Assembly: GCF_014652615.1 (NCBI RefSeq)
Contig: NZ_BMZD01000002.1
Span: 434,001 to 498,000 of the forward strand
Reading direction: 5' to 3'
Origin: Novosphingobium arvoryzae
GTDB lineage: Bacteria > Pseudomonadota > Alphaproteobacteria > Sphingomonadales > Sphingomonadaceae
Length of the DNA: 64,000 nt
Made by a program: the position numbers and the translations under genes. Every line of letters begins with the position of its first letter. The first letter of the stretch is position 1. Positions 1 to 64,000 of the stretch are shown here, in pieces. The notes beneath the pieces were generated by a model. The model was given only the letters and a program-made list of their open reading frames with translations, did no database searches and was not told where the DNA came from.

Positions 1-88
1 TCCGGCATCGACCAAGCGCAATTGTCCACCGGCAAAGGGATATCGGCGCTTGAGCCGGACCGCGGGTGAGTCTAAGGCACCGTCTTCA

Positions 89-1081
89 ATGACATCGCCA
101 GATACCAGCCGTTCGGACCGCTATCCAGCCGGTTCCGCCGCCTTCCCGCACCGTGACCTGACGGGGCTGGCAGGACTCGCCCCGTGGGAGATCCTCTACC
201 TGCTCGACGAAGCGCAGCAGTGGGTCGAGCTCAACCGCCAGTCGCACAAGCGCATGGACCGGCTGAAGGGGCTGACGATCATCAACGCCTTCTTCGAAAA
301 CTCCACCCGCACGCTGCTGTCGTTCGAGATCGCCGGCAAGCGGCTGGGCGCCGACGTGGTCAACATGCACGCCGCGCAGTCCAGTGTGAAGAAGGGCGAA
401 ACGCTGATCGACACGGCGATGACGCTGAACGCGATGCACGCCGACGCGATCGTGATCCGGCACCAGTCATCGGGCGCGGTGCGGCTGATCGCGGACAAGG
501 TAGACTGCCCGGTGCTGAACGCGGGCGACGGCCAGCACGAACACCCCACGCAAGGTTTGCTGGACGCGCTGACGATCCGCACCGAAAAGGGCGAGATCGC
601 CGGGCTGAAGATCGTGATCTGCGGCGATATCCTGCACAGCCGGGTCGCGCGGTCCAACATCCACTGCCTGACCACGCTGGGCGCCGATGTGCGCGTCTGC
701 GCCCCGCCCGCGCTGATGCCCGCCGATATCGAGGCGCTGAAAGTGACCCCCTATCACGATTTCGATGCCGCGCTGGCAGGCACTGACGTGGTGATGATGC
801 TGCGCCTGCAGCAGGAACGGATGGAAGGTCAGTTCATCCCCTCCCCCCGCGAATACCGCCACCTCTACGGCCTCTCGCTCGATCGGCTGGCCAAGGCCAA
901 GCCCGATGCGATGGTCATGCATCCCGGCCCGATGAACCGGGGGATCGAGATCGACAGCACGGTGGCCGATCTGGCGGGCCGTTCGCACATCACCCGGCAG
1001 GTCGAAATGGGGGTCGCCATCCGCATGGCCTGCCTGGACGTGCTGACCCGCAAGGCGCGCGGGCTGGAGGGCTGGGCATGA
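89..1081 (+). CDS. pyrB: Aspartate carbamoyltransferase catalytic chain
   Basis: Condenses carbamoyl phosphate and aspartate to carbamoyl aspartate, the first committed step of pyrimidine synthesis, in the cytoplasm. Visible motifs are the carbamoyl-phosphate loop [22 protein letters not shown], the hinge [12 protein letters not shown] and the C-terminal [10 protein letters not shown] use the ATG at 89, giving 330 residues, normal for the family; an in-frame TTG at 50 would add 13 residues that look unlike the family. It overlaps the next gene by 4 nt (ATGA), so the two are translationally coupled, as usual for pyrB with a linked dihydroorotase-like subunit. The function is secure; only the start is open. 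Confidence 0.96.
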
Positions 1082-2310
1082 GCACGCCGAACCCCATCAC
1101 GTTCACCAACGGCCGGATCGTCTCGGCCAGCGGCGAACCTGTCCCCGGCGGCCTGCGCTGCGCGGACGGGCGAATCGTCGCGCTGGGCGATGTCACGCCC
1201 GAACCCGGCGACACCGTCATCAACGCCAAGGGCGCGCTGATCGCGCCGGGGCTGGTCGATCTGGGCGTGTTCGCCATCGACAAACCCGCGTTCCACTTTG
1301 GCGGGATCACCCGCGCGGCGCTGATGCCGGACCAGAACCCGCCGCTCGACCGGCCATCGAGCGTCCGTTACGCCGCGCAATCGGGCAAGCCCGACCTGTG
1401 GGTCCACCCGCTGGCCGCCGCGACGCGCGGACTGGAAGGGCGGGAACTGGCCGAACTGGCCTTGATGCGCGACGCCGGGGCCAGGGCCGTAGCAACCGGG
1501 CGGCGCTGGATCGCGGATTCGGGCACGATGCACCGGCTGCTGTCCTATTGCGCGATGCTGGGGCTGACCGTGATCGCTCATGCCGAGGACGGCGGGCTGA
1601 CCGGCCATGCCGTGGCCACCGCTGGCGAAATGGCGACACGGCTGGGCCTGCCCTCTGCCCCGGCCGAGGCCGAGGCGCTGGCGATTGCCCGCGACCTGAC
1701 GTTGGCGGGCATGACCGGCGCGCGGCTCCATTTCCGGCAAGTCACCACCGCGCGGGGCCTCGCGCTGATCCGTGCGGCCAAAGCGCGCGGTTTACCAGTG
1801 ACGGCAGGCGTAACCCCGGCGCACTTCATGCTGTCAGACGTCGCCATCGGCGATTTCCGCACCTTCACCCGCCTGTCCCCCCCGCTGCGCAGCGAGGCCG
1901 ACCGGCAGGCCGTGCGCGCCGCGCTGGCCGATGGCACGATTGACGTAATCGCATCGGGCCACGATCCGCGCGGTCCCGAAGACAAGCGCCTGCCCTTCGC
2001 CGATGCCGAACCCGGCATGGCAGGCGCGGAAACGCTGTTGCCACTGACGCTGGGGCTGGTACGCGACGGCGTGATCGACACCGCCCGCGCCTTTGCGCTG
2101 ATCGCCGCCAACCCGGCGCGGCTGCTGGGCGTCAACGCCGGGCAACTGGTGGCGGGGGCCGAAGCCGATATTGCCCTGATCGATGCGGACCGCCCGTGGG
2201 TGGTCGATTCGGACAAGATGGCGGCAGCCGCAGGCAACACCCCGTTCGACAAGCAGGGCGTGCAAGGCCGTGTGACCGCGCTGTACAAGGGCGGCAATCC
2301 GGTCGGTTAG
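1078..2310 (+). CDS. pyrC: Dihydroorotase-like protein with degenerate zinc site (PyrC' type)
   Basis: The 410-residue protein has the amidohydrolase layout of long-type dihydroorotases: PGLVDL near residue 60, VIAHAED near 165, [11 protein letters not shown] near 240 and NPARLLG near 345. Key metal positions are changed. The HxH after PGLVDL is replaced by GVF, the usual HxxHVST histidine reads HFRQVTT, and the catalytic Asp of TDHAPH reads SGHDPRG. This matches what is known of the non-catalytic PyrC' of pseudomonads, which holds the PyrB dodecamer together. I infer a structural partner of PyrB rather than an active enzyme, so an active dihydroorotase should be encoded elsewhere. A GGAGGG ribosome site lies just before the ATG. 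Confidence 0.85.
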
Positions 2311-2333
2311 CGCCCGGTCGGTTAGCACAACGC

Positions 2334-2364
2334 AAAACCCCCGCCGCGATGCGACGGGGGCTTT
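2334..2364. terminator. Bidirectional intrinsic terminator after pyrBC
   Basis: A ten-position stem with one mismatch (2338-2347 with 2351-2360, CCCCCG pairing with CGGGGG at its base) has a short GAT loop, a TTT run on the + side and AAAA on the other. It sits between convergent pyrC and the SPOR gene, so it can serve both strands. Confidence 0.75.
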
Positions 2365-2384
2365 GGTAGTCCAGAGCGATCCGA

Positions 2385-3851
2385 TCAGTGGCGGCGGGCC
2401 ATCGCCGGGCCGCTGGGATTCTTGGCCGGAGCCGGTGCGACCTTCTTGGGCGCAGGCTTGGCGCGGGCCAGCATCGGCGCAGGCGCCTTGCCGACAGCCG
2501 CCGGGCGGGTCGAATAGGCAAAGCACACCCCGCCGCGCGACTTGACCGCCGAGCACATTCCCTGCGCGCCGCTGGAGTCCAGACCGGCAGCGGCAACGCG
2601 CCAGTAATCGCGGCCCTTCACCTTGGCGGGCGTAATCACCATGCGGAAGTTCTTCAGTTCCGGGTTCTTCGCAGCGTAATAGCCCCAGGCACGGCGCGCG
2701 CCCTGCGGGCTTTTGAAGCTGCCCAGCTGAACCGCGTGCGCGCCGCCGGTGGCAGCGGCCATGCGATAGGCCGGAACTGCCCTGGGCGCAGTCTTGGCCG
2801 CAGCCATCGTGCGCGGTGCGGGCTTGGCCTTGTAGCGCGCCGGCAGAGCCTGAACGACCGGGGTCGACACAAACGTTACCCCCGCCTGCTGGACCACCGC
2901 CGGGGCGGGAGCGGCATAAACCGGGGCATCGGCCACCGACTCGGGAGCGGCATCGACCGGCGCATAGCTGGCCAGCTCGGTCGCTGCAGCGGGCGACACG
3001 TCCGCCACTGCGGGCAGTTCGACCGGCGCAGCGGCATAGGCCGGAACAGGAGCAGGCGCGGCAGCAGCAACCAGCGGCGCGGCGCTGCGTTCGGCGGCAA
3101 GTTGTTCTGCGGTAGCGCTGTTGACCAGCGCCAGTGCGGCCGGCTGGCCCGGATCGGCGCGCAGCGGCGCGCTGAGCAGTGCCGCGATACGCAGCTTGTG
3201 ATCTTCCGGCTTGGCCTTCATCGCCCAGTCCGAAATACGGCCGTCGACCAGATTGGCCGGGACATCCTGCGCCACCATCGTGCGCGCTTCGCGCCAGCGG
3301 CCATCCAGAGCATAGGCATAGGCCAGGTTCTGGCGCAGCTTCACGGTGTTTTCACCGCCGCGCAGCGCATCGGCCAGCACGGCCACGCCGCGCGTCGATT
3401 CGCCTGCCAGCGCCAGGGCCAGACCCAGATCGCTGGCCGGAATGGCATCACGCCAGTCATCCAGGATCGCCACCGCAGCGCGGGCATTGCCCGCTGCGAT
3501 GTTGGCCAGCGACAGCGCCAGCGCGGTCTTGCCGCTGTTGTCGCCCAGCTTCATCGCGTCATCCAGCGTGGTCACCGCCGATTCGAAGCGCCCGGCGCGC
3601 AAGTAAGCCTGACCCAGCAGCGCCCGGTACGACGGCTCGCGCGGGTTGCCCGCAACGGCGGTTTCGGCCAGCGAGATCGCCTTGTCGATCTGCCCCTTGC
3701 CCAGCGCCACTTGCGCGGCGGCCAGCGATTTGTCCGGGCTGGGCTTGGCCACCACCGCGCCGGAAAACGATCCGCTGGCAATGGCGATTGCGGCAACGGC
3801 ACCAACGATGCCCAGCGGCAGGGCGGTGCGGCGGATGCGATTGGCAGTCAT
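2385..3851 (-). CDS. TPR and SPOR domain periplasmic protein
   Basis: The 488-residue protein has a membrane segment at residues 11-33, tetratricopeptide-like repeats over about 40-230 (for example GNPREPSYRALLGQAYLRAG), a long Ala/Pro-rich linker, and a C-terminal SPOR domain starting at AVQLGSFKSPQGARRAWG. SPOR domains bind septal peptidoglycan stripped of stem peptides, so a role in division or cell-wall work is likely. It is the last gene of a minus-strand set after a ParA ATPase and an RHH-like protein, with a 29-nt gap. AAAGGGGA stands about 8 nt before the ATG. The exact role is unknown. Confidence 0.8.
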   Translation of the reverse strand: MTANRIRRTALPLGIVGAVAAIAIASGSFSGAVVAKPSPDKSLAAAQVALGKGQIDKAISLAETAVAGNPREPSYRALLGQAYLRAGRFESAVTTLDDAMKLGDNSGKTALALSLANIAAGNARAAVAILDDWRDAIPASDLGLALALAGESTRGVAVLADALRGGENTVKLRQNLAYAYALDGRWREARTMVAQDVPANLVDGRISDWAMKAKPEDHKLRIAALLSAPLRADPGQPAALALVNSATAEQLAAERSAAPLVAAAAPAPVPAYAAAPVELPAVADVSPAAATELASYAPVDAAPESVADAPVYAAPAPAVVQQAGVTFVSTPVVQALPARYKAKPAPRTMAAAKTAPRAVPAYRMAAATGGAHAVQLGSFKSPQGARRAWGYYAAKNPELKNFRMVITPAKVKGRDYWRVAAAGLDSSGAQGMCSAVKSRGGVCFAYSTRPAAVGKAPAPMLARAKPAPKKVAPAPAKNPSGPAMARRH

Positions 3852-3880
3852 GGGAAGTGTCCCCTTTCGTCCAGTATGCG

Positions 3881-4387
3881 TTAGCGGCGCTGTTGCTTGG
3901 CCAGTTGAGCGGCCAGCGCGGAAATATCGGGCAATTCGTCAAGCAGGCGGTCGAGCGCGTCGGTCACCAGTTGCTGCGCACTGCGATTGCGGACCGCGCA
4001 GGCCAGCCGCAGCTTCAGATGGCGTTCGGCATCGACCCGCAGCGTGAAAGCGGCGCGGCGGCCATCGGCCAGCGCGGACCGGCGCGGCTTGGCCACGCGG
4101 CGCGTCACTTCACGCTGCTGGCGGACCACTTCGGGCACCACCGGCGCGGGGATCGGCGCATCAGGCACGATCGCGACGATTTCGGCGTCGACCGGAGCGG
4201 CCACGGGCTGCGCGATGGCGGCGGGCGGTTCGTCATGGCCCATGTCGTTCCAGCCCAGATCGTCCAGCTGCCGGGCAACGGCATCCTGGGTCAGCGGGCC
4301 AAGTTGCGGACGCATCGCCGGGCGCGCTGCACCCTTGCGGGCGAGCAGGCTGGGGCTCAGCGAGGCGAAGGCTTTCGGTTCGGTCAT
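3881..4387 (-). CDS. Ribbon-helix-helix-like partner of ParA
   Basis: The 168-residue protein starts at the ATG at 4387, with a GGGGGG run just before it; a TTG at 4408 inside the upstream gene is possible but less likely. The first 110 residues are low-complexity and Pro/Ala-rich. The last 55 (AAFTLRVDAERHLKLRLA, then a helix with SAQQLVTDALDRLL) look like a ribbon-helix-helix DNA-binding fold: one strand followed by two helices. It lies directly after the ParA-like ATPase. Inference: it supplies DNA or partner binding to that ATPase. No family name is certain. Confidence 0.6.
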   Translation of the reverse strand: MTEPKAFASLSPSLLARKGAARPAMRPQLGPLTQDAVARQLDDLGWNDMGHDEPPAAIAQPVAAPVDAEIVAIVPDAPIPAPVVPEVVRQQREVTRRVAKPRRSALADGRRAAFTLRVDAERHLKLRLACAVRNRSAQQLVTDALDRLLDELPDISALAAQLAKQQRR

Positions 4388-4404
4388 GCCCCCCGGCACC
4401 CCGA

Positions 4405-5130
4405 TCAAGAGCCGGCCACGCGGCGGCCGAAACCACCTGCGGGACGGTGCGAACCCGGAACCATCGTCACGCTGGTCGGCGCGGCGAACACGGTGCGGCG
4501 GAAATTCTTTTCAAGCCGGTCCGAAATATAGCTCCACAGCGCCGTAACTTCGGCGGCGCTGCGGCCGTTGGGATCGACTTCCATCACCGTGCGGCCATCG
4601 ATCATCGAGGCGGCAAAATCGGTGCGATGATGCAACGTGATCGGGGCGACCGTGCCGTGCTGCGACAGCGCGACGGCGGCTTCGGACGTGATCTTGGCCT
4701 TGGGCGTGGCGGCGTTGACCACAAAGATCAGCGGCTTGCCCGCGCGTTCGCACAGATCGACCGTGGCCCCCACAGCGCGCAAGTCATGCGGGCTGGGCCG
4801 GGTCGGCACGACGATCAGTTCGGCGACCGAAATCACGCTCTGGATCGCCATGGTGATCGCGGGCGGTGTATCGATGACGGCCAGCTTGAAGCCCTGCTGG
4901 CGCAACACCGCCAGATCTGCCGCCAGCCGGGCCACGGTGGTCTGGGCAAAGGCGGGGTATTCCGCCTCGCGCTCGTTCCACCAGTCAGCCAGCGAACCCT
5001 GCGGGTCGATGTCGATCAGGACGACCGGCCCGGCGCCAGCGCGCTGGGCCTGCACGGCGAGGTGTCCGGACAAGGTCGTCTTGCCCGATCCGCCCTTTTG
5101 CGATGCCAATGCGAGTACGCGCAAAACCAA
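4405..5130 (-). CDS. ParA/MinD-family ATPase
   Basis: The 241-residue P-loop ATPase has a deviant Walker A, QKGGSGKTT, at residues 10-18, the DIDPQGSLADWW switch near 41, Walker B VIDTPPA near 86, and a basic C-terminal tail. These are hallmarks of the ParA family, which forms ATP-dependent patterns on nucleoid or membrane to position plasmids, chromosomes or protein clusters. There is no ParB or parS nearby. Its partners here are an RHH-like protein and a SPOR protein, so a role in positioning cell-envelope or division proteins is an inference. It is an orphan chromosomal ParA of the type common in sphingomonads. Confidence 0.85.
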   Translation of the reverse strand: MVLRVLALASQKGGSGKTTLSGHLAVQAQRAGAGPVVLIDIDPQGSLADWWNEREAEYPAFAQTTVARLAADLAVLRQQGFKLAVIDTPPAITMAIQSVISVAELIVVPTRPSPHDLRAVGATVDLCERAGKPLIFVVNAATPKAKITSEAAVALSQHGTVAPITLHHRTDFAASMIDGRTVMEVDPNGRSAAEVTALWSYISDRLEKNFRRTVFAAPTSVTMVPGSHRPAGGFGRRVAGS

Positions 5131-5382
5131 ATCCCCCTAGACTGCGGCAATTCCAATTCGACTTGCCGAGAGGGATCGCAGATCGTTCCTAATTTAGAGT
5201 TAATGGCGCCACCGCCGCAGCGGGAAGACGTTCAGGCACAACGATAAAACCTCTGTTAACCCGTTCTTTGCTATGCCAGTTAACCTTGAAGCGAGGCGGA
5301 ACGTGGCATCTGGACCGTGCCGCGCCGCCACAGAGGTTAAGCGCCAGGGCCCGCGACGGGCGCCAGATACGGGAATTCCGGT
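5131..5382. promoter_or_regulatory. Divergent intergenic region with TTAA-type sites
   Basis: This gap separates the ParA operon (left) from the Sel1-SPOR gene (right). On the minus strand TTAA-N7-TTAG spans 5189-5203, one base from the CtrA consensus TTAA-N7-TTAA. GTTAAC occurs at 5255-5260 and again at 5279-5284, and GTTAAG at 5336-5341. CtrA control is an inference from these sites alone. Confidence 0.35.
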
Positions 5383-6498
5383 ATGAACCGCAGTGTTGCA
5401 TGGGGTGTGCTGCTGGCCGCTGGCGGGGCGATTCTTTCGCCGGCCGCGCTGGCCGATACCAAGGCCGGCGTCGATGCCTGGACGCGCGGTGACTATGCCG
5501 CGGCCGTGAAGGAATGGCAGGGCGATGCCGCGCGCGGCGATGCCGACGCGCAGTTCAACCTGGGCCAGGCCTATAAACTGGGGCGCGGGGTGCAGCAGGA
5601 CCTGACCCGGGCAGAAGAGCTGTTCGGCAAGGCCGCCGCCGCCGGGCACATGCAGGCATCGGACAACTATGGCCTGCTGATGTTCCAGCGGGGCGCGCGC
5701 AAGCAGGCGCTGCCGTTCATCCGCGCGGCCGCCGATCGCGGCGATCCGCGTTCGCAATACCTGCTCGGCATCGGTCACTTCAATGGCGATATCGTGCCCA
5801 AGGACTGGGTCCGCGCCTATGCGCTGGTCAGCCTGGCCCAGCAGTCCGGGCTGGAACAGGCCAGCACCGCGCTGGTGCAGATGGATCAGCACGTGCCGCT
5901 CGCCCAGCGCCAGCAGGCCGTGCTCATGTCTGCCGAGCTGCAAAGCCAGGCCGATGCCACCCGCGCGCGTCAGCTGGCTTCTGCCGACCTTGGCAATTCC
6001 CTGCCCGGCGCCGCCTATGCGCCGCCGCCTGCCCCCAGCGCCGTGGCGGCCAGCGATGCCGTGGCCGATGCCGCGCGCGTCGCGGGAACGGACAGCCCGG
6101 CCACGGCGGGCGCGGATTATGCCCGCCCGGCCACTCCGCCACCCGCCGCCGCGCCCCGGCCCACTGCCCCCCGCCCGGCGGCCACCGCCCCCGCCGTGGC
6201 CAGCGCCCCGCCAGCGCCCCAATCCGCACCGCTCCGGCCGGCACCGCCCCGCCCCGCCACCGCCACGGGCGGACCGTGGCGCATCCAGCTGGGCGCGTTC
6301 GGACAAGCGGCCAATGCCGATGCCCTGTGGGCGCGCCTGCGCCAGCGGCCCGAGCTGGCCGGTCACCCCCGCATCAACGTGGCAGCCGGCCCCGTGACCA
6401 AGCTGCAGGCCGGTGGGTTCGCCAGCGAAGCGGAGGCCCGTGCGGCCTGCACAAAGCTGGTCGCGGGCGGGTTCACCTGCATTCCGGCCCGGAACTGA
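5383..6498 (+). CDS. Sel1-repeat and SPOR domain exported protein
   Basis: The 371-residue protein has a signal peptide (residues 1-24, cut near ALA-DT), Sel1/TPR-like repeats at about 25-165 (AQFNLGQAYKLGRGVQQD, SQYLLGIGHFNGD), a Pro/Ala-rich linker to about 295, and a SPOR domain from RIQLGAFGQAANADALW to the end. It resembles the minus-strand SPOR protein in layout but not in detail, and is transcribed divergently from the ParA operon across a shared control region. The likely place is the periplasm at septal peptidoglycan. Partner and function are unknown. Confidence 0.82.
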   Translation: MNRSVAWGVLLAAGGAILSPAALADTKAGVDAWTRGDYAAAVKEWQGDAARGDADAQFNLGQAYKLGRGVQQDLTRAEELFGKAAAAGHMQASDNYGLLMFQRGARKQALPFIRAAADRGDPRSQYLLGIGHFNGDIVPKDWVRAYALVSLAQQSGLEQASTALVQMDQHVPLAQRQQAVLMSAELQSQADATRARQLASADLGNSLPGAAYAPPPAPSAVAASDAVADAARVAGTDSPATAGADYARPATPPPAAAPRPTAPRPAATAPAVASAPPAPQSAPLRPAPPRPATATGGPWRIQLGAFGQAANADALWARLRQRPELAGHPRINVAAGPVTKLQAGGFASEAEARAACTKLVAGGFTCIPARN

Positions 6499-6505
6499 CG
6501 CCCGA

Positions 6506-6534
6506 TTGCTATTGCGATCAATTCGCATTATACA
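6506..6534 (+). promoter_or_regulatory. bfd promoter covered by a Fur box
   Basis: A -35 TTGCTA (6506-6511) and a -10 TATACA (6529-6534) stand 17 nt apart. The spacer holds ATTGCGATCAATTCGCATT (6511-6529), an inverted repeat TGCGA-N5-TCGCA close to the alphaproteobacterial Fur-box form. It lies 25 nt before bfd, so iron-dependent repression of bfd-bfr is likely. Confidence 0.65.
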
Positions 6535-6559
6535 GACGCGACTCCACGGGAGAGCCGCG

Positions 6560-6754
6560 ATGTTCATCTGCGTCTGCAATGCCATTCGTGACACCGAACT
6601 GCGCCACGCCGCGCGCCAGCATCCGGGCGATGCCGATGCGGTCTATGCCTGCCTGGGCAAGACCCCGCAGTGCGGCCAATGCCTCGACGAAGCGGCGGAA
6701 ATCCTGATCGAGGAACGCGAACGCGCCGCGTGCGGGCAACTCGCGCCGGCCTGA
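6560..6754 (+). CDS. bfd: Bacterioferritin-associated ferredoxin
   Basis: The 64-residue protein has four cysteines in the Bfd pattern: CVC near the start (FICVCNAI) and CGQC later (TPQCGQC), which hold a [2Fe-2S] cluster. Bfd docks on bacterioferritin and passes electrons to its haem so that stored ferric iron can leave as ferrous iron. GGGAGAG stands before the ATG. It is followed 66 nt later by bfr, its expected partner, and preceded by a Fur-box promoter, which fits induction when iron is scarce. Confidence 0.93.
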   Translation: MFICVCNAIRDTELRHAARQHPGDADAVYACLGKTPQCGQCLDEAAEILIEERERAACGQLAPA

Positions 6755-6820
6755 TCCCGCCCTTGCTCTTCCCGGTGGGCAGGCCCATATTCGGGTCATA
6801 GCCGATCACAGGAGCTTTCC

Positions 6821-7300
6821 ATGAAGGGCGACCCGCAGGTCATCGAATTCCTCAACAAGGCGCTGCAGAACGAGCTGACCGCCGTCAACCAGTACTGGCT
6901 GCACTACCGCATGCTCGACAACTGGGGCGTGACCAAGCTGGCCGCGCATGAGCGCCACGAATCGATCGACGAGATGAAGCATGCCGACCAGCTGGCGGCG
7001 CGCATCCTGTTCCTGGGCGGGTTGCCCAATTTCCAGTCGATGGGCCGCCTGCGGATCGGCGAGACGGTCGAGGAGATCCTGAAGGCCGACCTGGCGCTGG
7101 AGCACGATGCCCTGCCCCTGCTGAAAGAGGCGATCGCCCATTGCGAGGCGGTGCGCGACTTTGTCAGCCGCGACCTGTTCGGCGCGATCCTCGCCAGCGA
7201 GGAAGAGCACGTCGACATGCTGGAAACCCAGTTCGAGATGATCGAACGGATGGGCCTGCAGAACTACATCCAGCTGAACAGCGCCCCGCCGGAGGACTGA
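6821..7300 (+). CDS. bfr: Bacterioferritin
   Basis: The 159-residue ferritin-like four-helix protein starts MKGDPQVIEFLNKAL. Ferroxidase ligands Glu18, Glu51 and His54 and the haem ligand Met52 are all at their usual positions, so it should be a haem-binding, iron-storing 24-mer in the cytoplasm. The start is preceded by AGGAGC. It sits right after bfd and probably shares its Fur-controlled transcript. The length is standard for the family. Confidence 0.96.
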   Translation: MKGDPQVIEFLNKALQNELTAVNQYWLHYRMLDNWGVTKLAAHERHESIDEMKHADQLAARILFLGGLPNFQSMGRLRIGETVEEILKADLALEHDALPLLKEAIAHCEAVRDFVSRDLFGAILASEEEHVDMLETQFEMIERMGLQNYIQLNSAPPED

Positions 7301-7306
7301 TCCGGC

Positions 7307-8695
7307 CTACTTCTTGGTGGCGTAGGGGTTCTTCGCGGTCCGCAGCGTCAGGCGCACTGGCACGGCATCGAACCCCAGTTCGCGGCGGATGCCGTTGACC
7401 AGATAGCGCTGGTAGCTGGTCGGCAATTCATCCAGCCGGGTACCGAACAGCACGAAGCCGGGCGGGCGGGTCTTGGCCTGGGTGATGTAGCGCAGCTTGA
7501 TCCGCTTGCCGCCAGGCGCGGGCGGCGGGTTCTTGGCCAGCGCATCGTCAAACCAGCGGTTCAGCGCCGAAGTCGGCACACGCTTCGACCAGGCGGCGCG
7601 CAAATCAAACGCCGCCTTGATCAGATCGTCCAGCCCCTTGCCGGTGCGGGCCGATACGGCCAGCAGCGGCAGCCCGCGCACTTGCGCCAACCCTTCGTCC
7701 AGCGCGGCGCGCACCCCGTTGTAGAGGCCCGAGGCGTTTTCCGCGACGTCCCACTTGTTGATCGCGATGATCAACGCCCGGCCTTCTTCGAGCACCATCG
7801 AGGCGATCTTGAGGTCCTGGTGTTCCAGCCCGCGCGTGGCATCCAGCAGCAGCACGACCACTTCGGCAAAGTCGATCGCGTGGCGCGCATCGGCCACGGC
7901 CAGCTTTTCCAGCTTGTCGGTCACTTGCGCCTTCTTGCGCATCCCGGCCGTGTCGATCAGCCGCACGGGGCGTTGCTCGCCCGATGCGGGATCGGTCCAG
8001 GTCCAGTCGACCGCGATCGAATCGCGCGTGATGCCCGCTTCCGGCCCGGTCAGCAGCCGGTCCTCGCGCAGCATGGCATTGATCAGGGTGGACTTGCCGG
8101 CGTTCGGCCGCCCGACGATGGCCAGCTTGAGCGGCGCCGACAGGTCATGCTCTTCGCCGTCCTCGTCCGTTTCAAACGGCTCGAATTCGGGCTGCTTGTC
8201 GTCGAGATGCGGCAGCAGCGCCTCGAACAGATCGGCCATGCCCTGCCCGTGTTCAGCCGACAGCGGCACCGGATCGCCAAAGCCCAGCGCATAGGATTCG
8301 AACAACCCGTGATCGCCCGCCTTGCCTTCGGCCTTGTTGGCCACCAGCACCACAGGCACGGTGGACTGGTGCAGGTAACGGGCAATTTCCTCGTCCAGCG
8401 GGGTCAGTCCGGCGCGCGCGTCGATCACGAACAGCGCTACGTCCGCCCCCTGCAGCGCGGCTTCGGTCTGTTGGCGCATCCGGCCCGGCAGGCTGGCTTC
8501 GTCCTCGTCCTCCCACCCGGCGGTGTCGACGATGGTGAAATCGAGGCCCAGCAGATGCGCCTCGCCAAAGCGGCGATCGCGGGTAACCCCCGGCTGATCG
8601 TCCACCAGGGCGAGCCGCTTGCCCACGAGGCGGTTGAACAGCGTGGATTTGCCCACATTCGGGCGACCAATGATGATGACTTGCGGCAATGCCAT
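7307..8695 (-). CDS. der: Ribosome biogenesis GTPase Der (EngA)
   Basis: This is the double-Era-like GTPase needed for 50S ribosome assembly. Two G domains in tandem are visible: GRPNVGKSTLFNRLVG near residue 9 with DTAGWED, and GRPNAGKSTLIN near 195 with DTAGMRKK, each with an NKAE or NKWD motif. A KH-like domain ends at KNPYATKK. The ATG at 8695 begins MALPQVIIIGRPNVGKS and gives 462 residues. An upstream in-frame ATG at 8752 would add 19 residues absent from the family, so I reject it. Confidence 0.96.
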   Translation of the reverse strand: MALPQVIIIGRPNVGKSTLFNRLVGKRLALVDDQPGVTRDRRFGEAHLLGLDFTIVDTAGWEDEDEASLPGRMRQQTEAALQGADVALFVIDARAGLTPLDEEIARYLHQSTVPVVLVANKAEGKAGDHGLFESYALGFGDPVPLSAEHGQGMADLFEALLPHLDDKQPEFEPFETDEDGEEHDLSAPLKLAIVGRPNAGKSTLINAMLREDRLLTGPEAGITRDSIAVDWTWTDPASGEQRPVRLIDTAGMRKKAQVTDKLEKLAVADARHAIDFAEVVVLLLDATRGLEHQDLKIASMVLEEGRALIIAINKWDVAENASGLYNGVRAALDEGLAQVRGLPLLAVSARTGKGLDDLIKAAFDLRAAWSKRVPTSALNRWFDDALAKNPPPAPGGKRIKLRYITQAKTRPPGFVLFGTRLDELPTSYQRYLVNGIRRELGFDAVPVRLTLRTAKNPYATKK

Positions 8696-8819
8696 GCGCC
8701 GCACCTGACCGCACCGGCAACAATTTGCAAGGTTTTGCAGCATCGGCGGCAAAAGGTTGCAGGTTTATTTACCAAACCCCGCAGGTTGCCCCTAACCTTG
8801 CCCTGCCATTACCGTTGGC

Positions 8820-9437
8820 ATGAGGGAAAGATTTCTGATTGCGACCGGACTGGCGATTGCCGCGCTTTCAGCGCCGGTCGCCGCCGTATCGGTGGGGTTC
8901 GACGACAGCCGGGTCGTATCGGGTGGGGGCAGCAGCGAGCTACCGCCCTACCTGCAATGCGTGCCTTATGCGCGGCAGGTGTCGGGGATCATGATCTTCG
9001 GCGATGCGCATACCTGGTGGGACCAGGCCGATGGCCGCTATGCGCGCGGATACAAGCCGAAAGTGGGCGCGGTCATGGCGTTTCGCCCGCATGGCAATTC
9101 GCGGCTGGGCCATGTCGCCGCTGTCAGCAAAATCGTCGATTCGCGCACCTTGCTGGTCCGCCACGCCAACTGGAGCCCGATCAACGGGCGGCGCGGGCAG
9201 ATCGAGGATGACGTGAAGGTGGTGGACGTCTCGCCCGAGAACGACTGGTCGGCCGTGCGCGTGTGGTATGCGCCGCTGGGCCAGCTGGGCGGCACGCACT
9301 GGCCGGTCGAAGGATTCATCTATCCCGGCAAGGCGAAGAAGTCTGAACGCCTGCCGGTGCGCAACATAACGATTGCCGCCGCGCCCCGCGGCAGCGATCC
9401 GATTGCAGACATCATCCGCCAGAAACTGGGGTTCTGA
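8820..9437 (+). CDS. Secreted CHAP-domain peptidoglycan hydrolase
   Basis: The 205-residue protein has a signal peptide (residues 1-22, ending PVAA). The CHAP domain follows: catalytic Cys in YLQCVPYARQVSG (about residue 46), His in RLGHVAAVSK (about 100) and the polar partner in HANWS (about 120). CHAP domains are cysteine amidases or endopeptidases acting on the peptide part of peptidoglycan. It is divergent from der and convergent with the DUF3297 gene. The substrate bond and any regulatory partner cannot be read from the sequence. Confidence 0.85.
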   Translation: MRERFLIATGLAIAALSAPVAAVSVGFDDSRVVSGGGSSELPPYLQCVPYARQVSGIMIFGDAHTWWDQADGRYARGYKPKVGAVMAFRPHGNSRLGHVAAVSKIVDSRTLLVRHANWSPINGRRGQIEDDVKVVDVSPENDWSAVRVWYAPLGQLGGTHWPVEGFIYPGKAKKSERLPVRNITIAAAPRGSDPIADIIRQKLGF

Positions 9438-9440
9438 CGT

Positions 9441-9462
9441 CCCGCCGGGCAGGCCCGGCGGG
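9441..9462. terminator. Convergent stem-loop terminator
   Basis: A perfect 9-bp stem, CCCGCCGGG (9441-9449) with CCCGGCGGG (9454-9462), has a CAGG loop. It lies between the convergent CHAP and DUF3297 genes. No T-run follows, so strength is uncertain. Confidence 0.6.
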
Positions 9463-9477
9463 CGAGACATCAGTCCA

Positions 9478-9789
9478 TCAGGCCTTGGCGACCGGGGCGC
9501 CCTCGCCCAGGTCTTCGTACCAGGCTTCGACCGGGCCGTTCAGCTTGATGGTCAGCGGCTGGCCCTTGCGGTCCATCGTCTTGCCCGCCTGCACCCGCAC
9601 CCAGCCCTCGGAAATGCAGTATTCCTCGACATTGGTGCGGACCACGCCCTTGAAGCGGATGCCAACGCCGCGCTGCAGCTTGTCGGCATCGAAATATTCG
9701 CTGCGCGGGTTGATCGCCAGGCGGTCGGGCGGGAGATCGGGGCCGGTCGATGCGGCCGATGCTTCAGGGGGAGTGGTTTCTTCGGTCAT
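9478..9789 (-). CDS. DUF3297 family protein
   Basis: The 103-residue protein starts at the ATG at 9789 (MTEETTPPEAS); an ATG at 9825 lacks family similarity. After a 20-residue acidic/Pro lead come the family signatures PPDRLAINPRSEYFD, GIRFKGVVRTNVEEYC and DRKGQPLTIKLNGPVE. DUF3297 is a small, widespread proteobacterial family with no established function. No signal peptide or membrane segment is present, so it is cytoplasmic. It stands alone between a terminator and tRNA-Val. Confidence 0.85.
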   Translation of the reverse strand: MTEETTPPEASAASTGPDLPPDRLAINPRSEYFDADKLQRGVGIRFKGVVRTNVEEYCISEGWVRVQAGKTMDRKGQPLTIKLNGPVEAWYEDLGEGAPVAKA

Positions 9790-9867
9790 GAAAAGCGCCT
9801 CTAGATGTTGATCGGCGCTTGTCAATTCGCGCGAGCCTGTCTAAGGGCGCGCTTCGCGAACGGAAGT

Positions 9868-9942
9868 GGGCGCGTAGCTCAGCGGTAGAGCACACCCTTC
9901 ACACGGGTGGGGTCACAGGTTCAATCCCTGTCGCGCCCACCA
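9868..9942 (+). tRNA. tRNA-Val (CAC anticodon)
   Basis: The cloverleaf is complete: acceptor GGGCGCG pairs with CGCGCCC, D-stem GCTC/GAGC, anticodon stem CACCC/GGGTG around loop TTCACAC (anticodon CAC, reading GTG), T-arm ACAGG-TTCAATC-CCTGT, discriminator A and an encoded CCA at 9940-9942. Confidence 0.97.
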
Positions 9943-9997
9943 CTTCCTTCCCCCGACATGGTTGAAAGCTGGTGCCCAAGCGGGCATAGGCCGCGCC

Positions 9998-11275
9998 ATG
10001 CATGATATTCGCCAGATCCGGGACAATCCCGCCGCTTTCGACGCCGCCCTCGCCCGCCGCGGGGTAGAGCCGGTATCCGCTGCGATCCTTGCGCTCGACA
10101 CCCGCCGCCGCGCGGTGGCCACGCAGATGCAGGAAGCGCAGAGCCGCCGCAACGACGCCTCCAAGGCCATCGGCGCGGCGATGGGGCGCGGCGACAAAGA
10201 TGAGGCGGAACGGCTGAAAGCCGAAGTCGCGGCGCTGAAGGACACCCTGCCCGCGCTGGAAGCAGAAGACCGCGAGTTGCTGGCCCAGCTGAACGAAGAG
10301 CTGGCCCGCCACCCCAACCTGCCCGACGCCGCCGTGCCGGATGGCGAGGACGAGGGCGCCAACGTCGAGGTCAGCCGCTGGGGCACGCCGCGCACCTTTG
10401 ATTTCACCCCGCAGGAACACGCCGACATCGGCCCGACGCTGGGGCTGGACTTTGAAACGGGCGCCAAGATTTCCGGCGCGCGCTTCACCTTCCTGCGCGG
10501 CCAGATGGCGCGCCTGCAACGCGCGCTGGGGCAGTTCATGCTGGATCACCAGACCAACGTGAACGGTCATGCCGAATGCGCGACGCCGCTGCTGGTCAAG
10601 AGCGAAGCGCTGTTCGGCACCGGCCAGCTGCCCAAGTTCGCCGAGGACAATTTCCGCACCACGGATGATCGCTGGCTGATCCCCACCGCCGAAGTCAGCC
10701 TGACCAATTCCGTGCGCGAACAGATCCTGGCCGAGGCGGAGCTGCCGCTGCGGATGACCGCGCTGACCCCGTGCTTCCGCAGCGAAGCGGGCGCGGCGGG
10801 CAAGGATACGCGCGGCTATATCCGCCAGCACCAGTTCGAGAAGGTGGAACTCGTCACCATCTGCAAGCCGGAGGATTCCGAGGCCGAGCACGAGCGGATG
10901 ACGGCGGCGGCCGAATCGATCCTGCAGGCGCTGGATCTGCCCTATCGCAAGATGATCCTCTGCGCTGGCGACATGGGCTTCACCGCGCGCAAGACCTATG
11001 ACCTTGAAGTCTGGCTGCCGGGGCAAGGCGCCTACCGCGAGATTTCGTCCTGTTCCAACTGCGGCGATTTCCAGGCCCGGCGCATGAATGCGCGCTATCG
11101 CCCCGAAGGCGCGAAGGGGACGGAATTCGTCCACACGCTCAACGGCTCGGGCCTCGCCGTGGGCCGCACGCTGGTGGCGGTGCTGGAGAACTATCAGAAC
11201 GCCGACGGATCGGTCAGCGTGCCCGCCGCGCTGCGCCCTTACATGGGCGGGATCGACACGCTGGTGCCCCTCTGA
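9998..11275 (+). CDS. serS: Seryl-tRNA synthetase
   Basis: A class II synthetase that charges tRNA-Ser and tRNA-Sec with serine. The N-terminal two-helix tRNA-binding coiled coil covers about residues 25-100. Motif 2 reads [18 protein letters not shown] followed by HQFEKVELV, and motif 3 reads [19 protein letters not shown]. The ATG at 9998 ([11 protein letters not shown]) gives 425 residues, the usual length; an upstream TTG at 9962 would add non-conserved sequence that runs close to the tRNA-Val. It leads a same-strand run with surE and the LytM and channel genes. Confidence 0.96.
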
Positions 11276-11290
11276 CATGAAAGCCGCCTG

Positions 11291-12052
11291 ATGCGCATTC
11301 TCCTGACCAATGACGACGGCATTTTCGCTCCCGGACTGGAAGTGCTGGAGCGGATCGCGGCGCGCTTTTCGGATGACATCTGGATCTGCGCCCCGGCCGA
11401 GGAACAGTCCGGCGCTGGCCATTCGCTCACCCTGTCGCGCCCGGTGCGGCTGCGCCAGCACGATGCCCGGCGCTTTTCCGTCTCCGGCACCCCCACGGAC
11501 TCGGTGATGATGGCGCTGCGCGAGGTCATGCCCGGCGCGCCCGACCTGATCCTGTCGGGCGTCAACCGCGGTGCGAACCTGGGCGATGACGTAACCTATT
11601 CCGGCACCGTTTCCGCCGCGATCGAAGGCGCGCTGGCAGGCATCCGCTCGATCGCGCTGAGCCAGGTCTACGAGAAGGAAGGCATGGGCGACACCGTGCC
11701 GTTCGCCGCCGCCGACGCCTGGGGCGCGAAAGTGATCGAGCCGCTGCTGGGCGTGCCCTTTGCCCCGCGCACGCTGGTCAATGTCAACTTCCCCCCGCTG
11801 GCGGCCGACGAGGTCAAGGGCATTCGCGTGGTTCGGCAGGGATTTCATGACTATGCGCGCGGATCGGTGGTTGAAGGAACCGATCCAAGGGGATACCGTT
11901 ACTTCTGGTTCGGCCTGCACGGGATTGAGCACACCCCCGGTCACGCCACCGATCTTGAAGCGATCCAGGATGGCTATGTGTCTGTAACCCCGCTGCAACT
12001 GGACCTGACGCACGACGCATCGCTGGCCGCGATGGCAGAGCGGTTCGCCTGA
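11291..12052 (+). CDS. surE: 5'-nucleotidase SurE
   Basis: A stationary-phase survival phosphatase that removes phosphate from nucleoside 5'- and 3'-monophosphates and short polyphosphate. The metal site LLTNDDGIFAPGL opens the protein and SGVNRGANLGDD with YSGTVSAAIEG follows. At 253 residues it is full length. It starts 15 nt after serS and its stop overlaps the next start (TGATG). The pcm gene often found after surE is missing here; the next gene is the NlpD-like protein. Confidence 0.95.
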   Translation: MRILLTNDDGIFAPGLEVLERIAARFSDDIWICAPAEEQSGAGHSLTLSRPVRLRQHDARRFSVSGTPTDSVMMALREVMPGAPDLILSGVNRGANLGDDVTYSGTVSAAIEGALAGIRSIALSQVYEKEGMGDTVPFAAADAWGAKVIEPLLGVPFAPRTLVNVNFPPLAADEVKGIRVVRQGFHDYARGSVVEGTDPRGYRYFWFGLHGIEHTPGHATDLEAIQDGYVSVTPLQLDLTHDASLAAMAERFA

Positions 12053-12939
12053 TGCGCCGCGCGGCGCTCCTCGCCGGGGTCGTCGCGCTGTGGCTGGGCG
12101 CGCCGGTTCTCGCGCAGTCTGCGGCAGAGAAGCGGGCGGACGATCCCAGGACCGCCACCGAATATGTTGTGAAGCCGGGCGAAACGCTGGGCGGCATCGC
12201 CAACCGGGTCGAAGTGCCGCGCATCCTGATTATCGAGGCGAACGGCCTGAAGGCGCCCTATCTGGTGCGCGTCGGGCAAAAGCTGGTGATCCCGCGCCGC
12301 CGCACCCACACGGTCAAGGACGGCGAAACCGGCTTTGCCATCGCGCTGGACTATGGCGTGCCGTGGTCCGCGATTGCCGCCGCCAACGGGCTTGACCCCA
12401 AGGCCGCGGTCAAGGCCGGGCAGAAGCTGGCGATCCCGACGATTGCCAAGGTCGCGGCCGCCACCGTGCCGGCCCCCGCCCCGACCGCCAGCGCCGCCCC
12501 TTCGCCCGAACCCACCGCCAGCGCCGCGCCCGCCGCCAAGCTGCCGCCCGATACCAAGGCTCCGCGCTTCGTCTGGCCCCACTCGGGCAAGGTCCGGCGC
12601 GACTTTTCCCCGCGCGGCAAATCCGGCTGGCACGACGGGATCGACCTCACCGCCGACAAGGGCGACGCCGTGCGCGCCGCCGCCGCGGGCAAGGTGATCT
12701 TTGCCGGACAAGGGCCTAAAGAATACGGTCTGACGGTGATCATCCACCACACCGGCCGCTGGACCACGACCTATTCGTTCCTCGACAAGGTGACGGTGAA
12801 GGACGGCGAAGCGGTCAAACAGGGTGAACGCATCGGGCTGGCCGGGGATACGGGCCTCGCCACTTCTCCGCAGGTTCATTTCGAAGTGCGCCGCAACCGC
12901 GTGGCGCTGGATCCGGTGGACTACCTGCCCGCGCGATGA
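12052..12939 (+). CDS. LysM/LytM (M23) protein, NlpD-like, probably non-catalytic
   Basis: The 295-residue exported protein has a signal peptide (cut near VLAQ-SA), two LysM peptidoglycan-binding modules (YVVKPGETLGGIA near 38 and HTVKDGETGFAIA near 85), an Ala/Pro linker, and a LytM domain from about 180. The first zinc pair HDGID is present, but the usual YxHL reads TTYSFLDK and the HxH reads QVHFE, so two expected histidines are lost. Known NlpD and EnvC proteins share such loss and act as activators of cell-wall amidases. I infer the same role here. The surE-nlpD order is classical. Confidence 0.82.
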   Translation: MRRAALLAGVVALWLGAPVLAQSAAEKRADDPRTATEYVVKPGETLGGIANRVEVPRILIIEANGLKAPYLVRVGQKLVIPRRRTHTVKDGETGFAIALDYGVPWSAIAAANGLDPKAAVKAGQKLAIPTIAKVAAATVPAPAPTASAAPSPEPTASAAPAAKLPPDTKAPRFVWPHSGKVRRDFSPRGKSGWHDGIDLTADKGDAVRAAAAGKVIFAGQGPKEYGLTVIIHHTGRWTTTYSFLDKVTVKDGEAVKQGERIGLAGDTGLATSPQVHFEVRRNRVALDPVDYLPAR

Positions 12940-13970
12940 GCCGCCGATCCCGTCCCCGCTTCGTGCCGTTCCGCCCGCTGCGGCGGCAGATCCGGATGCC
13001 GGTCTGGGCCGATGTCGGCCTGCGGCTGGCGGCGGCCTTCGGCCTCGTGTTCCTGGTGGTGATGATCCACTGGCTGGACCGTGACGGCCTGAAAGACGGG
13101 CACGATGGCCACATCACGTTTCTGGATGTCGTCTATTTCACGATGATTTCCATCACCACCACCGGCTTTGGCGATATTGCCCCGGTCAGCGACCGCGCCC
13201 GCCTGATCGAGGCGGTGATCGTCACCCCGATCCGGCTGGCAGTGCTCTTCATCTTCGTCGGCACGGCCTACAACTTCATCATCAAGCGCACCTGGGAGAA
13301 TTGGCGAATGCGGCGGATTCAGGAGCGGCTGACCGGCCATGTCGTGGTGCTGGGCTTTGGCGTCAGCGGATCGCAGGCCGTGGGCGAACTGATCGAGCGC
13401 GGGACTGATCCCGGCACCATCGTCGTGATGGACGGCAGCGCCGAACGCCTGGCCGAGGCCGAAGCGTTGGGCTGCAACGTGATCCAGGACGACGCCAGCC
13501 GTGACGAGGCGCTGAAGGCGGTGCGGATCGACAGTGCCGGCACCGTGTTGGTCTCGGCCGGGCGCGACGATACCTCGATCCTGATCGTGCTGACGGTGCG
13601 CCACCTCGCCCCGAACGTCCCGATCAGCGTGGTGGTGCGCAACGAGGACAACGAAATTCTCGCCCGGCAGGCCGGGGCCGACAACGTGATCAACCCGGTG
13701 CGCTTTACCGGGCTGCTGCTGGCCGGATCGGCGCAGGGCAGCCACGTGGCGGATTACCTGGCCGACCTGGCAACCGCTTCCGGGAACGTCCAGCTCGTGG
13801 AGCGTCCCGCCCTGCCCGAGGAAATCGGCCGGAGCCTGAACGAGTTGCCCCACTCCGTGCGCGGCCTGCGGATCAATCGCGGCGGGCGCGAAATCGGCTT
13901 CTGGGAAGCGGATGCGGGCCGGATCGAGGCTGGCGACGTGATCGTGGCGGTGGTGCCGACCATCGCCTGA
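12936..13970 (+). CDS. Two-TM potassium channel with RCK (TrkA-N) domain
   Basis: The 344-residue protein has a transmembrane helix at about 27-45, a pore loop with filter TTGFGD near 73 (canonical TVGYGD), a second helix at about 88-108, then a cytoplasmic RCK domain with the Rossmann start VVLGFGVSGSQ and acidic strand end VVMDGSAER, and a C-terminal RCK-C-like part. This is the MthK/Kch layout: a ligand-gated K+ channel. The start overlaps the LytM gene by 4 nt. TTGFGD is seen in some prokaryotic channels, but its selectivity here is not proven. Confidence 0.87.
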   Translation: MSRRSRPRFVPFRPLRRQIRMPVWADVGLRLAAAFGLVFLVVMIHWLDRDGLKDGHDGHITFLDVVYFTMISITTTGFGDIAPVSDRARLIEAVIVTPIRLAVLFIFVGTAYNFIIKRTWENWRMRRIQERLTGHVVVLGFGVSGSQAVGELIERGTDPGTIVVMDGSAERLAEAEALGCNVIQDDASRDEALKAVRIDSAGTVLVSAGRDDTSILIVLTVRHLAPNVPISVVVRNEDNEILARQAGADNVINPVRFTGLLLAGSAQGSHVADYLADLATASGNVQLVERPALPEEIGRSLNELPHSVRGLRINRGGREIGFWEADAGRIEAGDVIVAVVPTIA

Positions 13971-13976
13971 CCGGCG

Positions 13977-14321
13977 CTACCCCAGCAGAAAGAACACCCC
14001 GCCCATCGCCAGGTAGGCCAGCAGGAAGGCCCCGCTGTCCTTCACTGTCTCCGCGCGTGGCGTGCCGGTGCGGGACTGGCTGATCCACAGCGCAGGGATC
14101 ACGAAGGCCAGCGCCAATCCGCCCGACTGCATGAAATAGAGCCACGGCTTCACCGCCAGCTTGTCCGGCCCGATCCGGGCGAGCGCGTGGCCCAGCATCG
14201 CGGCGGACAGCAGCATCCCGGCCAGCGCCGCCACCGGTGACGTCCCCCGCCGCAGCGCCAGCACGATCCCCGCCGCGACCAGCGCCGCCGCCACCACGCC
14301 CAGCCAGTTCATCGGTCCCAT
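13977..14321 (-). CDS. Small membrane protein, unknown function
   Basis: The 114-residue protein has about four hydrophobic segments ([20 protein letters not shown], then near 27-47, 60-82 and 95-113). I do not recognise a family. It starts at the ATG at 14321, sharing one base with the stop of the upstream gene (TGATG), so the two are coupled. It converges with the channel gene, with a 6-nt gap. Confidence 0.65.
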
Positions 14322-14830
14322 CACGCCTGCTCCCATTCCAGCAACGCCACATGGCCTTCGCCAGCGGCCATCCATTCGCGGGCAAAAGCGCCGAGTCCCT
14401 CGCGCACGGCCTCCACCGCCCCTGCCGGCATGGCGGGCATGGGGACGTGCGATCCCGCGCAGGCCGTTTCCGCCATCGCCAGCAGATCAGCCGCTGCGCC
14501 GCTGCCGCCGCTCCACAAGTCCGCCTCGAAACACTCGACGATCCGTTCGGCCTGCAGCAACTGCACGATTTCCGGATCCGGCAGTCCGGCCCGCTTGGCG
14601 CTGGCGTGGCCGGCCGCCTTGGCCAGTTCCTGCAGCGCTTCGGGGTGCAACCCGCCTGCAACCATGCCCCAGAATCCGCGGTCCAGCGCGAAGGCGCGCT
14701 CCACGAACCAATGGACTGCATCGTGCGGAACCGGTCCCTTGTGCGGCAGGCGCGTGTCGGCGCGGGTGCCGTCGGCGCGGGCAATCGCGATGGCATCGGC
14801 GCCGCGCCCCTTGGTGATCGCGATCTTCAT
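14321..14830 (-). CDS. Conserved hypothetical protein
   Basis: The 169-residue soluble protein begins [16 protein letters not shown] and has no signal peptide or membrane segment. It is mostly helical, and a [12 protein letters not shown] stretch near residue 36 stands out. I cannot name a family. It is followed by and coupled to a small membrane protein (TGATG overlap) and is divergent from rimO across 48 nt. The reading frame carries the longer ORF upstream of 14830, but that part is antisense to rimO, and the ATG at 14830 is the natural start. Confidence 0.6.
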
Positions 14831-14878
14831 GCGCGCAGCAGTAGCGAAATCCCCGCAATCCGTGTAGGGGCCGCGCCC

Positions 14879-16252
14879 ATGGCAATCGAGATTCCTGAAG
14901 CCCGTAAGGTCGGCATGGTCAGCTTGGGCTGTCCCAAGGCGCTGGTCGACAGCGAACGCATCCTCACCCGGCTGCGCGCCGATGGCTATGCCATGAGCGC
15001 GGACTATGCCGGGGCCGACGTGGTGCTGGTCAACACGTGCGGGTTCCTCGATTCCGCCAAGGAGGAAAGCCTGGCCGCGATTGGCGAGGCGATTGCCGAG
15101 AACGGCCGCGTAATCGTGACCGGGTGCATGGGGAATGAGGCGGAGCTGATCCGTGCAAAGTTCCCCGATGTGCTGGCCGTCACCGGCGCGCACCAATACG
15201 AAGCCGTGGTCGAGGCCGTGCACGAAGCCGCGCCCCCATCACAGGGCCCATTCGTCGATCTGATCCCGCAGCCGTCGGACGCGGAGATCAAGCTGACACC
15301 GCGCCATTACAGCTACCTGAAGATTTCCGAAGGCTGCAACCACGCCTGCGCGTTCTGCATCATCCCGCAGCTGCGCGGCAAGCTGGCCAGCCGCCGGATC
15401 GACGCCGTGCTGCGCGAGGCGGAAAAGCTGGTCGCGGCGGGCACCAAGGAACTGCTGGTGATCAGCCAGGACACCTCGGCCTATGGCGTGGACGTGCGGC
15501 ACGAGGAGCGCGAGTGGAAGGGCCGCAAGGTCCGCACCCACATGACTGACCTTGCCCGCGAACTCGGCCAGCTGCGCACGCCCGAAGGCCACGCGCCGTG
15601 GGTGCGGCTGCACTATGTCTATCCCTACCCGCACGTCGATGCGGTGATCCCGCTGATGGCGGAGGGGCTGATCACGCCCTATCTGGACATCCCGTTCCAG
15701 CACGCCGCGCCGAACGTCCTGAAAGCCATGAAGCGCCCCGCGAACGAAGCGAAAGTGCTCGAACGCCTGAAGGCCTGGCGCGAGATCTGCCCGGACATCA
15801 CGATCCGCTCCAGCTTCGTGGTCGGCTTCCCCGGCGAGACGGAGGAAGATTTCCAGTACCTGCTCGACTGGCTGGACGAGGCGCAGCTGGACCGCGTCGG
15901 CGGCTTCCGGTTCGAACCCGTCGCGGGCGCGGCGGCGAACGATCTGCCGAACCCGGTGCCCGAAGCGGTCAAAGAAGAGCGCTATCAGCGCCTGATGGAA
16001 AAGACCGCCGCGATCAGCGCGGCCAAGCTTGCCGCGAAGGTCGGCCGCACGCTGCCCGTGATCATCGATGAAGTGGGCGAACCCGACGAGGATGGCGACA
16101 TCGGCGCGACCGGGCGGTCACAGGCCGATGCCCCGGAAATCGACGGTGCGGTCTATCTGCGCAACGTCCCCGCCAGCCTGAAGGCGGGCGACATCGTGCA
16201 AGTCGAAGTGGAAGATGCCGACGCGCACGACCTGTTTGGCGTGATCGTCTGA
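14879..16252 (+). CDS. rimO: Ribosomal protein S12 methylthiotransferase RimO
   Basis: A radical-SAM enzyme that adds a methylthio group to the conserved aspartate of ribosomal protein S12. The N-terminal UPF0004 domain holds the auxiliary cluster cysteines ([33 protein letters not shown]). The radical-SAM triad GCNHACAFC is near residue 155, and a TRAM domain ends the protein. [12 protein letters not shown] separates it from MiaB. The ATG at 14879 gives 457 residues. It ends at a strong stem-loop. Confidence 0.95.
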
Positions 16253-16253
16253 C

Positions 16254-16282
16254 GCCGGGGGGCGCAGGCCGCGCCCCCCGGC
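16254..16282. terminator. Strong convergent stem-loop
   Basis: A perfect 11-bp GC stem, GCCGGGGGGCG (16254-16264) with CGCCCCCCGGC (16272-16282), lies between the convergent rimO and Pit genes. No T-run is present, so it may act more as a 3'-end protector. Confidence 0.6.
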
Positions 16283-16286
16283 CCGA

Positions 16287-17285
16287 TCAGAACATCTTGG
16301 TAAGCGTGTAGAACACCGCACCCACCGCCGCGCTGGCGGGGATGGTGATGAACCAAGCGGTCACCACCCGGCCCGCCACGCCCCAGCGCACGGCGCTGGC
16401 CTTGCGCGCGGCGCCGGTGCCGATCACCGATCCGGTGATGGCGTGGGTGGTCGATACCGGAATGCCCAGCGCGCTGGCCCCGAACACCACGATCGAACCC
16501 GCCGTCGAAGCACTGAACCCGGTGTGATGGTTCAGCTTGGTCAGCTTGGTGCCCATCGTCTTGATGATCTTCCACCCGCCCGACATCGTGCCCAGCGCGA
16601 TCGCCGCATAGCAGGAAATCACGACCCATTCCGGCACGTGGAATTCACCGTTCAGGTGACCGGTGGAATAGAGCAGGACCGTGATGATCCCCATGGTCTT
16701 CTGCGCGTCGTTGCCGCCGTGGCTGATCGAATAGGCCGCCGAACTGACCAGGTGGAGCGATTTGAACACCCCTTCGGCCCGGCGCGGCTGAAAGCCCTTG
16801 AACAGCCAGCTGGTCAGCAGGACCATCAGCATGGCCAGCGCAAAGCCGATCATCGGCGACAGGAAGATCGCCACCACCGTCTTGGTCGTGCCCGAACTTT
16901 CAACCACGGTGAACCCGCCGTGCGCGATGCCCGCGCCCAGCAGCCCGCCGATCAGCGCGTGGCTGGACGAGGACGGAATGCCCTTGAGCCAGGTCACGAC
17001 GTTCCAGAACATCGCCCCGACCAGCGCCCCGAACACCACTGCCGGGGTCACCGCATCCTTGTCGATGATCCCCTTGCCCACGGTTTCGGCCACGTGCAGC
17101 CCCACCAGCCAATAGGCCGCGAAGTTGCCGAACGCGGCGAACAGCACCGCCACGACCGGAGAGAGCAACCGGGTGGAGACCACGGTGGCGATGGAATTGG
17201 CCGCATCGTGCAGCCCGTTCAGAAAATCGAACGCCAGCGCGAGGGCGATCAGGCCGACGAGCAGCGGAAAGGCAAGCTCATGCAT
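16287..17285 (-). CDS. Low-affinity inorganic phosphate transporter (Pit/PHO4)
   Basis: The 332-residue multi-pass membrane protein carries both PHO4 signatures: FDFLNGLHDAANSIATVV near the N-terminus, and SHGGNDAQKTMG with VSTTHAITGSVIGTG further on. It moves phosphate (often as a metal-phosphate complex) with protons. It is shorter than E. coli PitA, like other alphaproteobacterial Pit proteins. It lies 25 nt after a DUF47 gene, the standard partner, and the pair stands behind a Pho box. Confidence 0.93.
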   Translation of the reverse strand: MHELAFPLLVGLIALALAFDFLNGLHDAANSIATVVSTRLLSPVVAVLFAAFGNFAAYWLVGLHVAETVGKGIIDKDAVTPAVVFGALVGAMFWNVVTWLKGIPSSSSHALIGGLLGAGIAHGGFTVVESSGTTKTVVAIFLSPMIGFALAMLMVLLTSWLFKGFQPRRAEGVFKSLHLVSSAAYSISHGGNDAQKTMGIITVLLYSTGHLNGEFHVPEWVVISCYAAIALGTMSGGWKIIKTMGTKLTKLNHHTGFSASTAGSIVVFGASALGIPVSTTHAITGSVIGTGAARKASAVRWGVAGRVVTAWFITIPASAAVGAVFYTLTKMF

Positions 17286-17310
17286 TGCCGGTATCCTTTG
17301 TCAGGCGCCC

Positions 17311-17958
17311 TCAGGCGTGGTCGATCACCAGGCTGTCGATTTCGTTCGCCACGTCCTCGAACGCGTCGGCGATGCGTTCCAGCCGCTTGTAGAGCTCGCG
17401 GGTGACGACGAACGCGATCGGATCGGGATTGATCTTCTGCGCCTGAAACGCAATCTTCATCCCGCTGTCGTGCAGGCCATCGACCTGCCCTTCCAGCTGG
17501 ACGATCCGGCCGGTCAGCTCGTGCAGGCGGTGGCCGTTGCGCTCCACGTCGCGCAGCAGCGGCACCGCTTCGGCGATCAGGCGGCTGGCATCCAGCGACA
17601 GCTGGGCGATTTCCTTCATCGCCGGGTCGAACTGCGTGATTTCGAACAGCTCGATCGCCGACGAAGCCGCATTCATTTCATCGATGGTGTCGTCCATCGC
17701 CCCGCTCAGCGCGGTGATCGCCCCCCGGTCGAACGGAGTCAGGAACGTCTGGCGGACTTCGTGCAGGGTCTGGCGGATCACTTCGTCCGCCGCATGCTCG
17801 AAATCGTGGATCGCGCGCAGGTGGGCGCTGCGGTCCCCTTCGCCGTGAGTCAATTGCACAAGTGCTTCCGCCGCACCGACCATGCTGGCCGCATGACGTT
17901 CGAACAGCACGAAAAAGTCGCCAGACTTGGGCAGCAGGCGCTGAAACCAACCGAACAT
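17311..17958 (-). CDS. DUF47 / PhoU-like regulator of Pit
   Basis: The 215-residue all-helical protein of the PhoU-related DUF47 family starts MFGWFQRLLPKSGDFFVLFE, typical of the family. It contains ExxxD-type metal-binding stretches such as IHDFEHAADEV and MDDTIDEMNAA. In other bacteria these proteins are encoded with Pit transporters and modulate them; in Sinorhizobium meliloti the homologous orfA-pit pair is repressed by PhoB. GAGGGGGA precedes the start. Upstream sits a three-repeat Pho box. Confidence 0.92.
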   Translation of the reverse strand: MFGWFQRLLPKSGDFFVLFERHAASMVGAAEALVQLTHGEGDRSAHLRAIHDFEHAADEVIRQTLHEVRQTFLTPFDRGAITALSGAMDDTIDEMNAASSAIELFEITQFDPAMKEIAQLSLDASRLIAEAVPLLRDVERNGHRLHELTGRIVQLEGQVDGLHDSGMKIAFQAQKINPDPIAFVVTRELYKRLERIADAFEDVANEIDSLVIDHA

Positions 17959-17982
17959 TACAGATGTTCCCCCTCAGGAATG

Positions 17983-18010
17983 TGACACGCCTATGACACC
18001 GAAATGACAG
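17983..18010 (-). promoter_or_regulatory. Pho box (PhoB site) before the Pit operon
   Basis: On the minus strand TGTCA occurs three times at exact 11-nt spacing (+ strand TGACA at 17983, 17994 and 18005), with a weaker TGTCG further upstream. Direct 11-nt TGTCA repeats are the PhoB-binding form. The site ends about 25 nt before the DUF47 start, so close that repression is as likely as activation. Confidence 0.6.
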
Positions 18011-18076
18011 ATTCGACAGCGCTAATCGCGCATGTCCACAATTGCCGGGTTGCGGGTTTGTCCCTAGCCTGCGCCG

Positions 18077-19504
18077 ATGCTTCGCTTGCCCCCTGCCCTG
18101 ACCCCTGTCCTGACCCTTGCCTGTGCCGCGCTGTGCCTGTCCGTACCAGCCGCCGCACAGCCCCTGACCCCGGCTGAGCGGGCCGCGATCGAACGCGCCG
18201 TTACCGGCACCTTGCGCGAAACGCGGGTACCTTCGGCGCAGGTTGCCGTGGTGCGCGATGGGCAGCTGGTGTTCGAGGGTGCGTGGGGCAAAGCGGCGGA
18301 AACGATCCCGCAGGCGCGCCCCGACCTGCCCTATCAGATCGCGTCCAATTCCAAGCAGTTCATTGCCGCGCTGCTGCTGCTGCTGGAAAACGATGGCCGG
18401 CTCTCGCTGGATGAGCCGGTCGCGCGCTGGTTGCCGGACATATCGGGGGCAGACCGGATCACGCCGCGCCAGCTCCTGTCGCACACATCGGGCCTGCCGG
18501 ATTACTGGCCGCACGACTTTGCCTTTGCCGCCACGGCCGAACCGGTGACCCCGGACCAGATCATCGCCCGCTGGGGCCGCCAGCCGCTGGAATTCGAACC
18601 CGGCACGCGCTGGGAATATTCCAACACCGGCTATGTCGTGGCCGCCCGAATCGCGGAAATGGCGGGCGGTGCGCCGCTGTGGCAGCAGCTGGACCAGCGC
18701 CTGTTCGCCCCGCTGGGGATCAAGCCGCTGCCGCTGGACGACACCAACGCCGCAGGCTTTCCGCAGGGCTATCACCGCTATGCCACCGGCCCGGTCCGTC
18801 CGGCCAGGCCAGCCGCGCGCGGCTGGCTGTGGGCGGCAGGGGAACTGTCGATGACCGCAGCGGACCTGGCCCGCTGGAACATTGCCCGGATCAACCGCCA
18901 AGTGCTGCCGCCCGAGGACTGGGAGCAGATGGAAACCCCGGTGCGGCTGGCCGATGGTTCGCGCACGACATATGGCCTGGGCGTGGCGCGGCGCAGCGCG
19001 GGCGGGCGCACCCGGATCGAGCACGGCGGCGAATCGGTCGGCTTCCTGTCGCAGAACGCCGTGTGGCTGGACCAGCGCACCGCGGTCACCGTGCTGACCA
19101 ATGCCGATTACGGCGGCGCGGAGAACGCGCTGACCAACCGGATCGCCGCGATTGTGCTGCCCAAGCTGCCCCCGGTCCCGGCCCGCGTGGCGGATACGGG
19201 CGGGCGGGTCGATGAGATCCGGCACGTGCTGGCCGCGCTCGCCGCCGGCCAGATCGATCCGGCGCGCTTTACCCCCAACGCGCAGTATTACTTCATCCCC
19301 GGCGCACTGGCGGATTACCGCGCCAGCCTGTCCACCCTTGGCGCGCCGCTGTCGATCAGCAGCACTCGCTCACCCTGGCTGCGCGGTGGTTTCGTCGGAC
19401 GGGCCTATAGCGTGCGCTACAAGGCCCAGCGCTTTCGCCTGTCGACTTATGCCGAACCGGGCGAGAATGGCCGGTGGGAGCAGTTCATCCTTTACGCGGA
19501 TTAA
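18077..19504 (+). CDS. Exported serine hydrolase, beta-lactamase/PBP-like (class C fold)
   Basis: The 475-residue protein has a signal peptide (residues 1-28, PAAAQ). The active-site triad of the class C beta-lactamase / DD-peptidase fold is present: Ser90-x-x-Lys93 in IASNSKQF, the tyrosine motif YSN in WEYSNTGY, and HGG in IEHGGESVGF. A C-terminal lipocalin-like beta domain of about 100 residues follows. Substrates of this family range from D-peptides to esters, so the reaction is open. Its stop codon shares bases with the stop of convergent corA (TTAA). Confidence 0.85.
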   Translation: MLRLPPALTPVLTLACAALCLSVPAAAQPLTPAERAAIERAVTGTLRETRVPSAQVAVVRDGQLVFEGAWGKAAETIPQARPDLPYQIASNSKQFIAALLLLLENDGRLSLDEPVARWLPDISGADRITPRQLLSHTSGLPDYWPHDFAFAATAEPVTPDQIIARWGRQPLEFEPGTRWEYSNTGYVVAARIAEMAGGAPLWQQLDQRLFAPLGIKPLPLDDTNAAGFPQGYHRYATGPVRPARPAARGWLWAAGELSMTAADLARWNIARINRQVLPPEDWEQMETPVRLADGSRTTYGLGVARRSAGGRTRIEHGGESVGFLSQNAVWLDQRTAVTVLTNADYGGAENALTNRIAAIVLPKLPPVPARVADTGGRVDEIRHVLAALAAGQIDPARFTPNAQYYFIPGALADYRASLSTLGAPLSISSTRSPWLRGGFVGRAYSVRYKAQRFRLSTYAEPGENGRWEQFILYAD

Positions 19505-20499
19505 AGCCAGCCGATCCGCTTGAACCGCACATAGAGCCCGCCGCAGATCGCGAAGATCAGGCCGAGAACCGCCGGATAGCCCCACGGTTGACGCAACTCG
19601 GGCATATAATCGAAGTTCATGCCGTAAATCCCGGCAATCGCGGTCGGCACCGCCAGGATCGCGGCCCAGGCGGCCAGTTGCCGGGTCATTTCGCCCTGCC
19701 GGTGCTGTTCCAGCAGGCTGGCGGTTTCCACGATGCTGGCCAGCGTTTCCATCAGCCCCACCATCCGCCGCATCGTCCGCCGCACGTGGTCCTGCACGTC
19801 GCGGAACCAGACCCGCGCGGCCGGATCGATCACCGGCAGCTCGACCGTGGCGAGCCGTTCGCACATTTCCTCCATCGGGCCGACGATCCGCTGGAACCGG
19901 CGCAGCTGGCGGCGCAGGCGGAAGATGCGGCGGATGGTGGATGGTTCGGGGAACGTGTCGATCGCCCGCTCCTCCATGTCCTGCACCGCGCTTTCCAGCT
20001 TTTCCATGATCGGCTGATAGCCGTCGACGATATAGTCGAGGATCGCATGGGCGACATAGTCCGGTCCTTCGGCCAGCCGCTGCGCATCCGCTTCCAGCCG
20101 GGCGCGCAGCGCGGCGTGCGACCGGGTTGACCCGAACCGGACCGAGATCAGGAAATCCGGCCCGAGGAACAGCGCGGTCTGACCATAGGCGATCTTTTCG
20201 CCCTCCTCGATCATCGCGGTGCGCGCGACGATGAACAGGGTTGGCCCATAGGCTTCGACCTTGGGCATCTGCATCGGGTTCAGGGCGTCTTCCACTGCCA
20301 GCGGGTGCAGGCCGAACTGGCGCCGGACCAGGTCCATCTCCGCCTCGTCGGGTTCGGCCAGTCCGACCCAGTCAAACGCGCGTGCGGGCACTTTTCCGCG
20401 CGGCTGGCCGGTCAACGCCAGGGCGGTATCGACCGGCTGACCGGCGGCATAACGGCGGGCTGCGATGATTGCCATTGCATCGCAGTGCCAAACCCGCAT
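19501..20499 (-). CDS. corA: CorA-family magnesium/cobalt transporter
   Basis: The 332-residue protein has the CorA layout: a large acidic and helical cytoplasmic part, then two C-terminal membrane helices with the pore signature GMN in IYGMNFDYMPEL. It works as a pentamer moving divalent cations. I use the ATG at 20499; an ATG at 20475 would remove only 8 residues, and neither has a clear ribosome site. The end overlaps the convergent serine hydrolase by the four bases TTAA, which supply both stops. Confidence 0.92.
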   Translation of the reverse strand: MRVWHCDAMAIIAARRYAAGQPVDTALALTGQPRGKVPARAFDWVGLAEPDEAEMDLVRRQFGLHPLAVEDALNPMQMPKVEAYGPTLFIVARTAMIEEGEKIAYGQTALFLGPDFLISVRFGSTRSHAALRARLEADAQRLAEGPDYVAHAILDYIVDGYQPIMEKLESAVQDMEERAIDTFPEPSTIRRIFRLRRQLRRFQRIVGPMEEMCERLATVELPVIDPAARVWFRDVQDHVRRTMRRMVGLMETLASIVETASLLEQHRQGEMTRQLAAWAAILAVPTAIAGIYGMNFDYMPELRQPWGYPAVLGLIFAICGGLYVRFKRIGWL

Positions 20500-20582
20500 G
20501 ATGCTGGCAATCCCGCGCGTCTTGCGATACGTACGGCAATGAAACTTACAACAATGTCAATTTACCGGGGGAGAGCCCGAGC

Positions 20583-22091
20583 ATGAATGCCATTACGCCG
20601 ATCGAGGCCACTGCAACTACCGAGGAATGCCTCGACGTCCTGATCGTCGGCGCCGGGATTTCCGGCATCGGCATGGCCGTCCACTTGCGCAAGGACTGCC
20701 CCGGCAAGAGCTTCGCGATCCTCGACCGGCGCGAGCAGCTGGGCGGCACGTGGGACCTGTTCCGCTATCCCGGCATCCGGTCGGACAGTGACATGCACAC
20801 GCTGGGCTTTGCCTTTGCCCCGTGGAAGCATGAGAAGTCGATCGCGGATGGCCCGGCCATCCTGGAATACCTGAACGAGATCACCGACCAGTATGACCTG
20901 CGCAGCCACATGCGCTTTGGCCAGAAGGTCGTCTCGGCCGACTGGGACAGCGAGACCGCCCGCTGGACCGTCACGACCGAGGCTGCCGACGGCACGCTGA
21001 GCCGCGTGCAAGGCCGGTTCCTGTTCCTGGGATCGGGCTACTACGATTACGACGATCCCTATGACGCCGGCTTCAAGGGGCGCGAGGACTTCAAGGGCCA
21101 GATCATCCACCCGCAGTTCTGGCCGAAGGATTTCGACTACACCGGCAAGAAGGTCGTGGTGATCGGCTCTGGCGCGACCGCGGTGACCATCGTGCCGTCG
21201 ATGGCGCATGGCGGCGCGGCCCACGTCACCATGCTGCAACGCACGCCGACCTGGATGGTCAGCCGCCCCGCGCGTGACAAGTTCGCCAATACCCTGCGCA
21301 AGTTCCTGCCGGAAAAGGTCGCTTATGCGCTGACCCGCGCCAAGAACATCTTCCTGCAGGACCTGATGTTCAAGCGCGCCCGCAACGCGCCGGACAAGGT
21401 GAAGGATTTCCTAACCACCCAGCTCCGGCAGACCCTGGGCGACAACTACGATCCGCAGGCCTTCACCCCGCCCTACGATCCGTGGGACCAGCGCCTGTGC
21501 CTGGTGCCAGACGCCGATTTCTTCACCGCGATCAACGAAGGCAAGGCCTCGGTCGTCACCGACTATGTCGAATGCTTCGACGCCACGGGGATCAAGCTGC
21601 AATCCGGCAAGCATCTGGATGCCGACGTGATCGTTACCGCGACGGGCCTGAAGATGGTGTTCGCGGGCAAGATCGCGTGCAGCGTGGATGGCCAGCCGAT
21701 CGATTTTTCGAAGACGTTCTATTACCGCAACTGCATGTTCTCAAACGTCCCGAACATGGCCGGAGCGTTCGGCTATCTCAACGCGTCGTGGACGCTGCGG
21801 GTGGACATCATCGGCGATTACCTGACCCGGCTGCTCAATGCGATGGACGCCAACAACGTCCAAATCGCCGTGCCCGCCCTGCCCGACGATCAGCGCCCGG
21901 ATGAGGACGACGTGTTCGACTTCTCGTCCGGCTACATCCAGCGCGCCAAGCACATCATGCCGCGCAACGCGCCAACGCTGCCCTGGCGGCTCAATCAGGA
22001 ATATCGCAAGGACCGGGTGGACATGCGCCAGGCTCCGATCGACGATGGCGTAATGCAATTCCGCCGCGTCCGCGCAAAAGTTGATGCATAA
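20583..22091 (+). CDS. Flavin monooxygenase, Baeyer-Villiger type
   Basis: The 502-residue FAD/NADPH enzyme has two Rossmann motifs (VGAGISGIG near 22 and IGSGATA near 197). Between them lies FKGQIIHPQFW, which fits the Baeyer-Villiger fingerprint FxGxxxHxxxW. Such enzymes insert oxygen next to a ketone to make esters or lactones; the EthA-like group is the nearest I recognise. The substrate is unknown. It is a single gene: corA is divergent, and 54 nt separate it from the CinA-like gene. GGGGGAGAG precedes the ATG. Confidence 0.88.
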   Translation: MNAITPIEATATTEECLDVLIVGAGISGIGMAVHLRKDCPGKSFAILDRREQLGGTWDLFRYPGIRSDSDMHTLGFAFAPWKHEKSIADGPAILEYLNEITDQYDLRSHMRFGQKVVSADWDSETARWTVTTEAADGTLSRVQGRFLFLGSGYYDYDDPYDAGFKGREDFKGQIIHPQFWPKDFDYTGKKVVVIGSGATAVTIVPSMAHGGAAHVTMLQRTPTWMVSRPARDKFANTLRKFLPEKVAYALTRAKNIFLQDLMFKRARNAPDKVKDFLTTQLRQTLGDNYDPQAFTPPYDPWDQRLCLVPDADFFTAINEGKASVVTDYVECFDATGIKLQSGKHLDADVIVTATGLKMVFAGKIACSVDGQPIDFSKTFYYRNCMFSNVPNMAGAFGYLNASWTLRVDIIGDYLTRLLNAMDANNVQIAVPALPDDQRPDEDDVFDFSSGYIQRAKHIMPRNAPTLPWRLNQEYRKDRVDMRQAPIDDGVMQFRRVRAKVDA

Positions 22092-22145
22092 GTAAGCCGA
22101 AAGGCCCCTTGCGTAATGGCGCGGTTGCCGTAACGCTTGGGGCCT

Positions 22146-22907
22146 ATGGCTGAAACCGCACGCATCTGGACCGCCGCCCTGCTTGTCATCGGGGACGAGA
22201 TTCTCTCTGGCCGCACGCAGGACAAGAACGTGGCGCAAGTCGCCACCTGGCTCAACGTGCAGGGCATTCGCCTGCGCGAAGTGCGGATGGTGGCCGACGA
22301 CATGGACGCCATTGTCGAAGCGGTGAACACCCTGCGCGCGCGCAACGACTACCTGTTCACCACCGGCGGCATCGGCCCGACGCACGACGACATCACCGTG
22401 GACGCCATCGCGCAGGCGCTGGGCGTGGGCGTGGTGATCCATCCCGATGCCCGCGCCATTCTCGAAGGGTATTACGCCACGCGCGGCGGGCTGAACGAGG
22501 CGCGGCTGCGCATGGCCCGCGTGCCGGACGGCGCCAGCCTGATCCCCAACCGGATGTCCGGCGCACCGGGCATCCAGCACGGCAACATCTTCATCATGGC
22601 GGGCGTGCCCAGCATCACGGCGGGCATGCTCGACGCCCTTACCGGTACGCTCGAAGGCGGCCTGCCGGTGCTCTCTGCCACGGTCGGCTGCTGGGTTGCT
22701 GAAAGCGAGATCGCCGACCTGCTGCGCGAGACGGAGCGCCTGCACGACGATTGCCAGATCGGCAGCTACCCCTTCTTCCGCGACGGGCGCGTTGGCGCGA
22801 ACTTCGTGATCCGTTCGACCAGCGCGGCCATCCTCGAGGACGTCAGCGCCGCGCTCACCACGGGTCTGACCGCACTGGGCCGCGAAGCGGTGGCGGGTGG
22901 CATCTAG
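22146..22907 (+). CDS. CinA-like molybdopterin-binding domain protein
   Basis: The 253-residue protein starts at the ATG at 22146 (MAETARIWTAALLVIGDEIL). It has the MoaB/MogA-like fold of the CinA N-terminus: GDEILSGRTQDKN, TGGIGPTHDD and GAPGIQHGNIFIMAGVP. The C-terminal nicotinamide-nucleotide amidase domain of full CinA is absent, so it is the short stand-alone form often annotated as competence/damage-inducible protein A. The in vivo role of the short form is uncertain. It overlaps the next gene by 11 nt. Confidence 0.88.
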   Translation: MAETARIWTAALLVIGDEILSGRTQDKNVAQVATWLNVQGIRLREVRMVADDMDAIVEAVNTLRARNDYLFTTGGIGPTHDDITVDAIAQALGVGVVIHPDARAILEGYYATRGGLNEARLRMARVPDGASLIPNRMSGAPGIQHGNIFIMAGVPSITAGMLDALTGTLEGGLPVLSATVGCWVAESEIADLLRETERLHDDCQIGSYPFFRDGRVGANFVIRSTSAAILEDVSAALTTGLTALGREAVAGGI

Positions 22908-23439
22908 GGTCATTCTGGCGGCGCTGGCGCTCGGCTCTTGCGCCGCACCGCCAGCGAACGTGCTGGACCGGTTCGAGGCCACCCTCGCCGCGCAGGACAG
23001 TGCCACCGCCGCACTTGGCGCATGGTGCGCCGCACGTGGGATCGCCGCACCCGCGCGTATCAGTGCCGAGGTGCTGCCCGGCGGAATGCGCACCGACCCG
23101 GCGGACCTGCCCGCGCTGCTGCAACTGGAGGCACCGCCCGGCTATCGCCACGTCCGGCTGAGCTGCGGCGAAGCGGTCCTGTCCGAAGCCCATAACTGGT
23201 ATGTGCCGCAGCGCCTGACCCCGGCCATGAACGCCGCGCTGGCCACCAGCGACGTGCCCTTTGGCAAGGTTGCCGCACCGCTGCGCTATAGCCGCCAGCG
23301 CCTGTCCAGCCAGCGCGGGGCCGGGCCGGGCTGCCCGACCGACACGATCCTGACCCACCGCGCGCTGCTGCGCCTGCCCGATGGCGCGCCGCTGGCGCTG
23401 GTGACGGAATGCTACACCCCCGCCAACCTGCGGCGCTGA
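22897..23439 (+). CDS. Lipoprotein with chorismate-lyase-like features
   Basis: The 180-residue protein starts at GTG 22897 inside the CinA-like gene (11-nt overlap), giving a short lipoprotein signal with lipobox LALGSC. Later stretches resemble the chorismate lyase (UbiC) fold: SEAHNWYVPQRLTPAMN, DVPFGKVAAPLRYSRQR and HRALLRLPDGAPLALVTECY. The placement of Trp, Arg and the final Glu-x-Tyr is UbiC-like, but a periplasmic lipoprotein would not be expected to meet chorismate. I name only the similarity, not a function. Confidence 0.6.
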   Translation: MASRVILAALALGSCAAPPANVLDRFEATLAAQDSATAALGAWCAARGIAAPARISAEVLPGGMRTDPADLPALLQLEAPPGYRHVRLSCGEAVLSEAHNWYVPQRLTPAMNAALATSDVPFGKVAAPLRYSRQRLSSQRGAGPGCPTDTILTHRALLRLPDGAPLALVTECYTPANLRR

Positions 23440-23472
23440 TGCGCGCCTGATGCACAAAACGCCAGATCCGCA

Positions 23473-23512
23473 TAAACGAAAGGGCCGGGAAGGTTTCCCC
23501 TCCCGGCCCGTT
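23473..23512 (-). terminator. Intrinsic terminator of the secE-nusG-rplKA transcript
   Basis: A perfect 9-bp stem, GGGCCGGGA (23482-23490) with TCCCGGCCC (23501-23509), is followed on the minus strand by TTTCGTTT. It lies 23 nt after the rplA stop, so the transcript ends here rather than running into rplJL. Confidence 0.85.
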
Positions 23513-23534
23513 CATTGCGCGTATCGCGGCTGGA

Positions 23535-24236
23535 TCAGGCGCCCTGCACTTCCGTCAGGTCAACCTTGATGCCCGGGCCCATCGACGAGGACAGGCCGAT
23601 CTTGCGCACGTACTTGCCCTTCGAACCCGACGGCTTCGCCTTGACGATGGCGTCGACGAACGCGTCGAAGTTGGCCTTCAGCTGTTCGTTGGTGAACGAC
23701 AGCTTGCCCAGACCGCCGTGGATGATCCCGGCCTTTTCGACGCGGAATTCAACCTGGCCGCTCTTGGCCGCCTTGACGGCGTCGGCGACGTTCGGGGTCA
23801 CGGTGCCCAGCTTCGGGTTCGGCATCAGGCCCTTCGGACCCAGCACCTTGCCGAGACGGCCGACCAGACCCATCATGTCCGGCGTGGCGATCACGCGGCC
23901 ATAATCCAGGTTACCGGCCTGCATGTCTTCCAGCAGGTCTTCGGCGCCAACCTTGTCCGCACCGGCGGCCAGAGCGGCTTCGGCCTTGTCGCCGCGCGCG
24001 AACACGGCAACCTTGACGTCCTTGCCGGTGCCCGAGGGCAGCACGACCATGCCGCGGACCATCTGGTCGGCGTGACGCGGGTCAACGCCCAGGTTCAGCG
24101 AGACTTCCAGGCTCTCGTCGAACTTGGCGCTCTTGAGGTCCTTCAGCAGCTGGATGGCTTCTTCGACGCCATAGAGCTTCTGGTTGTCGCCCAGCTTTTC
24201 AACGAGGGCCTTCTGCTTCTTGGTCTGCTTGGCCAT
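23535..24236 (-). CDS. rplA: 50S ribosomal protein L1
   Basis: This is the L1 stalk protein of the large subunit, also the usual translational repressor of its own operon. The ATG at 24236 gives 233 residues beginning [16 protein letters not shown]. Family landmarks include [38 protein letters not shown] and [12 protein letters not shown]. Upstream in-frame codons are antisense filler. It is separated by 4 nt from rplK and followed by a strong terminator; rplJ, rplL and rpoBC are not next to it. Confidence 0.98.
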
Positions 24237-24240
24237 GTTC

Positions 24241-24672
24241 TCAGCCCTCCACAACCTGGAGGCCCATCGCGCGCGCGGAGCCTTCGATGATCTTGGTGGC
24301 GGCTTCAATGTCGTTGGCATTGAGGTCAGCCATCTTGGTCTGGGCGATTTCCGCCAGCTGCGAACGCTTGATCGTTCCCGCGCTGACCTTGCCCGGCTCC
24401 TTCGAACCCGACTTCAGGCCGGCGGCCTTCTTGATCAGGAACGAGGCCGGCGGCGTCTTGGTGACGAAGCTGAACGAGCGGTCCGCATAGACGGTGATCA
24501 CCGTCGGGATCGGCATGCCCTTTTCCAGTTCCTGCGTCGCGGCGTTGAACGCCTTGCAGAATTCCATGATGTTGACGCCGCGCTGACCCAGCGCCGGACC
24601 GATCGGCGGCGAGGGGGTGGCGCTGCCAGCTGCGACCTGCAGCTTGATATAGCCTTCAATTTTCTTGGCCAT
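24241..24672 (-). CDS. rplK: 50S ribosomal protein L11
   Basis: The 143-residue protein forms the base of the GTPase-associated stalk with 23S rRNA. It begins [20 protein letters not shown] and contains [17 protein letters not shown] and the C-terminal RNA-binding part ending VEG. GGAGG stands before the ATG at 24672. It is followed directly by rplA. The 174 nt before it, after nusG, hold a hairpin at the nusG end. Confidence 0.98.
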
Positions 24673-24823
24673 GGGTGGCCTCCTTTCTTCCTGTTGGACC
24701 GGCTGGGCCGGCCCGCAGAGTGAGCGGTCAAACGGTGACCCGAAGGCCCCCTTCCGCACGGAATCGCCCCGGCAAGGCCAGAGCGAAGCGGCGCGCGTAG
24801 GCGAATACGCGCGCCATTGCAAC

Positions 24824-24843
24824 TGCCGGGTTGCCCCGGCAGG
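24824..24843 (-). other. GNRA-capped hairpin just after nusG
   Basis: On the minus strand CTGCCGGG-GCAA-CCCGGCAG forms a perfect 8-bp stem with a GCAA tetraloop, beginning 3 nt after the nusG stop. No T-run follows, so it may stabilise or process the nusG 3' end or thin transcription into rplKA rather than end it. Confidence 0.55.
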
Positions 24844-24846
24844 TGG

Positions 24847-25383
24847 TTACTTGGACAGTTCGACCTGTTCGAAGTCGAGTTCGACCGGCGTGGCGCGACC
24901 GAAGATCGAGACCGACACCTTGACCCGGTTCTTGTCGAAGTCGAGTTCCTCGACCACGCCGGTGAAGCTGTTGAACGGCCCGTCGAGCACCTTGACCGAA
25001 TCCCCGATCTCGTAATCGACGCTGACGTGCTTCTTCGGCTCGGCCGCGGCGGCATCGCGCGCGCCGAAATAGCGGGCGGCTTCGCGGTCGGTGATCGCCT
25101 GCGGCTTGCCGTTCGGCCCGAGGAACCCGGTGACCTTGGCGGTGTTCTTGACGAGGTGATAGACGTCGTCGTTCAGGGTCAGCTTGGCCAGCACGTAGCC
25201 GGGCATGGTCTTGCGTTCGACCTGGACCTTCTTGCCGCGCTTCACTTCGGTCACGGTTTCGGACGGAACCTCGACCGCTTCGACCAGCGCTTCAAGGCCC
25301 AGGCGCTCCGCCTCGGCCAGGATCGAATCGCGGACCTTGTTCTCGAAGCCCGAATAGGCGTGGATGATATACCAGCGAGCCAT
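24847..25383 (-). CDS. nusG: Transcription termination/antitermination factor NusG
   Basis: NusG binds RNA polymerase and links it with Rho or the ribosome. The ATG at 25383 gives 178 residues: an N-terminal NGN domain (MARWYIIHAYSGFENKV; GYVLAKLTLND near 70) and a C-terminal KOW domain (GDSVKVLDGPFNSFTG, then DFEQVELSK). The longer upstream reading is out of family. It follows secE by 22 nt, as in most bacteria. Confidence 0.97.
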   Translation of the reverse strand: MARWYIIHAYSGFENKVRDSILAEAERLGLEALVEAVEVPSETVTEVKRGKKVQVERKTMPGYVLAKLTLNDDVYHLVKNTAKVTGFLGPNGKPQAITDREAARYFGARDAAAAEPKKHVSVDYEIGDSVKVLDGPFNSFTGVVEELDFDKNRVKVSVSIFGRATPVELDFEQVELSK

Positions 25384-25405
25384 GTGTCTCTCGTAACTTT
25401 CGAAA

Positions 25406-25600
25406 TCAGGCCAACGACAGCAGCCAGCGCACGATCGCGCCGAACAGCGAGTCCACGCCAAGGAAGAAGACGGCGAGGATCACCATCAGGATGCCCACGA
25501 AGATCGCGGTGGTGACGGTTTCCTGCCGCGTCGGCCAGACGACCTTGCGGGCTTCCGCCTGAACCTGACGCATGAATTCGCCGGGATTGAACTTGGCCAT
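25406..25600 (-). CDS. secE: Preprotein translocase subunit SecE
   Basis: The 64-residue short form of SecE has an amphipathic N-terminus (EFMRQVQAEARKVVWPTRQE, containing the invariant KVVWPT) and one membrane helix (TAIFVGILMVILAVFFLGVD). It clamps SecY in the inner membrane. It is the first gene of the secE-nusG-rplKA set; upstream on the strand is not tRNA-Trp directly but an unrelated membrane protein. Confidence 0.97.
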   Translation of the reverse strand: MAKFNPGEFMRQVQAEARKVVWPTRQETVTTAIFVGILMVILAVFFLGVDSLFGAIVRWLLSLA

Positions 25601-25665
25601 GGCTACTCAGCCCGTGCTGTTGAACGAAAAAACTCAAACCGTCCGCCGCGCCGGGAACAGCACCG

Positions 25666-25695
25666 CCCCGGCGCCCTCAGGAAGGGCTGCCGGGG
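25666..25695 (-). terminator. Stem-loop between the membrane gene and secE
   Basis: The outer stem CCCCGGC (25666-25672) pairs with GCCGGGG (25689-25695) and the inner stem GCCCT pairs with AGGGC. It lies about 40 nt after the membrane-protein stop. A T6 run on the minus strand lies a further 35 nt on, too far for classic termination. It probably separates the two units. Confidence 0.5.
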
Positions 25696-25733
25696 TGGCG
25701 AATGTTCTCCGATGTCGGAAGACACTCGCGCAC

Positions 25734-27236
25734 TTAGCTATCGCGCGGCGGTTTTGCAAGCTTGGCCAGGAAGGTGCCCTGCGCGCGCTTCACGATGACC
25801 GCGCCCTCGGGCAGGCTGACCGGATCATCCCGCCCGATATACCACAGCCAGTCCGCCTCGTGCGCGGGGCCATACTTGGCCAGTTCGATCGGCCGGCCCG
25901 GAAACCGCAACAGGCGGTGATAGGGATCGCGGTAAAAGGGGCCGCCCTGCTTGATGGTGATCATGTGCACCTTGGGCAGCGCGAAATTGGAATTGTTCAG
26001 CGCATCCAGCCGCACGATCGACCAGGCGCCGACATGCTCCTGCGGGTTATAGCCCCACTCGCTGCGCTCGGTCACGACCAGGCTGGCCACTTTCGCGCCG
26101 CGCGGCAGATCCTCGATCATGGTCAGCAGCCGCGCGGTGTGCTGCGATTCGCGGTACCAGTCCGCCGTGGTCAGCCCCAGCCGCCCCAGGAACAGCAGCG
26201 GCGCCAGCAGCAGCAGCCAGCGCGGCGTGCGCCAGGCCAGCGCCAGGCACCCCACCATCAGGCCGGTATAGATCATCCGCGCATCGACCAGGTCGCCACC
26301 GAAGATGTGGCGCGGCATCACCACCGCCAGCCCCAGCATCGCCACGGCCGCCCAGCCCAGCCGCCCGTCGAGCCGCCGGAAACACAGCGACAGGAACAGG
26401 ATCGCACCGATCAGGATCGCGCTGGCATAATCCAGCCACTCGATCTGATCCTTCATCGCCTGCTTCCAGATCGTCCACTTGTAGGTCAGCGCGTTGGTGC
26501 CATAGGATGCCAGTTCCTTGGTCCCTTCCCCCGCGAACAGCGTGGTCAGGAACGGCGCCATCAGCGGCCACGGGGCCACGAAGGGGCGCCAGCTCTTTTC
26601 GCGGTGCCATTCATAGGCAAAGACCATCACGCCCAGCGCGCCCCAGCCCGACACGTGGCACAGCCACACGCCCAGCCCGATCGGCACGAACAGCGGTTCG
26701 CGCCAGCGCTTGCCTTCCAGCCGCACCCACAGCGCGAACGCGAACAGCGCGCCGGCCAGCGACAGGCCGAAGTTGAGGAAACCCAACAGCATGGCCGGGG
26801 ACCAGACAAAGCACAGCGCCAGCATCGTGCCGACGCCGATCCGCCGCCGCAGCGTCCATTCGACCGCGATGATGCCAAGGCCGGTGGACAGCACGGTCAG
26901 CATGACCACGATCCGCCCCGCCGCCTCGATCCCGAACAGCTTGGCAAACGGCCAGATCAGCAGGTCCGCCCCCAGGTTGCCCATCAGGTGCCACTGGAAG
27001 CCATAATATGCCTTCAGGAACGGGCTTTCCGCGCGGTCGAGCATGATGTGGTAGCGCGCGAGGTGCGCGGCATAGTCCACCATCTGCGGATAACGTGCCA
27101 CCAGCACCGGCAGGCAGGCCAGCACCGCCAGCGCGATGGCGATCCACAGGGTCTGGCGCGGGGTGAATTCGCCCGACAGCCAAGATCGGCGGCCGCCCTC
27201 CGTACTGACCTGCTCGGCAAGAGGTTCGGCGGACAT
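25734..27236 (-). CDS. Polytopic membrane protein, GT-C-like layout, unknown function
   Basis: The 500-residue protein has about ten membrane segments from residue 27 to about 365, and a soluble C-terminal part (TADWYRESQHTARLLTMIEDLP onward) that is probably periplasmic. After the first helix comes PQMVDYAAHLARYHI, where the acidic residue in the first loop recalls GT-C glycosyltransferases; no firm family call is possible. It lies between tRNA-Trp and secE, a place normally without an intervening gene. It may be cotranscribed with the tRNA or have its own promoter in the 33-nt gap. Confidence 0.75.
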   Translation of the reverse strand: MSAEPLAEQVSTEGGRRSWLSGEFTPRQTLWIAIALAVLACLPVLVARYPQMVDYAAHLARYHIMLDRAESPFLKAYYGFQWHLMGNLGADLLIWPFAKLFGIEAAGRIVVMLTVLSTGLGIIAVEWTLRRRIGVGTMLALCFVWSPAMLLGFLNFGLSLAGALFAFALWVRLEGKRWREPLFVPIGLGVWLCHVSGWGALGVMVFAYEWHREKSWRPFVAPWPLMAPFLTTLFAGEGTKELASYGTNALTYKWTIWKQAMKDQIEWLDYASAILIGAILFLSLCFRRLDGRLGWAAVAMLGLAVVMPRHIFGGDLVDARMIYTGLMVGCLALAWRTPRWLLLLAPLLFLGRLGLTTADWYRESQHTARLLTMIEDLPRGAKVASLVVTERSEWGYNPQEHVGAWSIVRLDALNNSNFALPKVHMITIKQGGPFYRDPYHRLLRFPGRPIELAKYGPAHEADWLWYIGRDDPVSLPEGAVIVKRAQGTFLAKLAKPPRDS

Positions 27237-27269
27237 CGGCTCAAATCTGGCTGGGGGGATGGGCAGCGC

Positions 27270-27345
27270 TGGCAGGAGTGGCAGGATTCGAACCCGCGGC
27301 CCTCGGTTTTGGAGACCGATGCTCTACCAACTGAGCTACACTCCT
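27270..27345 (-). tRNA. tRNA-Trp (CCA anticodon)
   Basis: The minus-strand cloverleaf has acceptor AGGAGTG pairing with CACTCCT, D-arm GCTC-AGTTGGTA-GAGC, anticodon stem TCGGT/ACCGA around CTCCAAA (anticodon CCA), a normal T-arm with GTTCGAATC, discriminator G and an encoded CCA at 27270-27272. It is upstream of secE-nusG, as in many bacteria. Confidence 0.97.
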
Positions 27346-27443
27346 GCAGGCGGAAGCGGCCACTATACCGAGTTTTCACGGATGGCAAGGCGCGCCGCGC
27401 ATTTATTCTCCCGGTCCGCCACCGGCTCTGCTAACCTGCCGCC

Positions 27444-28223
27444 GTGCACGCCCCCGTAGCCCCGCAACCGCTTGACCCGGACCTGCTGATGCTGGCCTAT
27501 CGCAGCGGCGTGTTCCCGATGTCCGACGCGCGCGACGATCCGGATGTGTTCTGGGTGGAACCGCGCCAGCGCGCGATCCTGCCGCTCGATGGCCTGAACG
27601 TGTCGCGTTCGCTGGCCCGCACGTTGCGCCGGGGCAGGTTCCGCGTGACCTGCAATGCCGCCTTTGCCGAGGTCATGGCCGGATGCGCCGCCCCCCGACG
27701 CGAAACGGACGATACGTGGATCAGCGGACGGATCACCGCCAGCTACCTGCTGCTGCACCGGCTAGGACACGCACATTCGATCGAATGCTGGCAGGGCGAT
27801 GAACTGGTCGGCGGGCTCTACGGCGTGGGGTTCGACCGGGTGTTCTGCGGCGAATCGATGTTCAGCCGCGTGCCGGATGCGTCAAAGGTCGCGCTGTGCT
27901 GGCTGGTCGCGGCGCTGCGCCATGCGAACGCGACGCTGCTGGACTGCCAGTTCATGACCGAACACCTTGCCTCGCTGGGCGCGGTGGAAATCAGCCAGGC
28001 GGAATATCTGGTGCGGCTGCGCGCCGCTCAGAGCGCGACGGACGGCGCGGGTGCGGCGGCGCTGGGCGATGGGGTGGGCGATGCACTGGCCGACGGCTTG
28101 GGCGTCGGCGCGGGCGTGGCGCTGCCCGATGGCTTTGCCGCGCTGCTGGCAGCGGCGGCGGCGGCGGGATCTTCCTCCTCGCCGGGGAACTTCATCGCGC
28201 AGTCCTTGACCCAGACGTCATAG
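27444..28223 (+). CDS. aat: Leucyl/phenylalanyl-tRNA-protein transferase, with extended tail
   Basis: Aat adds Leu or Phe from tRNA to N-terminal Arg or Lys, marking proteins for ClpAP. Conserved parts are LLMLAYRSGVFPMSD, FWVEPRQRAILPL, HSIECWQ and GGLYGVGFDRVFCGESMFSR. The core ends near residue 195 (EYLVRLRAAQ), where most family members stop. About 64 further residues are Gly/Ala-rich and lie antisense to the tail of the DUF2155 gene, so this part is probably run-on coding. GTG start; no other start fits the family N-terminus. Confidence 0.92.
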   Translation: MHAPVAPQPLDPDLLMLAYRSGVFPMSDARDDPDVFWVEPRQRAILPLDGLNVSRSLARTLRRGRFRVTCNAAFAEVMAGCAAPRRETDDTWISGRITASYLLLHRLGHAHSIECWQGDELVGGLYGVGFDRVFCGESMFSRVPDASKVALCWLVAALRHANATLLDCQFMTEHLASLGAVEISQAEYLVRLRAAQSATDGAGAAALGDGVGDALADGLGVGAGVALPDGFAALLAAAAAAGSSSSPGNFIAQSLTQTS

Positions 28224-28657
28224 ACCGGGTGCTCAACCACGTTGAGCGAGGGCGAGTTCTTGAACAGCCAGCCCGAAAACACCTTGCGCCACTGCAGCGC
28301 CTGATCGGCTGAGGCCCGCTCCTCGATGAACACCTGCACGAAGGCACCGGTTTCAGGCGGGCTTTCCCACGGCAGCGTGCGTTCGCAACTGGCGAGACGG
28401 ACGATCACGTTGCCCACGCGGCGCGATTCGCCCGGCTTCATCACCAGGTCCTGGGTCAGGTTGTTGCGCTTGTTGAGCAGGCCGATCGTGGCCACCCGGT
28501 CCCTCACCGGGGTGCCATATTCGCTTTCCACCACCGGCGCGGCAGCCTGATCGGCCACGGCCTTGGGAATGTCGGTGGGGGCAGGCTGCGCATCGTCGCT
28601 ACCGCCCGAACAGGCGGCCAGCAAAAGCAATCCGACAGGGGCCAGCGCCCGCTTCAC
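28028..28657 (-). CDS. DUF2155 lipoprotein-like exported protein
   Basis: The 209-residue protein has a lipoprotein signal (LLLLAACSGG), and the DUF2155 domain spans about 55-150: ATIGLLNKRNNLTQDLVMKPG, IVRLASCERTLPWESP and KVFSGWLFKNSPSLNVVEHP with DVWVKDC. The last 55 residues are Ala/Pro/Ser repeats that overlap the aat tail on the other strand by 196 bp. DUF2155 proteins usually sit beside NDUFA12 in alphaproteobacteria, as here (3-nt gap). Function is unknown; the envelope is the likely location. Confidence 0.87.
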   Translation of the reverse strand: MKRALAPVGLLLLAACSGGSDDAQPAPTDIPKAVADQAAAPVVESEYGTPVRDRVATIGLLNKRNNLTQDLVMKPGESRRVGNVIVRLASCERTLPWESPPETGAFVQVFIEERASADQALQWRKVFSGWLFKNSPSLNVVEHPVYDVWVKDCAMKFPGEEEDPAAAAAASSAAKPSGSATPAPTPKPSASASPTPSPSAAAPAPSVAL

Positions 28658-28660
28658 GCC

Positions 28661-29074
28661 TCAGGCGTCCGGGGTCCAGGCTTCGTAGTCGCCGGTTGCC
28701 GCCGCGCGCTTGCCGCCGCGCTCCAGCGCGCCCTGCGGGCGATAGGCAGCCTGCGTGCCGGTAGCGTTGGGCGTGAAATCCGCTTCCCAGATACGCGGCG
28801 GGGGCAGGAAGCTTTCAGGCACGCCGTCATAGCTGCCGTGCAGCCAGCCGTGCCATTCGGCCGGGACTCGGCTGGCGTCGTTGGCGCCGTTGTAGATCAC
28901 CCAGCGACGCTCGCTGCCGCCAAAGGGCTGGCCCGCGGCGCGGCGCTTCTTGGCGCGATAATACTTGTTGCCCTGCGCGTCGGTGCCGACGTGTTCGCCG
29001 GTGAACGCGCTGTTGAGCATGGTGCCGATGGTGGCGCCGTCCCACCAGGTGAAGATCTTGCCGAGGATTCCCAT
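28661..29074 (-). CDS. NADH:ubiquinone oxidoreductase subunit NDUFA12-like
   Basis: The 137-residue protein matches the alphaproteobacterial homologue of mitochondrial complex I subunit NDUFA12 (B17.2): FTWWDGATIGTMLNSAFTG, GTDAQGNKYY, RRWVIYNG and PAEWHGWLHGSYDG. It is an accessory complex I subunit on the membrane-arm side. The nuo operon is not in this window. It is tightly linked with the DUF2155 gene. Confidence 0.93.
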   Translation of the reverse strand: MGILGKIFTWWDGATIGTMLNSAFTGEHVGTDAQGNKYYRAKKRRAAGQPFGGSERRWVIYNGANDASRVPAEWHGWLHGSYDGVPESFLPPPRIWEADFTPNATGTQAAYRPQGALERGGKRAAATGDYEAWTPDA

Positions 29075-29142
29075 GCGCGCCGCCTAGCCCAATTGCGGCG
29101 CGGGGGAAAGGGGCCGGTGCAGGCTTTTCCGCGCCCGGTGCA

Positions 29143-29643
29143 TCACCAGTTGACCTTGTCGCCCGGCATTAGCCCCAGCTCTGCCGCACGGCCCCCGTTC
29201 AGTTCCAGCACCGCGATCACCAGCCCGACCGAGCGCAGCGGGCTTTCGTCATAGGGCACGGCATTGGCGGCAATGTTGCTGATCCGTCCGTCCACGCCCA
29301 CGAAGATCAGGTCCAGCGGGATCACCGTGTTGCGCATCCAGAAGCTGGCGCCGCGGGGCGGGTTCATCGGGAACAGCATCCCCTCGTCCGCGCCCATGGC
29401 CGTGCGGAACATCAGCCCGCGGGCCTGTTCCTGCCCCGTGCGAGCCAGTTCGACGCGAAAATTGTGGACCCGGTCGCCACTGGTGACGGTTAGCGGCACA
29501 ACCGCCAGCCCCGATACCGGGTGCACGGACGGTGCGGCCTGGGTCGATCCCGGCGCGGCTTCGGACGCGTTGGGGGAACAACCCGTCAATGCCAGGCCCG
29601 TCAATGCCAGGATTTTGGCCGCGATCAGGCACTTGCGCATCAT
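29143..29643 (-). CDS. DUF192 lipoprotein
   Basis: The 166-residue protein has a lipoprotein signal (LALTGLALTGC) and a DUF192 domain: VELARTGQEQARGLMFRTAM, GMLFPMNPPRGASFWMRNT and PLDLIFVGVDG. No biochemical role is established for the family. The start ATG overlaps the recX stop (ATGA; a second ATG follows at 29640). The signal peptide DNA holds a 15-nt near-tandem repeat (29586-29613) that encodes LALTG twice. Confidence 0.87.
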   Translation of the reverse strand: MMRKCLIAAKILALTGLALTGCSPNASEAAPGSTQAAPSVHPVSGLAVVPLTVTSGDRVHNFRVELARTGQEQARGLMFRTAMGADEGMLFPMNPPRGASFWMRNTVIPLDLIFVGVDGRISNIAANAVPYDESPLRSVGLVIAVLELNGGRAAELGLMPGDKVNW

Positions 29644-30185
29644 TCTTCACCATCCAGTTCCGCCGCCCAGCGTTCGGCGGCCGCGATGCTGGGGGCATTG
29701 ACCAATTCGCGCGCGCTGTCCAGCGGGTGCCCGGCCCGCAGCATTGCCGCCAGCTGCTTTTCCCGCAGCGCCCGGTCCGCGCCGTCCGGCCCGAACGGCC
29801 CGATCCGCCGCTTGCGGGCCAGCGCCAGCGCGGCGCGGCGCTGTTCGGCAGGGGCCGCGCGCACTTCCGCCCGTACGTCCTCGGCAATGCCGGCCGCGTC
29901 CAGCGCCTGCCCGATCCGCCGCACGCCATAGCCGCGCCGCAGCAGGCTGCCGGTGCGGGCGCGGGCGAACACGGCATCGTCAATATAGCCCGCCGCCACG
30001 AACCGCGCGACGATCTCTGCCACCGGGGCCGCGCCCTCCCCGTCCCAGCCGCGCTCGCGCAACTTGCGGCGCAGATAACCCTCCAGCTTGGCCGCGCTGG
30101 TGGCAAAGCGGGCGACATAGGCCAGCGCCAGCTCCTCCAGCCGGGGGGCGTCAAGCGGCCGGGGATTGCGGCGGGTCTGGGTCAT
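29640..30185 (-). CDS. recX: Regulatory protein RecX
   Basis: The 181-residue helical protein of the RecX family binds RecA filaments and inhibits them. Family marks are RLEELALAYVARFATSAAKLE near the start, YLRRKLRERGW, YIDDAVFARARTGSLLRRGYG and the later GPFGP region. I choose ATG 30185 (MTQTRRNPRPLD); ATG 30206 is also possible. No recA is adjacent. It overlaps the DUF192 gene by 4 nt. Confidence 0.85.
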   Translation of the reverse strand: MTQTRRNPRPLDAPRLEELALAYVARFATSAAKLEGYLRRKLRERGWDGEGAAPVAEIVARFVAAGYIDDAVFARARTGSLLRRGYGVRRIGQALDAAGIAEDVRAEVRAAPAEQRRAALALARKRRIGPFGPDGADRALREKQLAAMLRAGHPLDSARELVNAPSIAAAERWAAELDGEE

Positions 30186-30325
30186 GGTTGGCCTTATTCG
30201 TGCCATAGTATGCGGCAAATGGGGAGGCTGGACCGCGAAGTTTGAGGGTTTCGCGCAGGACTTGAACATGGGAGCGATGCTGAAATGCAGCACAAATCCC
30301 TGAAAAACAAACGGGTTAACGCACG

Positions 30326-32086
30326 ATGATTGATGCCGCCACAACCGTGACGAATGCATCCGGCCAACTGGTCCCCACGCCGAACGAGGACGATCATCCG
30401 CGCCGGTTCGCCGATTTCGCCACCTTTGGCGAAGCGCTGGACTATGCCGCGCAGGGCAAGCGCGGGTTCAACTTCCACGATCCGCGCGGCAACCTGGCCC
30501 GGGTCTATCCTTTCAGCGAGTTGCGCAGCGATGCGCTGACCATGGCCTATCGCCTGATCGCCCACGGCGTGAAGAAGGATGACCGCATCGCGATGGTCGC
30601 CGAAACCGGGCCGGAATTCGCCGCCCTTTTCTGCGGCGCGATCTATGCCGGGGCCTGGCCGGTGCCGCTGCCGCTGCCGACCAGCTTTGGCGGCAAGGAC
30701 AGCTATATCGACCAGCTGGCCGTCCAGTTGCAGAGCAGCGATCCCAAGATCCTGTTCTATCCCGCCGAGATCGCTGAAATGGCCGGAGCGGCCGCCGCGC
30801 GTCAGGGATGCGAAGGGATCACCTGGCAGGACTTCGCCATGGCCCCCGCGCCGGAATGCACGTTGCCCGCTGCCCACCCGGACGACATCTGCTACCTGCA
30901 GTATTCCAGCGGCTCGACCCGGTTCCCGCATGGCGTGGCCGTGACCCACGCATCGCTGCTCAACAACCTGGCCGGGCACAGCCACGGGATGAAGATCCAG
31001 CAGTCGGACCGCTGCGTCAGCTGGCTGCCGTGGTATCACGACATGGGCCTGGTCGGCTGCTTCCTGTCGCTGATCGCCAACCAGATTTCGGCCGACTACC
31101 TGAAGACCGAGGATTTTGCCCGCCGCCCGCTGGCCTGGCTGGACATGGTCAGCCGCAACCCCGGCACGACCTGCAGCTATTCGCCGACCTTCGGCTATGA
31201 CATCTGCGCCCGGCGCATTTCCAGCCAGAGCAACGTGGCCGAACGGTTCGACCTGTCGCGCTGGCGGATCGCCGGCAACGGCGCCGACATGATCCGCCCG
31301 GACGTGATGCAGAGCTTCGTCAACGCCTTTGCCTATGCCGGGTTCAAGGCCAGCGCGTTCCTGCCCAGCTATGGACTGGCCGAGGCGACGCTGGCGGTCA
31401 CCCTGATGCCGCCGGGCGAAGGCATCCGCGTCGAGCTGGTCGAGGAAGAGCGCCTGTCCGGCACCCCGCGCGACCTGTCGCGTCCGGCCCGCTATCGCGC
31501 CATCGTCAACTGCGGCAAGGCCGTGAAGGATATGGAGCTGGCCATTCGCGGCGAACATGGCGAAAGCCTGCCCGATCATCACATCGGCAAGGTGTGGTGC
31601 AAGGGGCCGTCGGTGATGCACTCCTACTTCCGCGACCCCGAAAGCACTGCCGCGTGCCTGGTCGATGGCTGGCTGGATACCGGCGACATGGGCTACATGG
31701 TCGATGGCTATCTGTTCATCGTCGGCCGCGCCAAGGACATGATCATTATCAACGGCAAGAACCACTGGCCGCAGGACATCGAATGGGCGGTGGAACAGCT
31801 GCCCGGCTTCCACCAGGGCGACATTGCCGCGTTCTCGGTCGAAAACGACAGCGGCGAGGAAGTTCCCGCCGTGCTGGTGCATTGCCGGGTCAGCGATCCG
31901 GCCGAGCGGGTCAAGCTGCATGACCAGATCAAGGACAAGGTCCGCTCGATCACGGGCATGAACTGCGTCGTCGAACTGGTGCCGCCGCGCACCCTGCCCC
32001 GTACCTCGTCGGGCAAGCTCAGCCGCGCCAAGGCCAAGAAGCTGTACCTTTCGGGCGAAATCGCGCCGTTCCAGCTGGCGGCCTGA
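30326..32086 (+). CDS. Fatty acyl-AMP ligase (FAAL-like)
   Basis: The 586-residue adenylate-forming enzyme has core motif QYSSGSTRFPHGVAVTH, which is the FAAL form rather than the FACL YTSGTTG form. Other marks are WLPWYHDMGL, SYGLAEATLAV, WLDTGDMGYM and the catalytic lysine region RTSSGKLSRAKAKK. FAALs activate fatty acids as acyl-AMP and hand them to carrier proteins or to polyketide or lipid enzymes instead of CoA. No carrier protein or PKS is beside it, so its acceptor is unknown. Single gene. Confidence 0.85.
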   Translation: MIDAATTVTNASGQLVPTPNEDDHPRRFADFATFGEALDYAAQGKRGFNFHDPRGNLARVYPFSELRSDALTMAYRLIAHGVKKDDRIAMVAETGPEFAALFCGAIYAGAWPVPLPLPTSFGGKDSYIDQLAVQLQSSDPKILFYPAEIAEMAGAAAARQGCEGITWQDFAMAPAPECTLPAAHPDDICYLQYSSGSTRFPHGVAVTHASLLNNLAGHSHGMKIQQSDRCVSWLPWYHDMGLVGCFLSLIANQISADYLKTEDFARRPLAWLDMVSRNPGTTCSYSPTFGYDICARRISSQSNVAERFDLSRWRIAGNGADMIRPDVMQSFVNAFAYAGFKASAFLPSYGLAEATLAVTLMPPGEGIRVELVEEERLSGTPRDLSRPARYRAIVNCGKAVKDMELAIRGEHGESLPDHHIGKVWCKGPSVMHSYFRDPESTAACLVDGWLDTGDMGYMVDGYLFIVGRAKDMIIINGKNHWPQDIEWAVEQLPGFHQGDIAAFSVENDSGEEVPAVLVHCRVSDPAERVKLHDQIKDKVRSITGMNCVVELVPPRTLPRTSSGKLSRAKAKKLYLSGEIAPFQLAA

Positions 32087-32339
32087 ACCGTCCCCATCAC
32101 CACGACCGCCGGCGCTGAACGGAAAGGTAAAGCCGTTCACCGCCGCGTCGTCTCGGGTGAGCCCGGTTAAGCCCTGTTTGCCGTACCTGTTAATCCGGAA
32201 GTCAGCAAAACTGGCGCCTTCCGGGCCTGACCGTCGGCGTTGATGCCCTGCATCGGCCGGTGGTCCGGGTGACGCAAAGCGGCAGTTCCAGGATTTTTCC
32301 TGCCCCGTCGCGGCGCGTCGACAACGCAGGAGAAAAACA
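32087..32339 (+). promoter_or_regulatory. Intergenic control region with GTTAA pair and hairpin
   Basis: GTTAA occurs at 32166-32170 and 32189-32193, 23 nt apart, similar to the 24-nt GTTAAC pair near 5255. An inverted repeat CCGGAAG (32195-32201) / CTTCCGG (32218-32224) follows. AGGAGAAA before 32340 is the ribosome site of the next gene. No coding sequence is seen here. Confidence 0.4.
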
Positions 32340-32867
32340 ATGATCAAGCTCTTGTCCGCCACTGCCGCGATTACGCTGGGTGCCGGGATCGCGGTCGCGC
32401 AAACCACCACTGAAACCCCCGAAGCTGCTGTCGGCACTGGCATCGGCGCAGATGTCAGCGTCATGGCCAAGGCCCAGCGCGATGGCGAAAGCCGGGGCAT
32501 TGGCACCGAGGTTTCGGCCATGGCCCAGGCACGCAACGCCGTCCGTGCCGAACAGCGGGGCGACGATGTTGCCGAAGACGCCGAAGACGGCACCGAGACG
32601 CGTGGCAAGGCCGCCCTCGCCGCCGATGTCGCTGCCGCCCGCGGCGAAAACCTCGCGGTGCGGGTCAACGCCGGAGCCGTCGCCGATCTGCGCGCCGCCC
32701 GCACCGGAGCGGCAGACGCCCGCGCGACGGGTACGGCCGCGCGCGAATCCGCCGCATCGGTCCGCACCGCCGCCATGGATGCGCGCGCAAATGCCAGCGC
32801 GGTGCGCGATTCGGCCAAGGCCATCCGCGAAACCGTGCAGGCCGTGCGCCCCGGGCGCGGCGGCTGA
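32340..32867 (+). CDS. Ala-rich periplasmic protein, unknown
   Basis: The 175-residue protein has a signal peptide (GAGIAVAQ), then a degenerate internal repeat (GIGADVSVMAKAQRD near 34 and GIGTEVSAMAQARNA near 53), followed by an almost wholly helical Ala/Arg/Asp-rich region likely to form a long coiled coil. It is acidic and basic in alternation and has no Cys. I do not know a family. An 11-bp hairpin follows the stop, so it may be a single transcript. Codon use is like its neighbours. Confidence 0.65.
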   Translation: MIKLLSATAAITLGAGIAVAQTTTETPEAAVGTGIGADVSVMAKAQRDGESRGIGTEVSAMAQARNAVRAEQRGDDVAEDAEDGTETRGKAALAADVAAARGENLAVRVNAGAVADLRAARTGAADARATGTAARESAASVRTAAMDARANASAVRDSAKAIRETVQAVRPGRGG

Positions 32868-32885
32868 CACCGGACGCGCAGTAGC

Positions 32886-32917
32886 GGAACGGAGCCGGGC
32901 GCAGACGGCTCCGTTCC
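32886..32917. terminator. 11-bp stem-loop after the Ala-rich gene
   Basis: GGAACGGAGCC (32886-32896) and GGCTCCGTTCC (32907-32917) pair perfectly around a 10-nt loop. No T-run follows, so termination may be partial and the next gene could still be read. Confidence 0.6.
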
Positions 32918-32949
32918 CGTGCGCTCGCATTCAAACAGGGAGAATTTCC

Positions 32950-33762
32950 ATGCGCCATGCCTTGCGCCCCACCTTCGCCGCCGTCTGCGCCGCGTGCGCC
33001 GGACTTGCAGCGGCCTCACCCGCACTCGCCCAGTCAGAACTGGCCGCCGATCCCGCCCCCGATACCCAGCTGTCCTTCACCACCGGCCTGGATTTCTCCG
33101 AAGGGGACTATGGCGCTCCGCTCGACACCAGAATCCTGGTCGTTCCGTTTTCGGCCCGGCTGAAAACCGGCGACGTCCGGATCACTGCCAGCGTGCCGTG
33201 GCTGCGGATCGACGGGGCCAACATCGTCGGTGGCGGGGCTGGCACCCCGATCGTGATCGATCCGGCCGCGCCGCGTTCCGTGCGCAGCGGACTGGGCGAT
33301 GTTTCGCTGGGTCTGGCCTATGTCATTCCCGAGGACCGGCTGGGTATCGGCATCGATCTTTCCGGCCGGATCAAGCTGCCCACTGCCTCTGCCGCCAAAG
33401 GCCTGGGCACCGGCAAGGCCGACTTTTCGGGATCGGTGGAACTGTCGAGAACATTCGGCACCGTCACGCCGTTTGCCAGCGTCGGATATCGCCTGCCGGG
33501 CGATCCCGACGGGTTCGACCTCAAGAACACGCTGTTCGCCTCTGCCGGGTTCAGTGTTGCCGCTGGCAAGACGGTGCTCATCGCGTCCTACGATTACCGC
33601 GAAAGCCCCACCACGCTGGCGCAGGACAGCCATGAGTTGTTCGGCGCAATCAGTGTGCCGGTTTTGTCCAGGCTCGACCTTACGTTCTACGGATCGGGCG
33701 GGTTGAGCAAAGGCGCCCCCGATTACGGCGTGGGCGCGATGCTGACGCTGAAGGCTTTCTGA
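32950..33762 (+). CDS. Predicted outer-membrane beta-barrel protein
   Basis: The 270-residue protein has a signal peptide (ASPALAQ). The mature part is rich in alternating beta-strand pairs (ARLKTGDVRITASVPWLRI, DVSLGLAYVIPEDRLGIGID, VTPFASVGYRL) and ends in Phe after a last strand (GVGAMLTLKAF), the usual barrel C-terminal signature. The layout is like the phenol-degradation MetA / transporter-type barrels of Proteobacteria, but that link is only by resemblance. The ligand is unknown. A terminator-like stem follows. Confidence 0.65.
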   Translation: MRHALRPTFAAVCAACAGLAAASPALAQSELAADPAPDTQLSFTTGLDFSEGDYGAPLDTRILVVPFSARLKTGDVRITASVPWLRIDGANIVGGGAGTPIVIDPAAPRSVRSGLGDVSLGLAYVIPEDRLGIGIDLSGRIKLPTASAAKGLGTGKADFSGSVELSRTFGTVTPFASVGYRLPGDPDGFDLKNTLFASAGFSVAAGKTVLIASYDYRESPTTLAQDSHELFGAISVPVLSRLDLTFYGSGGLSKGAPDYGVGAMLTLKAF

Positions 33763-33766
33763 ATCG

Positions 33767-33808
33767 CGGGCGGCAGGCGGGGGCCGTGCGGTCCCGGCTT
33801 GCCGCCCG
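33767..33808 (+). terminator. Stem-loop after the beta-barrel gene
   Basis: CGGGCGGCA (33767-33775) pairs with TGCCGCCCG (33800-33808), enclosing a second small stem GGGGCC/GGTCCC. TGTCTTAT follows. It lies 4 nt after the stop. Confidence 0.6.
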
Positions 33809-33890
33809 TGTCTTATCCCGCTAATACAGCTTGCACTGCCGCGCATGTCACCCCATGTTGCAGCAAGAACCTGATTACCGGGAAGAACCA

Positions 33891-35096
33891 ATGGCCACCA
33901 CGCCCACTGCGACCGAGACCCCCACGATCACGCTGACCCCGCCCGATCCGGTGCCGGTGGTCGCGCCCGAACAGGCCGTCGGGCTGGTGCCCGTCGCGCC
34001 GGAAGCGAAATCGAAGCTGGACGCCAAGGTCGAGGCGTTCATTGCCGACCTCGTCGCTTCGGATGCCAACTCGCCCGAATTCGGCCAGAAGGTCGATCAG
34101 ATCACCAACATGGGCCGCAAGGAAATCATGGCGGCGGCGGGGATGTCGAACCGCTTTCTCGACCGCCCGGTCCGCGCGATGGACAAGGACAACGGCGTGG
34201 GCGCCGACCTGGCCGAGCTGCGCCGCACGGTCGAGGAGCTTGATCCCGGCCGCAAGGGCAAGCTTTCTTCGGGGCGCAAGATCCTGGGCATCATCCCGTT
34301 CGGCAACAGCCTGAAGAAGTATTTCGACAGCTACCAGTCCAGCCAGGGCCACATTCAGGCGATCCTCGCGCGGCTCTCGTCCGGCAAGGACGAGCTGCTG
34401 ATGGACAACGCCGCGATCGACGTCGAACGGCAGAAGCTGTGGGAAGCGATGGGCGCGCTGGAGCAGATGATCCACATCAGCCGCAGCCTTGACCAGCGGC
34501 TGGAGGACAAGGCCGCCGATCTGGACGCGACCGACCCGGCCAAAGCCAAGGCGATCCGCGAAACCGCGCTGTTCTATGTCCGCCAGCGCACGCAGGACCT
34601 GCTGACGCAGATGGCGGTAACGGTGCAGGGCTATCTCGCGCTCGATCTGGTCAAGAAGAACAACGTCGAACTGGTCAAGGGCGTAGACCGCGCCAGCACC
34701 ACCACCGTCGGCGCGCTGCGCACGGCGGTGACCGTGGCGCAGGCGATGACCAACCAGCGGCTGGTGCTGCAACAGATCACCGCGCTGAATGAAACGACCG
34801 CCAACATCATCGATTCCACCGGCACGCTGCTGCGCGACCAGACCGGCAAGATCCACGAACAGGCCGCGTCCAGCACGATCCCGCTGGAAACGCTGCAACG
34901 CGCATTCCAGAACATCTATGACACAATGGACAACATCGACACCTTCAAGCTGAAGGCGCTGGATTCGATGAAGCAGACGGTCACCACGCTGACCAGCGAA
35001 GTCGAAAAGTCGAAAGGCTATATCGCCCGCGCCGAGGGGGCCGCGCAGGCTGCCAAGACGGCGGACAAGCCCAGCCTGTTGAGCCTGGAGGGCTGA
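33891..35096 (+). CDS. TelA/KlaA family toxic-anion resistance protein
   Basis: The 401-residue protein starts at the ATG at 33891 behind GGGAAGAA. An acidic Thr/Pro-rich lead is followed by the TelA domain: NRFLDRPVRAMDK, KYFDSYQSSQGHIQAILARL, ALFYVRQRTQDLLTQMAVTVQGYLAL (in parts) and ALRTAVTVAQAMTNQRLVLQQ. TelA proteins are long helical cytosolic proteins tied by phenotype to tellurite, lantibiotic and stress resistance; the mechanism is unknown. Two genes follow in tight order, one membrane-bound. Confidence 0.87.
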   Translation: MATTPTATETPTITLTPPDPVPVVAPEQAVGLVPVAPEAKSKLDAKVEAFIADLVASDANSPEFGQKVDQITNMGRKEIMAAAGMSNRFLDRPVRAMDKDNGVGADLAELRRTVEELDPGRKGKLSSGRKILGIIPFGNSLKKYFDSYQSSQGHIQAILARLSSGKDELLMDNAAIDVERQKLWEAMGALEQMIHISRSLDQRLEDKAADLDATDPAKAKAIRETALFYVRQRTQDLLTQMAVTVQGYLALDLVKKNNVELVKGVDRASTTTVGALRTAVTVAQAMTNQRLVLQQITALNETTANIIDSTGTLLRDQTGKIHEQAASSTIPLETLQRAFQNIYDTMDNIDTFKLKALDSMKQTVTTLTSEVEKSKGYIARAEGAAQAAKTADKPSLLSLEG

Positions 35097-35097
35097 C

Positions 35098-35841
35098 TTG
35101 GCCGGAGAATCCACCAACTCTGACCTGATCCTGCGGCAGGCCCGCGCTGCACTGGTCAACCAGCGCGCGGGCGGGCGGCGCGCCGGGTCGATCGGCCAGC
35201 GCTCGGCCGCGCTGAAGCGCGAATACCGCCTGCGCAAGCTGATCCGCACCGGCATCGCGGTAACCGGCATCCTCTTCGCGGCCATGGTTGCCGGGTTGGT
35301 GATCGACGGGATCGGCGTGGTCGGCGTGATCGTCACCGCGCTGGCGATCTTCACCGCGATTGCGCTGTTCAGCACGTTTCCCAAGCTGAAAGTACCCGAA
35401 ATGCGCGACCTGAGCGGGGGCGACGTGAAGTCGCTGGTCGGCCGCACGGAGCTGTGGCTGGAAAGCCAGCGCCCCGCCCTGCCCGCGCCCGCCGTCCAGC
35501 TGGTGGACCAGATCGGCGTGCAGCTGGATGCGCTGGGCCTGCAGCTGGACGGACTGGATGACAAGCAACCCGCCGCGGTCGAAGTGCGCAAGCTGGTGGG
35601 CGAGCACCTGCCCGGCCTCGTCAACACCTACACCAGCATCCCGCGCCATTTGCGCACCGAGCCGCGCGGCGGCCGCACCCCGGACGAGCAACTGACCGAA
35701 AGCCTGGGCAAGATCAGCGTCGAGATCGATAGCGTGACTCGCCAGCTGGCTGCCGGCGCAATCGACAACCTGGCGATCCAGACCCGTTATCTTGACTACA
35801 AGTACGGTGCGGCGCTGGACGAAGGCGAAAAGACCCCCTGA
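35098..35841 (+). CDS. Membrane protein of the TelA operon
   Basis: The 247-residue protein starts at TTG 35098, 1 nt after the telA stop; GGAGGG sits 7-12 nt before it, which supports the rare start. Residues 1-47 are basic, then two membrane helices (ITGILFAAMV region 50-70; GVVGVIVTALAIFTAIALF 72-92), then a cytosolic helical tail. Genes for XpaC-like membrane proteins accompany TelA in other bacteria, and this may be the local equivalent. Its stop overlaps the next start (TGATG). Confidence 0.7.
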   Translation: MAGESTNSDLILRQARAALVNQRAGGRRAGSIGQRSAALKREYRLRKLIRTGIAVTGILFAAMVAGLVIDGIGVVGVIVTALAIFTAIALFSTFPKLKVPEMRDLSGGDVKSLVGRTELWLESQRPALPAPAVQLVDQIGVQLDALGLQLDGLDDKQPAAVEVRKLVGEHLPGLVNTYTSIPRHLRTEPRGGRTPDEQLTESLGKISVEIDSVTRQLAAGAIDNLAIQTRYLDYKYGAALDEGEKTP

Positions 35842-36134
35842 TGCGTCTCACCGTTCCCCACACCCTTGGCCGCGAGGCCGCCGTCGCCCGCATCCGCGCG
35901 CGCGAGCACGAAATCGCCGACATCATGCCCAGCATGGCGAAAGTCACCACCGCGTGGTCCGGGGAGGACCGGCTGGACCTGCGGGTGGAGGCGATGGGCA
36001 AGACCATCCATGGCGCAGTTGAAGTGGGTGACGAAACGGTCAGCTTCGAATTCGATCTGCCCGCCGCCCTGTCCTTCGCCGAACCGATGATCCGCGCGGC
36101 GGTCGAACCGAGAGCGCAAAAGCTGCTCGCCTGA
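35841..36134 (+). CDS. Polyhydroxyalkanoic acid system family protein (PHA_gran_rgn-like)
   Basis: The 97-residue protein begins MRLTVPHTLGREAAVARI, with later LDLRVEAMGKTIHGAVEV and VSFEFDLPAALSFAEPMIRAAVE. These match the small family named after polyhydroxyalkanoate granule regions, whose real function is unclear. It is coupled to the TelA-operon membrane gene by a TGATG overlap. No PHA synthase or phasin is nearby, so the PHA link may not hold here. Confidence 0.68.
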   Translation: MRLTVPHTLGREAAVARIRAREHEIADIMPSMAKVTTAWSGEDRLDLRVEAMGKTIHGAVEVGDETVSFEFDLPAALSFAEPMIRAAVEPRAQKLLA

Positions 36135-36135
36135 T

Positions 36136-36157
36136 TCCTCCCCCTTGGGGAAGGAAG
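36136..36157. terminator. Convergent stem-loop
   Basis: TTCCTCCCC pairs with GGGGAAGGAA (one bulged A) around a short loop, between the TelA operon and the convergent DUF2721 gene. Confidence 0.5.
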
Positions 36158-36598
36158 TCAGAGATCGCGCTCCAGCTCCAGCAGGCTGCGCGGGATGCGC
36201 AACTGGGAAGACGCCACCCGCGTTTCGGCCAAGAACAGCATCAGCGCCCACATCAGCAGGCCGATCGCGATCAGGAACAGGCCAGCCGCCGCGAATTGCA
36301 GTCGCACCGCCACGAATTCTTCGAGGAACAGCACCGCCACGGTCACGCCGATCGTCAACCCGCTCAGCACCATCAGAAAGATCGCGCGCGTGATCAGGTG
36401 GATGCGCCGGGCGATGGCGCGCATTTCGATCACCACGGCATCGTGATCCGGACCACTCGTGGCGGTATGCCGTTCCTGCAAGTGGCGTGACCGGTCCACA
36501 ATCCGGCCCAGCCGGGTCGACAGCAGGTTCATGATGTTGCCAATCGCCACCAGCACGAAAACCGGGGCAAGCGCGAGCTGGATGGTCTGGGCGATCAT
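36158..36598 (-). CDS. DUF2721 family membrane protein
   Basis: The 146-residue protein starts at ATG 36598 (MIAQTIQLALAPVFVLVAIG). It has three membrane segments (about 8-26, 68-92 and 98-122) with the conserved cytosolic stretch STRLGRIVDRSRHL between the first two. DUF2721 has no known function. It is divergent from the lipocalin gene across 68 nt. Confidence 0.8.
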   Translation of the reverse strand: MIAQTIQLALAPVFVLVAIGNIMNLLSTRLGRIVDRSRHLQERHTATSGPDHDAVVIEMRAIARRIHLITRAIFLMVLSGLTIGVTVAVLFLEEFVAVRLQFAAAGLFLIAIGLLMWALMLFLAETRVASSQLRIPRSLLELERDL

Positions 36599-36666
36599 GC
36601 CCCTTGCATAGGGGCGAACCGTGCCCAGATTCAATGCCCGAACACCCTCACGGAAAACGACCCGCC

Positions 36667-37224
36667 ATGTCCGCACGAATTGCCAAGCCACTGCTTCTTG
36701 CCACCCTCGCCGGAGCCGCCCTGCTGTTATCGGGCTGTGCCGCGCTGGGGCCCAAGCACCCGGTCGGCAACGCGGCTGTGCCGCAGCCGGCCAAGGCGGT
36801 GGAACTGCCCCGCTATCTGGGGCGGTGGTATGAAATCGCCCGCTATGACCAGTCCTTCCAGAAGGGCTGCGAAGCGGTCAGTGCGGACTATGCCCTGCGG
36901 GAAGACGGCAAGATCAGCGTGCGCAATTCCTGCCGCAAGGCCGACGGCAAGGTTTCCGTCGCGAACGGCAAGGCCAAGATCGTGGACGCCGCCTCCAACG
37001 CGAAGCTGAAGGTCAGCTTCTTCGGCCCGTTCTATGGCGATTACTGGGTGCTCGACCGCGCGGACGACTATGCGTGGGCCATCGTTGGCGAACCTTCCGG
37101 TCGCTATCTGTGGCTGCTCGCGCGCGAGGCGACCCCCGCCCCCGACAAGGTCGAGGCGCTGATCGCCCGCGCCCGCGCGCTGGGTTATGATACGTCGCTG
37201 CTGATCCGCACGCGCCAGCCGTAA
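36667..37224 (+). CDS. blc: Bacterial lipocalin (Blc-like lipoprotein)
   Basis: The 185-residue outer-membrane lipoprotein has lipobox LLLSGC (residues 20-25), then lipocalin signature YLGRWYEIARYDQSFQKGC, NSCRKADGK, FFGPFYGDYWVLD and DYAWAIVGEPSGRYLWLLAR, all in the right order for Blc. Such proteins bind lysophospholipids or fatty acids at the outer membrane. The ATG at 36667 is chosen because it opens the lipoprotein signal. Single gene. Confidence 0.92.
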   Translation: MSARIAKPLLLATLAGAALLLSGCAALGPKHPVGNAAVPQPAKAVELPRYLGRWYEIARYDQSFQKGCEAVSADYALREDGKISVRNSCRKADGKVSVANGKAKIVDAASNAKLKVSFFGPFYGDYWVLDRADDYAWAIVGEPSGRYLWLLAREATPAPDKVEALIARARALGYDTSLLIRTRQP

Positions 37225-37244
37225 GGCCAATCAACGCCCGGCGC

Positions 37245-39173
37245 TCAGCGCCCGCTGGTCAGCAGCGTATCCACCACCGACGGATCGGCCAGCGTCGAGG
37301 TATCGCCGAGGTTCGAGGTGTCCCCTTCGGCGATCTTGCGCAGGATGCGGCGCATGATCTTGCCCGAGCGGGTCTTGGGCAGCGCGGGGGCGAAGTGGAT
37401 CACGTCCGGCGTGGCGATGGGGCCGATTTCCTTGCGCACCCATTGCACCAGCTCCTTGCGGGTGTCCTCGCTCGGCTCCTCGTTGGCGTTGAGCGTGACA
37501 TAGGCATAGATGCCCTGCCCCTTGATCTCGTGCGGCATCCCCACCACCGCCGCTTCGGCCACGCGGGCATGGGCGACCAGTGCGGATTCGACTTCGGCGG
37601 TGCCCATGCGGTGACCGGACACGTTGATCACATCATCGACGCGGCCCGTGATCCAGTAATAGCCGTCCTCGTCGCGGCGGCAGCCGTCGCCGGTGAAATA
37701 CTTGCCGCGATAAGTGGTGAAATAGGTCTGGAAGAACCGCTCGGCATCGCCCCATACCCCGCGCATCTGTCCGGGCCAGCTTTGCGTGAGGCAGAGATTC
37801 CCCTCGGTCGCACCGTCCAGCACTGCGCCATCGGCATCGACGATCTGCGGCACCACCCCGAACATCGGCCTGGAGGCGGAACCGGGCTTCAGATCGGTCG
37901 CGCCCGGCAGCGGCGTGATCATCGCCCCGCCGGTTTCGGTCTGCCACCAGGTGTCGACAATCGGGCAGCGTTCATCGCCGACCACGCGCCAGTACCATTC
38001 CCAGGCTTCGGGATTGATCGGCTCACCCACCGATCCCAGCAGGCGCAGGCTCTTGCGGCTGGTGCGTTTTACCCAGTCATCGCCTTCGCGCATCAACGCG
38101 CGCAGTGCGGTCGGCGCGCCGTAAAAGATGTTGACCTGATGGCGGTCGACGATTTCCCAGAAGCGGCTGTGATCGGGATAGTTCGGCACGCCCTCGAACA
38201 TCACCGTGGTCGCCCCGTTTGCCAGCGGGCCATAGACGACATAGCTGTGGCCGGTGACCCAGCCCACGTCCGCCGCGCACCAGTAGATTTCGCCGGGGCG
38301 GTAATCGAACACGTAGTGGTGTGTCATCGCTGCCCAGGTGAGGTAGCCGCCGGTGGTGTGCAGCACCCCCTTGGGCTTGCCGGTGGAGCCGGAGGTATAG
38401 AGGATGAACAGCGGGTCTTCCGCGTTCATTTCCTCGGCCGGGCAATCGGCGGACACGCTCTCGCGGTGATCGTGCCACCAGTGATCGCGCCCGTCGGCCA
38501 TCGTCACAGCGTTGCCGACATGGCGCACGACCAGCACCGAGCTGACCGACGGGCAATGCTCCAGCGCGGCATCGACGTTGGCCTTCAGCGGCACCTGCTT
38601 GCCGCCGCGCATCCCGGCGTCGGCGGTGATGACGATGCTGCTGTCGCAGTCCTGGATTCGGCCCGCCAGCGCTTCCGGGCTGAAACCGCCGAACACGATG
38701 GAGTGGATCGCCCCGATCCGCGCGCAAGCCAGCATTGCCACCGCCGCTTCGGGGATCATCGGCAGATAGATCGTGATCCGGTCCCCCCGCCGCGCGCCCA
38801 GCGCCTTCAGCGTGTTGGCAAAGCGGCAGACATCGGCGTGGAGCTGGCGATAGGTCAGGCGGCGCTGGTGCTCGCTGTTGTCGCCTTCCCAGATGATCGC
38901 GACAGTATCGCCACGCTCGGCCAGATGGCGGTCAAGGCAATTGGCCGAAACGTTCAGCGTACCATCGGAAAACCACTCGATCCCGAAGTTGGCCTCGTCG
39001 AAACTGCACTGGCTGAGCTTGGTCCACGGCTTGATCCAGTCCAGCCGATCCGACTGTTCGCGCCAGAACGCTTCCGGCTCCGCGATGGAGCGGCGATACT
39101 GCTCCGCATAGGCGGCTGCATCTACGTAGGCGCGGCTGGCCCATTCGGCGGGGACGGGATGCAGGGTGGCCAT
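37245..39173 (-). CDS. acsA: Acetyl-CoA synthetase
   Basis: The 642-residue AMP-forming enzyme makes acetyl-CoA from acetate, ATP and CoA. Motifs are [26 protein letters not shown], the hinge [13 protein letters not shown] and the acetylation/catalytic lysine in [11 protein letters not shown] near residue 607. Length and sequence fit Acs rather than propionyl-CoA synthetase, though both are close. GAGAGGACC precedes the ATG. No cobB or pat gene is adjacent. Confidence 0.94.
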
Positions 39174-39245
39174 GTGGTCCTCTCTCGGATTCGTGCTTTG
39201 GCCCAGTTAGGAACCGGAGGGCGCGCCAGTCAATCTTAAGACCCG

Positions 39246-39962
39246 TCAATCGTACCAGCGTTGCCGCCAGCCATACGTGGAGGCCACGGGGTTGCCTTGC
39301 GCGTCAGTCGCGGGCTTGAAGCGGAAGCGTTGCAGCGCCAGCGTGCACGTGATCGCATTGGCCTGCGCGTCCTTGCTGGGACGATGGATGCGGCAGGCGG
39401 TGGGCTTGCCCTCGGCGCTGACGGTGATGGCGATGATGACGTAATCGTCCTTGCGCAAGTCGCGCGTGTCGCGGGGATAGTCCTTGGCGGAATTGATCTC
39501 GCCCGCGATCTTTTCGACCTTGCGGGTAAGCCCCCCACCCGTGCCCGTGCCGCCTGTCCCGCTGCCGGTGCCGCTGCCCTGACCGCCCGCGCCGGTTCCG
39601 GCCCCGGCATCCTTCGCGCCGGACGAATTGGCGCTGCCGGTGCTGGCCGCCTTGGGCGCAGGGGTTTTGGCAATGTCCACCTTGGGCTTGTCGGCCTTCA
39701 CCTCGCGCGCAACAGCCTTCTTGCCTGCTTCGGCAGCGGCTCCGGCGGGCTCCGGCTCCTTGCTCGGCTGCGGCGCGGGCGGCGGGGTCACCACCGTTAC
39801 CGAGAACGTGGAGAGTACCGTCCGGGTCACTTGCGCGGTGAAATCGGGCGCGAACGCGCGGATCAGGCCCAGCAGCGCCGCCACGTGCAGCACCACCACC
39901 AGCACGACCACCCCCAGCCGGGTGCTGCGCGCGGTGGACAGGTCTGCCGGTTCATCCCCCAT
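39246..39962 (-). CDS. TonB-type energy transducer
   Basis: The 238-residue protein has one N-terminal membrane anchor (VVVLVVVLHVAALLGLIRAF, about 17-37), then Pro/Lys- and Gly/Thr-rich linkers (TGAGGQGSGTGSGTGGTGTG), and a C-terminal TonB-like domain (DDYVIIAITVSAEGKPTACRI; RFRFKPATD). TonB couples inner-membrane proton force to outer-membrane receptors. No ExbB or ExbD is adjacent. It starts just after the MBL gene (3-nt gap). Confidence 0.8.
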   Translation of the reverse strand: MGDEPADLSTARSTRLGVVVLVVVLHVAALLGLIRAFAPDFTAQVTRTVLSTFSVTVVTPPPAPQPSKEPEPAGAAAEAGKKAVAREVKADKPKVDIAKTPAPKAASTGSANSSGAKDAGAGTGAGGQGSGTGSGTGGTGTGGGLTRKVEKIAGEINSAKDYPRDTRDLRKDDYVIIAITVSAEGKPTACRIHRPSKDAQANAITCTLALQRFRFKPATDAQGNPVASTYGWRQRWYD

Positions 39963-39965
39963 CGC

Positions 39966-41570
39966 TCAGTGGTGCCGCTTGCCGTGCTTTTCGCGGCGGA
40001 AATGGGTGTAGCTGTCCAGCACCTTGCGCATCGCCTCGACCGCCTTCTGCCGTTCCCGCTCGTCCTCGATCCGCGAGAGTTCGCGCTTCAGGCCGGTGAC
40101 GAATTCGGCGTAGCTGTTCTGCCAGTCGCGCCCCAGCGCCTCGGTCAGGTCGGTGCGCCCGGTCTTGATCCGCCGCGCCGGGGCGGCGGGCGGCAGGACA
40201 TAGCTTTCGCCGATTTCCGGGGTGACGATGGTGCCGCCCAGTTCGCGCGACTGGGCGAGCTGGCGCAAGGCTTCCAGCGCGCCCTGCTCGCCGTGGACCA
40301 GAAACAGGCTGCCCGCGATGGGCGCGCGGGCACTGATCCAGTCGAGCAGTTCGCCCTGATCGGCATGCGCGGAATAGCTGTCGATCCGGCGGATCGTGGC
40401 GCGGACCATCACGTCCTCGCCCGAAATGCGCACCCGCCCCGCCCCTTCCAGAATGACCCGGCCCAGCGATCCCGCCGCCTGATAGCCGACGAACAGCACC
40501 GTCGCCTCGCGCTTGTGCAGGTTGTGGACCAGGTGGTGGCGGATGCGGCCCGCCTCGCACATCCCCGACGCCGCCATGATGATCGCACCGGACACGGAAT
40601 TGAGCCGGATCGATTCCTGCACGCTCTCGACGAAGTGAAACCCCGGCTGCTTGAAGGTCTGCTCGCGCGTGAAATCCTGCAGCTCCGCCGCGTGCTTTTC
40701 GAACACCCGGGTCGCCTGGCTGGCCAGCGGGCTGTCGATGAACACCGGCACGTTGGGGATTGCGCCCGCGTGCATCAGCTCCGCGATGTCCAGCAGCAGT
40801 TCCTGCGTGCGTTCCAGCGCAAATGTGGGGATCACCAGATTGCCGCCCCGCGCCAGCGCGCCGCGGATTTCCGCTTCCAGCACCTTGCGCCGCCCGGCAA
40901 TTGTCATCGGTTCGCGCGCGCGGTCGCCATAAGTGCTTTCGCAGAGCACGTGGTCGAACCCCGACGGGCCTTCGGGGTCGGCATGGAAGGCCTTGTTGTC
41001 TGGCCCCAGATCGCCCGAACACAGCACCCGCACGCCGCCCGCTTCCAGTTCGACCGAGGCCGAACCCAGGATATGCCCCGCATTCCACAGCCGCGCCCGG
41101 ATGCCGGGGACGGGTTCGAACCACTCCTCCAGCTCCACCGGGCAGGCCTGCCCCCAGGCGGCGATGGCGTCAGCCTCGGTATAGAGCGGGTCGAACGGGT
41201 CTTCGCCCGCACGGTCGCGGCGGCGGTTGCGCCGCGCGGTGTCGGCCTCCTGGATGCGGCCCGCGTCGGCCAGCATGTATTCCAGCAGGTCGGCAGTCGG
41301 CTGGGTGCACCAGATCCGCCCGGTGAAGCCTTCCGCCACCAGCCGCGGCAGCAGGCCGGAGTGGTCGATGTGGGCATGGGTCAGGATCACCGCGTCGACC
41401 TTGGCCGGATTGAACCCGAACGCGCCGGCGTTCAGCCCCTCCAGCGTGCGCGAGCCCTGGAACAGCCCGCAGTCGACCAGAATGCGCCGGTCCCCCAGCG
41501 TGAATTCATGGCAGGAACCGGTCACGGTGCGCGCGGCCCCGTGCAGCGTCAGGGTCAGGTCCTTGGTCAT
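39966..41570 (-). CDS. Beta-CASP metallo-beta-lactamase-fold RNA nuclease
   Basis: The 534-residue protein has metal site ILTHAHIDHSG near residue 60, STYGDR near 190, a beta-CASP domain (FALERTQELLLDIAEL, PVFIDSPLA), the MAASGMCEAGRI loop, and YSAHADQGELLDW followed by VHGEQGALEALR. This is the RNA-specificity exonuclease family (YSH1/CPSF-73-like). The extra C-terminal region is basic. It probably acts on RNA ends in the cytoplasm; direct targets are unknown. Cotranscription with the TonB gene looks incidental. Confidence 0.88.
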   Translation of the reverse strand: MTKDLTLTLHGAARTVTGSCHEFTLGDRRILVDCGLFQGSRTLEGLNAGAFGFNPAKVDAVILTHAHIDHSGLLPRLVAEGFTGRIWCTQPTADLLEYMLADAGRIQEADTARRNRRRDRAGEDPFDPLYTEADAIAAWGQACPVELEEWFEPVPGIRARLWNAGHILGSASVELEAGGVRVLCSGDLGPDNKAFHADPEGPSGFDHVLCESTYGDRAREPMTIAGRRKVLEAEIRGALARGGNLVIPTFALERTQELLLDIAELMHAGAIPNVPVFIDSPLASQATRVFEKHAAELQDFTREQTFKQPGFHFVESVQESIRLNSVSGAIIMAASGMCEAGRIRHHLVHNLHKREATVLFVGYQAAGSLGRVILEGAGRVRISGEDVMVRATIRRIDSYSAHADQGELLDWISARAPIAGSLFLVHGEQGALEALRQLAQSRELGGTIVTPEIGESYVLPPAAPARRIKTGRTDLTEALGRDWQNSYAEFVTGLKRELSRIEDERERQKAVEAMRKVLDSYTHFRREKHGKRHH

Positions 41571-41617
41571 GCCCGCAGACTGCTCCTCTTGGCAGCCGGG
41601 AGCAAGCCTGCATCCGG

Positions 41618-42253
41618 TCAGGCGGCGCGCAGGCCCGATACCGCCTTGGCCCCGCGATCCTGCGCGGACAGCCCGTCGAACACCGCATCGATGATCCGCG
41701 CCAGCTTGTCGGTGGTCAGCTTGGGCATGATCAGTTCCATGGCCGCGATGTTGACGTAGACATTGACCATCTGGTTCACGAGGCTGAGCGCCTCGTCGAC
41801 TGACAGGCCGGCGAAATGGCCCTCGCCCATTGCCTCGCCGATGATCTCCGCCAGGTAGTGATCGCCAAGATCGACATAGCTGCGGATCAGTTCAAAGTGT
41901 TCCTTGCCCAGTTCCACGTGCAGCGCGAAGGCGACGGGATCTGCTTCCCACTCCGCCTTCATCAGCGCAAAGCGGCGGGCAAAGAATTCGTACATCTTGC
42001 GGCGCGGCGGCAGGTCGCTGGCGACGACTTGTTCCATGATGTCCAGCTTGGGCTGGAACCAGCGCCCGGCCACGGCCTCGATCAAGGCCTCCTTGCTGTC
42101 GAAGTAGCGGTAGAGGTTGGCGGGCGACATGTTCGCGCGGGCGGCCACTTCCGCCACGGTCAGGGCAGCGGAGCCGCGTTCGTCGATCATGGCCATGACC
42201 AGATCGATCAACTGCTCCCGTCCGGCTTCGATATCGCTCTGCGGACGCGCCAT
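41618..42253 (-). CDS. TetR-family transcriptional regulator
   Basis: The 211-residue protein has an N-terminal helix-turn-helix: ALTVAEVAARANMSPANLYRYFDSKEAL (in parts), at about 30-57, and a ligand-binding C-terminus of TetR_C type. It is divergent from the 5'-nucleotidase gene across 134 nt and 48 nt upstream of the MBL gene on the same strand. Its targets cannot be read, and no clean palindrome was found in the gap. Confidence 0.88.
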   Translation of the reverse strand: MARPQSDIEAGREQLIDLVMAMIDERGSAALTVAEVAARANMSPANLYRYFDSKEALIEAVAGRWFQPKLDIMEQVVASDLPPRRKMYEFFARRFALMKAEWEADPVAFALHVELGKEHFELIRSYVDLGDHYLAEIIGEAMGEGHFAGLSVDEALSLVNQMVNVYVNIAAMELIMPKLTTDKLARIIDAVFDGLSAQDRGAKAVSGLRAA

Positions 42254-42387
42254 TGATCCAACTCCCGGGTTGTCTTTCCGGTAAATATAAACGTGAAGGC
42301 CTGGAATTCAAGAAACTGTCTTATTCGCACAATACGCAACGGTGCCGCCCCATTGCCCCGCGCATCTGGCCGACCTAGGAACGCGTC

Positions 42388-44169
42388 ATGATCGAATCCC
42401 TTCCGCGCCGCCGCCATCTTGCCCGCCTGCTGCCCGTGCTGCTGCTGCCCGCGCTGGCGGCCTGCGGCGCGCAGGGGCGCGTTGCCTCGACCGCCCCCGC
42501 CGCTGCACCGGTCACCGTGGGGATCATCGCGCTGAACGACTTTCACGGCGCGCTGGAGCCGCCGCGCACGGCGGTGCTGGTGCCCGATGGCAAGGGCGAT
42601 GCCCGCCCGGTTCCAGCGGGCGGCGCAGCCTGGCTGGCAAGCGCGGTGGATTCGCTGCGCGCGCAGTATCAGCATTCCGCCACCGTCGCGGCGGGCGACC
42701 TGATCAGCGCGTCGCAGATCGCCTCGTCGCTGTTCCTCGATGAGCCGGCGATCGGGGTGATGAACCGCATCGGGCTGGATTTCAACGCGGTCGGCAACCA
42801 CGAATTCGATCACGGCACGGATGAGCTGCTGCGCAAGCAAAGCGGCGGCTGCGCCCAGCATACCGCGCGCAAGCCGTGCCAGGTCGAACCGTTTCCCGGC
42901 GCGAAGTTCCGGTTCCTGTCGGCCAGCACCTACAAGGCGGATGGCACCACGCTGTTCCCGGCATCGGGCCTGCGCAGCTATGGCAAGGGCAAGCGCCGGG
43001 TCGAGGTGGGCTTCATCGGCCTGACGCTGAAGGGAACACCCAGCCTGGTTGCCCCCGAAGGCATTCGCGGGCTGACCTTTGGCGACGAGGCCAGCGCGAT
43101 CAACGCCGAAGCCGCGCGGCTGCGGCGCGGCGGCGCGGACGCGGTGGTCGTGATGATCCACCAGGGCGGCTATACCAGCGGCTTGCCCAACCCCGACGGG
43201 TGCGCAAACCTGACCGGCGAAATCCGCCCGATCCTCGACCGGCTGGAAGGCGGGGTCGATGTCGTCGTGTCAGGCCACAGCCACTGGGCCTATGTCTGCG
43301 AATATGGCGCGATTAATCCGGAGCGGCCCGTCCTGCTGACCAGCGCCGGGGTCTATGGCCAGCTGGTGACCGACATCACGCTGGAAATCGACCCCAAACA
43401 GGGCCGCGTCGTGGCCCGCCGCGCCCGCAACGTGGTGGTGCAGAGCGATCCTTATGTTTCGCCGCGCGGCCCGGTGGAAACCGCCGCCGATCTGCCGCGC
43501 TTTACCCCCCGCCCGGATGTGGCTGCCTATGTCGGCAAGTATGTCGATGCGGCCAGGGACTATGCCCAGCGCCCGGTCGGACGGCTGGGCGGCCCCGTCG
43601 CGCGCGGCGAAGTGGCGGGTATCGGCAACCAGGGCGGATCGCTGGGCAACCTGATCGCCGATGCCCAGCTCGCCGCAACCACCGGAGCCGGGGCGCAGAT
43701 CGCGTTCATGAACCCGTTCGGCATCCGCGCCTCGCTCAATCCTGCGGCGGATGGCGCGCTGACTTTCGGGGCGATCTATGCCTCGCAGCCGTTCAACAAC
43801 ACGCTGGTCACCCAGTCATTGACCGGGGCCGAACTGAAGGCGGTGCTGGAACAGGGGTTCGACGATGACGGGCCGCATCAGGTGCTGGCCCCGTCGGCGG
43901 GCTTCACCTACCAGATCGATCGCAGCCGCCCGATCGGCCAGCGCATTACCGCGATGGCGCTGAACGGCCAGCCGATCGATCCCGCGGCGACCTACCGCGT
44001 CACCACCAACAGCTTTCTGGCAGGCGGCGGTGACAGCTTTACCGTGTTCACGCGCGGGCGGGATTCGGTCAGCGGGATGCCCGATATCGACGCGCTGGAA
44101 GCCTGGCTGAAGGCGGTGCCGCCGCGCCCGGTCCCCAGCGAGGAGCGCGTCACCCGCGCCGACCGCTGA
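42388..44169 (+). CDS. 5'-nucleotidase family lipoprotein (UshA-like)
   Basis: The 593-residue protein has a lipoprotein signal (LLPALAACGA). The metallophosphatase domain shows IIALNDFHGAL, GNHEFDHGTDE, VVVMIHQGG and VSGHSHWAY; the C-terminal substrate domain has FMNPFGIRASL, ASQPFNNTLVTQSLTG and YRVTTNSFLAGGGDSF. The family hydrolyses nucleotides and UDP-sugars outside the cytoplasm. A short Cys-containing insert lies after the second metal motif (GGCAQHTARKPCQ). Single gene with TetR divergent. Confidence 0.9.
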   Translation: MIESLPRRRHLARLLPVLLLPALAACGAQGRVASTAPAAAPVTVGIIALNDFHGALEPPRTAVLVPDGKGDARPVPAGGAAWLASAVDSLRAQYQHSATVAAGDLISASQIASSLFLDEPAIGVMNRIGLDFNAVGNHEFDHGTDELLRKQSGGCAQHTARKPCQVEPFPGAKFRFLSASTYKADGTTLFPASGLRSYGKGKRRVEVGFIGLTLKGTPSLVAPEGIRGLTFGDEASAINAEAARLRRGGADAVVVMIHQGGYTSGLPNPDGCANLTGEIRPILDRLEGGVDVVVSGHSHWAYVCEYGAINPERPVLLTSAGVYGQLVTDITLEIDPKQGRVVARRARNVVVQSDPYVSPRGPVETAADLPRFTPRPDVAAYVGKYVDAARDYAQRPVGRLGGPVARGEVAGIGNQGGSLGNLIADAQLAATTGAGAQIAFMNPFGIRASLNPAADGALTFGAIYASQPFNNTLVTQSLTGAELKAVLEQGFDDDGPHQVLAPSAGFTYQIDRSRPIGQRITAMALNGQPIDPAATYRVTTNSFLAGGGDSFTVFTRGRDSVSGMPDIDALEAWLKAVPPRPVPSEERVTRADR

Positions 44170-44389
44170 CCCGGCTGGGGGCAGAAACGCAGCCGGATCG
44201 CGGCGCACCTGCAACGGGTGCGGACAAACGACTCGCCTTTCCGCGCGAAACCGGCTAGGCGGCCTTCGCACTTGCGGCATAAACGGCCTATCGCGAAAGT
44301 TCAGGTCACTTGCCGTGCAAGGCTGTATACCAATCCCCTTGGACAGCTTCCTGACCTGTGCAGGCCATGCCTGCTGACTTGCGAGATAT

Positions 44390-46357
44390 ATGACTTTCAA
44401 CGGAATTCCCGACGCCCTGAGCCAGGCATTGACCGGCCATGGCTATACCGCCCTGACCCCGGTCCAGTCGGCGGTGATCGAAGACGAAGCGCGCGGGCGC
44501 GACCTGGTGGTTTCTGCCCAGACCGGTTCGGGCAAGACGGTGGCCTTTGGCATCGCCATGGCCGACGAACTGCTGGCCGAAGGCGGCGTGTTGCCCCCCG
44601 CTGGCGCACCGCTGGCGCTGGTGATCGCGCCGACGCGCGAACTGGCCCTGCAGGTCGCGCGCGAGCTGGACTGGCTCTATGCCGGCACCGGCGCGAAGAT
44701 TGCCGCCTGCGTTGGCGGGATGGACCCGCAGCGCGAACGCCGCACGCTGAACTATGGCGCGCATCTGGTGATCGGCACGCCCGGCCGCCTGCGCGACCAC
44801 CTGGAACGCGGCGCGCTGGACCTGTCGGCCCTGCGCACCATCGTGCTGGATGAAGCGGACGAAATGCTCGACATGGGCTTCCGCGAAGACCTTGAGGAAA
44901 TCCTCGACGCGACGCCGGAAGGCCGCCGCACGCTGCTGTTCTCGGCCACCATGCCAAAGCCGATCGTGGCGCTGGCCCGCCGCTACCAGAACGAGGCCGT
45001 GCGCATCTCCACTGTCGGCGAAGATCGCGGGCATGGCGACATCAGCTATCAGGCAATCACCGTTGCCCCGGCAGACATCGAATCCGCCGTGGTCAACCTG
45101 CTGCGCCTGCACGAGGCTGAAACCGCCATCCTGTTCTGCGCCACGCGCGACAACGTCCGCCGCCTGCACGCCACCTTGCAGGAACGCGGGTTTGCCGCCG
45201 TCGCGCTGTCGGGCGAGCATAGCCAGAACGAGCGCAACAACGCGCTGCAAGCCCTGCGCGACCGCCGCGCCCGCGTGTGCGTGGCGACCGACGTGGCCGC
45301 GCGCGGGATCGACCTGCCCTCGATCACGCTGGTCGTGCACGTGGAAATTCCGCGCGATGCGGAAACGCTGCAGCACCGTTCGGGCCGCACGGGCCGCGCC
45401 GGCAAGAAGGGCACCGCGGTGCTGATCGTGCCGTTCCCGCGCCGTCGCCGGGTGGAAATGATGCTGCGCGGCGCGCGCATCCCGGCCGAATGGGTTGAGG
45501 CACCGACGCCCGAAACGATCCGCGCGGCGGACCGTGAACGGCTCATGGAAAAGCTGCTGGAGCAGGTCGAGGCCGAACCCGACGATCTGGAAATCGCCCG
45601 TGCGCTGCTGGAACAGCGCAGCGCCGAAGACCTCGCCGTGGCGCTGGTCCGCTCGTATCGCGCCTCGCTGCCGCAGCCGGAAGAACTGATTGCCGGCACG
45701 CCCGACGCCCAGCGCGCCGCGCAGATGGACAAGCACCGCCCCGGCTTTGACGACGTGGTGTGGTTCAAGATGGACGTGGGTCGTCGCCAGAACGCCGATC
45801 CGCGCTGGATCCTGCCGGTGCTGTGCCGCCGCGGGCATATCACCCGCAACGAAATTGGCGCGATCCGCATCGCCGCCAATGAAACCCACTTCCAGATCCC
45901 GCGCGCCATCGCCGACCGCTTCCTGCAGGCGGTCGAGCGCACGGCCGATCAGGATGGCGAGGACGAAAGCGGCATCCGCATCATCGCGTCGGAGGAAAGC
46001 CCGCGCGAAATGGCCCGCACCAACCGCCACGCCGGTCCGCGCGAGGGCACAAGCCGCGACCGCCCGGCCCGCGATGCGTGGCCGCGCAACAATGGGCCGC
46101 GTGAGCACGCTCCTCGCGAGCGCGCACCGCGTGAACATGCGCCGCGCCCTGAGCGCCGCGAAGAATATCGCCGCGAGGAAACCCCGCGCGAGGACGCCCG
46201 CCCCGCCCCGCGCAAGCAACTCGCCGCGCGGCCGTTCAGCGAGCGTCCGCAGGGCGACCGGCCCAAGCCGCATGGCGCAAAGCCGTTCGGCAAGGGCCGC
46301 GCCGGCCCCGGCGGCAATTTCCGCAAGGGTCCACCGCGCAAGGGGCCCCGCCCCTAA
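44390..46357 (+). CDS. DEAD-box RNA helicase with DbpA-like domain and Arg-rich tail
   Basis: The 655-residue helicase has Q motif TALTPVQSAVI, Walker A AQTGSGKTV, DEADEMLDMGF, SATMPK and HRSGRTGRAGKKG. After the core (to about 420) comes a DbpA-type RNA-binding domain (VVWFKMDVGRRQNADPRW, GAIRIAANETHFQIP), then a disordered tail of Arg/Glu/Pro repeats (APREHAPRPERREEYRREE). It probably acts in ribosome assembly, as DbpA does. The 220 nt before it are non-coding and could be a regulated 5' leader. Confidence 0.9.
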   Translation: MTFNGIPDALSQALTGHGYTALTPVQSAVIEDEARGRDLVVSAQTGSGKTVAFGIAMADELLAEGGVLPPAGAPLALVIAPTRELALQVARELDWLYAGTGAKIAACVGGMDPQRERRTLNYGAHLVIGTPGRLRDHLERGALDLSALRTIVLDEADEMLDMGFREDLEEILDATPEGRRTLLFSATMPKPIVALARRYQNEAVRISTVGEDRGHGDISYQAITVAPADIESAVVNLLRLHEAETAILFCATRDNVRRLHATLQERGFAAVALSGEHSQNERNNALQALRDRRARVCVATDVAARGIDLPSITLVVHVEIPRDAETLQHRSGRTGRAGKKGTAVLIVPFPRRRRVEMMLRGARIPAEWVEAPTPETIRAADRERLMEKLLEQVEAEPDDLEIARALLEQRSAEDLAVALVRSYRASLPQPEELIAGTPDAQRAAQMDKHRPGFDDVVWFKMDVGRRQNADPRWILPVLCRRGHITRNEIGAIRIAANETHFQIPRAIADRFLQAVERTADQDGEDESGIRIIASEESPREMARTNRHAGPREGTSRDRPARDAWPRNNGPREHAPRERAPREHAPRPERREEYRREETPREDARPAPRKQLAARPFSERPQGDRPKPHGAKPFGKGRAGPGGNFRKGPPRKGPRP

Positions 46358-46360
46358 GGA

Positions 46361-46822
46361 TCAGATTGGCCGGATCGCCGTCACTTCGATGGCATCCGGC
46401 TGACCGCCGAAATCGGCGAAGTCCCCCGCCTCGCAGCCCAGCAGGGCGCGGGCGAGCGGGGCAGTGAAGGCAATCCGCCCCTCGCCCGCATCGGCCTCGT
46501 CATGGCCGACGATGTCCAGCACGCGCGGGTTGCCGTTCAGGGTAAAATCCACCCGGCACCCGAACGCGGCCACCGTGCCATCCGGAACCGGCACGAGCTG
46601 CGCCGTCGCCAGCCGCTGCTGGACATAGCGCAAGTCACGCTTCGCCGCGTTCAGCGCGGTTTCCTCGGTCTGGGTCGCCACCAGCGCCGCCAGTTCCGCC
46701 TCGCGCGACTTCAGCAAATCCAACCCGCGCGCGGTGACCAGGTTCGGTCCCGGCGGGATCGGCACCTCGAACTTCGGCTCAAGGTGCTCCTCATCCCCGT
46801 CGCGGCGAAAGGCGACGCTCAT
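46361..46822 (-). CDS. GreA/GreB-family protein with short coiled coil
   Basis: The 153-residue protein has a C-terminal Gre FKBP-like domain (GTVAAFGCRVDFTLNG; RIAFTAPLARALLGCEAGD). The N-terminal coiled coil (about 30-75) is shorter than in GreA and lacks the usual acidic tip GDLKENAEY, so it may bind RNA polymerase without stimulating cleavage. The start overlaps the stop of the ABC-F gene by 4 nt. It converges with the helicase gene with only 3 nt between. Confidence 0.75.
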   Translation of the reverse strand: MSVAFRRDGDEEHLEPKFEVPIPPGPNLVTARGLDLLKSREAELAALVATQTEETALNAAKRDLRYVQQRLATAQLVPVPDGTVAAFGCRVDFTLNGNPRVLDIVGHDEADAGEGRIAFTAPLARALLGCEAGDFADFGGQPDAIEVTAIRPI

Positions 46823-48708
46823 GCCGTGGCCGCCTGCGCCGCTTCCAGCGCCTCGCCCGCGTCGAGCCAGGCCAGTTCCGCCGCCTCCAGCTCCGCCGCC
46901 ACCTTGCCGCGCCGGATCGACAGTTCGCCCATCTTCAACTTGGCCAGATCGGCCCGCGCACCGGCGGGATCGAACATGGCCCGATCAATCTCGCTCAGCA
47001 GCGCCTGTGTCTTGGTAAGCTGCGTCTCGGCCTCGGTCAGCTTCTTCTTGAGCGCGCGCAGTTCCTCGCGCGCCTGGGCGCTGGCGCGGCGGTCCTGCTT
47101 GCCGCCTTTCGCCTTGCCATCACCCGCAGAGGCATCCTTCGGCTGGTTCCGGCCCAGCACGAAATCGATGTAATCCTCGATACTGCCGGGATATTCCTTC
47201 GCCGTCCCGCCATCGACCAGTACCAGCCGGTCGGCGGTCAGCTCCACCATGTGCCGGTCGTGGCTGATCAGGATCACGGCGCCGGTATAGCTGTTGAGCG
47301 CCTGCACCAGCGCCTCGCGCGCATCGACATCCAGGTGGTTGGTCGGCTCGTCCAGGATCAGCAGGTGCGGCGCATCGCGCGTCACCAGCGCCAGCGCCAG
47401 CCGCGCCCGCTCTCCGCCAGACAGCGTGCCCACCTGCGCGGTCGCACGGTTGCCGGAAAAGCCGAACCGCCCCAGCTGCGCGCGCACGGCAGCGGGACTG
47501 GCCCCCTCCATCGCGCGGGTCATGTGTTCCAGCGGGGTGGCGTCTCCGGCCAGTTCCTCCACCTGATACTGCGTGAAATAGCCGATTTGCATCTTGCCCG
47601 ATGCGGCCAGCGATCCTTCCATCGGGGTCAGCTGCGCGGCCAGCAGGCGGGCCAGCGTGGTCTTGCCGTTGCCATTGCGGCCCAGCAGCGCGATTCGATC
47701 ATCCGGATCGATCCGCAAGTTCAGCCGCCGCAGGATCGGGGTGTCCGCCGCATAGCCGACCGAGGCCAGGTCCAGCGTGATCAGCGGCGGGCGCAGCTCG
47801 GTAGGGTTGGGGAAATCGAACGCCAGCGACGGGTCCTCGATCAGCGCGGTGATCGGCTGCATTTTGGCCAGCATCTTGGCGCGGGACTGCGCCTGCTTGG
47901 CGGTGGAGGCACGGGCGCTGTTGCGCGCGACATAGTCCTGCAGCTTCGCCCGCTGTGCATCCTGCGCGGCCTTGGCGGCGGCGAGCTGCGCCGCACGCTC
48001 GGCGCGCTGGCGTTCAAAGCTGTCGTAGCTGCCGGGGTAGAGCGTCAGCTTGCCGCCCTGCAGGTGCAGGATATGATCGACCACGTTGTTCAGCAGGTCG
48101 CGTTCGTGGCTGATGACGATCAGCGTGCCGGGATAGGACTTCAGGAAATTTTCCAGCCACAGCGTCGCTTCCAGGTCGAGGTGGTTCGACGGCTCGTCGA
48201 GCAGCAGCACGTCGGGCGCGGAAAACAGCAGCGCGGCCAGCGCGACGCGCATTTTCCAGCCGCCCGAAAAGCTGTCGAGCGGGCGGCCCTGCATCTCCTC
48301 GTCAAAGCCCAGCCCGATCAGGATGCGCGCGGCGCGCGACGGGGCGCTGTAGGCGTCGATTGCCAGCAGGCGTTCGTGAACATCCCCCAGCCGGTCGGGA
48401 TCGGTGCAGGTTTCGGACTCTTCCAGCAGCGCCAGCCGTTCCACATCCGCGGCCAGCACCGTGTCGAACGGGGTGGCGGTGCCGCTGGGGGCTTCCTGCG
48501 CGATATAGCCCAGCCGCATGCCGCGCGGCATGTCGATCTCGCCCTCGTCCGGTTCGATCTCGCCGATGATCGCTTTCACCAGCGTGGACTTGCCCGCGCC
48601 GTTGCGGCCGATCAGGCCCACTTTCCCGCGCGGGGGGATCGCCGCGCTGGCGCGCTCGATGATATCGCGCCCGCCGAGGCGCACGGTAAGACCCTGGATC
48701 GTCAACAT
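46819..48708 (-). CDS. ABC-F family ATPase
   Basis: The 629-residue protein starts at ATG 48708 (MLTIQGLTVRLGG) and has no membrane part. Two ABC domains are visible: GRNGAGKSTLVKAI with FSGGWKMRVALA and DEPSNHLD, then GRNGNGKTTLARLL with LSGGERARLALA and DEPTNHLD. A linker lies between and a basic coiled coil ends the chain (REELRALKKKLTEAETQL). ABC-F proteins such as Uup/EttA act on the ribosome. The Uup/YheS-like form fits best. It overlaps the Gre-like gene. Confidence 0.9.
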   Translation of the reverse strand: MLTIQGLTVRLGGRDIIERASAAIPPRGKVGLIGRNGAGKSTLVKAIIGEIEPDEGEIDMPRGMRLGYIAQEAPSGTATPFDTVLAADVERLALLEESETCTDPDRLGDVHERLLAIDAYSAPSRAARILIGLGFDEEMQGRPLDSFSGGWKMRVALAALLFSAPDVLLLDEPSNHLDLEATLWLENFLKSYPGTLIVISHERDLLNNVVDHILHLQGGKLTLYPGSYDSFERQRAERAAQLAAAKAAQDAQRAKLQDYVARNSARASTAKQAQSRAKMLAKMQPITALIEDPSLAFDFPNPTELRPPLITLDLASVGYAADTPILRRLNLRIDPDDRIALLGRNGNGKTTLARLLAAQLTPMEGSLAASGKMQIGYFTQYQVEELAGDATPLEHMTRAMEGASPAAVRAQLGRFGFSGNRATAQVGTLSGGERARLALALVTRDAPHLLILDEPTNHLDVDAREALVQALNSYTGAVILISHDRHMVELTADRLVLVDGGTAKEYPGSIEDYIDFVLGRNQPKDASAGDGKAKGGKQDRRASAQAREELRALKKKLTEAETQLTKTQALLSEIDRAMFDPAGARADLAKLKMGELSIRRGKVAAELEAAELAWLDAGEALEAAQAATA

Positions 48709-48765
48709 GGCCGCGCGCCTAGCAGGTGCGCGGCCAAAGCCCAAGCCGCCAGACGGAAGTCGGAC

Positions 48766-48790
48766 GCTGTTTCAGCAACCCTGAAACAGC
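48766..48790 (-). terminator. Palindromic stem-loop after the acyl-CoA dehydrogenase gene
   Basis: GCTGTTTCAG (48766-48775) and CTGAAACAGC (48781-48790) form a perfect 10-bp stem with a CAACC loop, 32 nt past the dehydrogenase stop and about 60 nt before the ABC-F start. It reads as a terminator without a T-run, or a protein-binding palindrome. Confidence 0.5.
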
Positions 48791-48822
48791 CGCGGCACCG
48801 GCCTGCTTCAACCTGAATACAA

Positions 48823-49977
48823 TCAGAAGCTTTTCGGCATCCCCAGCACGTGGGTGCCGACATGGCTGAGGATCAGGTTCGTCGAAATCGGCGCGACCTG
48901 ATAGAGCCGGGTTTCGCGGAACTTGCGCTCGATGTCGTATTCCTCGGCAAAGCCGAACCCGCCGTGAGTCTGGATGCACATGTCGGCGGCGAACCAACTG
49001 GCTTCGGACGCGACCATCTTCGCCATGTTCGCCTCGGTGCCGCAGGGCTGGCCGGCTTCGAACTTGGCGGCGGCATCGGCCACGACCAGCGCGGCGGCAT
49101 TCATCTGGACATAGGCGCGGGCAATCGGGAACTGGATGCCCTGGTTCGATCCGATCGCCCGGCCGAACACGGAGCGTTCCTTGGCATAGGCGGCGGCGCG
49201 GTCGATGAAGAACTTGGCATCGCCGATGCACTCCGCCGCGATCAGGATGCGTTCGGCATTCATGCCCGACAGGATATAGCGAAAGCCCTTGCCCTCTTCC
49301 CCGATCAGGTTTTCAACCGGAACCTTCAGGTCGTCAAAGAACAGCTCGGTCGTCGCATGATTCAACATCGTGCGGATCGGGCGGATGGTCAGGCCATTGC
49401 CCACCGCTTCGCGCATGTCGACCAGCAGCACGCTCATCCCGTCGGACGACCGCGCGCACTCCTCGCGCGGGGTTGTCCGGCACAGCAGCACCATCAGGTC
49501 CGAATGTTCGGCCCGGCTGATCCAGATCTTCTGCCCGCTGACGACGTAATGATCGCCTTCGCGCCGGGCAAAAGTGCGGATGCGGGTGGTATCGGTGCCG
49601 GCGGTCGGCTCGGTCACGCCAAAGGCCTGCAGACGCAGCGAGCCATCGGCCACGCCCGGCAGGTACTTGGCCTTCTGCTCCACGCTGCCATGCTTCAGCA
49701 GGGTGCCCATCGTGTACATCTGCGCATGGCACGCGCCGCCATTGCAGCCAGAACGGTGGATTTCCTCAAGTATCGCGGTTGCCGCGCCCAGCCCCAGACC
49801 GGAGCCGCCGAATTCTTCGGGAATCAGGACAGAAAGGAACCCGGCCTCGGTCAGCGCGCGGACGAATTCGGTCGGATAGGTCCGGTCGCGGTCCAGTGCC
49901 TGCCAGTAGCTGCCGGGAAAATCGGCGCAGAGGCGGCGCACCGCATCGCGGATTTCAGGGAAGGTCTCATCGCTCAT
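48823..49977 (-). CDS. Acyl-CoA dehydrogenase
   Basis: The 384-residue FAD enzyme has RPLQAFGVTEPTAGTDTTRI (in parts), KIWISRAEHSDL, GMNAERILIAAECIGDAK, ERSVFGRAIGSNQGIQFPIA and QTHGGFGFAEEYDIER, all typical of the family. It oxidises an acyl-CoA to the 2,3-enoyl-CoA; which acyl group is unknown. ATG 49977 is used because AAGAGG sits the right distance before it. It is 13 nt after an IclR gene, which probably controls it, and near a CoA ligase of the same region. Confidence 0.9.
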   Translation of the reverse strand: MSDETFPEIRDAVRRLCADFPGSYWQALDRDRTYPTEFVRALTEAGFLSVLIPEEFGGSGLGLGAATAILEEIHRSGCNGGACHAQMYTMGTLLKHGSVEQKAKYLPGVADGSLRLQAFGVTEPTAGTDTTRIRTFARREGDHYVVSGQKIWISRAEHSDLMVLLCRTTPREECARSSDGMSVLLVDMREAVGNGLTIRPIRTMLNHATTELFFDDLKVPVENLIGEEGKGFRYILSGMNAERILIAAECIGDAKFFIDRAAAYAKERSVFGRAIGSNQGIQFPIARAYVQMNAAALVVADAAAKFEAGQPCGTEANMAKMVASEASWFAADMCIQTHGGFGFAEEYDIERKFRETRLYQVAPISTNLILSHVGTHVLGMPKSF

Positions 49978-49990
49978 CGGGATCATCCTC

Positions 49991-50728
49991 TTAAGATTCG
50001 GTGGCCAGCGCGGCGGCCAGATCACGCAGCGCGCGGCCCAGCGCGCGGATCCCCTCCGCATCGCGCGAACCGGCAAACAGCGAGGCCGACAGACAGAACG
50101 CGATCGGCTCGCCCGGAATGACACAGGCGATGGAGCAGATGCCCGCGTGGCCGAACCCGTCATCCACAGCATACCCCGCCGCGGCGGCCGCGCCGACCTG
50201 CACCGCGTAGGCCGGGAAATCGAGCGGGCGCTGCCAGCGCAGCGCGGCATAGCGGCGGGCCAGTTCACCCTCGTCGATGCGCTGCGCCGCTGCCAGCGCG
50301 CGCCCGGTGCTGCCCCCGCCGAACGGCTGGCGCTGGCCCACGACCATGTGGATGCGGGTGGCGGAATCGCTTTCCCCCAGCGCGACCAGTTCCAGCCGCT
50401 CGCGTCGGTCCAGCCGCCACAGGCCGGTCGCGGCGTCGTGGGTCTGGGCGAACCGGTCCAGCAGCGGCTGGGCACGGGCGATCACGCGGGCCTGCGCGGT
50501 ATCGAGCAGCGCGGTCAGCCCGTTCCATTCGGCAGCAAGGCGATAACGCTTGCCGTTTTCGGCCTCCAGCGCGCCTTCGGCCACCAGCGTGCGCAGCAGG
50601 TTAAGGCAGCTGGACAGCGAGAGGTCGGTCGCGCGGGTAATTTCGGAGAGGGTCAGCGCGCCGCCATTCTGCGCCATCAGGCGCAGGATCGTGAATGCCT
50701 GCGAAACGGAGCGGACGGGACCGGACAT
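49991..50728 (-). CDS. IclR-family transcriptional regulator
   Basis: The 245-residue protein has an N-terminal winged helix-turn-helix (VSQAFTILRLMAQNGGALTLSEITRATDLSLSSCLNLLRTL, in parts, at about 8-50) and the IclR effector domain (GRALAAAQRID, later GICSIACVIPGEPIAFCLSAS). IclR proteins often govern aromatic or acyl-CoA genes and bind small acids. It heads a two-gene unit with the acyl-CoA dehydrogenase and has an 8+8 palindrome just before its start. Confidence 0.9.
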   Translation of the reverse strand: MSGPVRSVSQAFTILRLMAQNGGALTLSEITRATDLSLSSCLNLLRTLVAEGALEAENGKRYRLAAEWNGLTALLDTAQARVIARAQPLLDRFAQTHDAATGLWRLDRRERLELVALGESDSATRIHMVVGQRQPFGGGSTGRALAAAQRIDEGELARRYAALRWQRPLDFPAYAVQVGAAAAAGYAVDDGFGHAGICSIACVIPGEPIAFCLSASLFAGSRDAEGIRALGRALRDLAAALATES

Positions 50729-50743
50729 GGCCCCTTCCTATTT

Positions 50744-50770
50744 TTCAGGATAGTGAAATGCAATCCTGAA
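50744..50770 (-). promoter_or_regulatory. Palindromic operator candidate before iclR gene
   Basis: TTCAGGAT (50744-50751) and ATCCTGAA (50763-50770) are perfect inverted repeats with an 11-nt spacer, starting 16 nt before the IclR start. The place suggests autoregulation, inferred from symmetry only. Confidence 0.55.
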
Positions 50771-50798
50771 TGATGAAAATTGGCCGACTGTTCCGCGC

Positions 50799-51359
50799 TC
50801 AGGCCCGCCCGGTGCTGCTAGACAGCAGCGCGGGATCGACCCCTTCGGCCTGCCACGCGGCTTTCCAGCGGGCCGAAACGGGCGTGTCGAACACGATTTC
50901 GGGCCGTCCGGTCGCGGCATACCAGCCGTGCGCCTGCATTTCGGCTTCCAGTTGCCCCGGCGCCCATCCGGCATAGCCCAGCGCGACGATCCAGCTTTCA
51001 GGCCCTTCGCCAGCAGCAATCGCCTGCAGCACATCCCGCGAAGCGGACAGCGCGCCCAGCGGTCCGGCCTGGATCGTGCCGGGCCCCTCCCATTCGGGCG
51101 AATGCAGCACGAACCCGCGCTGCGGCTCCACCGGGCCGCCTTCGTGGATCACGCGGTCCGGGGCCATGCCGGGGGCGATCCCGACATCCTCCAGCAATTC
51201 GTGCAGGCGCAAGCCGTGCTTGATGCGGCCCACACCGATGCCCAGTGCGCCATGAATGTCATGCACGCACAGCGCGATCACGGCATGGTCAAAGCGCGGA
51301 TCGCCCATGCCGGGCATTGCCAGCAGCAAGCGCCCGGCCAGGTACTCGGATGTCATCAT
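50799..51359 (-). CDS. YqgE/AlgH family protein
   Basis: The 186-residue protein has the UPF0301 marks: YLAGRLLLAMPGMGDPRFDHAVI near the start, HEGGPVEPQRGFVLHS, and ALGYAGWAPGQLEAEM. The function is unknown. ATG 51359 or the adjacent 51356 may be used. It lies between iclR and the CoA-ligase gene on the same strand, an ordinary gene within the accessory region. Confidence 0.9.
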   Translation of the reverse strand: MMTSEYLAGRLLLAMPGMGDPRFDHAVIALCVHDIHGALGIGVGRIKHGLRLHELLEDVGIAPGMAPDRVIHEGGPVEPQRGFVLHSPEWEGPGTIQAGPLGALSASRDVLQAIAAGEGPESWIVALGYAGWAPGQLEAEMQAHGWYAATGRPEIVFDTPVSARWKAAWQAEGVDPALLSSSTGRA

Positions 51360-51423
51360 GCGCGTCAGGCTATCGCGCCCGACGCGAGTCCCCAAGAGCC
51401 ATTGGCGCGGTTCGTCGCAGCTT

Positions 51424-52908
51424 TCAGTCGCGTGGCAGCAGATGCTTCTGGACTTTGCCCGATGCGGTGCGCGGGATGCTGTCGGTCAGCACCACGCTGG
51501 CGGGAACCTTGAACTTGGCCAGCCGCGCGGTGCAGTGCGCGATGATCTGCTCCTCGGTCAGCGTTTCGCCCGCTTTCACGATGATGAAAGCGCGCCCGAC
51601 TTCGCCCCAGCGTTCGGACGGCACCCCGATCACAGCTGCTTCGGCCACTTCCGGCAGTTCCGCCAGCGCGGCCTCGACCTCAGCCGGATAGACGTTTTCC
51701 CCGCCGGAGATGTACATGTCCTTCTTGCGATCAACGAGATAGAAGAACCCGTCCGCGTCCATCATCGCGGCATCGCCGGTCTTGAACCAGCCGTCCTCGA
51801 ACGCCTTGGCGGTCAGTTCCGGCTGGTTCCAGTAACCCTGCGTCACGCTGGGGCCGCGCACCCACAACTCGCCGGTTTCGCCCTGCGGAACATCGTTGCC
51901 CGCATCGTCGACGATCCGGGTCTGCACCCCGATCAGCGGCAAGCCGCAGCTGCCCGCCTTTTCCAGCAGGCGCGCCTCATCCAGCACTGGCATGGCGAAG
52001 TTCGATCCCGTCTCGCTCATCCCGAAGCCATCGGAAAAGCGGATGCCGGCCTTGGCAAAGCGTTCGACCTGCGCCTTGGGATTGGGCGCGCCGCCGGTGA
52101 CATAGAGCTTCAGCCCGTGCAGCTTCTCCGGCGTGAAATCGGGATGCTGCCAGATCACGGTCGCCATCTGCGGGACCGAGAAATAGTGAGTTACCCCAAG
52201 GTCCCGGTCGGCCATGCGGGCGATGGTCCTGGCCGCATCAAACCCGGCGCTGATCCACACTGTCCCGCCGCACAGGATCGGCACGCGCGCCGCTGCAAAC
52301 AGGCCCGCGGTATGGAACAGCGGCATGTCGCACAGGAACACGCTGTCGTGGCCGACCAGGCTGCCGTGGATGAAATTGGTGGGGCCCCAGAACGCGTTCG
52401 CCTCACTGATCATCACCCCCTTGGGGCGGCCGCTGGTGCCGGACGTGTAGAGCAGCGTCGTGGGCTCCTCCCACCCGCGCCGGGCGCTGGCGGGCGCGCG
52501 GGCACCGGCGCTGCCCAGCGATTCCAGATCGGCCAGCAGGTGGCGCGGCGCGGGATCGTCCGGCACGGTGAATTCGGCATCGTGGAAGATCAGGCTTGGC
52601 TCCGCATCCGCCATCAGCGCGGCGATTTCGGCCGTGGCGAGCCGCCAGTTGTAGGGCACGAAGATCGCGCCCGCGCGGGTGCAGGCATGTTGCAGCACCA
52701 GCATGTTGGGATGGTTGCGGGTCAGCGTTGCCACGCGCTTGCCGCTGGCCGCACCCAGTTGCTCCACCAGCCAGGCCGCGGCCCGGTCAACCGCGCGGTC
52801 CAGCTCCGCCCAGGTCCAGCGCCGCCCCGTCTCGCAGCAGCCCACCGCCAGCCGCGTGGGCGTGGAAACCGCGTAAGTGCGGATCGAATCGATGATGATC
52901 GACGACAT
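51424..52908 (-). CDS. Acyl/aryl-CoA ligase (AMP-forming)
   Basis: The 494-residue class I adenylate-forming enzyme has LLYTSGTSGRPKGVMISEAN, FHTAGLF, DGFGMSETG, GWFKTGDAAMMD, DRKKDMYISGGENVYP and the catalytic lysine in RTASGKVQKHLL. The size and motifs match the group that includes feruloyl-CoA synthetases and medium-chain acyl-CoA ligases; the substrate is not fixed by the motifs. In this context (aldehyde dehydrogenase divergent, LigM and a LigF-like GST nearby), a lignin-derived aryl acid is a reasonable guess. Its promoter carries an inverted repeat. Confidence 0.87.
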   Translation of the reverse strand: MSSIIIDSIRTYAVSTPTRLAVGCCETGRRWTWAELDRAVDRAAAWLVEQLGAASGKRVATLTRNHPNMLVLQHACTRAGAIFVPYNWRLATAEIAALMADAEPSLIFHDAEFTVPDDPAPRHLLADLESLGSAGARAPASARRGWEEPTTLLYTSGTSGRPKGVMISEANAFWGPTNFIHGSLVGHDSVFLCDMPLFHTAGLFAAARVPILCGGTVWISAGFDAARTIARMADRDLGVTHYFSVPQMATVIWQHPDFTPEKLHGLKLYVTGGAPNPKAQVERFAKAGIRFSDGFGMSETGSNFAMPVLDEARLLEKAGSCGLPLIGVQTRIVDDAGNDVPQGETGELWVRGPSVTQGYWNQPELTAKAFEDGWFKTGDAAMMDADGFFYLVDRKKDMYISGGENVYPAEVEAALAELPEVAEAAVIGVPSERWGEVGRAFIIVKAGETLTEEQIIAHCTARLAKFKVPASVVLTDSIPRTASGKVQKHLLPRD

Positions 52909-52951
52909 AGGCGTGGCTCTCCCAGGGGTTCGGCATATGATCCGTTACAGT

Positions 52952-52979
52952 GACATAGCTGGAAAAATGCTATGGTCAA
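52952..52979 (-). promoter_or_regulatory. CoA-ligase promoter with operator in spacer
   Basis: On the minus strand TTGACC (52974-52979) and TATGTC (52952-52957) are 16 nt apart and fit -35 and -10. The inverted repeat CATAGC/GCTATG (52954-52959 and 52969-52974, 9-nt spacer) spans exactly this interval, as expected of a repressor site. Confidence 0.55.
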
Positions 52980-53015
52980 TAACAATAGCCGTGGTAGCGT
53001 ATCCGTGGAACGGAC

Positions 53016-53054
53016 TTGCGCCGGACTCGATATTTTGTATGCATTGCCTACTAA
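53016..53054 (+). promoter_or_regulatory. ald-operon promoter with palindromic operator
   Basis: TTGCGC (53016-53021) and TATGCA (53038-53043), 16 nt apart, form a candidate promoter. The -10 lies in GTATGCATTGCCTAC (53037-53051), a near palindrome. The same arrangement (TTGCAC, 16 nt, TATGCA in GTATGCA-G-TGCATAC) occurs before ligM. TCCGT-GGA-ACGGA (53002-53014) is a further small inverted repeat just upstream. Confidence 0.55.
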
Positions 53055-53104
53055 ATAACATAGAGTGAAGACAACCAGAATCGCCTTTGGAGAGAGGGAT
53101 CACC

Positions 53105-54619
53105 ATGAACGACATGACCACGATCGATCGCACCCAGCGCGCCTATTCGGCCGCCGCGCAGGCGTTCCTGGCGCGCAAGCCGGCGCTGTTCATCAACAAC
53201 GAATGGGTATCCTCCAGCCACGACAAGACCATTCCGGTCGAAGACCCCTCCTCGGGCAAGATCGTCGGCCATGTGGTCGATGCCTCTGACAAGGACGTGG
53301 ACCGCGCCGTGGCCGCCGCGCGCGCCGCGTTCGACGATGGCCGCTGGTCGAACCTGCCGCCGATGGTGCGCGAACGCACGATGATCCGGCTGGCCGACCT
53401 GATCGAGGCCAACGCCGACGAGCTGGCCGAGCTGGAAGCCATCGACAACGGCAAGCCCAAGACCATGGCCGGCGCGGTTGACGTGCCGGGCGCCGCCGCG
53501 CACATCCGCTTCATGGCCGGCTGGGCCAGCAAGGTCAGCGGCGAAGTGACCACGCCCTACACCATGCCCGGCGGCACGGTGTTCGGATATACCACTAAGG
53601 AGCCGGTCGGCGTTTGCGCGCAGATCGTGCCGTGGAACTTCCCGCTGCTGATGGCCTGCCTGAAGATCGCCCCGGCACTAGCCGCAGGCTGCACCACCGT
53701 GCTGAAGCCGGCCGAACAGACCAGCCTGACCGCGCTGCGACTGGCCGACCTGATCGCCGAAGCGGGCTTCCCCGCGGGCGTCGTCAACATCATCACCGGC
53801 AACGGCCACACCGCCGGGGACCGCATGGTCAAGCACCCCGATGTCGACAAGGTGGCCTTCACCGGCTCGACCGAAATCGGCAAGCTGATCAACAAGAACG
53901 CCACCGACAGCCTGAAGCGCGTGACGCTGGAACTGGGCGGGAAATCGCCGGTGGTGATCATGCCCGACGTCGATGTTGCCACCGCCGCCCCCGGCGCGGC
54001 AGGGGCGATCTTCTTCAACTCCGGCCAGGTCTGCGTCGCCGGTTCGCGGCTCTATGCCCACCGCTCGATCTTCGACCAAGTGATCGAGGGCGTTGCCGCG
54101 ACCACCCCGTTCTGGGCTCCGCGCGCCAGCCTTGATCCCGAAGCGCACATGGGCCCGCTGGTGTCGAAGGAACAGTTCGACCGCGTGATGGGCTATATCG
54201 AGGCAGGCAAGCGCGACGGCGCCAGCGTGGCCGTGGGCGGCGATGCAGCTGCGGCCGACGGGGGCTATTACGTCAACCCGACCGTGCTGGTCGACGTGAA
54301 CCCGCAAATGAGCGTGGTGCGCGAGGAAATCTTCGGACCCGTCGTGGTCGCCCAGCGTTTTGACGATCTGGACGAAGTGGCCAAGTCCGCCAACGACACC
54401 TGCTTCGGCCTGGGCGCGGGCATCTGGACCAAGGACGTCGCGACAATGCACAAGCTGGCGTCCAAGATCAAATCCGGCACCGTGTGGGGCAACTGCCACG
54501 CCGTGATCGACACCGCGCTGCCGTTTGGCGGCTTCAAGGAATCTGGCCTCGGCCGCGAACAGGGCCGTCAGGGCATCGAAGCCTACATGGAAACCAAGAC
54601 GGTCATCATCCAGCTGTAA
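53105..54619 (+). CDS. NAD(P)-dependent aldehyde dehydrogenase
   Basis: The 504-residue enzyme has general base Glu276 in TLELGGKSP and the nucleophile Cys310 in NSGQVCVAGS, plus VPWNFPLLMA, KPAEQTSLTALRLA, GSTEIGK and EEIFGPVV. ATG 53105 has GAGAGAGGG before it. It oxidises an aldehyde to the acid; by context an aryl or aryl-acyl aldehyde (for example vanillin or vanilloyl acetaldehyde) is plausible but unproven. It heads a plus-strand run of six genes after a palindromic promoter, and a GC hairpin follows it. Confidence 0.9.
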   Translation: MNDMTTIDRTQRAYSAAAQAFLARKPALFINNEWVSSSHDKTIPVEDPSSGKIVGHVVDASDKDVDRAVAAARAAFDDGRWSNLPPMVRERTMIRLADLIEANADELAELEAIDNGKPKTMAGAVDVPGAAAHIRFMAGWASKVSGEVTTPYTMPGGTVFGYTTKEPVGVCAQIVPWNFPLLMACLKIAPALAAGCTTVLKPAEQTSLTALRLADLIAEAGFPAGVVNIITGNGHTAGDRMVKHPDVDKVAFTGSTEIGKLINKNATDSLKRVTLELGGKSPVVIMPDVDVATAAPGAAGAIFFNSGQVCVAGSRLYAHRSIFDQVIEGVAATTPFWAPRASLDPEAHMGPLVSKEQFDRVMGYIEAGKRDGASVAVGGDAAAADGGYYVNPTVLVDVNPQMSVVREEIFGPVVVAQRFDDLDEVAKSANDTCFGLGAGIWTKDVATMHKLASKIKSGTVWGNCHAVIDTALPFGGFKESGLGREQGRQGIEAYMETKTVIIQL

Positions 54620-54624
54620 TCCGG

Positions 54625-54656
54625 CGCGCGGGGCGGCGCTAACGCTGCCCCGCGCG
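54625..54656 (+). other. 14-bp hairpin between aldehyde dehydrogenase and amidohydrolase genes
   Basis: CGCGCGGGGCGGCG (54625-54638) pairs with CGCTGCCCCGCGCG (54643-54656) around CTAA, with one G-U pair. It starts 6 nt past the stop. Without a T-run it may be a processing or stability element that lets the first gene be made in excess, or a partial terminator. Confidence 0.6.
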
Positions 54657-54687
54657 GTTCGGCCCGCCATTTTCAAGGAGCACACCC

Positions 54688-55560
54688 GTGGCAATCGACC
54701 TGTCCAAGATCAAAGCCATCGACGTTCACGTCCATGCGGAAGTCAGCTGCCACGATCCCGAAGACCCGGTAATGGGCCAGTTCTTCGATGCCGCCAGCGC
54801 CTATTTCAAGGCGCCGCGCGAACGGCCCAAGATGCCGGAAATCGCGGAAATCTATCGCGAACAGCAGATCGCGTTCTGCATGTTCACGGTCGACTGCGAA
54901 AGCGGGATCGGGGCCAAGCGGGTATCGAACTACGAAGTGGCCGAATTCGCCGCGAAGAACGACGATATCTGCATCCCCTTCGCCTCGATCGACCCTCACA
55001 AGGGCAAGCTGGGCGCGCGCGAGGCCCGCGATCTGGTCGAAAACTGCGGCGTGAAGGGCTTCAAGTTCCACCACATCATGCAGAACATCGAACCCGCCGC
55101 GCAGGTCGGGTACGCGATTTACGAGGTGATCAACGAGTACAAGCTGCCCGCGATCTTCCACACCGGCCATTCCGGCATGGGCACGGGGATGCGCGGCGGC
55201 GGCGGGGTGCGACTGAAGTATGGCCAGCCGATGCTGGTGGACGACGTCGCGGTCGATTTCCCCGACATGAAGGTGATCCTCGCCCATCCCAGCTGGCCGT
55301 GGGTCGATGAAAGCCTGTCGATGGCGCTGCACAAGGACAACGTGTTCATCGACCTGTCGGGCTGGTCGCCGAAGTATTTCCAGCCGCAGATCATCCAGTA
55401 CGCCAACACCCAGCTGCGCAAAAAGATGCTGTTCGGCAGCGATTTCCCGCTGATCCACCCGCAAAAGTGGCTCGATGCGGCGCGGCAGGTGGGCTTCAAG
55501 GAAGAAGTCCTGCCCGGCATCATGAAGGACAACGCCGCGCGCCTGCTGGGTCTGGCCTGA
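54688..55560 (+). CDS. Amidohydrolase-2 family protein, possible aryl beta-ketoacyl-CoA hydrolase
   Basis: The 290-residue metal-dependent TIM-barrel protein shows HVHAEVS (HxH) near 13, GVKGFKFHH near 122, IFHTGHSGMG near 153, VILAHPSWPW near 197 and LFGSDFPLIHP near 250, the metal and catalytic positions of the ACMSD/amidohydrolase-2 group. The overall sequence, notably DLSGWSPKYFQPQIIQYAN, recalls proteins annotated as 4-hydroxyphenyl-beta-ketoacyl-CoA hydrolases, which cleave aryl beta-ketoacyl-CoA to aryl acid. The closely spaced genes and the CoA ligase fit that, but decarboxylation is an alternative. Confidence 0.75.
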   Translation: MAIDLSKIKAIDVHVHAEVSCHDPEDPVMGQFFDAASAYFKAPRERPKMPEIAEIYREQQIAFCMFTVDCESGIGAKRVSNYEVAEFAAKNDDICIPFASIDPHKGKLGAREARDLVENCGVKGFKFHHIMQNIEPAAQVGYAIYEVINEYKLPAIFHTGHSGMGTGMRGGGGVRLKYGQPMLVDDVAVDFPDMKVILAHPSWPWVDESLSMALHKDNVFIDLSGWSPKYFQPQIIQYANTQLRKKMLFGSDFPLIHPQKWLDAARQVGFKEEVLPGIMKDNAARLLGLA

Positions 55561-55570
55561 GGCCAGCAGC

Positions 55571-56317
55571 ATGGACTTCACCGGCCGCCATGTCGTCATT
55601 ACCGGCGCGTCCACCGGGATCGGGCGGGCAACGGCGGACCGGATCGCCGCGCTGGGCGGACGGGTCACGCTGATCGCCCGGCGGGCGGCGCTGCTGGAGG
55701 ACGCCTGCGCGCAGCTGGGCGCGTCTGCGCAATGGGCTGCCGCCGACGTGGGCGACAAGGCCCAACTGCTGGCCGCGCTGGACAGCGCCGCCGCGCAGAA
55801 CGGACCGATCGACGCGCTGTTCCTCAACGCGGGCACCGGCGGGGCCTTCGCGCCGGTGCAGGATTATGCCGACGCCGTGTTCGATGCCGTGCTGGCAGTG
55901 AACCTGAAATCGCCGTTCTGGGCCATCGCCCATGTCCTGCCCGGCATGGTGGAACGCGGGCGCGGCAGCATCCTCGTCACCGGCAGTCTGGCCTCTGAAC
56001 GCGGGATGGCGGGCAATGTCGGCTATGTCGCGTCGAAGCACGCGGTGCTGGGCCTGGCCCGCGCGGTCGCGCTGGAGGCGGCGCCGCATGGGGTGCGCTG
56101 CAATTGCATTGTCCCCGGCTTTATCGAGACGCCGATGCTGGACGCGCTGCCGCCCGATGCGCTGGCGACGATGGCCGCCGCCACGCCGCAGGGCCGCACC
56201 GGCAAGGCCGGGGAACTGGCTGACGTCGCGGCGTTCCTGCTTTCCGACGCGGCCAGCCATGTGACCGGGCAATCGCTCGCGGTCGATGGCGGAGTGCTGG
56301 GCACCTTGAGAATTTGA
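55571..56317 (+). CDS. Short-chain dehydrogenase/reductase
   Basis: The 248-residue SDR has the cofactor loop TGASTGIGRA near 11, the NAG motif FLNAGTGG near 87, the catalytic Ser in VTGSLAS and YxxxK in GYVASKH near 153, and PGFIETPM. It oxidises or reduces an alcohol/ketone with NAD(P). It starts 10 nt after the amidohydrolase. A role on the benzylic or side-chain alcohol of a lignin-derived compound is inferred from context. It is shorter than the LigD-type C-alpha dehydrogenases, so it is not an obvious LigD orthologue. Confidence 0.82.
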   Translation: MDFTGRHVVITGASTGIGRATADRIAALGGRVTLIARRAALLEDACAQLGASAQWAAADVGDKAQLLAALDSAAAQNGPIDALFLNAGTGGAFAPVQDYADAVFDAVLAVNLKSPFWAIAHVLPGMVERGRGSILVTGSLASERGMAGNVGYVASKHAVLGLARAVALEAAPHGVRCNCIVPGFIETPMLDALPPDALATMAAATPQGRTGKAGELADVAAFLLSDAASHVTGQSLAVDGGVLGTLRI

Positions 56318-56339
56318 ACCGATAAAAAGGGAAACCGGG

Positions 56340-57116
56340 ATGGGCCTGAAATACTACCACGCCGAGCCGCTGGCGAATTCGCTGAAATCGATGGTCCCGC
56401 TCAAGGAAAAGGGGCTGGCCTATGAATCGGTCTATGTCGACCTGCACAAGTTCGAGCAGCATTCCGCGTGGTTCACCGCGATCAATCCCGAAGGCCAGGT
56501 GCCGGTGCTGGACCATGACGGCACGATCATCACCCATACCACGGTGATCAACGAATACCTGGAAGACGCCTTCCCCGATGCCCAGCCCGCCGATGGCCCG
56601 CTGCGCCCGCGTGATCCTGTTGGCGCGGCGCGGATGCGGTACTGGAACAAGTTCGTTGACGAACACGTGATGAACTATGTCTCGATGCACGGCTGGCACC
56701 GCATGGTCGGCGTGATCGCGCGCAGCATCGACAGCGGCGAGTTCGAAAAGCTGCTGGAGAACATCCCCCTGCCCGACCAGCGCAAGAAGTGGGCAACCGC
56801 GCGCTCCGGCTTTTCGGATGCGGACCTGGCGAACGCGACCGCCAAGATCGAATATGCGTTGGGCAAGGTCGAGGCGCAGCTGGGCCAGACCCGGTGGCTG
56901 GCGGGCGATGCCTATACCCTCGCCGACATCAACTTTTACTCGCACTGCGGCATGATGGTGGAGCGGATGTTCCCCGAACTGGAGGTGGCCAAGCGCTGCC
57001 CGCGCCTGATCGACTGGCGGGATCGCGTCACCGCCCGCCCCGCCGTGGCCGAAGCGCTGAAAAGCGAAGACCGCACCGCGCCGGGCCTGCGGACCTGGTC
57101 GGGCGAGGTGCGCTGA
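56340..57116 (+). CDS. Glutathione S-transferase, LigF-like (beta-etherase group)
   Basis: The 258-residue GST begins MGLKYYHAEPLANSLK, with Asn13-Ser14 where LigF of Sphingobium SYK-6 has its ANS. The stretch KFEQHSAWFTAINPEGQ and the HDGTIITHTTVINEYLED region follow LigF closely as I recall it. LigF cleaves the beta-aryl ether of lignin dimer ketones with glutathione, giving a glutathionyl-phenylpropanone. The C-terminal domain is all-helical with LADINFYSHC near 200. It stands in an aromatic operon, so beta-ether cleavage or glutathione removal is the best guess; fumarylacetoacetate-type GST roles remain possible. Confidence 0.72.
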   Translation: MGLKYYHAEPLANSLKSMVPLKEKGLAYESVYVDLHKFEQHSAWFTAINPEGQVPVLDHDGTIITHTTVINEYLEDAFPDAQPADGPLRPRDPVGAARMRYWNKFVDEHVMNYVSMHGWHRMVGVIARSIDSGEFEKLLENIPLPDQRKKWATARSGFSDADLANATAKIEYALGKVEAQLGQTRWLAGDAYTLADINFYSHCGMMVERMFPELEVAKRCPRLIDWRDRVTARPAVAEALKSEDRTAPGLRTWSGEVR

Positions 57117-57123
57117 GGCGATC

Positions 57124-57864
57124 ATGGCTGGATTTGTCCTGATCCACGGCAGCTGGCACGGTGGGTGGTGCTTTGACGAAGTTGCCGCACGCTTGCGCGC
57201 CGCCGGTCACACCGTGGTTGCCCCGACCCTGCCCGGCATGGGCGGCAACGAGGCGCAGCTGCGCGCCGTCACCCTGCAAGGGTGGGGCGATTTCGCCGCC
57301 GCCCAGTGCCGCGAACTGAAGGCGCAGCTGGGCGGCGCGCCGGTCGTGCTGGGCGGCCATTCGCGCGGCGGGATCGTGGTCAGCACCGCCGCCGAGGCCG
57401 ATCCCGCGGCGATGGACGCGCTGGTCTATATCTGCGCAATGATGCTGCCCGATGGCATGAGCCGCGCCGAATTCAAGGCGCTGGAAGAACCCACCCCCGC
57501 ATTCGACGCGCTGATTTCCAAGGTCCATGACGGGGCCGGGACCGTGGTCGACCCCGCGCTGGCCGGGCCGGTCTTTGCCCAGCTCTCTCCGCCCGAACTG
57601 GTCGCCGCCGCACTGCCGCGCCTGCTGGCCGAGCCGCACGGCCCGCGCAGCGAGCCCTTGCGGCTGACGGCGGAACGTTGGGGCAGCCTGCCCCGCACTT
57701 ATGTCGAATGCACGCAGGACCGGACGATTCCTATCGCGAGCCAGCGGCTGATGCAGCAGATGTCCCCCGGCGCGCGCGTGGTCACGCTGGAGAGCGATCA
57801 TTCCCCCTACCTGTGCTGCCCACGGGCCTTGGCGGATGCGCTGATCGCTGCGATACCCGTCTGA
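57124..57864 (+). CDS. Alpha/beta hydrolase
   Basis: The 246-residue protein has FVLIHGSWHGGWCF for the oxyanion region near 4, the nucleophile elbow GGHSRGG near 78 and the final His in ESDHSPYL near 222. The oxyanion region resembles the hydroxynitrile lyase / salicylate esterase group. It probably hydrolyses an ester or thioester in the cytoplasm. It follows the GST gene by 7 nt. A second hydrolase of similar build begins at the right edge of the window. Confidence 0.82.
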   Translation: MAGFVLIHGSWHGGWCFDEVAARLRAAGHTVVAPTLPGMGGNEAQLRAVTLQGWGDFAAAQCRELKAQLGGAPVVLGGHSRGGIVVSTAAEADPAAMDALVYICAMMLPDGMSRAEFKALEEPTPAFDALISKVHDGAGTVVDPALAGPVFAQLSPPELVAAALPRLLAEPHGPRSEPLRLTAERWGSLPRTYVECTQDRTIPIASQRLMQQMSPGARVVTLESDHSPYLCCPRALADALIAAIPV

Positions 57865-57893
57865 AAGGGCCCGTCTTAAAGGGAGAGCCAGCC

Positions 57894-58793
57894 ATGCGTG
57901 AAGTCCGTCTCAGCCCGTCTGGCGGCTTTGACAATGCGGCGCGCGATTACCGCCACATCACGGTCCAGCCAATTGCCGCCGCGATGGGCGCGGAGGTTGT
58001 CGGGGTGGCCCTGCGGGACTTGCCCGATGCCGGGCTGGCCGAATTGCAGGACGCGCTGTGGCGGCACAAGATGGTGTTCCTGCGCCACCAGCACCTGACC
58101 CATGCCGAGCATGAGGCCTTTGCCGCCCGCTGGGGAGCATTCGCGCCCGATGCCTATACCCACGGCGTTCCCGGCCATCCCCATGTCCAGCCGGTGATCA
58201 AGGAAGCCGATCATCGCAGCAAGGGCCTGTTCGGCAGCGGCTGGCACACGGATTCGCCGTTCCTGCCGGAACCGCCGGGCGTCACCATCCTGCGCTCGGT
58301 CCAGATCCCGCCCTATGGCGGCGATACCGTGTGGGCCAATTGCGCGCTGGCCTGGCGCATGCTCAGCCCGACGATGCAGACCATGCTCGCCCCGCTGAAA
58401 GTTCGGATGAGCGCGCGCAACAACGCCTTCACGCAGAAACTGGCCGACGGCAAGGAACTGTCCTTCGCCAGCGACGAAGCCCGCGAAGCCGCGTTCACGG
58501 GCACCGGGCATCCGCTGGTCCGCACCCATCCGGTCACCGGCGAACAGGCGCTGTTCGTGGACGAGGTCTATGCCGTGGGCATCGACGGGCTGACCAGCGC
58601 CGAGGCGCGCCCGCTGCTGGAATTCCTGATCCAGCACATCACCCAGCACCACTTCACCTGCCGCCTGCGCTGGGACGAAGGCATGGTGGCGATGTGGGAC
58701 AACCGCACCGCCCTGCACCTCGCCGCTAACGATTACGACGGCTATCGGCGCGAGATGTATCGCACCACACTGGCGGGGGAACGGCCGTCGTAA
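57894..58793 (+). CDS. TauD/TfdA-family 2-oxoglutarate dioxygenase
   Basis: The 299-residue Fe(II) enzyme starts at ATG 57894 behind GGGAGA. The facial triad is visible: His118-x-Asp120 in GWHTDSP and the distal His near 275 in TALHLAAND, with the 2-oxoglutarate Arg region RREMYRTTL after it. Members hydroxylate sulfonates, aryloxy acids and others, and some cleave aryl ethers (TfdA). In this neighbourhood an aromatic ether or side-chain substrate is conceivable, but nothing fixes it. It is the last gene of the run. Confidence 0.87.
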   Translation: MREVRLSPSGGFDNAARDYRHITVQPIAAAMGAEVVGVALRDLPDAGLAELQDALWRHKMVFLRHQHLTHAEHEAFAARWGAFAPDAYTHGVPGHPHVQPVIKEADHRSKGLFGSGWHTDSPFLPEPPGVTILRSVQIPPYGGDTVWANCALAWRMLSPTMQTMLAPLKVRMSARNNAFTQKLADGKELSFASDEAREAAFTGTGHPLVRTHPVTGEQALFVDEVYAVGIDGLTSAEARPLLEFLIQHITQHHFTCRLRWDEGMVAMWDNRTALHLAANDYDGYRREMYRTTLAGERPS

Positions 58794-58826
58794 AGCCGCC
58801 AGCCGTTCCTGCCAGCCGGAGGTGAC

Positions 58827-59681
58827 TTAAAGTCCGTCCAGGCCCTTGCTGACCAGGATATTGACCGAAACCCGGCGGTTCTGCGCCCGGCCTTCGGGCG
58901 TTTCGTTATCGGCCAGCGGATCGGATTCCGCCATGCCGGTGGGGGTCAGCATGCGATAGGGTTTCCAGCGGCAGGCCTGTTGCAGGTAATTGATCACCGC
59001 CGCGGCGCGCCGCTCGCTCAGCATCTGGTTGTATTCCTCGCTGCCGACCGAATCGGTGTAGCCCACGACCAGCATCAGCGCGTTGTTGATCCCGTCGGCC
59101 TGCGTGGCCGTGGCGCACAGATCAGCCTTCGCGCCCGGTGAGAGGACCGCCTTGCCGGTGTCGAAGTAGACGTTGGTCGTGCCCTTGACGTTGTACTTGT
59201 CAATATCGCCCATCCGCCCGCGCAGCGCCTCGGTCGCGGCGGTCTGCTCGGCAAAGCCCTGCGCGGTGCCGTTGCGGATCATGGTCGCGGTCTTGAAGTC
59301 GTTCTTGCGGAACGTCACCTGGCTGGCGATCAGGCCCGTGTCCGATTGCAGGGTCTTCACGGTCACCGGCAAGCCGTTGAGCAGCGCGTCCACGGTCAGC
59401 TTGCTGCCGCCGCCAAACAGCCCGCCGGCCGCCTTGACCTGGGTTGCTTCATTGAACGCGATGATCGTGCTGGTGCCGTCCTCGGCCGTGACCTGCATCC
59501 GGTCGCCGTTGCGCGCGGTGATGACGCCCTTCAGCACCGGCCCGGCCACCGGCACGGCCGCGTTGACGACGATGTTCGGATCGGACGGAGCCGCTTCCTG
59601 GGCGGAGACGCTGGCCGACACCGGCATGACGGCCATGGCGAGCAGAAACGGTGCGACCCGATTTTTCTGAATGACGCGCAT
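58827..59681 (-). CDS. OmpA-family protein
   Basis: The 284-residue exported protein has a signal peptide (SASVSAQ), then an N-terminal beta-rich domain with VLKGVITARNGDRMQVTAEDG repeats (in parts), and the OmpA peptidoglycan-binding domain at the C-terminus: NVYFDTGKAVLSPGAKADL, VVGYTDSVGSEEYNQMLSERRAAAVINYL (in parts) and the final NRRVSVNILV. It anchors the outer envelope to peptidoglycan. It is inside the catabolic region but not obviously part of it. The N-terminal half is unfamiliar. Confidence 0.85.
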   Translation of the reverse strand: MRVIQKNRVAPFLLAMAVMPVSASVSAQEAAPSDPNIVVNAAVPVAGPVLKGVITARNGDRMQVTAEDGTSTIIAFNEATQVKAAGGLFGGGSKLTVDALLNGLPVTVKTLQSDTGLIASQVTFRKNDFKTATMIRNGTAQGFAEQTAATEALRGRMGDIDKYNVKGTTNVYFDTGKAVLSPGAKADLCATATQADGINNALMLVVGYTDSVGSEEYNQMLSERRAAAVINYLQQACRWKPYRMLTPTGMAESDPLADNETPEGRAQNRRVSVNILVSKGLDGL

Positions 59682-59832
59682 TGTCTTGTTCCTTGGTTGT
59701 GCTGACGCGGGGATTGCCTGATCGGCGCAACCTTGCTGCCAGATGAACCCGCCCCGCCCGCATGGCGTTCACGCGGGCAGTGCGAGCCGGCCTTGCGGTG
59801 AAACGAGCTTGCCCGCCGCTTTGGCCGAAGCC

Positions 59833-60234
59833 TCAATCGCCGAAGAAGTTCAGCTCCAGCAGCACATTGTTCGGGTCGGCCGTGAAGATCTGGCGCAAGC
59901 CGATGGCTTCGACCAGGTTGACCTGATGATCCAGACCCATCCCGGCGATCCGGTCCATCACCGTGTCATAGCCAGAGCAGTTCAGCGCCACATGGTGCAC
60001 CGCGCCGGTCAGCGCGCCCGGTTCGACCGCGCGGTAATAGGCGCGGGGGCCGTCGGTGCTGTTGATGTGAATGATCGCCTTGCCGCCCGCGTCATACATC
60101 CACTGCGCGTTGGCGGGAGTCAGCGGCGGCGGCGCATCGCGGCGCTCCAGATCGAGCAGCGCGGCATAGAACCGCGCCGTCTCGTCCAGCCGGTCGGTGA
60201 TGATGTTGACGTGGTCGAGCGCGTTGACCTGCAT
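59833..60234 (-). CDS. VOC-family (glyoxalase/dioxygenase fold) protein
   Basis: The 133-residue protein has the paired beta-alpha-beta-beta-beta layout with likely metal ligands His in ALDHVNIITDR, His in VHHVALNCSG and Glu in NVLLELNFFGD. The family includes glyoxalases, extradiol dioxygenases and epimerases. This single-module size suggests a dimer. Substrate unknown; it lies 89 nt after purU on the same strand and may be cotranscribed. Confidence 0.75.
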   Translation of the reverse strand: MQVNALDHVNIITDRLDETARFYAALLDLERRDAPPPLTPANAQWMYDAGGKAIIHINSTDGPRAYYRAVEPGALTGAVHHVALNCSGYDTVMDRIAGMGLDHQVNLVEAIGLRQIFTADPNNVLLELNFFGD

Positions 60235-60323
60235 GTCCGCTTCCTTTTCTCCAGCCTGACGGCCGGGCGCGGGCTGGAGCCGCGTGAGGCCTGCGTGTAA
60301 CGCAGGCCGGACGCCGCATCAAA

Positions 60324-61178
60324 TCAGCTGCGGAACACCACCGTCTTGTCCTTGTTCAGCAGGACGCGGTCGTCGAGATGCAGGCGCACCGCTTCAGCCA
60401 GCACGCGGCGTTCGATGTCACGGCCCTTGCGGACAAGGTCGTCCGGACGGTCGGCGTGGCTGATCGCTTCGACGTCCTGGTGGATGATCGGCCCTTCATC
60501 GAGGTCTGCCGTCACATAGTGCGCCGTCGCGCCGATCATCTTCACCCCGCGCGCATGGGCCTGGTGATAGGGCTTCGCGCCCTTGAAGCCCGGCAGGAAG
60601 CTGTGGTGGATGTTGATGCAGCGGCCCGAGAGGAACGCGGCCAGATCGTCCGACAGGATCTGCATGTAGCGCGCCAGCACGACCAGTTCGGCCCCGGTGT
60701 CGGTGACCACCTGCTTGATCTGCGCTTCCTGCTGCGGCTTGGTGTCTTTGGTGATCGGGAAGTGATAATAGGGCACGTCCCCCAGCAGCGAGATCGACAG
60801 CGCTTCCTTGGGATGGTTGCCGATGATGGCGACCACGTCCATGTTCAGCTCACCGATGCGGTTGCGATAGAGCAGGTCGCCCAGGCAGTGGTCGAACTTG
60901 CTGACCATCAGCACCACCTTGCGCGGGGTATCCTTGCCCCGCAGGTTCCAGGTCATGCCGTATTCCGTGGCCAGCGGTTCGAACCCGGCGCGAATCGCGC
61001 CCATGTCCGCGCTGCCCGGATCGAACGCCACGCGCATGAAGAAGTGGCCGCTGTCCTGATCGTTGAACTGCTGCGCCTCCAGAATATTTCCTCCGTTTTC
61101 AAACAGATAACCGGTAACGCGCGCGGTGATCCCGGCACGGTCGCAGCAGGACAGGGTGAGGATCTGGACCTCGGCCAT
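60324..61178 (-). CDS. purU: Formyltetrahydrofolate deformylase
   Basis: The 284-residue enzyme splits 10-formyl-tetrahydrofolate to formate and tetrahydrofolate. An N-terminal ACT domain ([19 protein letters not shown]) is followed by the formyltransferase-like domain: [31 protein letters not shown] and [17 protein letters not shown] with the final Asp/His pair. ATG 61178 follows GGGAGA, better than the upstream ATG at 61193. It is divergent from ligM with a shared palindrome, so it probably restores free folate after O-demethylation. Confidence 0.94.
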
Positions 61179-61227
61179 CAGCAAGTCTCCCATTGTGGCG
61201 CAGCGCCATAGCCGCTCCGCTTTTCGT

Positions 61228-61273
61228 TTGCACCGATAGCAAAATATAGTATGCAGTGCATACAAAATTGCAA
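61228..61273. promoter_or_regulatory. Divergent purU/ligM promoter with perfect palindrome
   Basis: GTATGCA-G-TGCATAC (61249-61263) is a perfect palindrome. For ligM, TTGCAC (61228-61233) and TATGCA (61250-61255) are 16 nt apart. For purU on the minus strand, TTGCAA (61268-61273) and TACTAT (61246-61251) are 16 nt apart. One bound repressor would cover both. AAAATTGCA also repeats at 61264 and 61279. Confidence 0.6.
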
Positions 61274-61329
61274 ACGGCAAAATTGCACACCGCAATGCGC
61301 CAACCGGATTTCAACTGGAGAGGGAGTAG

Positions 61330-62736
<1,407 letters not shown>

Positions 62737-62811
62737 GGCCAATCAGGCCGGGCAGCCCGCGGCGCCGCAATGGCGCGCGGGCTGCCGCTGGCTTTTCAAG
62801 AGGAAGCACTG

Positions 62812-63687
62812 ATGGCGAAACCGCTGATTCACCCCAACTGGGACAAGGCCCCCGCCGGAATCACCGACGGCTTCAGCCTGGAAATGACCGCCAAGGACAT
62901 CGAATCGCTGCGCGAGGCCGCGCCGCTGATTCCGGCCGACACCCCCGTCGCCGTCACGTTCCTGCCCGGCGAAGAAGCCGAAGCCCGCATCGCCGCCACG
63001 GTCGCCGTGCGCGAACTGGGGTTTGAACCGATGCCGCACTTCTCCGCGCGGCGCATCACCTCCGAAGACGATTTCGAGGGTTACCTGAAAGCCGTGGTCG
63101 AACGCGCGGGGGTGACCCGCTGCTTCATCGTCGCGGGCGACCCGCCGGAACCGCAGGGCCCCTATTTCGACACCTCCGCCCTGATCGCGACTGGCGCGTT
63201 CGAGCGCGCGGGCATCAAGGCCATCGGCGTTGGTGGCCACCCCGAAGGGCATCCCAACATGACCGAGCAGCAATGCTGGTACGTGCTGGAAAGCAAGGTC
63301 CGCGCGATCGAATCGCGCGGCATGGCGCCGCTGGTGGTCACCCAGTTCGGGTTCGATCCCGATGCCTTCCTCACCTGGCTGAAGCAGCTGCGCATGCGCG
63401 GGCTGGACGTGCCGGTGCGGATCGGGGTGCCCGGCCCCGCCAGCATCAAGGCCCTGCTGCGCTTTGCCGCGCGCTGCGGCGTGGGCGCATCGGCCAGCGT
63501 GATGAAGAAATACGGCATCTCGCTCACCAACCTGATCGGCAGCGCCGGACCGGACAAGCTGGTCGACGCGTTCGCGCGCGGGCTGTCGGGCGAACACGGC
63601 CGGGTGCGGCTGCACTTCTATCCCTTCGGCGGCATGGTGAAGACCGTGGAATGGATCGCCGCCTATAACCGGAAGCACGGCCTTTGA
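62812..63687 (+). CDS. metF: Methylenetetrahydrofolate reductase
   Basis: The 291-residue enzyme starts at ATG 62812 with AAGAGGAAG before it. MetF-type TIM barrel marks: FSLEMTAKDIESLREA, PHFSARRITSEDDFEGYL, FIVAGDPPEPQGP, VGGHPEGHPNM and FGFDPDAFLTWL. It is the diverged MetF form found beside ligM in sphingomonads. It probably runs in the oxidising direction, turning the 5-methyl-folate made by LigM into methylene-folate. It overlaps the next gene by 4 nt (TTGA). Confidence 0.88.
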   Translation: MAKPLIHPNWDKAPAGITDGFSLEMTAKDIESLREAAPLIPADTPVAVTFLPGEEAEARIAATVAVRELGFEPMPHFSARRITSEDDFEGYLKAVVERAGVTRCFIVAGDPPEPQGPYFDTSALIATGAFERAGIKAIGVGGHPEGHPNMTEQQCWYVLESKVRAIESRGMAPLVVTQFGFDPDAFLTWLKQLRMRGLDVPVRIGVPGPASIKALLRFAARCGVGASASVMKKYGISLTNLIGSAGPDKLVDAFARGLSGEHGRVRLHFYPFGGMVKTVEWIAAYNRKHGL

Positions 63688-64000
63688 CCGACTACGTCCT
63701 GGTCCACGGGGCGTGGGGCGGCGGCTGGGCCTATGACCGGCTGGCGCGCGAGTTGACGACACACGGCCACCGCGTGCTGGTGGCGCAACTGACGGGCCTT
63801 GGCACCCGCGCGGCAGAGCTCAATCCGGCGATCACGCTGACCACCCACATCGACGACGTGACTGCGCAGATTGCCGATGCCGGGTTTGACCGGTTCGTGC
63901 TGTGCGGCCATTCATGGGGCGGGATGGTCATCACCGGCGTCGCCACCCGGCTGGGCGGGCGGATCGACGCGATCTGTTATATCGATGCGTTCCTGCCCGC
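63684..64000 (+). CDS. Alpha/beta hydrolase, truncated by the window edge
   Basis: From TTG 63684 (overlapping the metF stop by 4 nt) the frame stays open to the edge for 105 codons. It reads YVLVHGAWGGGWAYDR (oxyanion region), then FVLCGHSWGGMVITG with the nucleophile Ser, and IDAICYIDAFLPA. It resembles the hydrolase at 57124 in the same region. The end, the catalytic His and the substrate are outside the view. The tight coupling suggests a shared transcript with ligM-metF. Confidence 0.8.
   Translation, partial: MTDYVLVHGAWGGGWAYDRLARELTTHGHRVLVAQLTGLGTRAAELNPAITLTTHIDDVTAQIADAGFDRFVLCGHSWGGMVITGVATRLGGRIDAICYIDAFLP

Follow-up and report, generated by a model that had tools for sequence, protein, structure and literature searches.

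We analyzed 64,000 nucleotides of contig C2 in the 3.29-Mb genome of Novosphingobium arvoryzae; coordinates without a contig label refer to this stretch, hereafter the window. An open reading frame at 56340–57116 on the forward strand encodes a glutathione S-transferase (GST) of 258 amino acids, which we call P0001. It starts with ATG, has no internal stop codons, and is preceded by a good ribosome-binding site (AAGGGA). The gene lies in a tight forward-strand run that encodes an aldehyde dehydrogenase, an amidohydrolase, an SDR oxidoreductase, the GST, an alpha/beta hydrolase, and a TauD-type dioxygenase, with successive gaps of ~68, 10, 22, 7, and 29 bp.

The aldehyde dehydrogenase (53105–54619; PF00171, 9.8e-170) is of the StyD/phenylacetaldehyde type, with 619.7 bits against NF045735, below the cut-off of 850. 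The amidohydrolase (54688–55560; PF04909, 3.2e-40) is the best conserved upstream neighbor of the GST gene; it is 80–96% identical in most relatives’ clusters and also occurs where desD is absent, and no solved relative gives an indication of its function. The SDR oxidoreductase (55571–56317; PF13561, 5.9e-54) is encoded immediately upstream of the GST. The alpha/beta hydrolase encoded next (57124–57864; Abhydrolase_6, 1.9e-28) is an orthologue of DesC and a predicted esterase for CHMOD, the methyl ester of a hydroxymuconate tricarboxylate; its nearest solved structures are of the esterase/hydroxynitrile-lyase type. Then follows a TauD/TfdA-type 2-oxoglutarate dioxygenase (57894–58793, with a chosen start codon), assigned from PF02668 (2.4e-58) and synteny.

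Beyond the dioxygenase gene, a glyoxalase-like gene and purU lie on the reverse strand. The purU product (60324–61295; TIGR00655, 323 bits, cut-off 286; syntenic) is a formyltetrahydrofolate deformylase with a role in C1 disposal. On the forward strand, these genes are followed by ligM (61336–62736; NF047885, 891 bits, cut-off 580), which encodes an H4folate-dependent vanillate/3-O-methylgallate O-demethylase, and by a metF-like gene for 5,10-methylenetetrahydrofolate reductase (62770–63687; TIGR00676, 2.7e-11, below its cut-off). The original prediction had named the amidohydrolase, the SDR, and the hydrolase as neighbors of the GST, as found here; it had overlooked ligM, the metF-like gene, and purU, which close the cluster.

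Sequence and predicted structure of the glutathione S-transferase

Pfam identified P0001 as a two-domain GST (GST_N, 8e-16; GST_C_2, 2.4e-9). Among proteins of solved structure, its top match by sequence was LigF (PDB 4XT0; E 8.6e-55 over P0001 residues 1–240), and the second-best match had an E-value of 3.2e-16. The same LigF structure was nearest in fold to the predicted structure of P0001 (pLDDT 91; TMt 0.94), with the following ranks at ~0.8–0.85. P0001 has 44% aa identity to LigF of strain SYK-6 and 45% to LigF1 of its own genome. The four motifs on which the original prediction had based its description of a LigF-like GST (ANSLK, KFEQHSAWF, INPEGQVPVL, and TVINEYLED) are all found in P0001 and all match LigF, and the open reading frame is a genuine gene for a LigF-related GST. 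Against the maiA profile, P0001 scored 54.7 bits, under the cut-off of 171; it was absent from a LigE search of its own genome at E 1e-40; and its best relative in a plasmid collection was 48.6% identical, with no close relative there.

Orthology to DesD of N. aromaticivorans

P0001 aligned over its full length of 258 aa with 91% identity to the product of a colinear gene in N. aromaticivorans (genome G102). The colinear neighbors include ligM (95% identity), desC (74%), the SDR gene (74%), the amidohydrolase gene (95%), the aldehyde dehydrogenase gene (87%), and the metF-like gene (83%). The N. aromaticivorans DSM 12444 locus was picked by the start of the published cloning primer for ligM (Saro_2861), which has one exact match among 196 genus genomes. 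In that genome, the 91% identical gene is four places from ligM and flanked by the 74% identical desC, with the genes for BaeB and BaeA ~8 kb further, as the tag numbers require; the matches to ligE and to a desA-like gene of the LigM family are side by side, as tags Saro_2404/Saro_2405 require. The primer match and gene order, rather than a name, strongly indicate that the gene is Saro_2865 (WP_052241956.1). The two loci share the order of desC, SDR, amidohydrolase, aldehyde dehydrogenase, purU, ligM, and metF. They differ in that the window has a TauD-like gene between desC and ligM, and in that the genes for BaeAB and a CoA ligase are ~8 kb from desD in N. aromaticivorans but on contig C6 in N. 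arvoryzae.

Two LigF subclades have been described in N. aromaticivorans, NaLigF1 (Saro_2091) and NaLigF2 (Saro_2865); Saro_2865 shares one cluster with BaeAB (Saro_2872/2873), and NaLigF2 is among the LigF homologues that cleave beta(S) substrates in vitro (PMC6369299). Elsewhere, Saro_2864 is desC and Saro_2865 is desD (PMC12997858, PMC12642969). NaLigF2, which cleaves aromatic dimers with glutathione, is the identical gene product to DesD of DesCD (PMC8612281), in which DesC is assigned demethylation and DesD cis-trans isomerization (PMC6888825). PMC8612281 reports that purified DesCD yields 4-oxalomesaconate (OMA), and that inactivation of desD abolishes growth on syringate and leads to accumulation of CHMOD. 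Papers disagree on the strength of this phenotype: PMC12314914 predicts that DesC forms 4-carboxy-2-hydroxymuconate (CHMA) and that DesD isomerizes CHMA, but counts desD as non-essential for syringic acid catabolism. The window GST is an orthologue of a characterized protein in a conserved setting, rather than a new kind of lignin etherase.

Phylogeny and active-site residues

A maximum-likelihood tree of 83 proteins placed P0001 with Saro_2865 in one LigF2/DesD group, and supported branches split this group from the side that holds LigF1, BaeA, and BaeB; LigG and LigE were long branches whose placement is not meaningful. P0001 did not group with LigF1, and it was outside the clades of BaeA and BaeB, whose genes are both on C6. 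The original prediction had proposed a position among non-etherase GSTs as evidence against ether cleavage, and here the tree gives a mixed answer, as P0001 is related to LigF1 yet separate from it.

We compared 53 DesD sequences with 21 LigF1 sequences and identified 28 clade-specific positions, defined as fixed differently at ≥85%. Asn13 and Ser14, at the glutathione thiol site, are invariant in all sequences of both sets, and His41, Gln53, Val54, Gln147, and Trp151 (P0001 numbering) are common to both clades; glutathione binding and positioning of the thiol are therefore retained. Gln40 is also among the conserved residues of the glutathione site. The residues of LigF that contact the gamma-glutamyl group of glutathione, Glu66-Ser67, are His66-Thr67 in P0001 and His/Gln-Thr in all DesD sequences. 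From LigF to the DesD clade, Phe8 is replaced by Ala, Phe107 by Val, Trp109 by Asn, and Ile114 by His in nearly all 53 sequences. Judged from sequence, fewer aromatic and more polar residues would be a better match for a small tricarboxylate than for an aryl ether dimer.

P0001 resembles LigF (SLG_08650, from Sphingobium sp. SYK-6) and LigF1 (Saro_2091) in its fold, in Asn13/Ser14, and in most glutathione contacts, whereas it differs from them in overall sequence (42–45% identity), in belonging to its own clade, in having His-Thr for Glu66-Ser67, and in the replaced aromatic positions. The heterodimeric beta(R)-etherase BaeA/BaeB likewise consists of distant LigF-like GSTs, encoded in the same island in many genomes; however, P0001 has 37% identity to BaeA and 32% to BaeB, which form separate clades and are encoded elsewhere in the N. 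arvoryzae genome.

Conservation of the gene neighborhood

Within the 196 genus genomes, 60 carry DesD, at 62 loci (≥67% identity, two partial matches included). DesC is encoded downstream on the same strand at 52 of these loci, usually within 100 bp. At nine of the remaining ten loci, ligM is 144–323 bp downstream; the tenth is the second of two copies on contig C34 of G127, which is just 72% identical. BaeA is encoded within 12 kb of DesD at 22–23 of the 62 loci, a count that contig ends limit. Across the 60 genomes, DesD co-occurs with DesC in 52, LigM in 54, LigE in 50, and BaeA in 42. Because LigE correlates with DesD about as strongly as DesC does, presence/absence profiles cannot separate an etherase role from an isomerase role; synteny could do so. 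Relatives in Erythrobacteraceae, Sphingobium, Hyphomonadaceae, and further groups keep the order aldehyde dehydrogenase, amidohydrolase, (SDR), DesD, (DesC or TauD), ligM.

Eight genus genomes have desD and lack desC, and in 12 of 14 checked desD-bearing genomes without an adjacent desC, no desC was found anywhere; DesD is therefore not strictly tied to DesC. In desC-less Erythrobacteraceae clusters (L075, L080, L084, L086, L088, L091, L092, L094, and L109), a gene for a TauD-type dioxygenase directly follows desD, and this enzyme might be a replacement for the esterase. Genome G081 has two DesD copies (C21 and C7); desC accompanies one of them, and the other is immediately upstream of ligM. 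In G135 (C1:1548299–1549026), desC is read in two overlapping frames and is possibly frameshifted, and desD is intact.

Related genes elsewhere in the genome

LigF1 of N. arvoryzae is encoded on contig C3. The genes for BaeA and BaeB are adjacent on C6, and LigE (65% identity to SYK-6 LigE) is encoded ~7 kb from them at C6:42274–43065. A LigG search gave no good match in the genome, the best being 32% over 114 residues. Genes of the syringate pathway are present, namely a putative desA (a second LigM-family gene at C3:382841), ligA (two genes, one at C6:77178), and ligM.

As had been proposed, the window GST is related to LigF and is not encoded in a ligDFEG cluster. The lack of LigE and LigG in the window, observed at the same time, is uninformative, since the genes for LigE, LigF1, and BaeAB are on other contigs. 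We also rejected an isolated etherase in a strain without the rest of the system, given LigF1, LigE, and BaeAB elsewhere in the genome. The island is split in N. arvoryzae, with BaeAB, the CoA ligase, and LigE together on C6 (L129); in many relatives (L124–L128), BaeAB are encoded 7–9 kb from desD.

Proposed function and alternatives

The window GST has orthology to DesD, synteny with its cluster, a conserved glutathione site, and altered substrate-side residues. Its gene is probably desD (synonym ligF2) of a Novosphingobium syringate/vanillate cluster, with DesC and then DesD leading to OMA and with ether cleavage as a secondary activity. In this pathway, DesA takes one methyl group off syringate to give 3-O-methylgallate, and LigAB opens the ring of the latter to give CHMOD. 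DesC would then remove the methyl ester of CHMOD, and the window GST would isomerize the DesC product to OMA with glutathione as a catalyst; we infer this order of DesC and DesD for N. arvoryzae. Glutathione in the LigF-type site, its thiol held by Asn13/Ser14, may add to the conjugated diene acid, after which a single bond would rotate and glutathione would leave unchanged. This sequence of addition, rotation, and elimination is proposed by analogy with the maleylacetoacetate and maleylpyruvate isomerases. These zeta-class enzymes have the GST fold and catalyze the glutathione-dependent cis-trans isomerization of an unsaturated acid; they are not close to P0001 in sequence, and the likeness would be one of mechanism only. 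The same thiolate can also cleave ethers of the beta(S)-aryl type, an activity reported for the orthologue that we take to be secondary. Isomerization of CHMOD/CHMA to OMA by the window GST is the best explanation of the sequence data, and PMC8612281 reports it for the orthologue together with DesC. The counterpoints to an isomerase are the in vitro beta-etherase activity of the orthologue and the frequent presence of BaeAB in the wider cluster.

It is possible, albeit rather unlikely, that CHMA itself is the substrate of DesD, which would act independently of DesC as a glutathione-dependent cis-trans isomerase. The desC-less desD loci would fit an enzyme acting on CHMA, supplied either by the DesC route or by the opening of the gallate ring. 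If true, such an activity would explain why, in some lineages, desD is kept directly upstream of ligM after loss of desC, as well as the TauD-type dioxygenase in the place of desC in several Erythrobacteraceae, possibly an oxidative substitute for the esterase. DesD would then be a LigF-type etherase scaffold turned muconate isomerase.

We consider it improbable that the window GST genuinely combines two functions, each of physiological weight, and links the breakdown of dimers to that of syringyl monomers. The orthologue has been reported to have each activity (PMC8612281), and the gene is in a lignin island with BaeAB 7–9 kb away in some genomes; however, LigF1, LigE, and BaeAB encoded elsewhere in the genome already account for the two beta stereoisomers, and the literature examined holds no mutant data that point to a dimer defect when desD alone is lost.

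Still less probable is an in vivo LigF-type beta(S)-etherase, in which beta(S)-MPHPV would lose its aryloxy group through SN2 attack by glutathione, with a role in syringate catabolism that is secondary or specific to N. aromaticivorans. The conserved Asn13/Ser14, Gln40, His41, Gln53, Val54, Gln147, and Trp151 and the nearest fold, that of LigF, are consistent with such an enzyme, and cleavage of beta(S)-MPHPV by NaLigF2 in vitro (PMC6369299, PMC8612281) bears out the original suggestion of an ether-cleaving enzyme as far as activity is concerned. As the main role, ether cleavage is disfavored: the genome has its own LigF1, the residues at positions 8, 107, 109, and 114 are swapped in the DesD clade, gene order tracks desC and ligM, and Saro_2865 does not appear in a table of responses to GGE (PMC5892560), although it was perhaps simply unmeasured there. 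Stereospecificity is not predictable from sequence alone, as BaeAB shows, a beta(R)-specific enzyme among the relatives of LigF (PMC6369299); even so, a beta-etherase of unusual stereospecificity (e.g., beta(R) like BaeAB), as originally proposed, is hardly credible, since the 91% identical orthologue is listed with the usual beta(S)-cleaving LigF homologues and BaeA and BaeB form separate clades with both genes on another contig; LigE and LigF1 are likewise encoded elsewhere in the genome.

With the window gene read as desD, a misleading annotation is settled, in that LigF-like GSTs encoded beside desC and ligM would be counted as DesD, and not as extra beta-etherases, in genome-based estimates of lignin degradation. 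The 53 DesD and 21 LigF sequences with their 28 clade-specific positions also provide a comparison set for one GST scaffold that would serve both ether cleavage and muconate isomerization.

Further LigF-like GSTs were observed in two other genomes. Contig C82 of G122 (L145:6231–8510) has a tandem of three LigF/BaeA-like GST genes, with identities of 53% to BaeA, 32% to LigF1, and 49–50% to P0001; the last of the three is on a long branch near DesD. SYK-6 has a LigF-like GST (L137:7870–8616; chromosome ~755.9–756.6 kb) with 41% identity to P0001, encoded beside an SDR and a TauD and not named an etherase in the literature examined.

The amidohydrolase and aldehyde dehydrogenase genes of the window are more widely conserved in the lignin island than desD. 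Homologues of VceA/VceB are missing in N. aromaticivorans (PMC11837543). The CoA ligase gene on C6 (L129:7046–8533) adjoins those for BaeAB, and this ligase, together with a beta-ketoacyl-CoA hydrolase of the CouO/HpeF type (perhaps the amidohydrolase), would fill the step from vanilloyl-acetate to vanillate.
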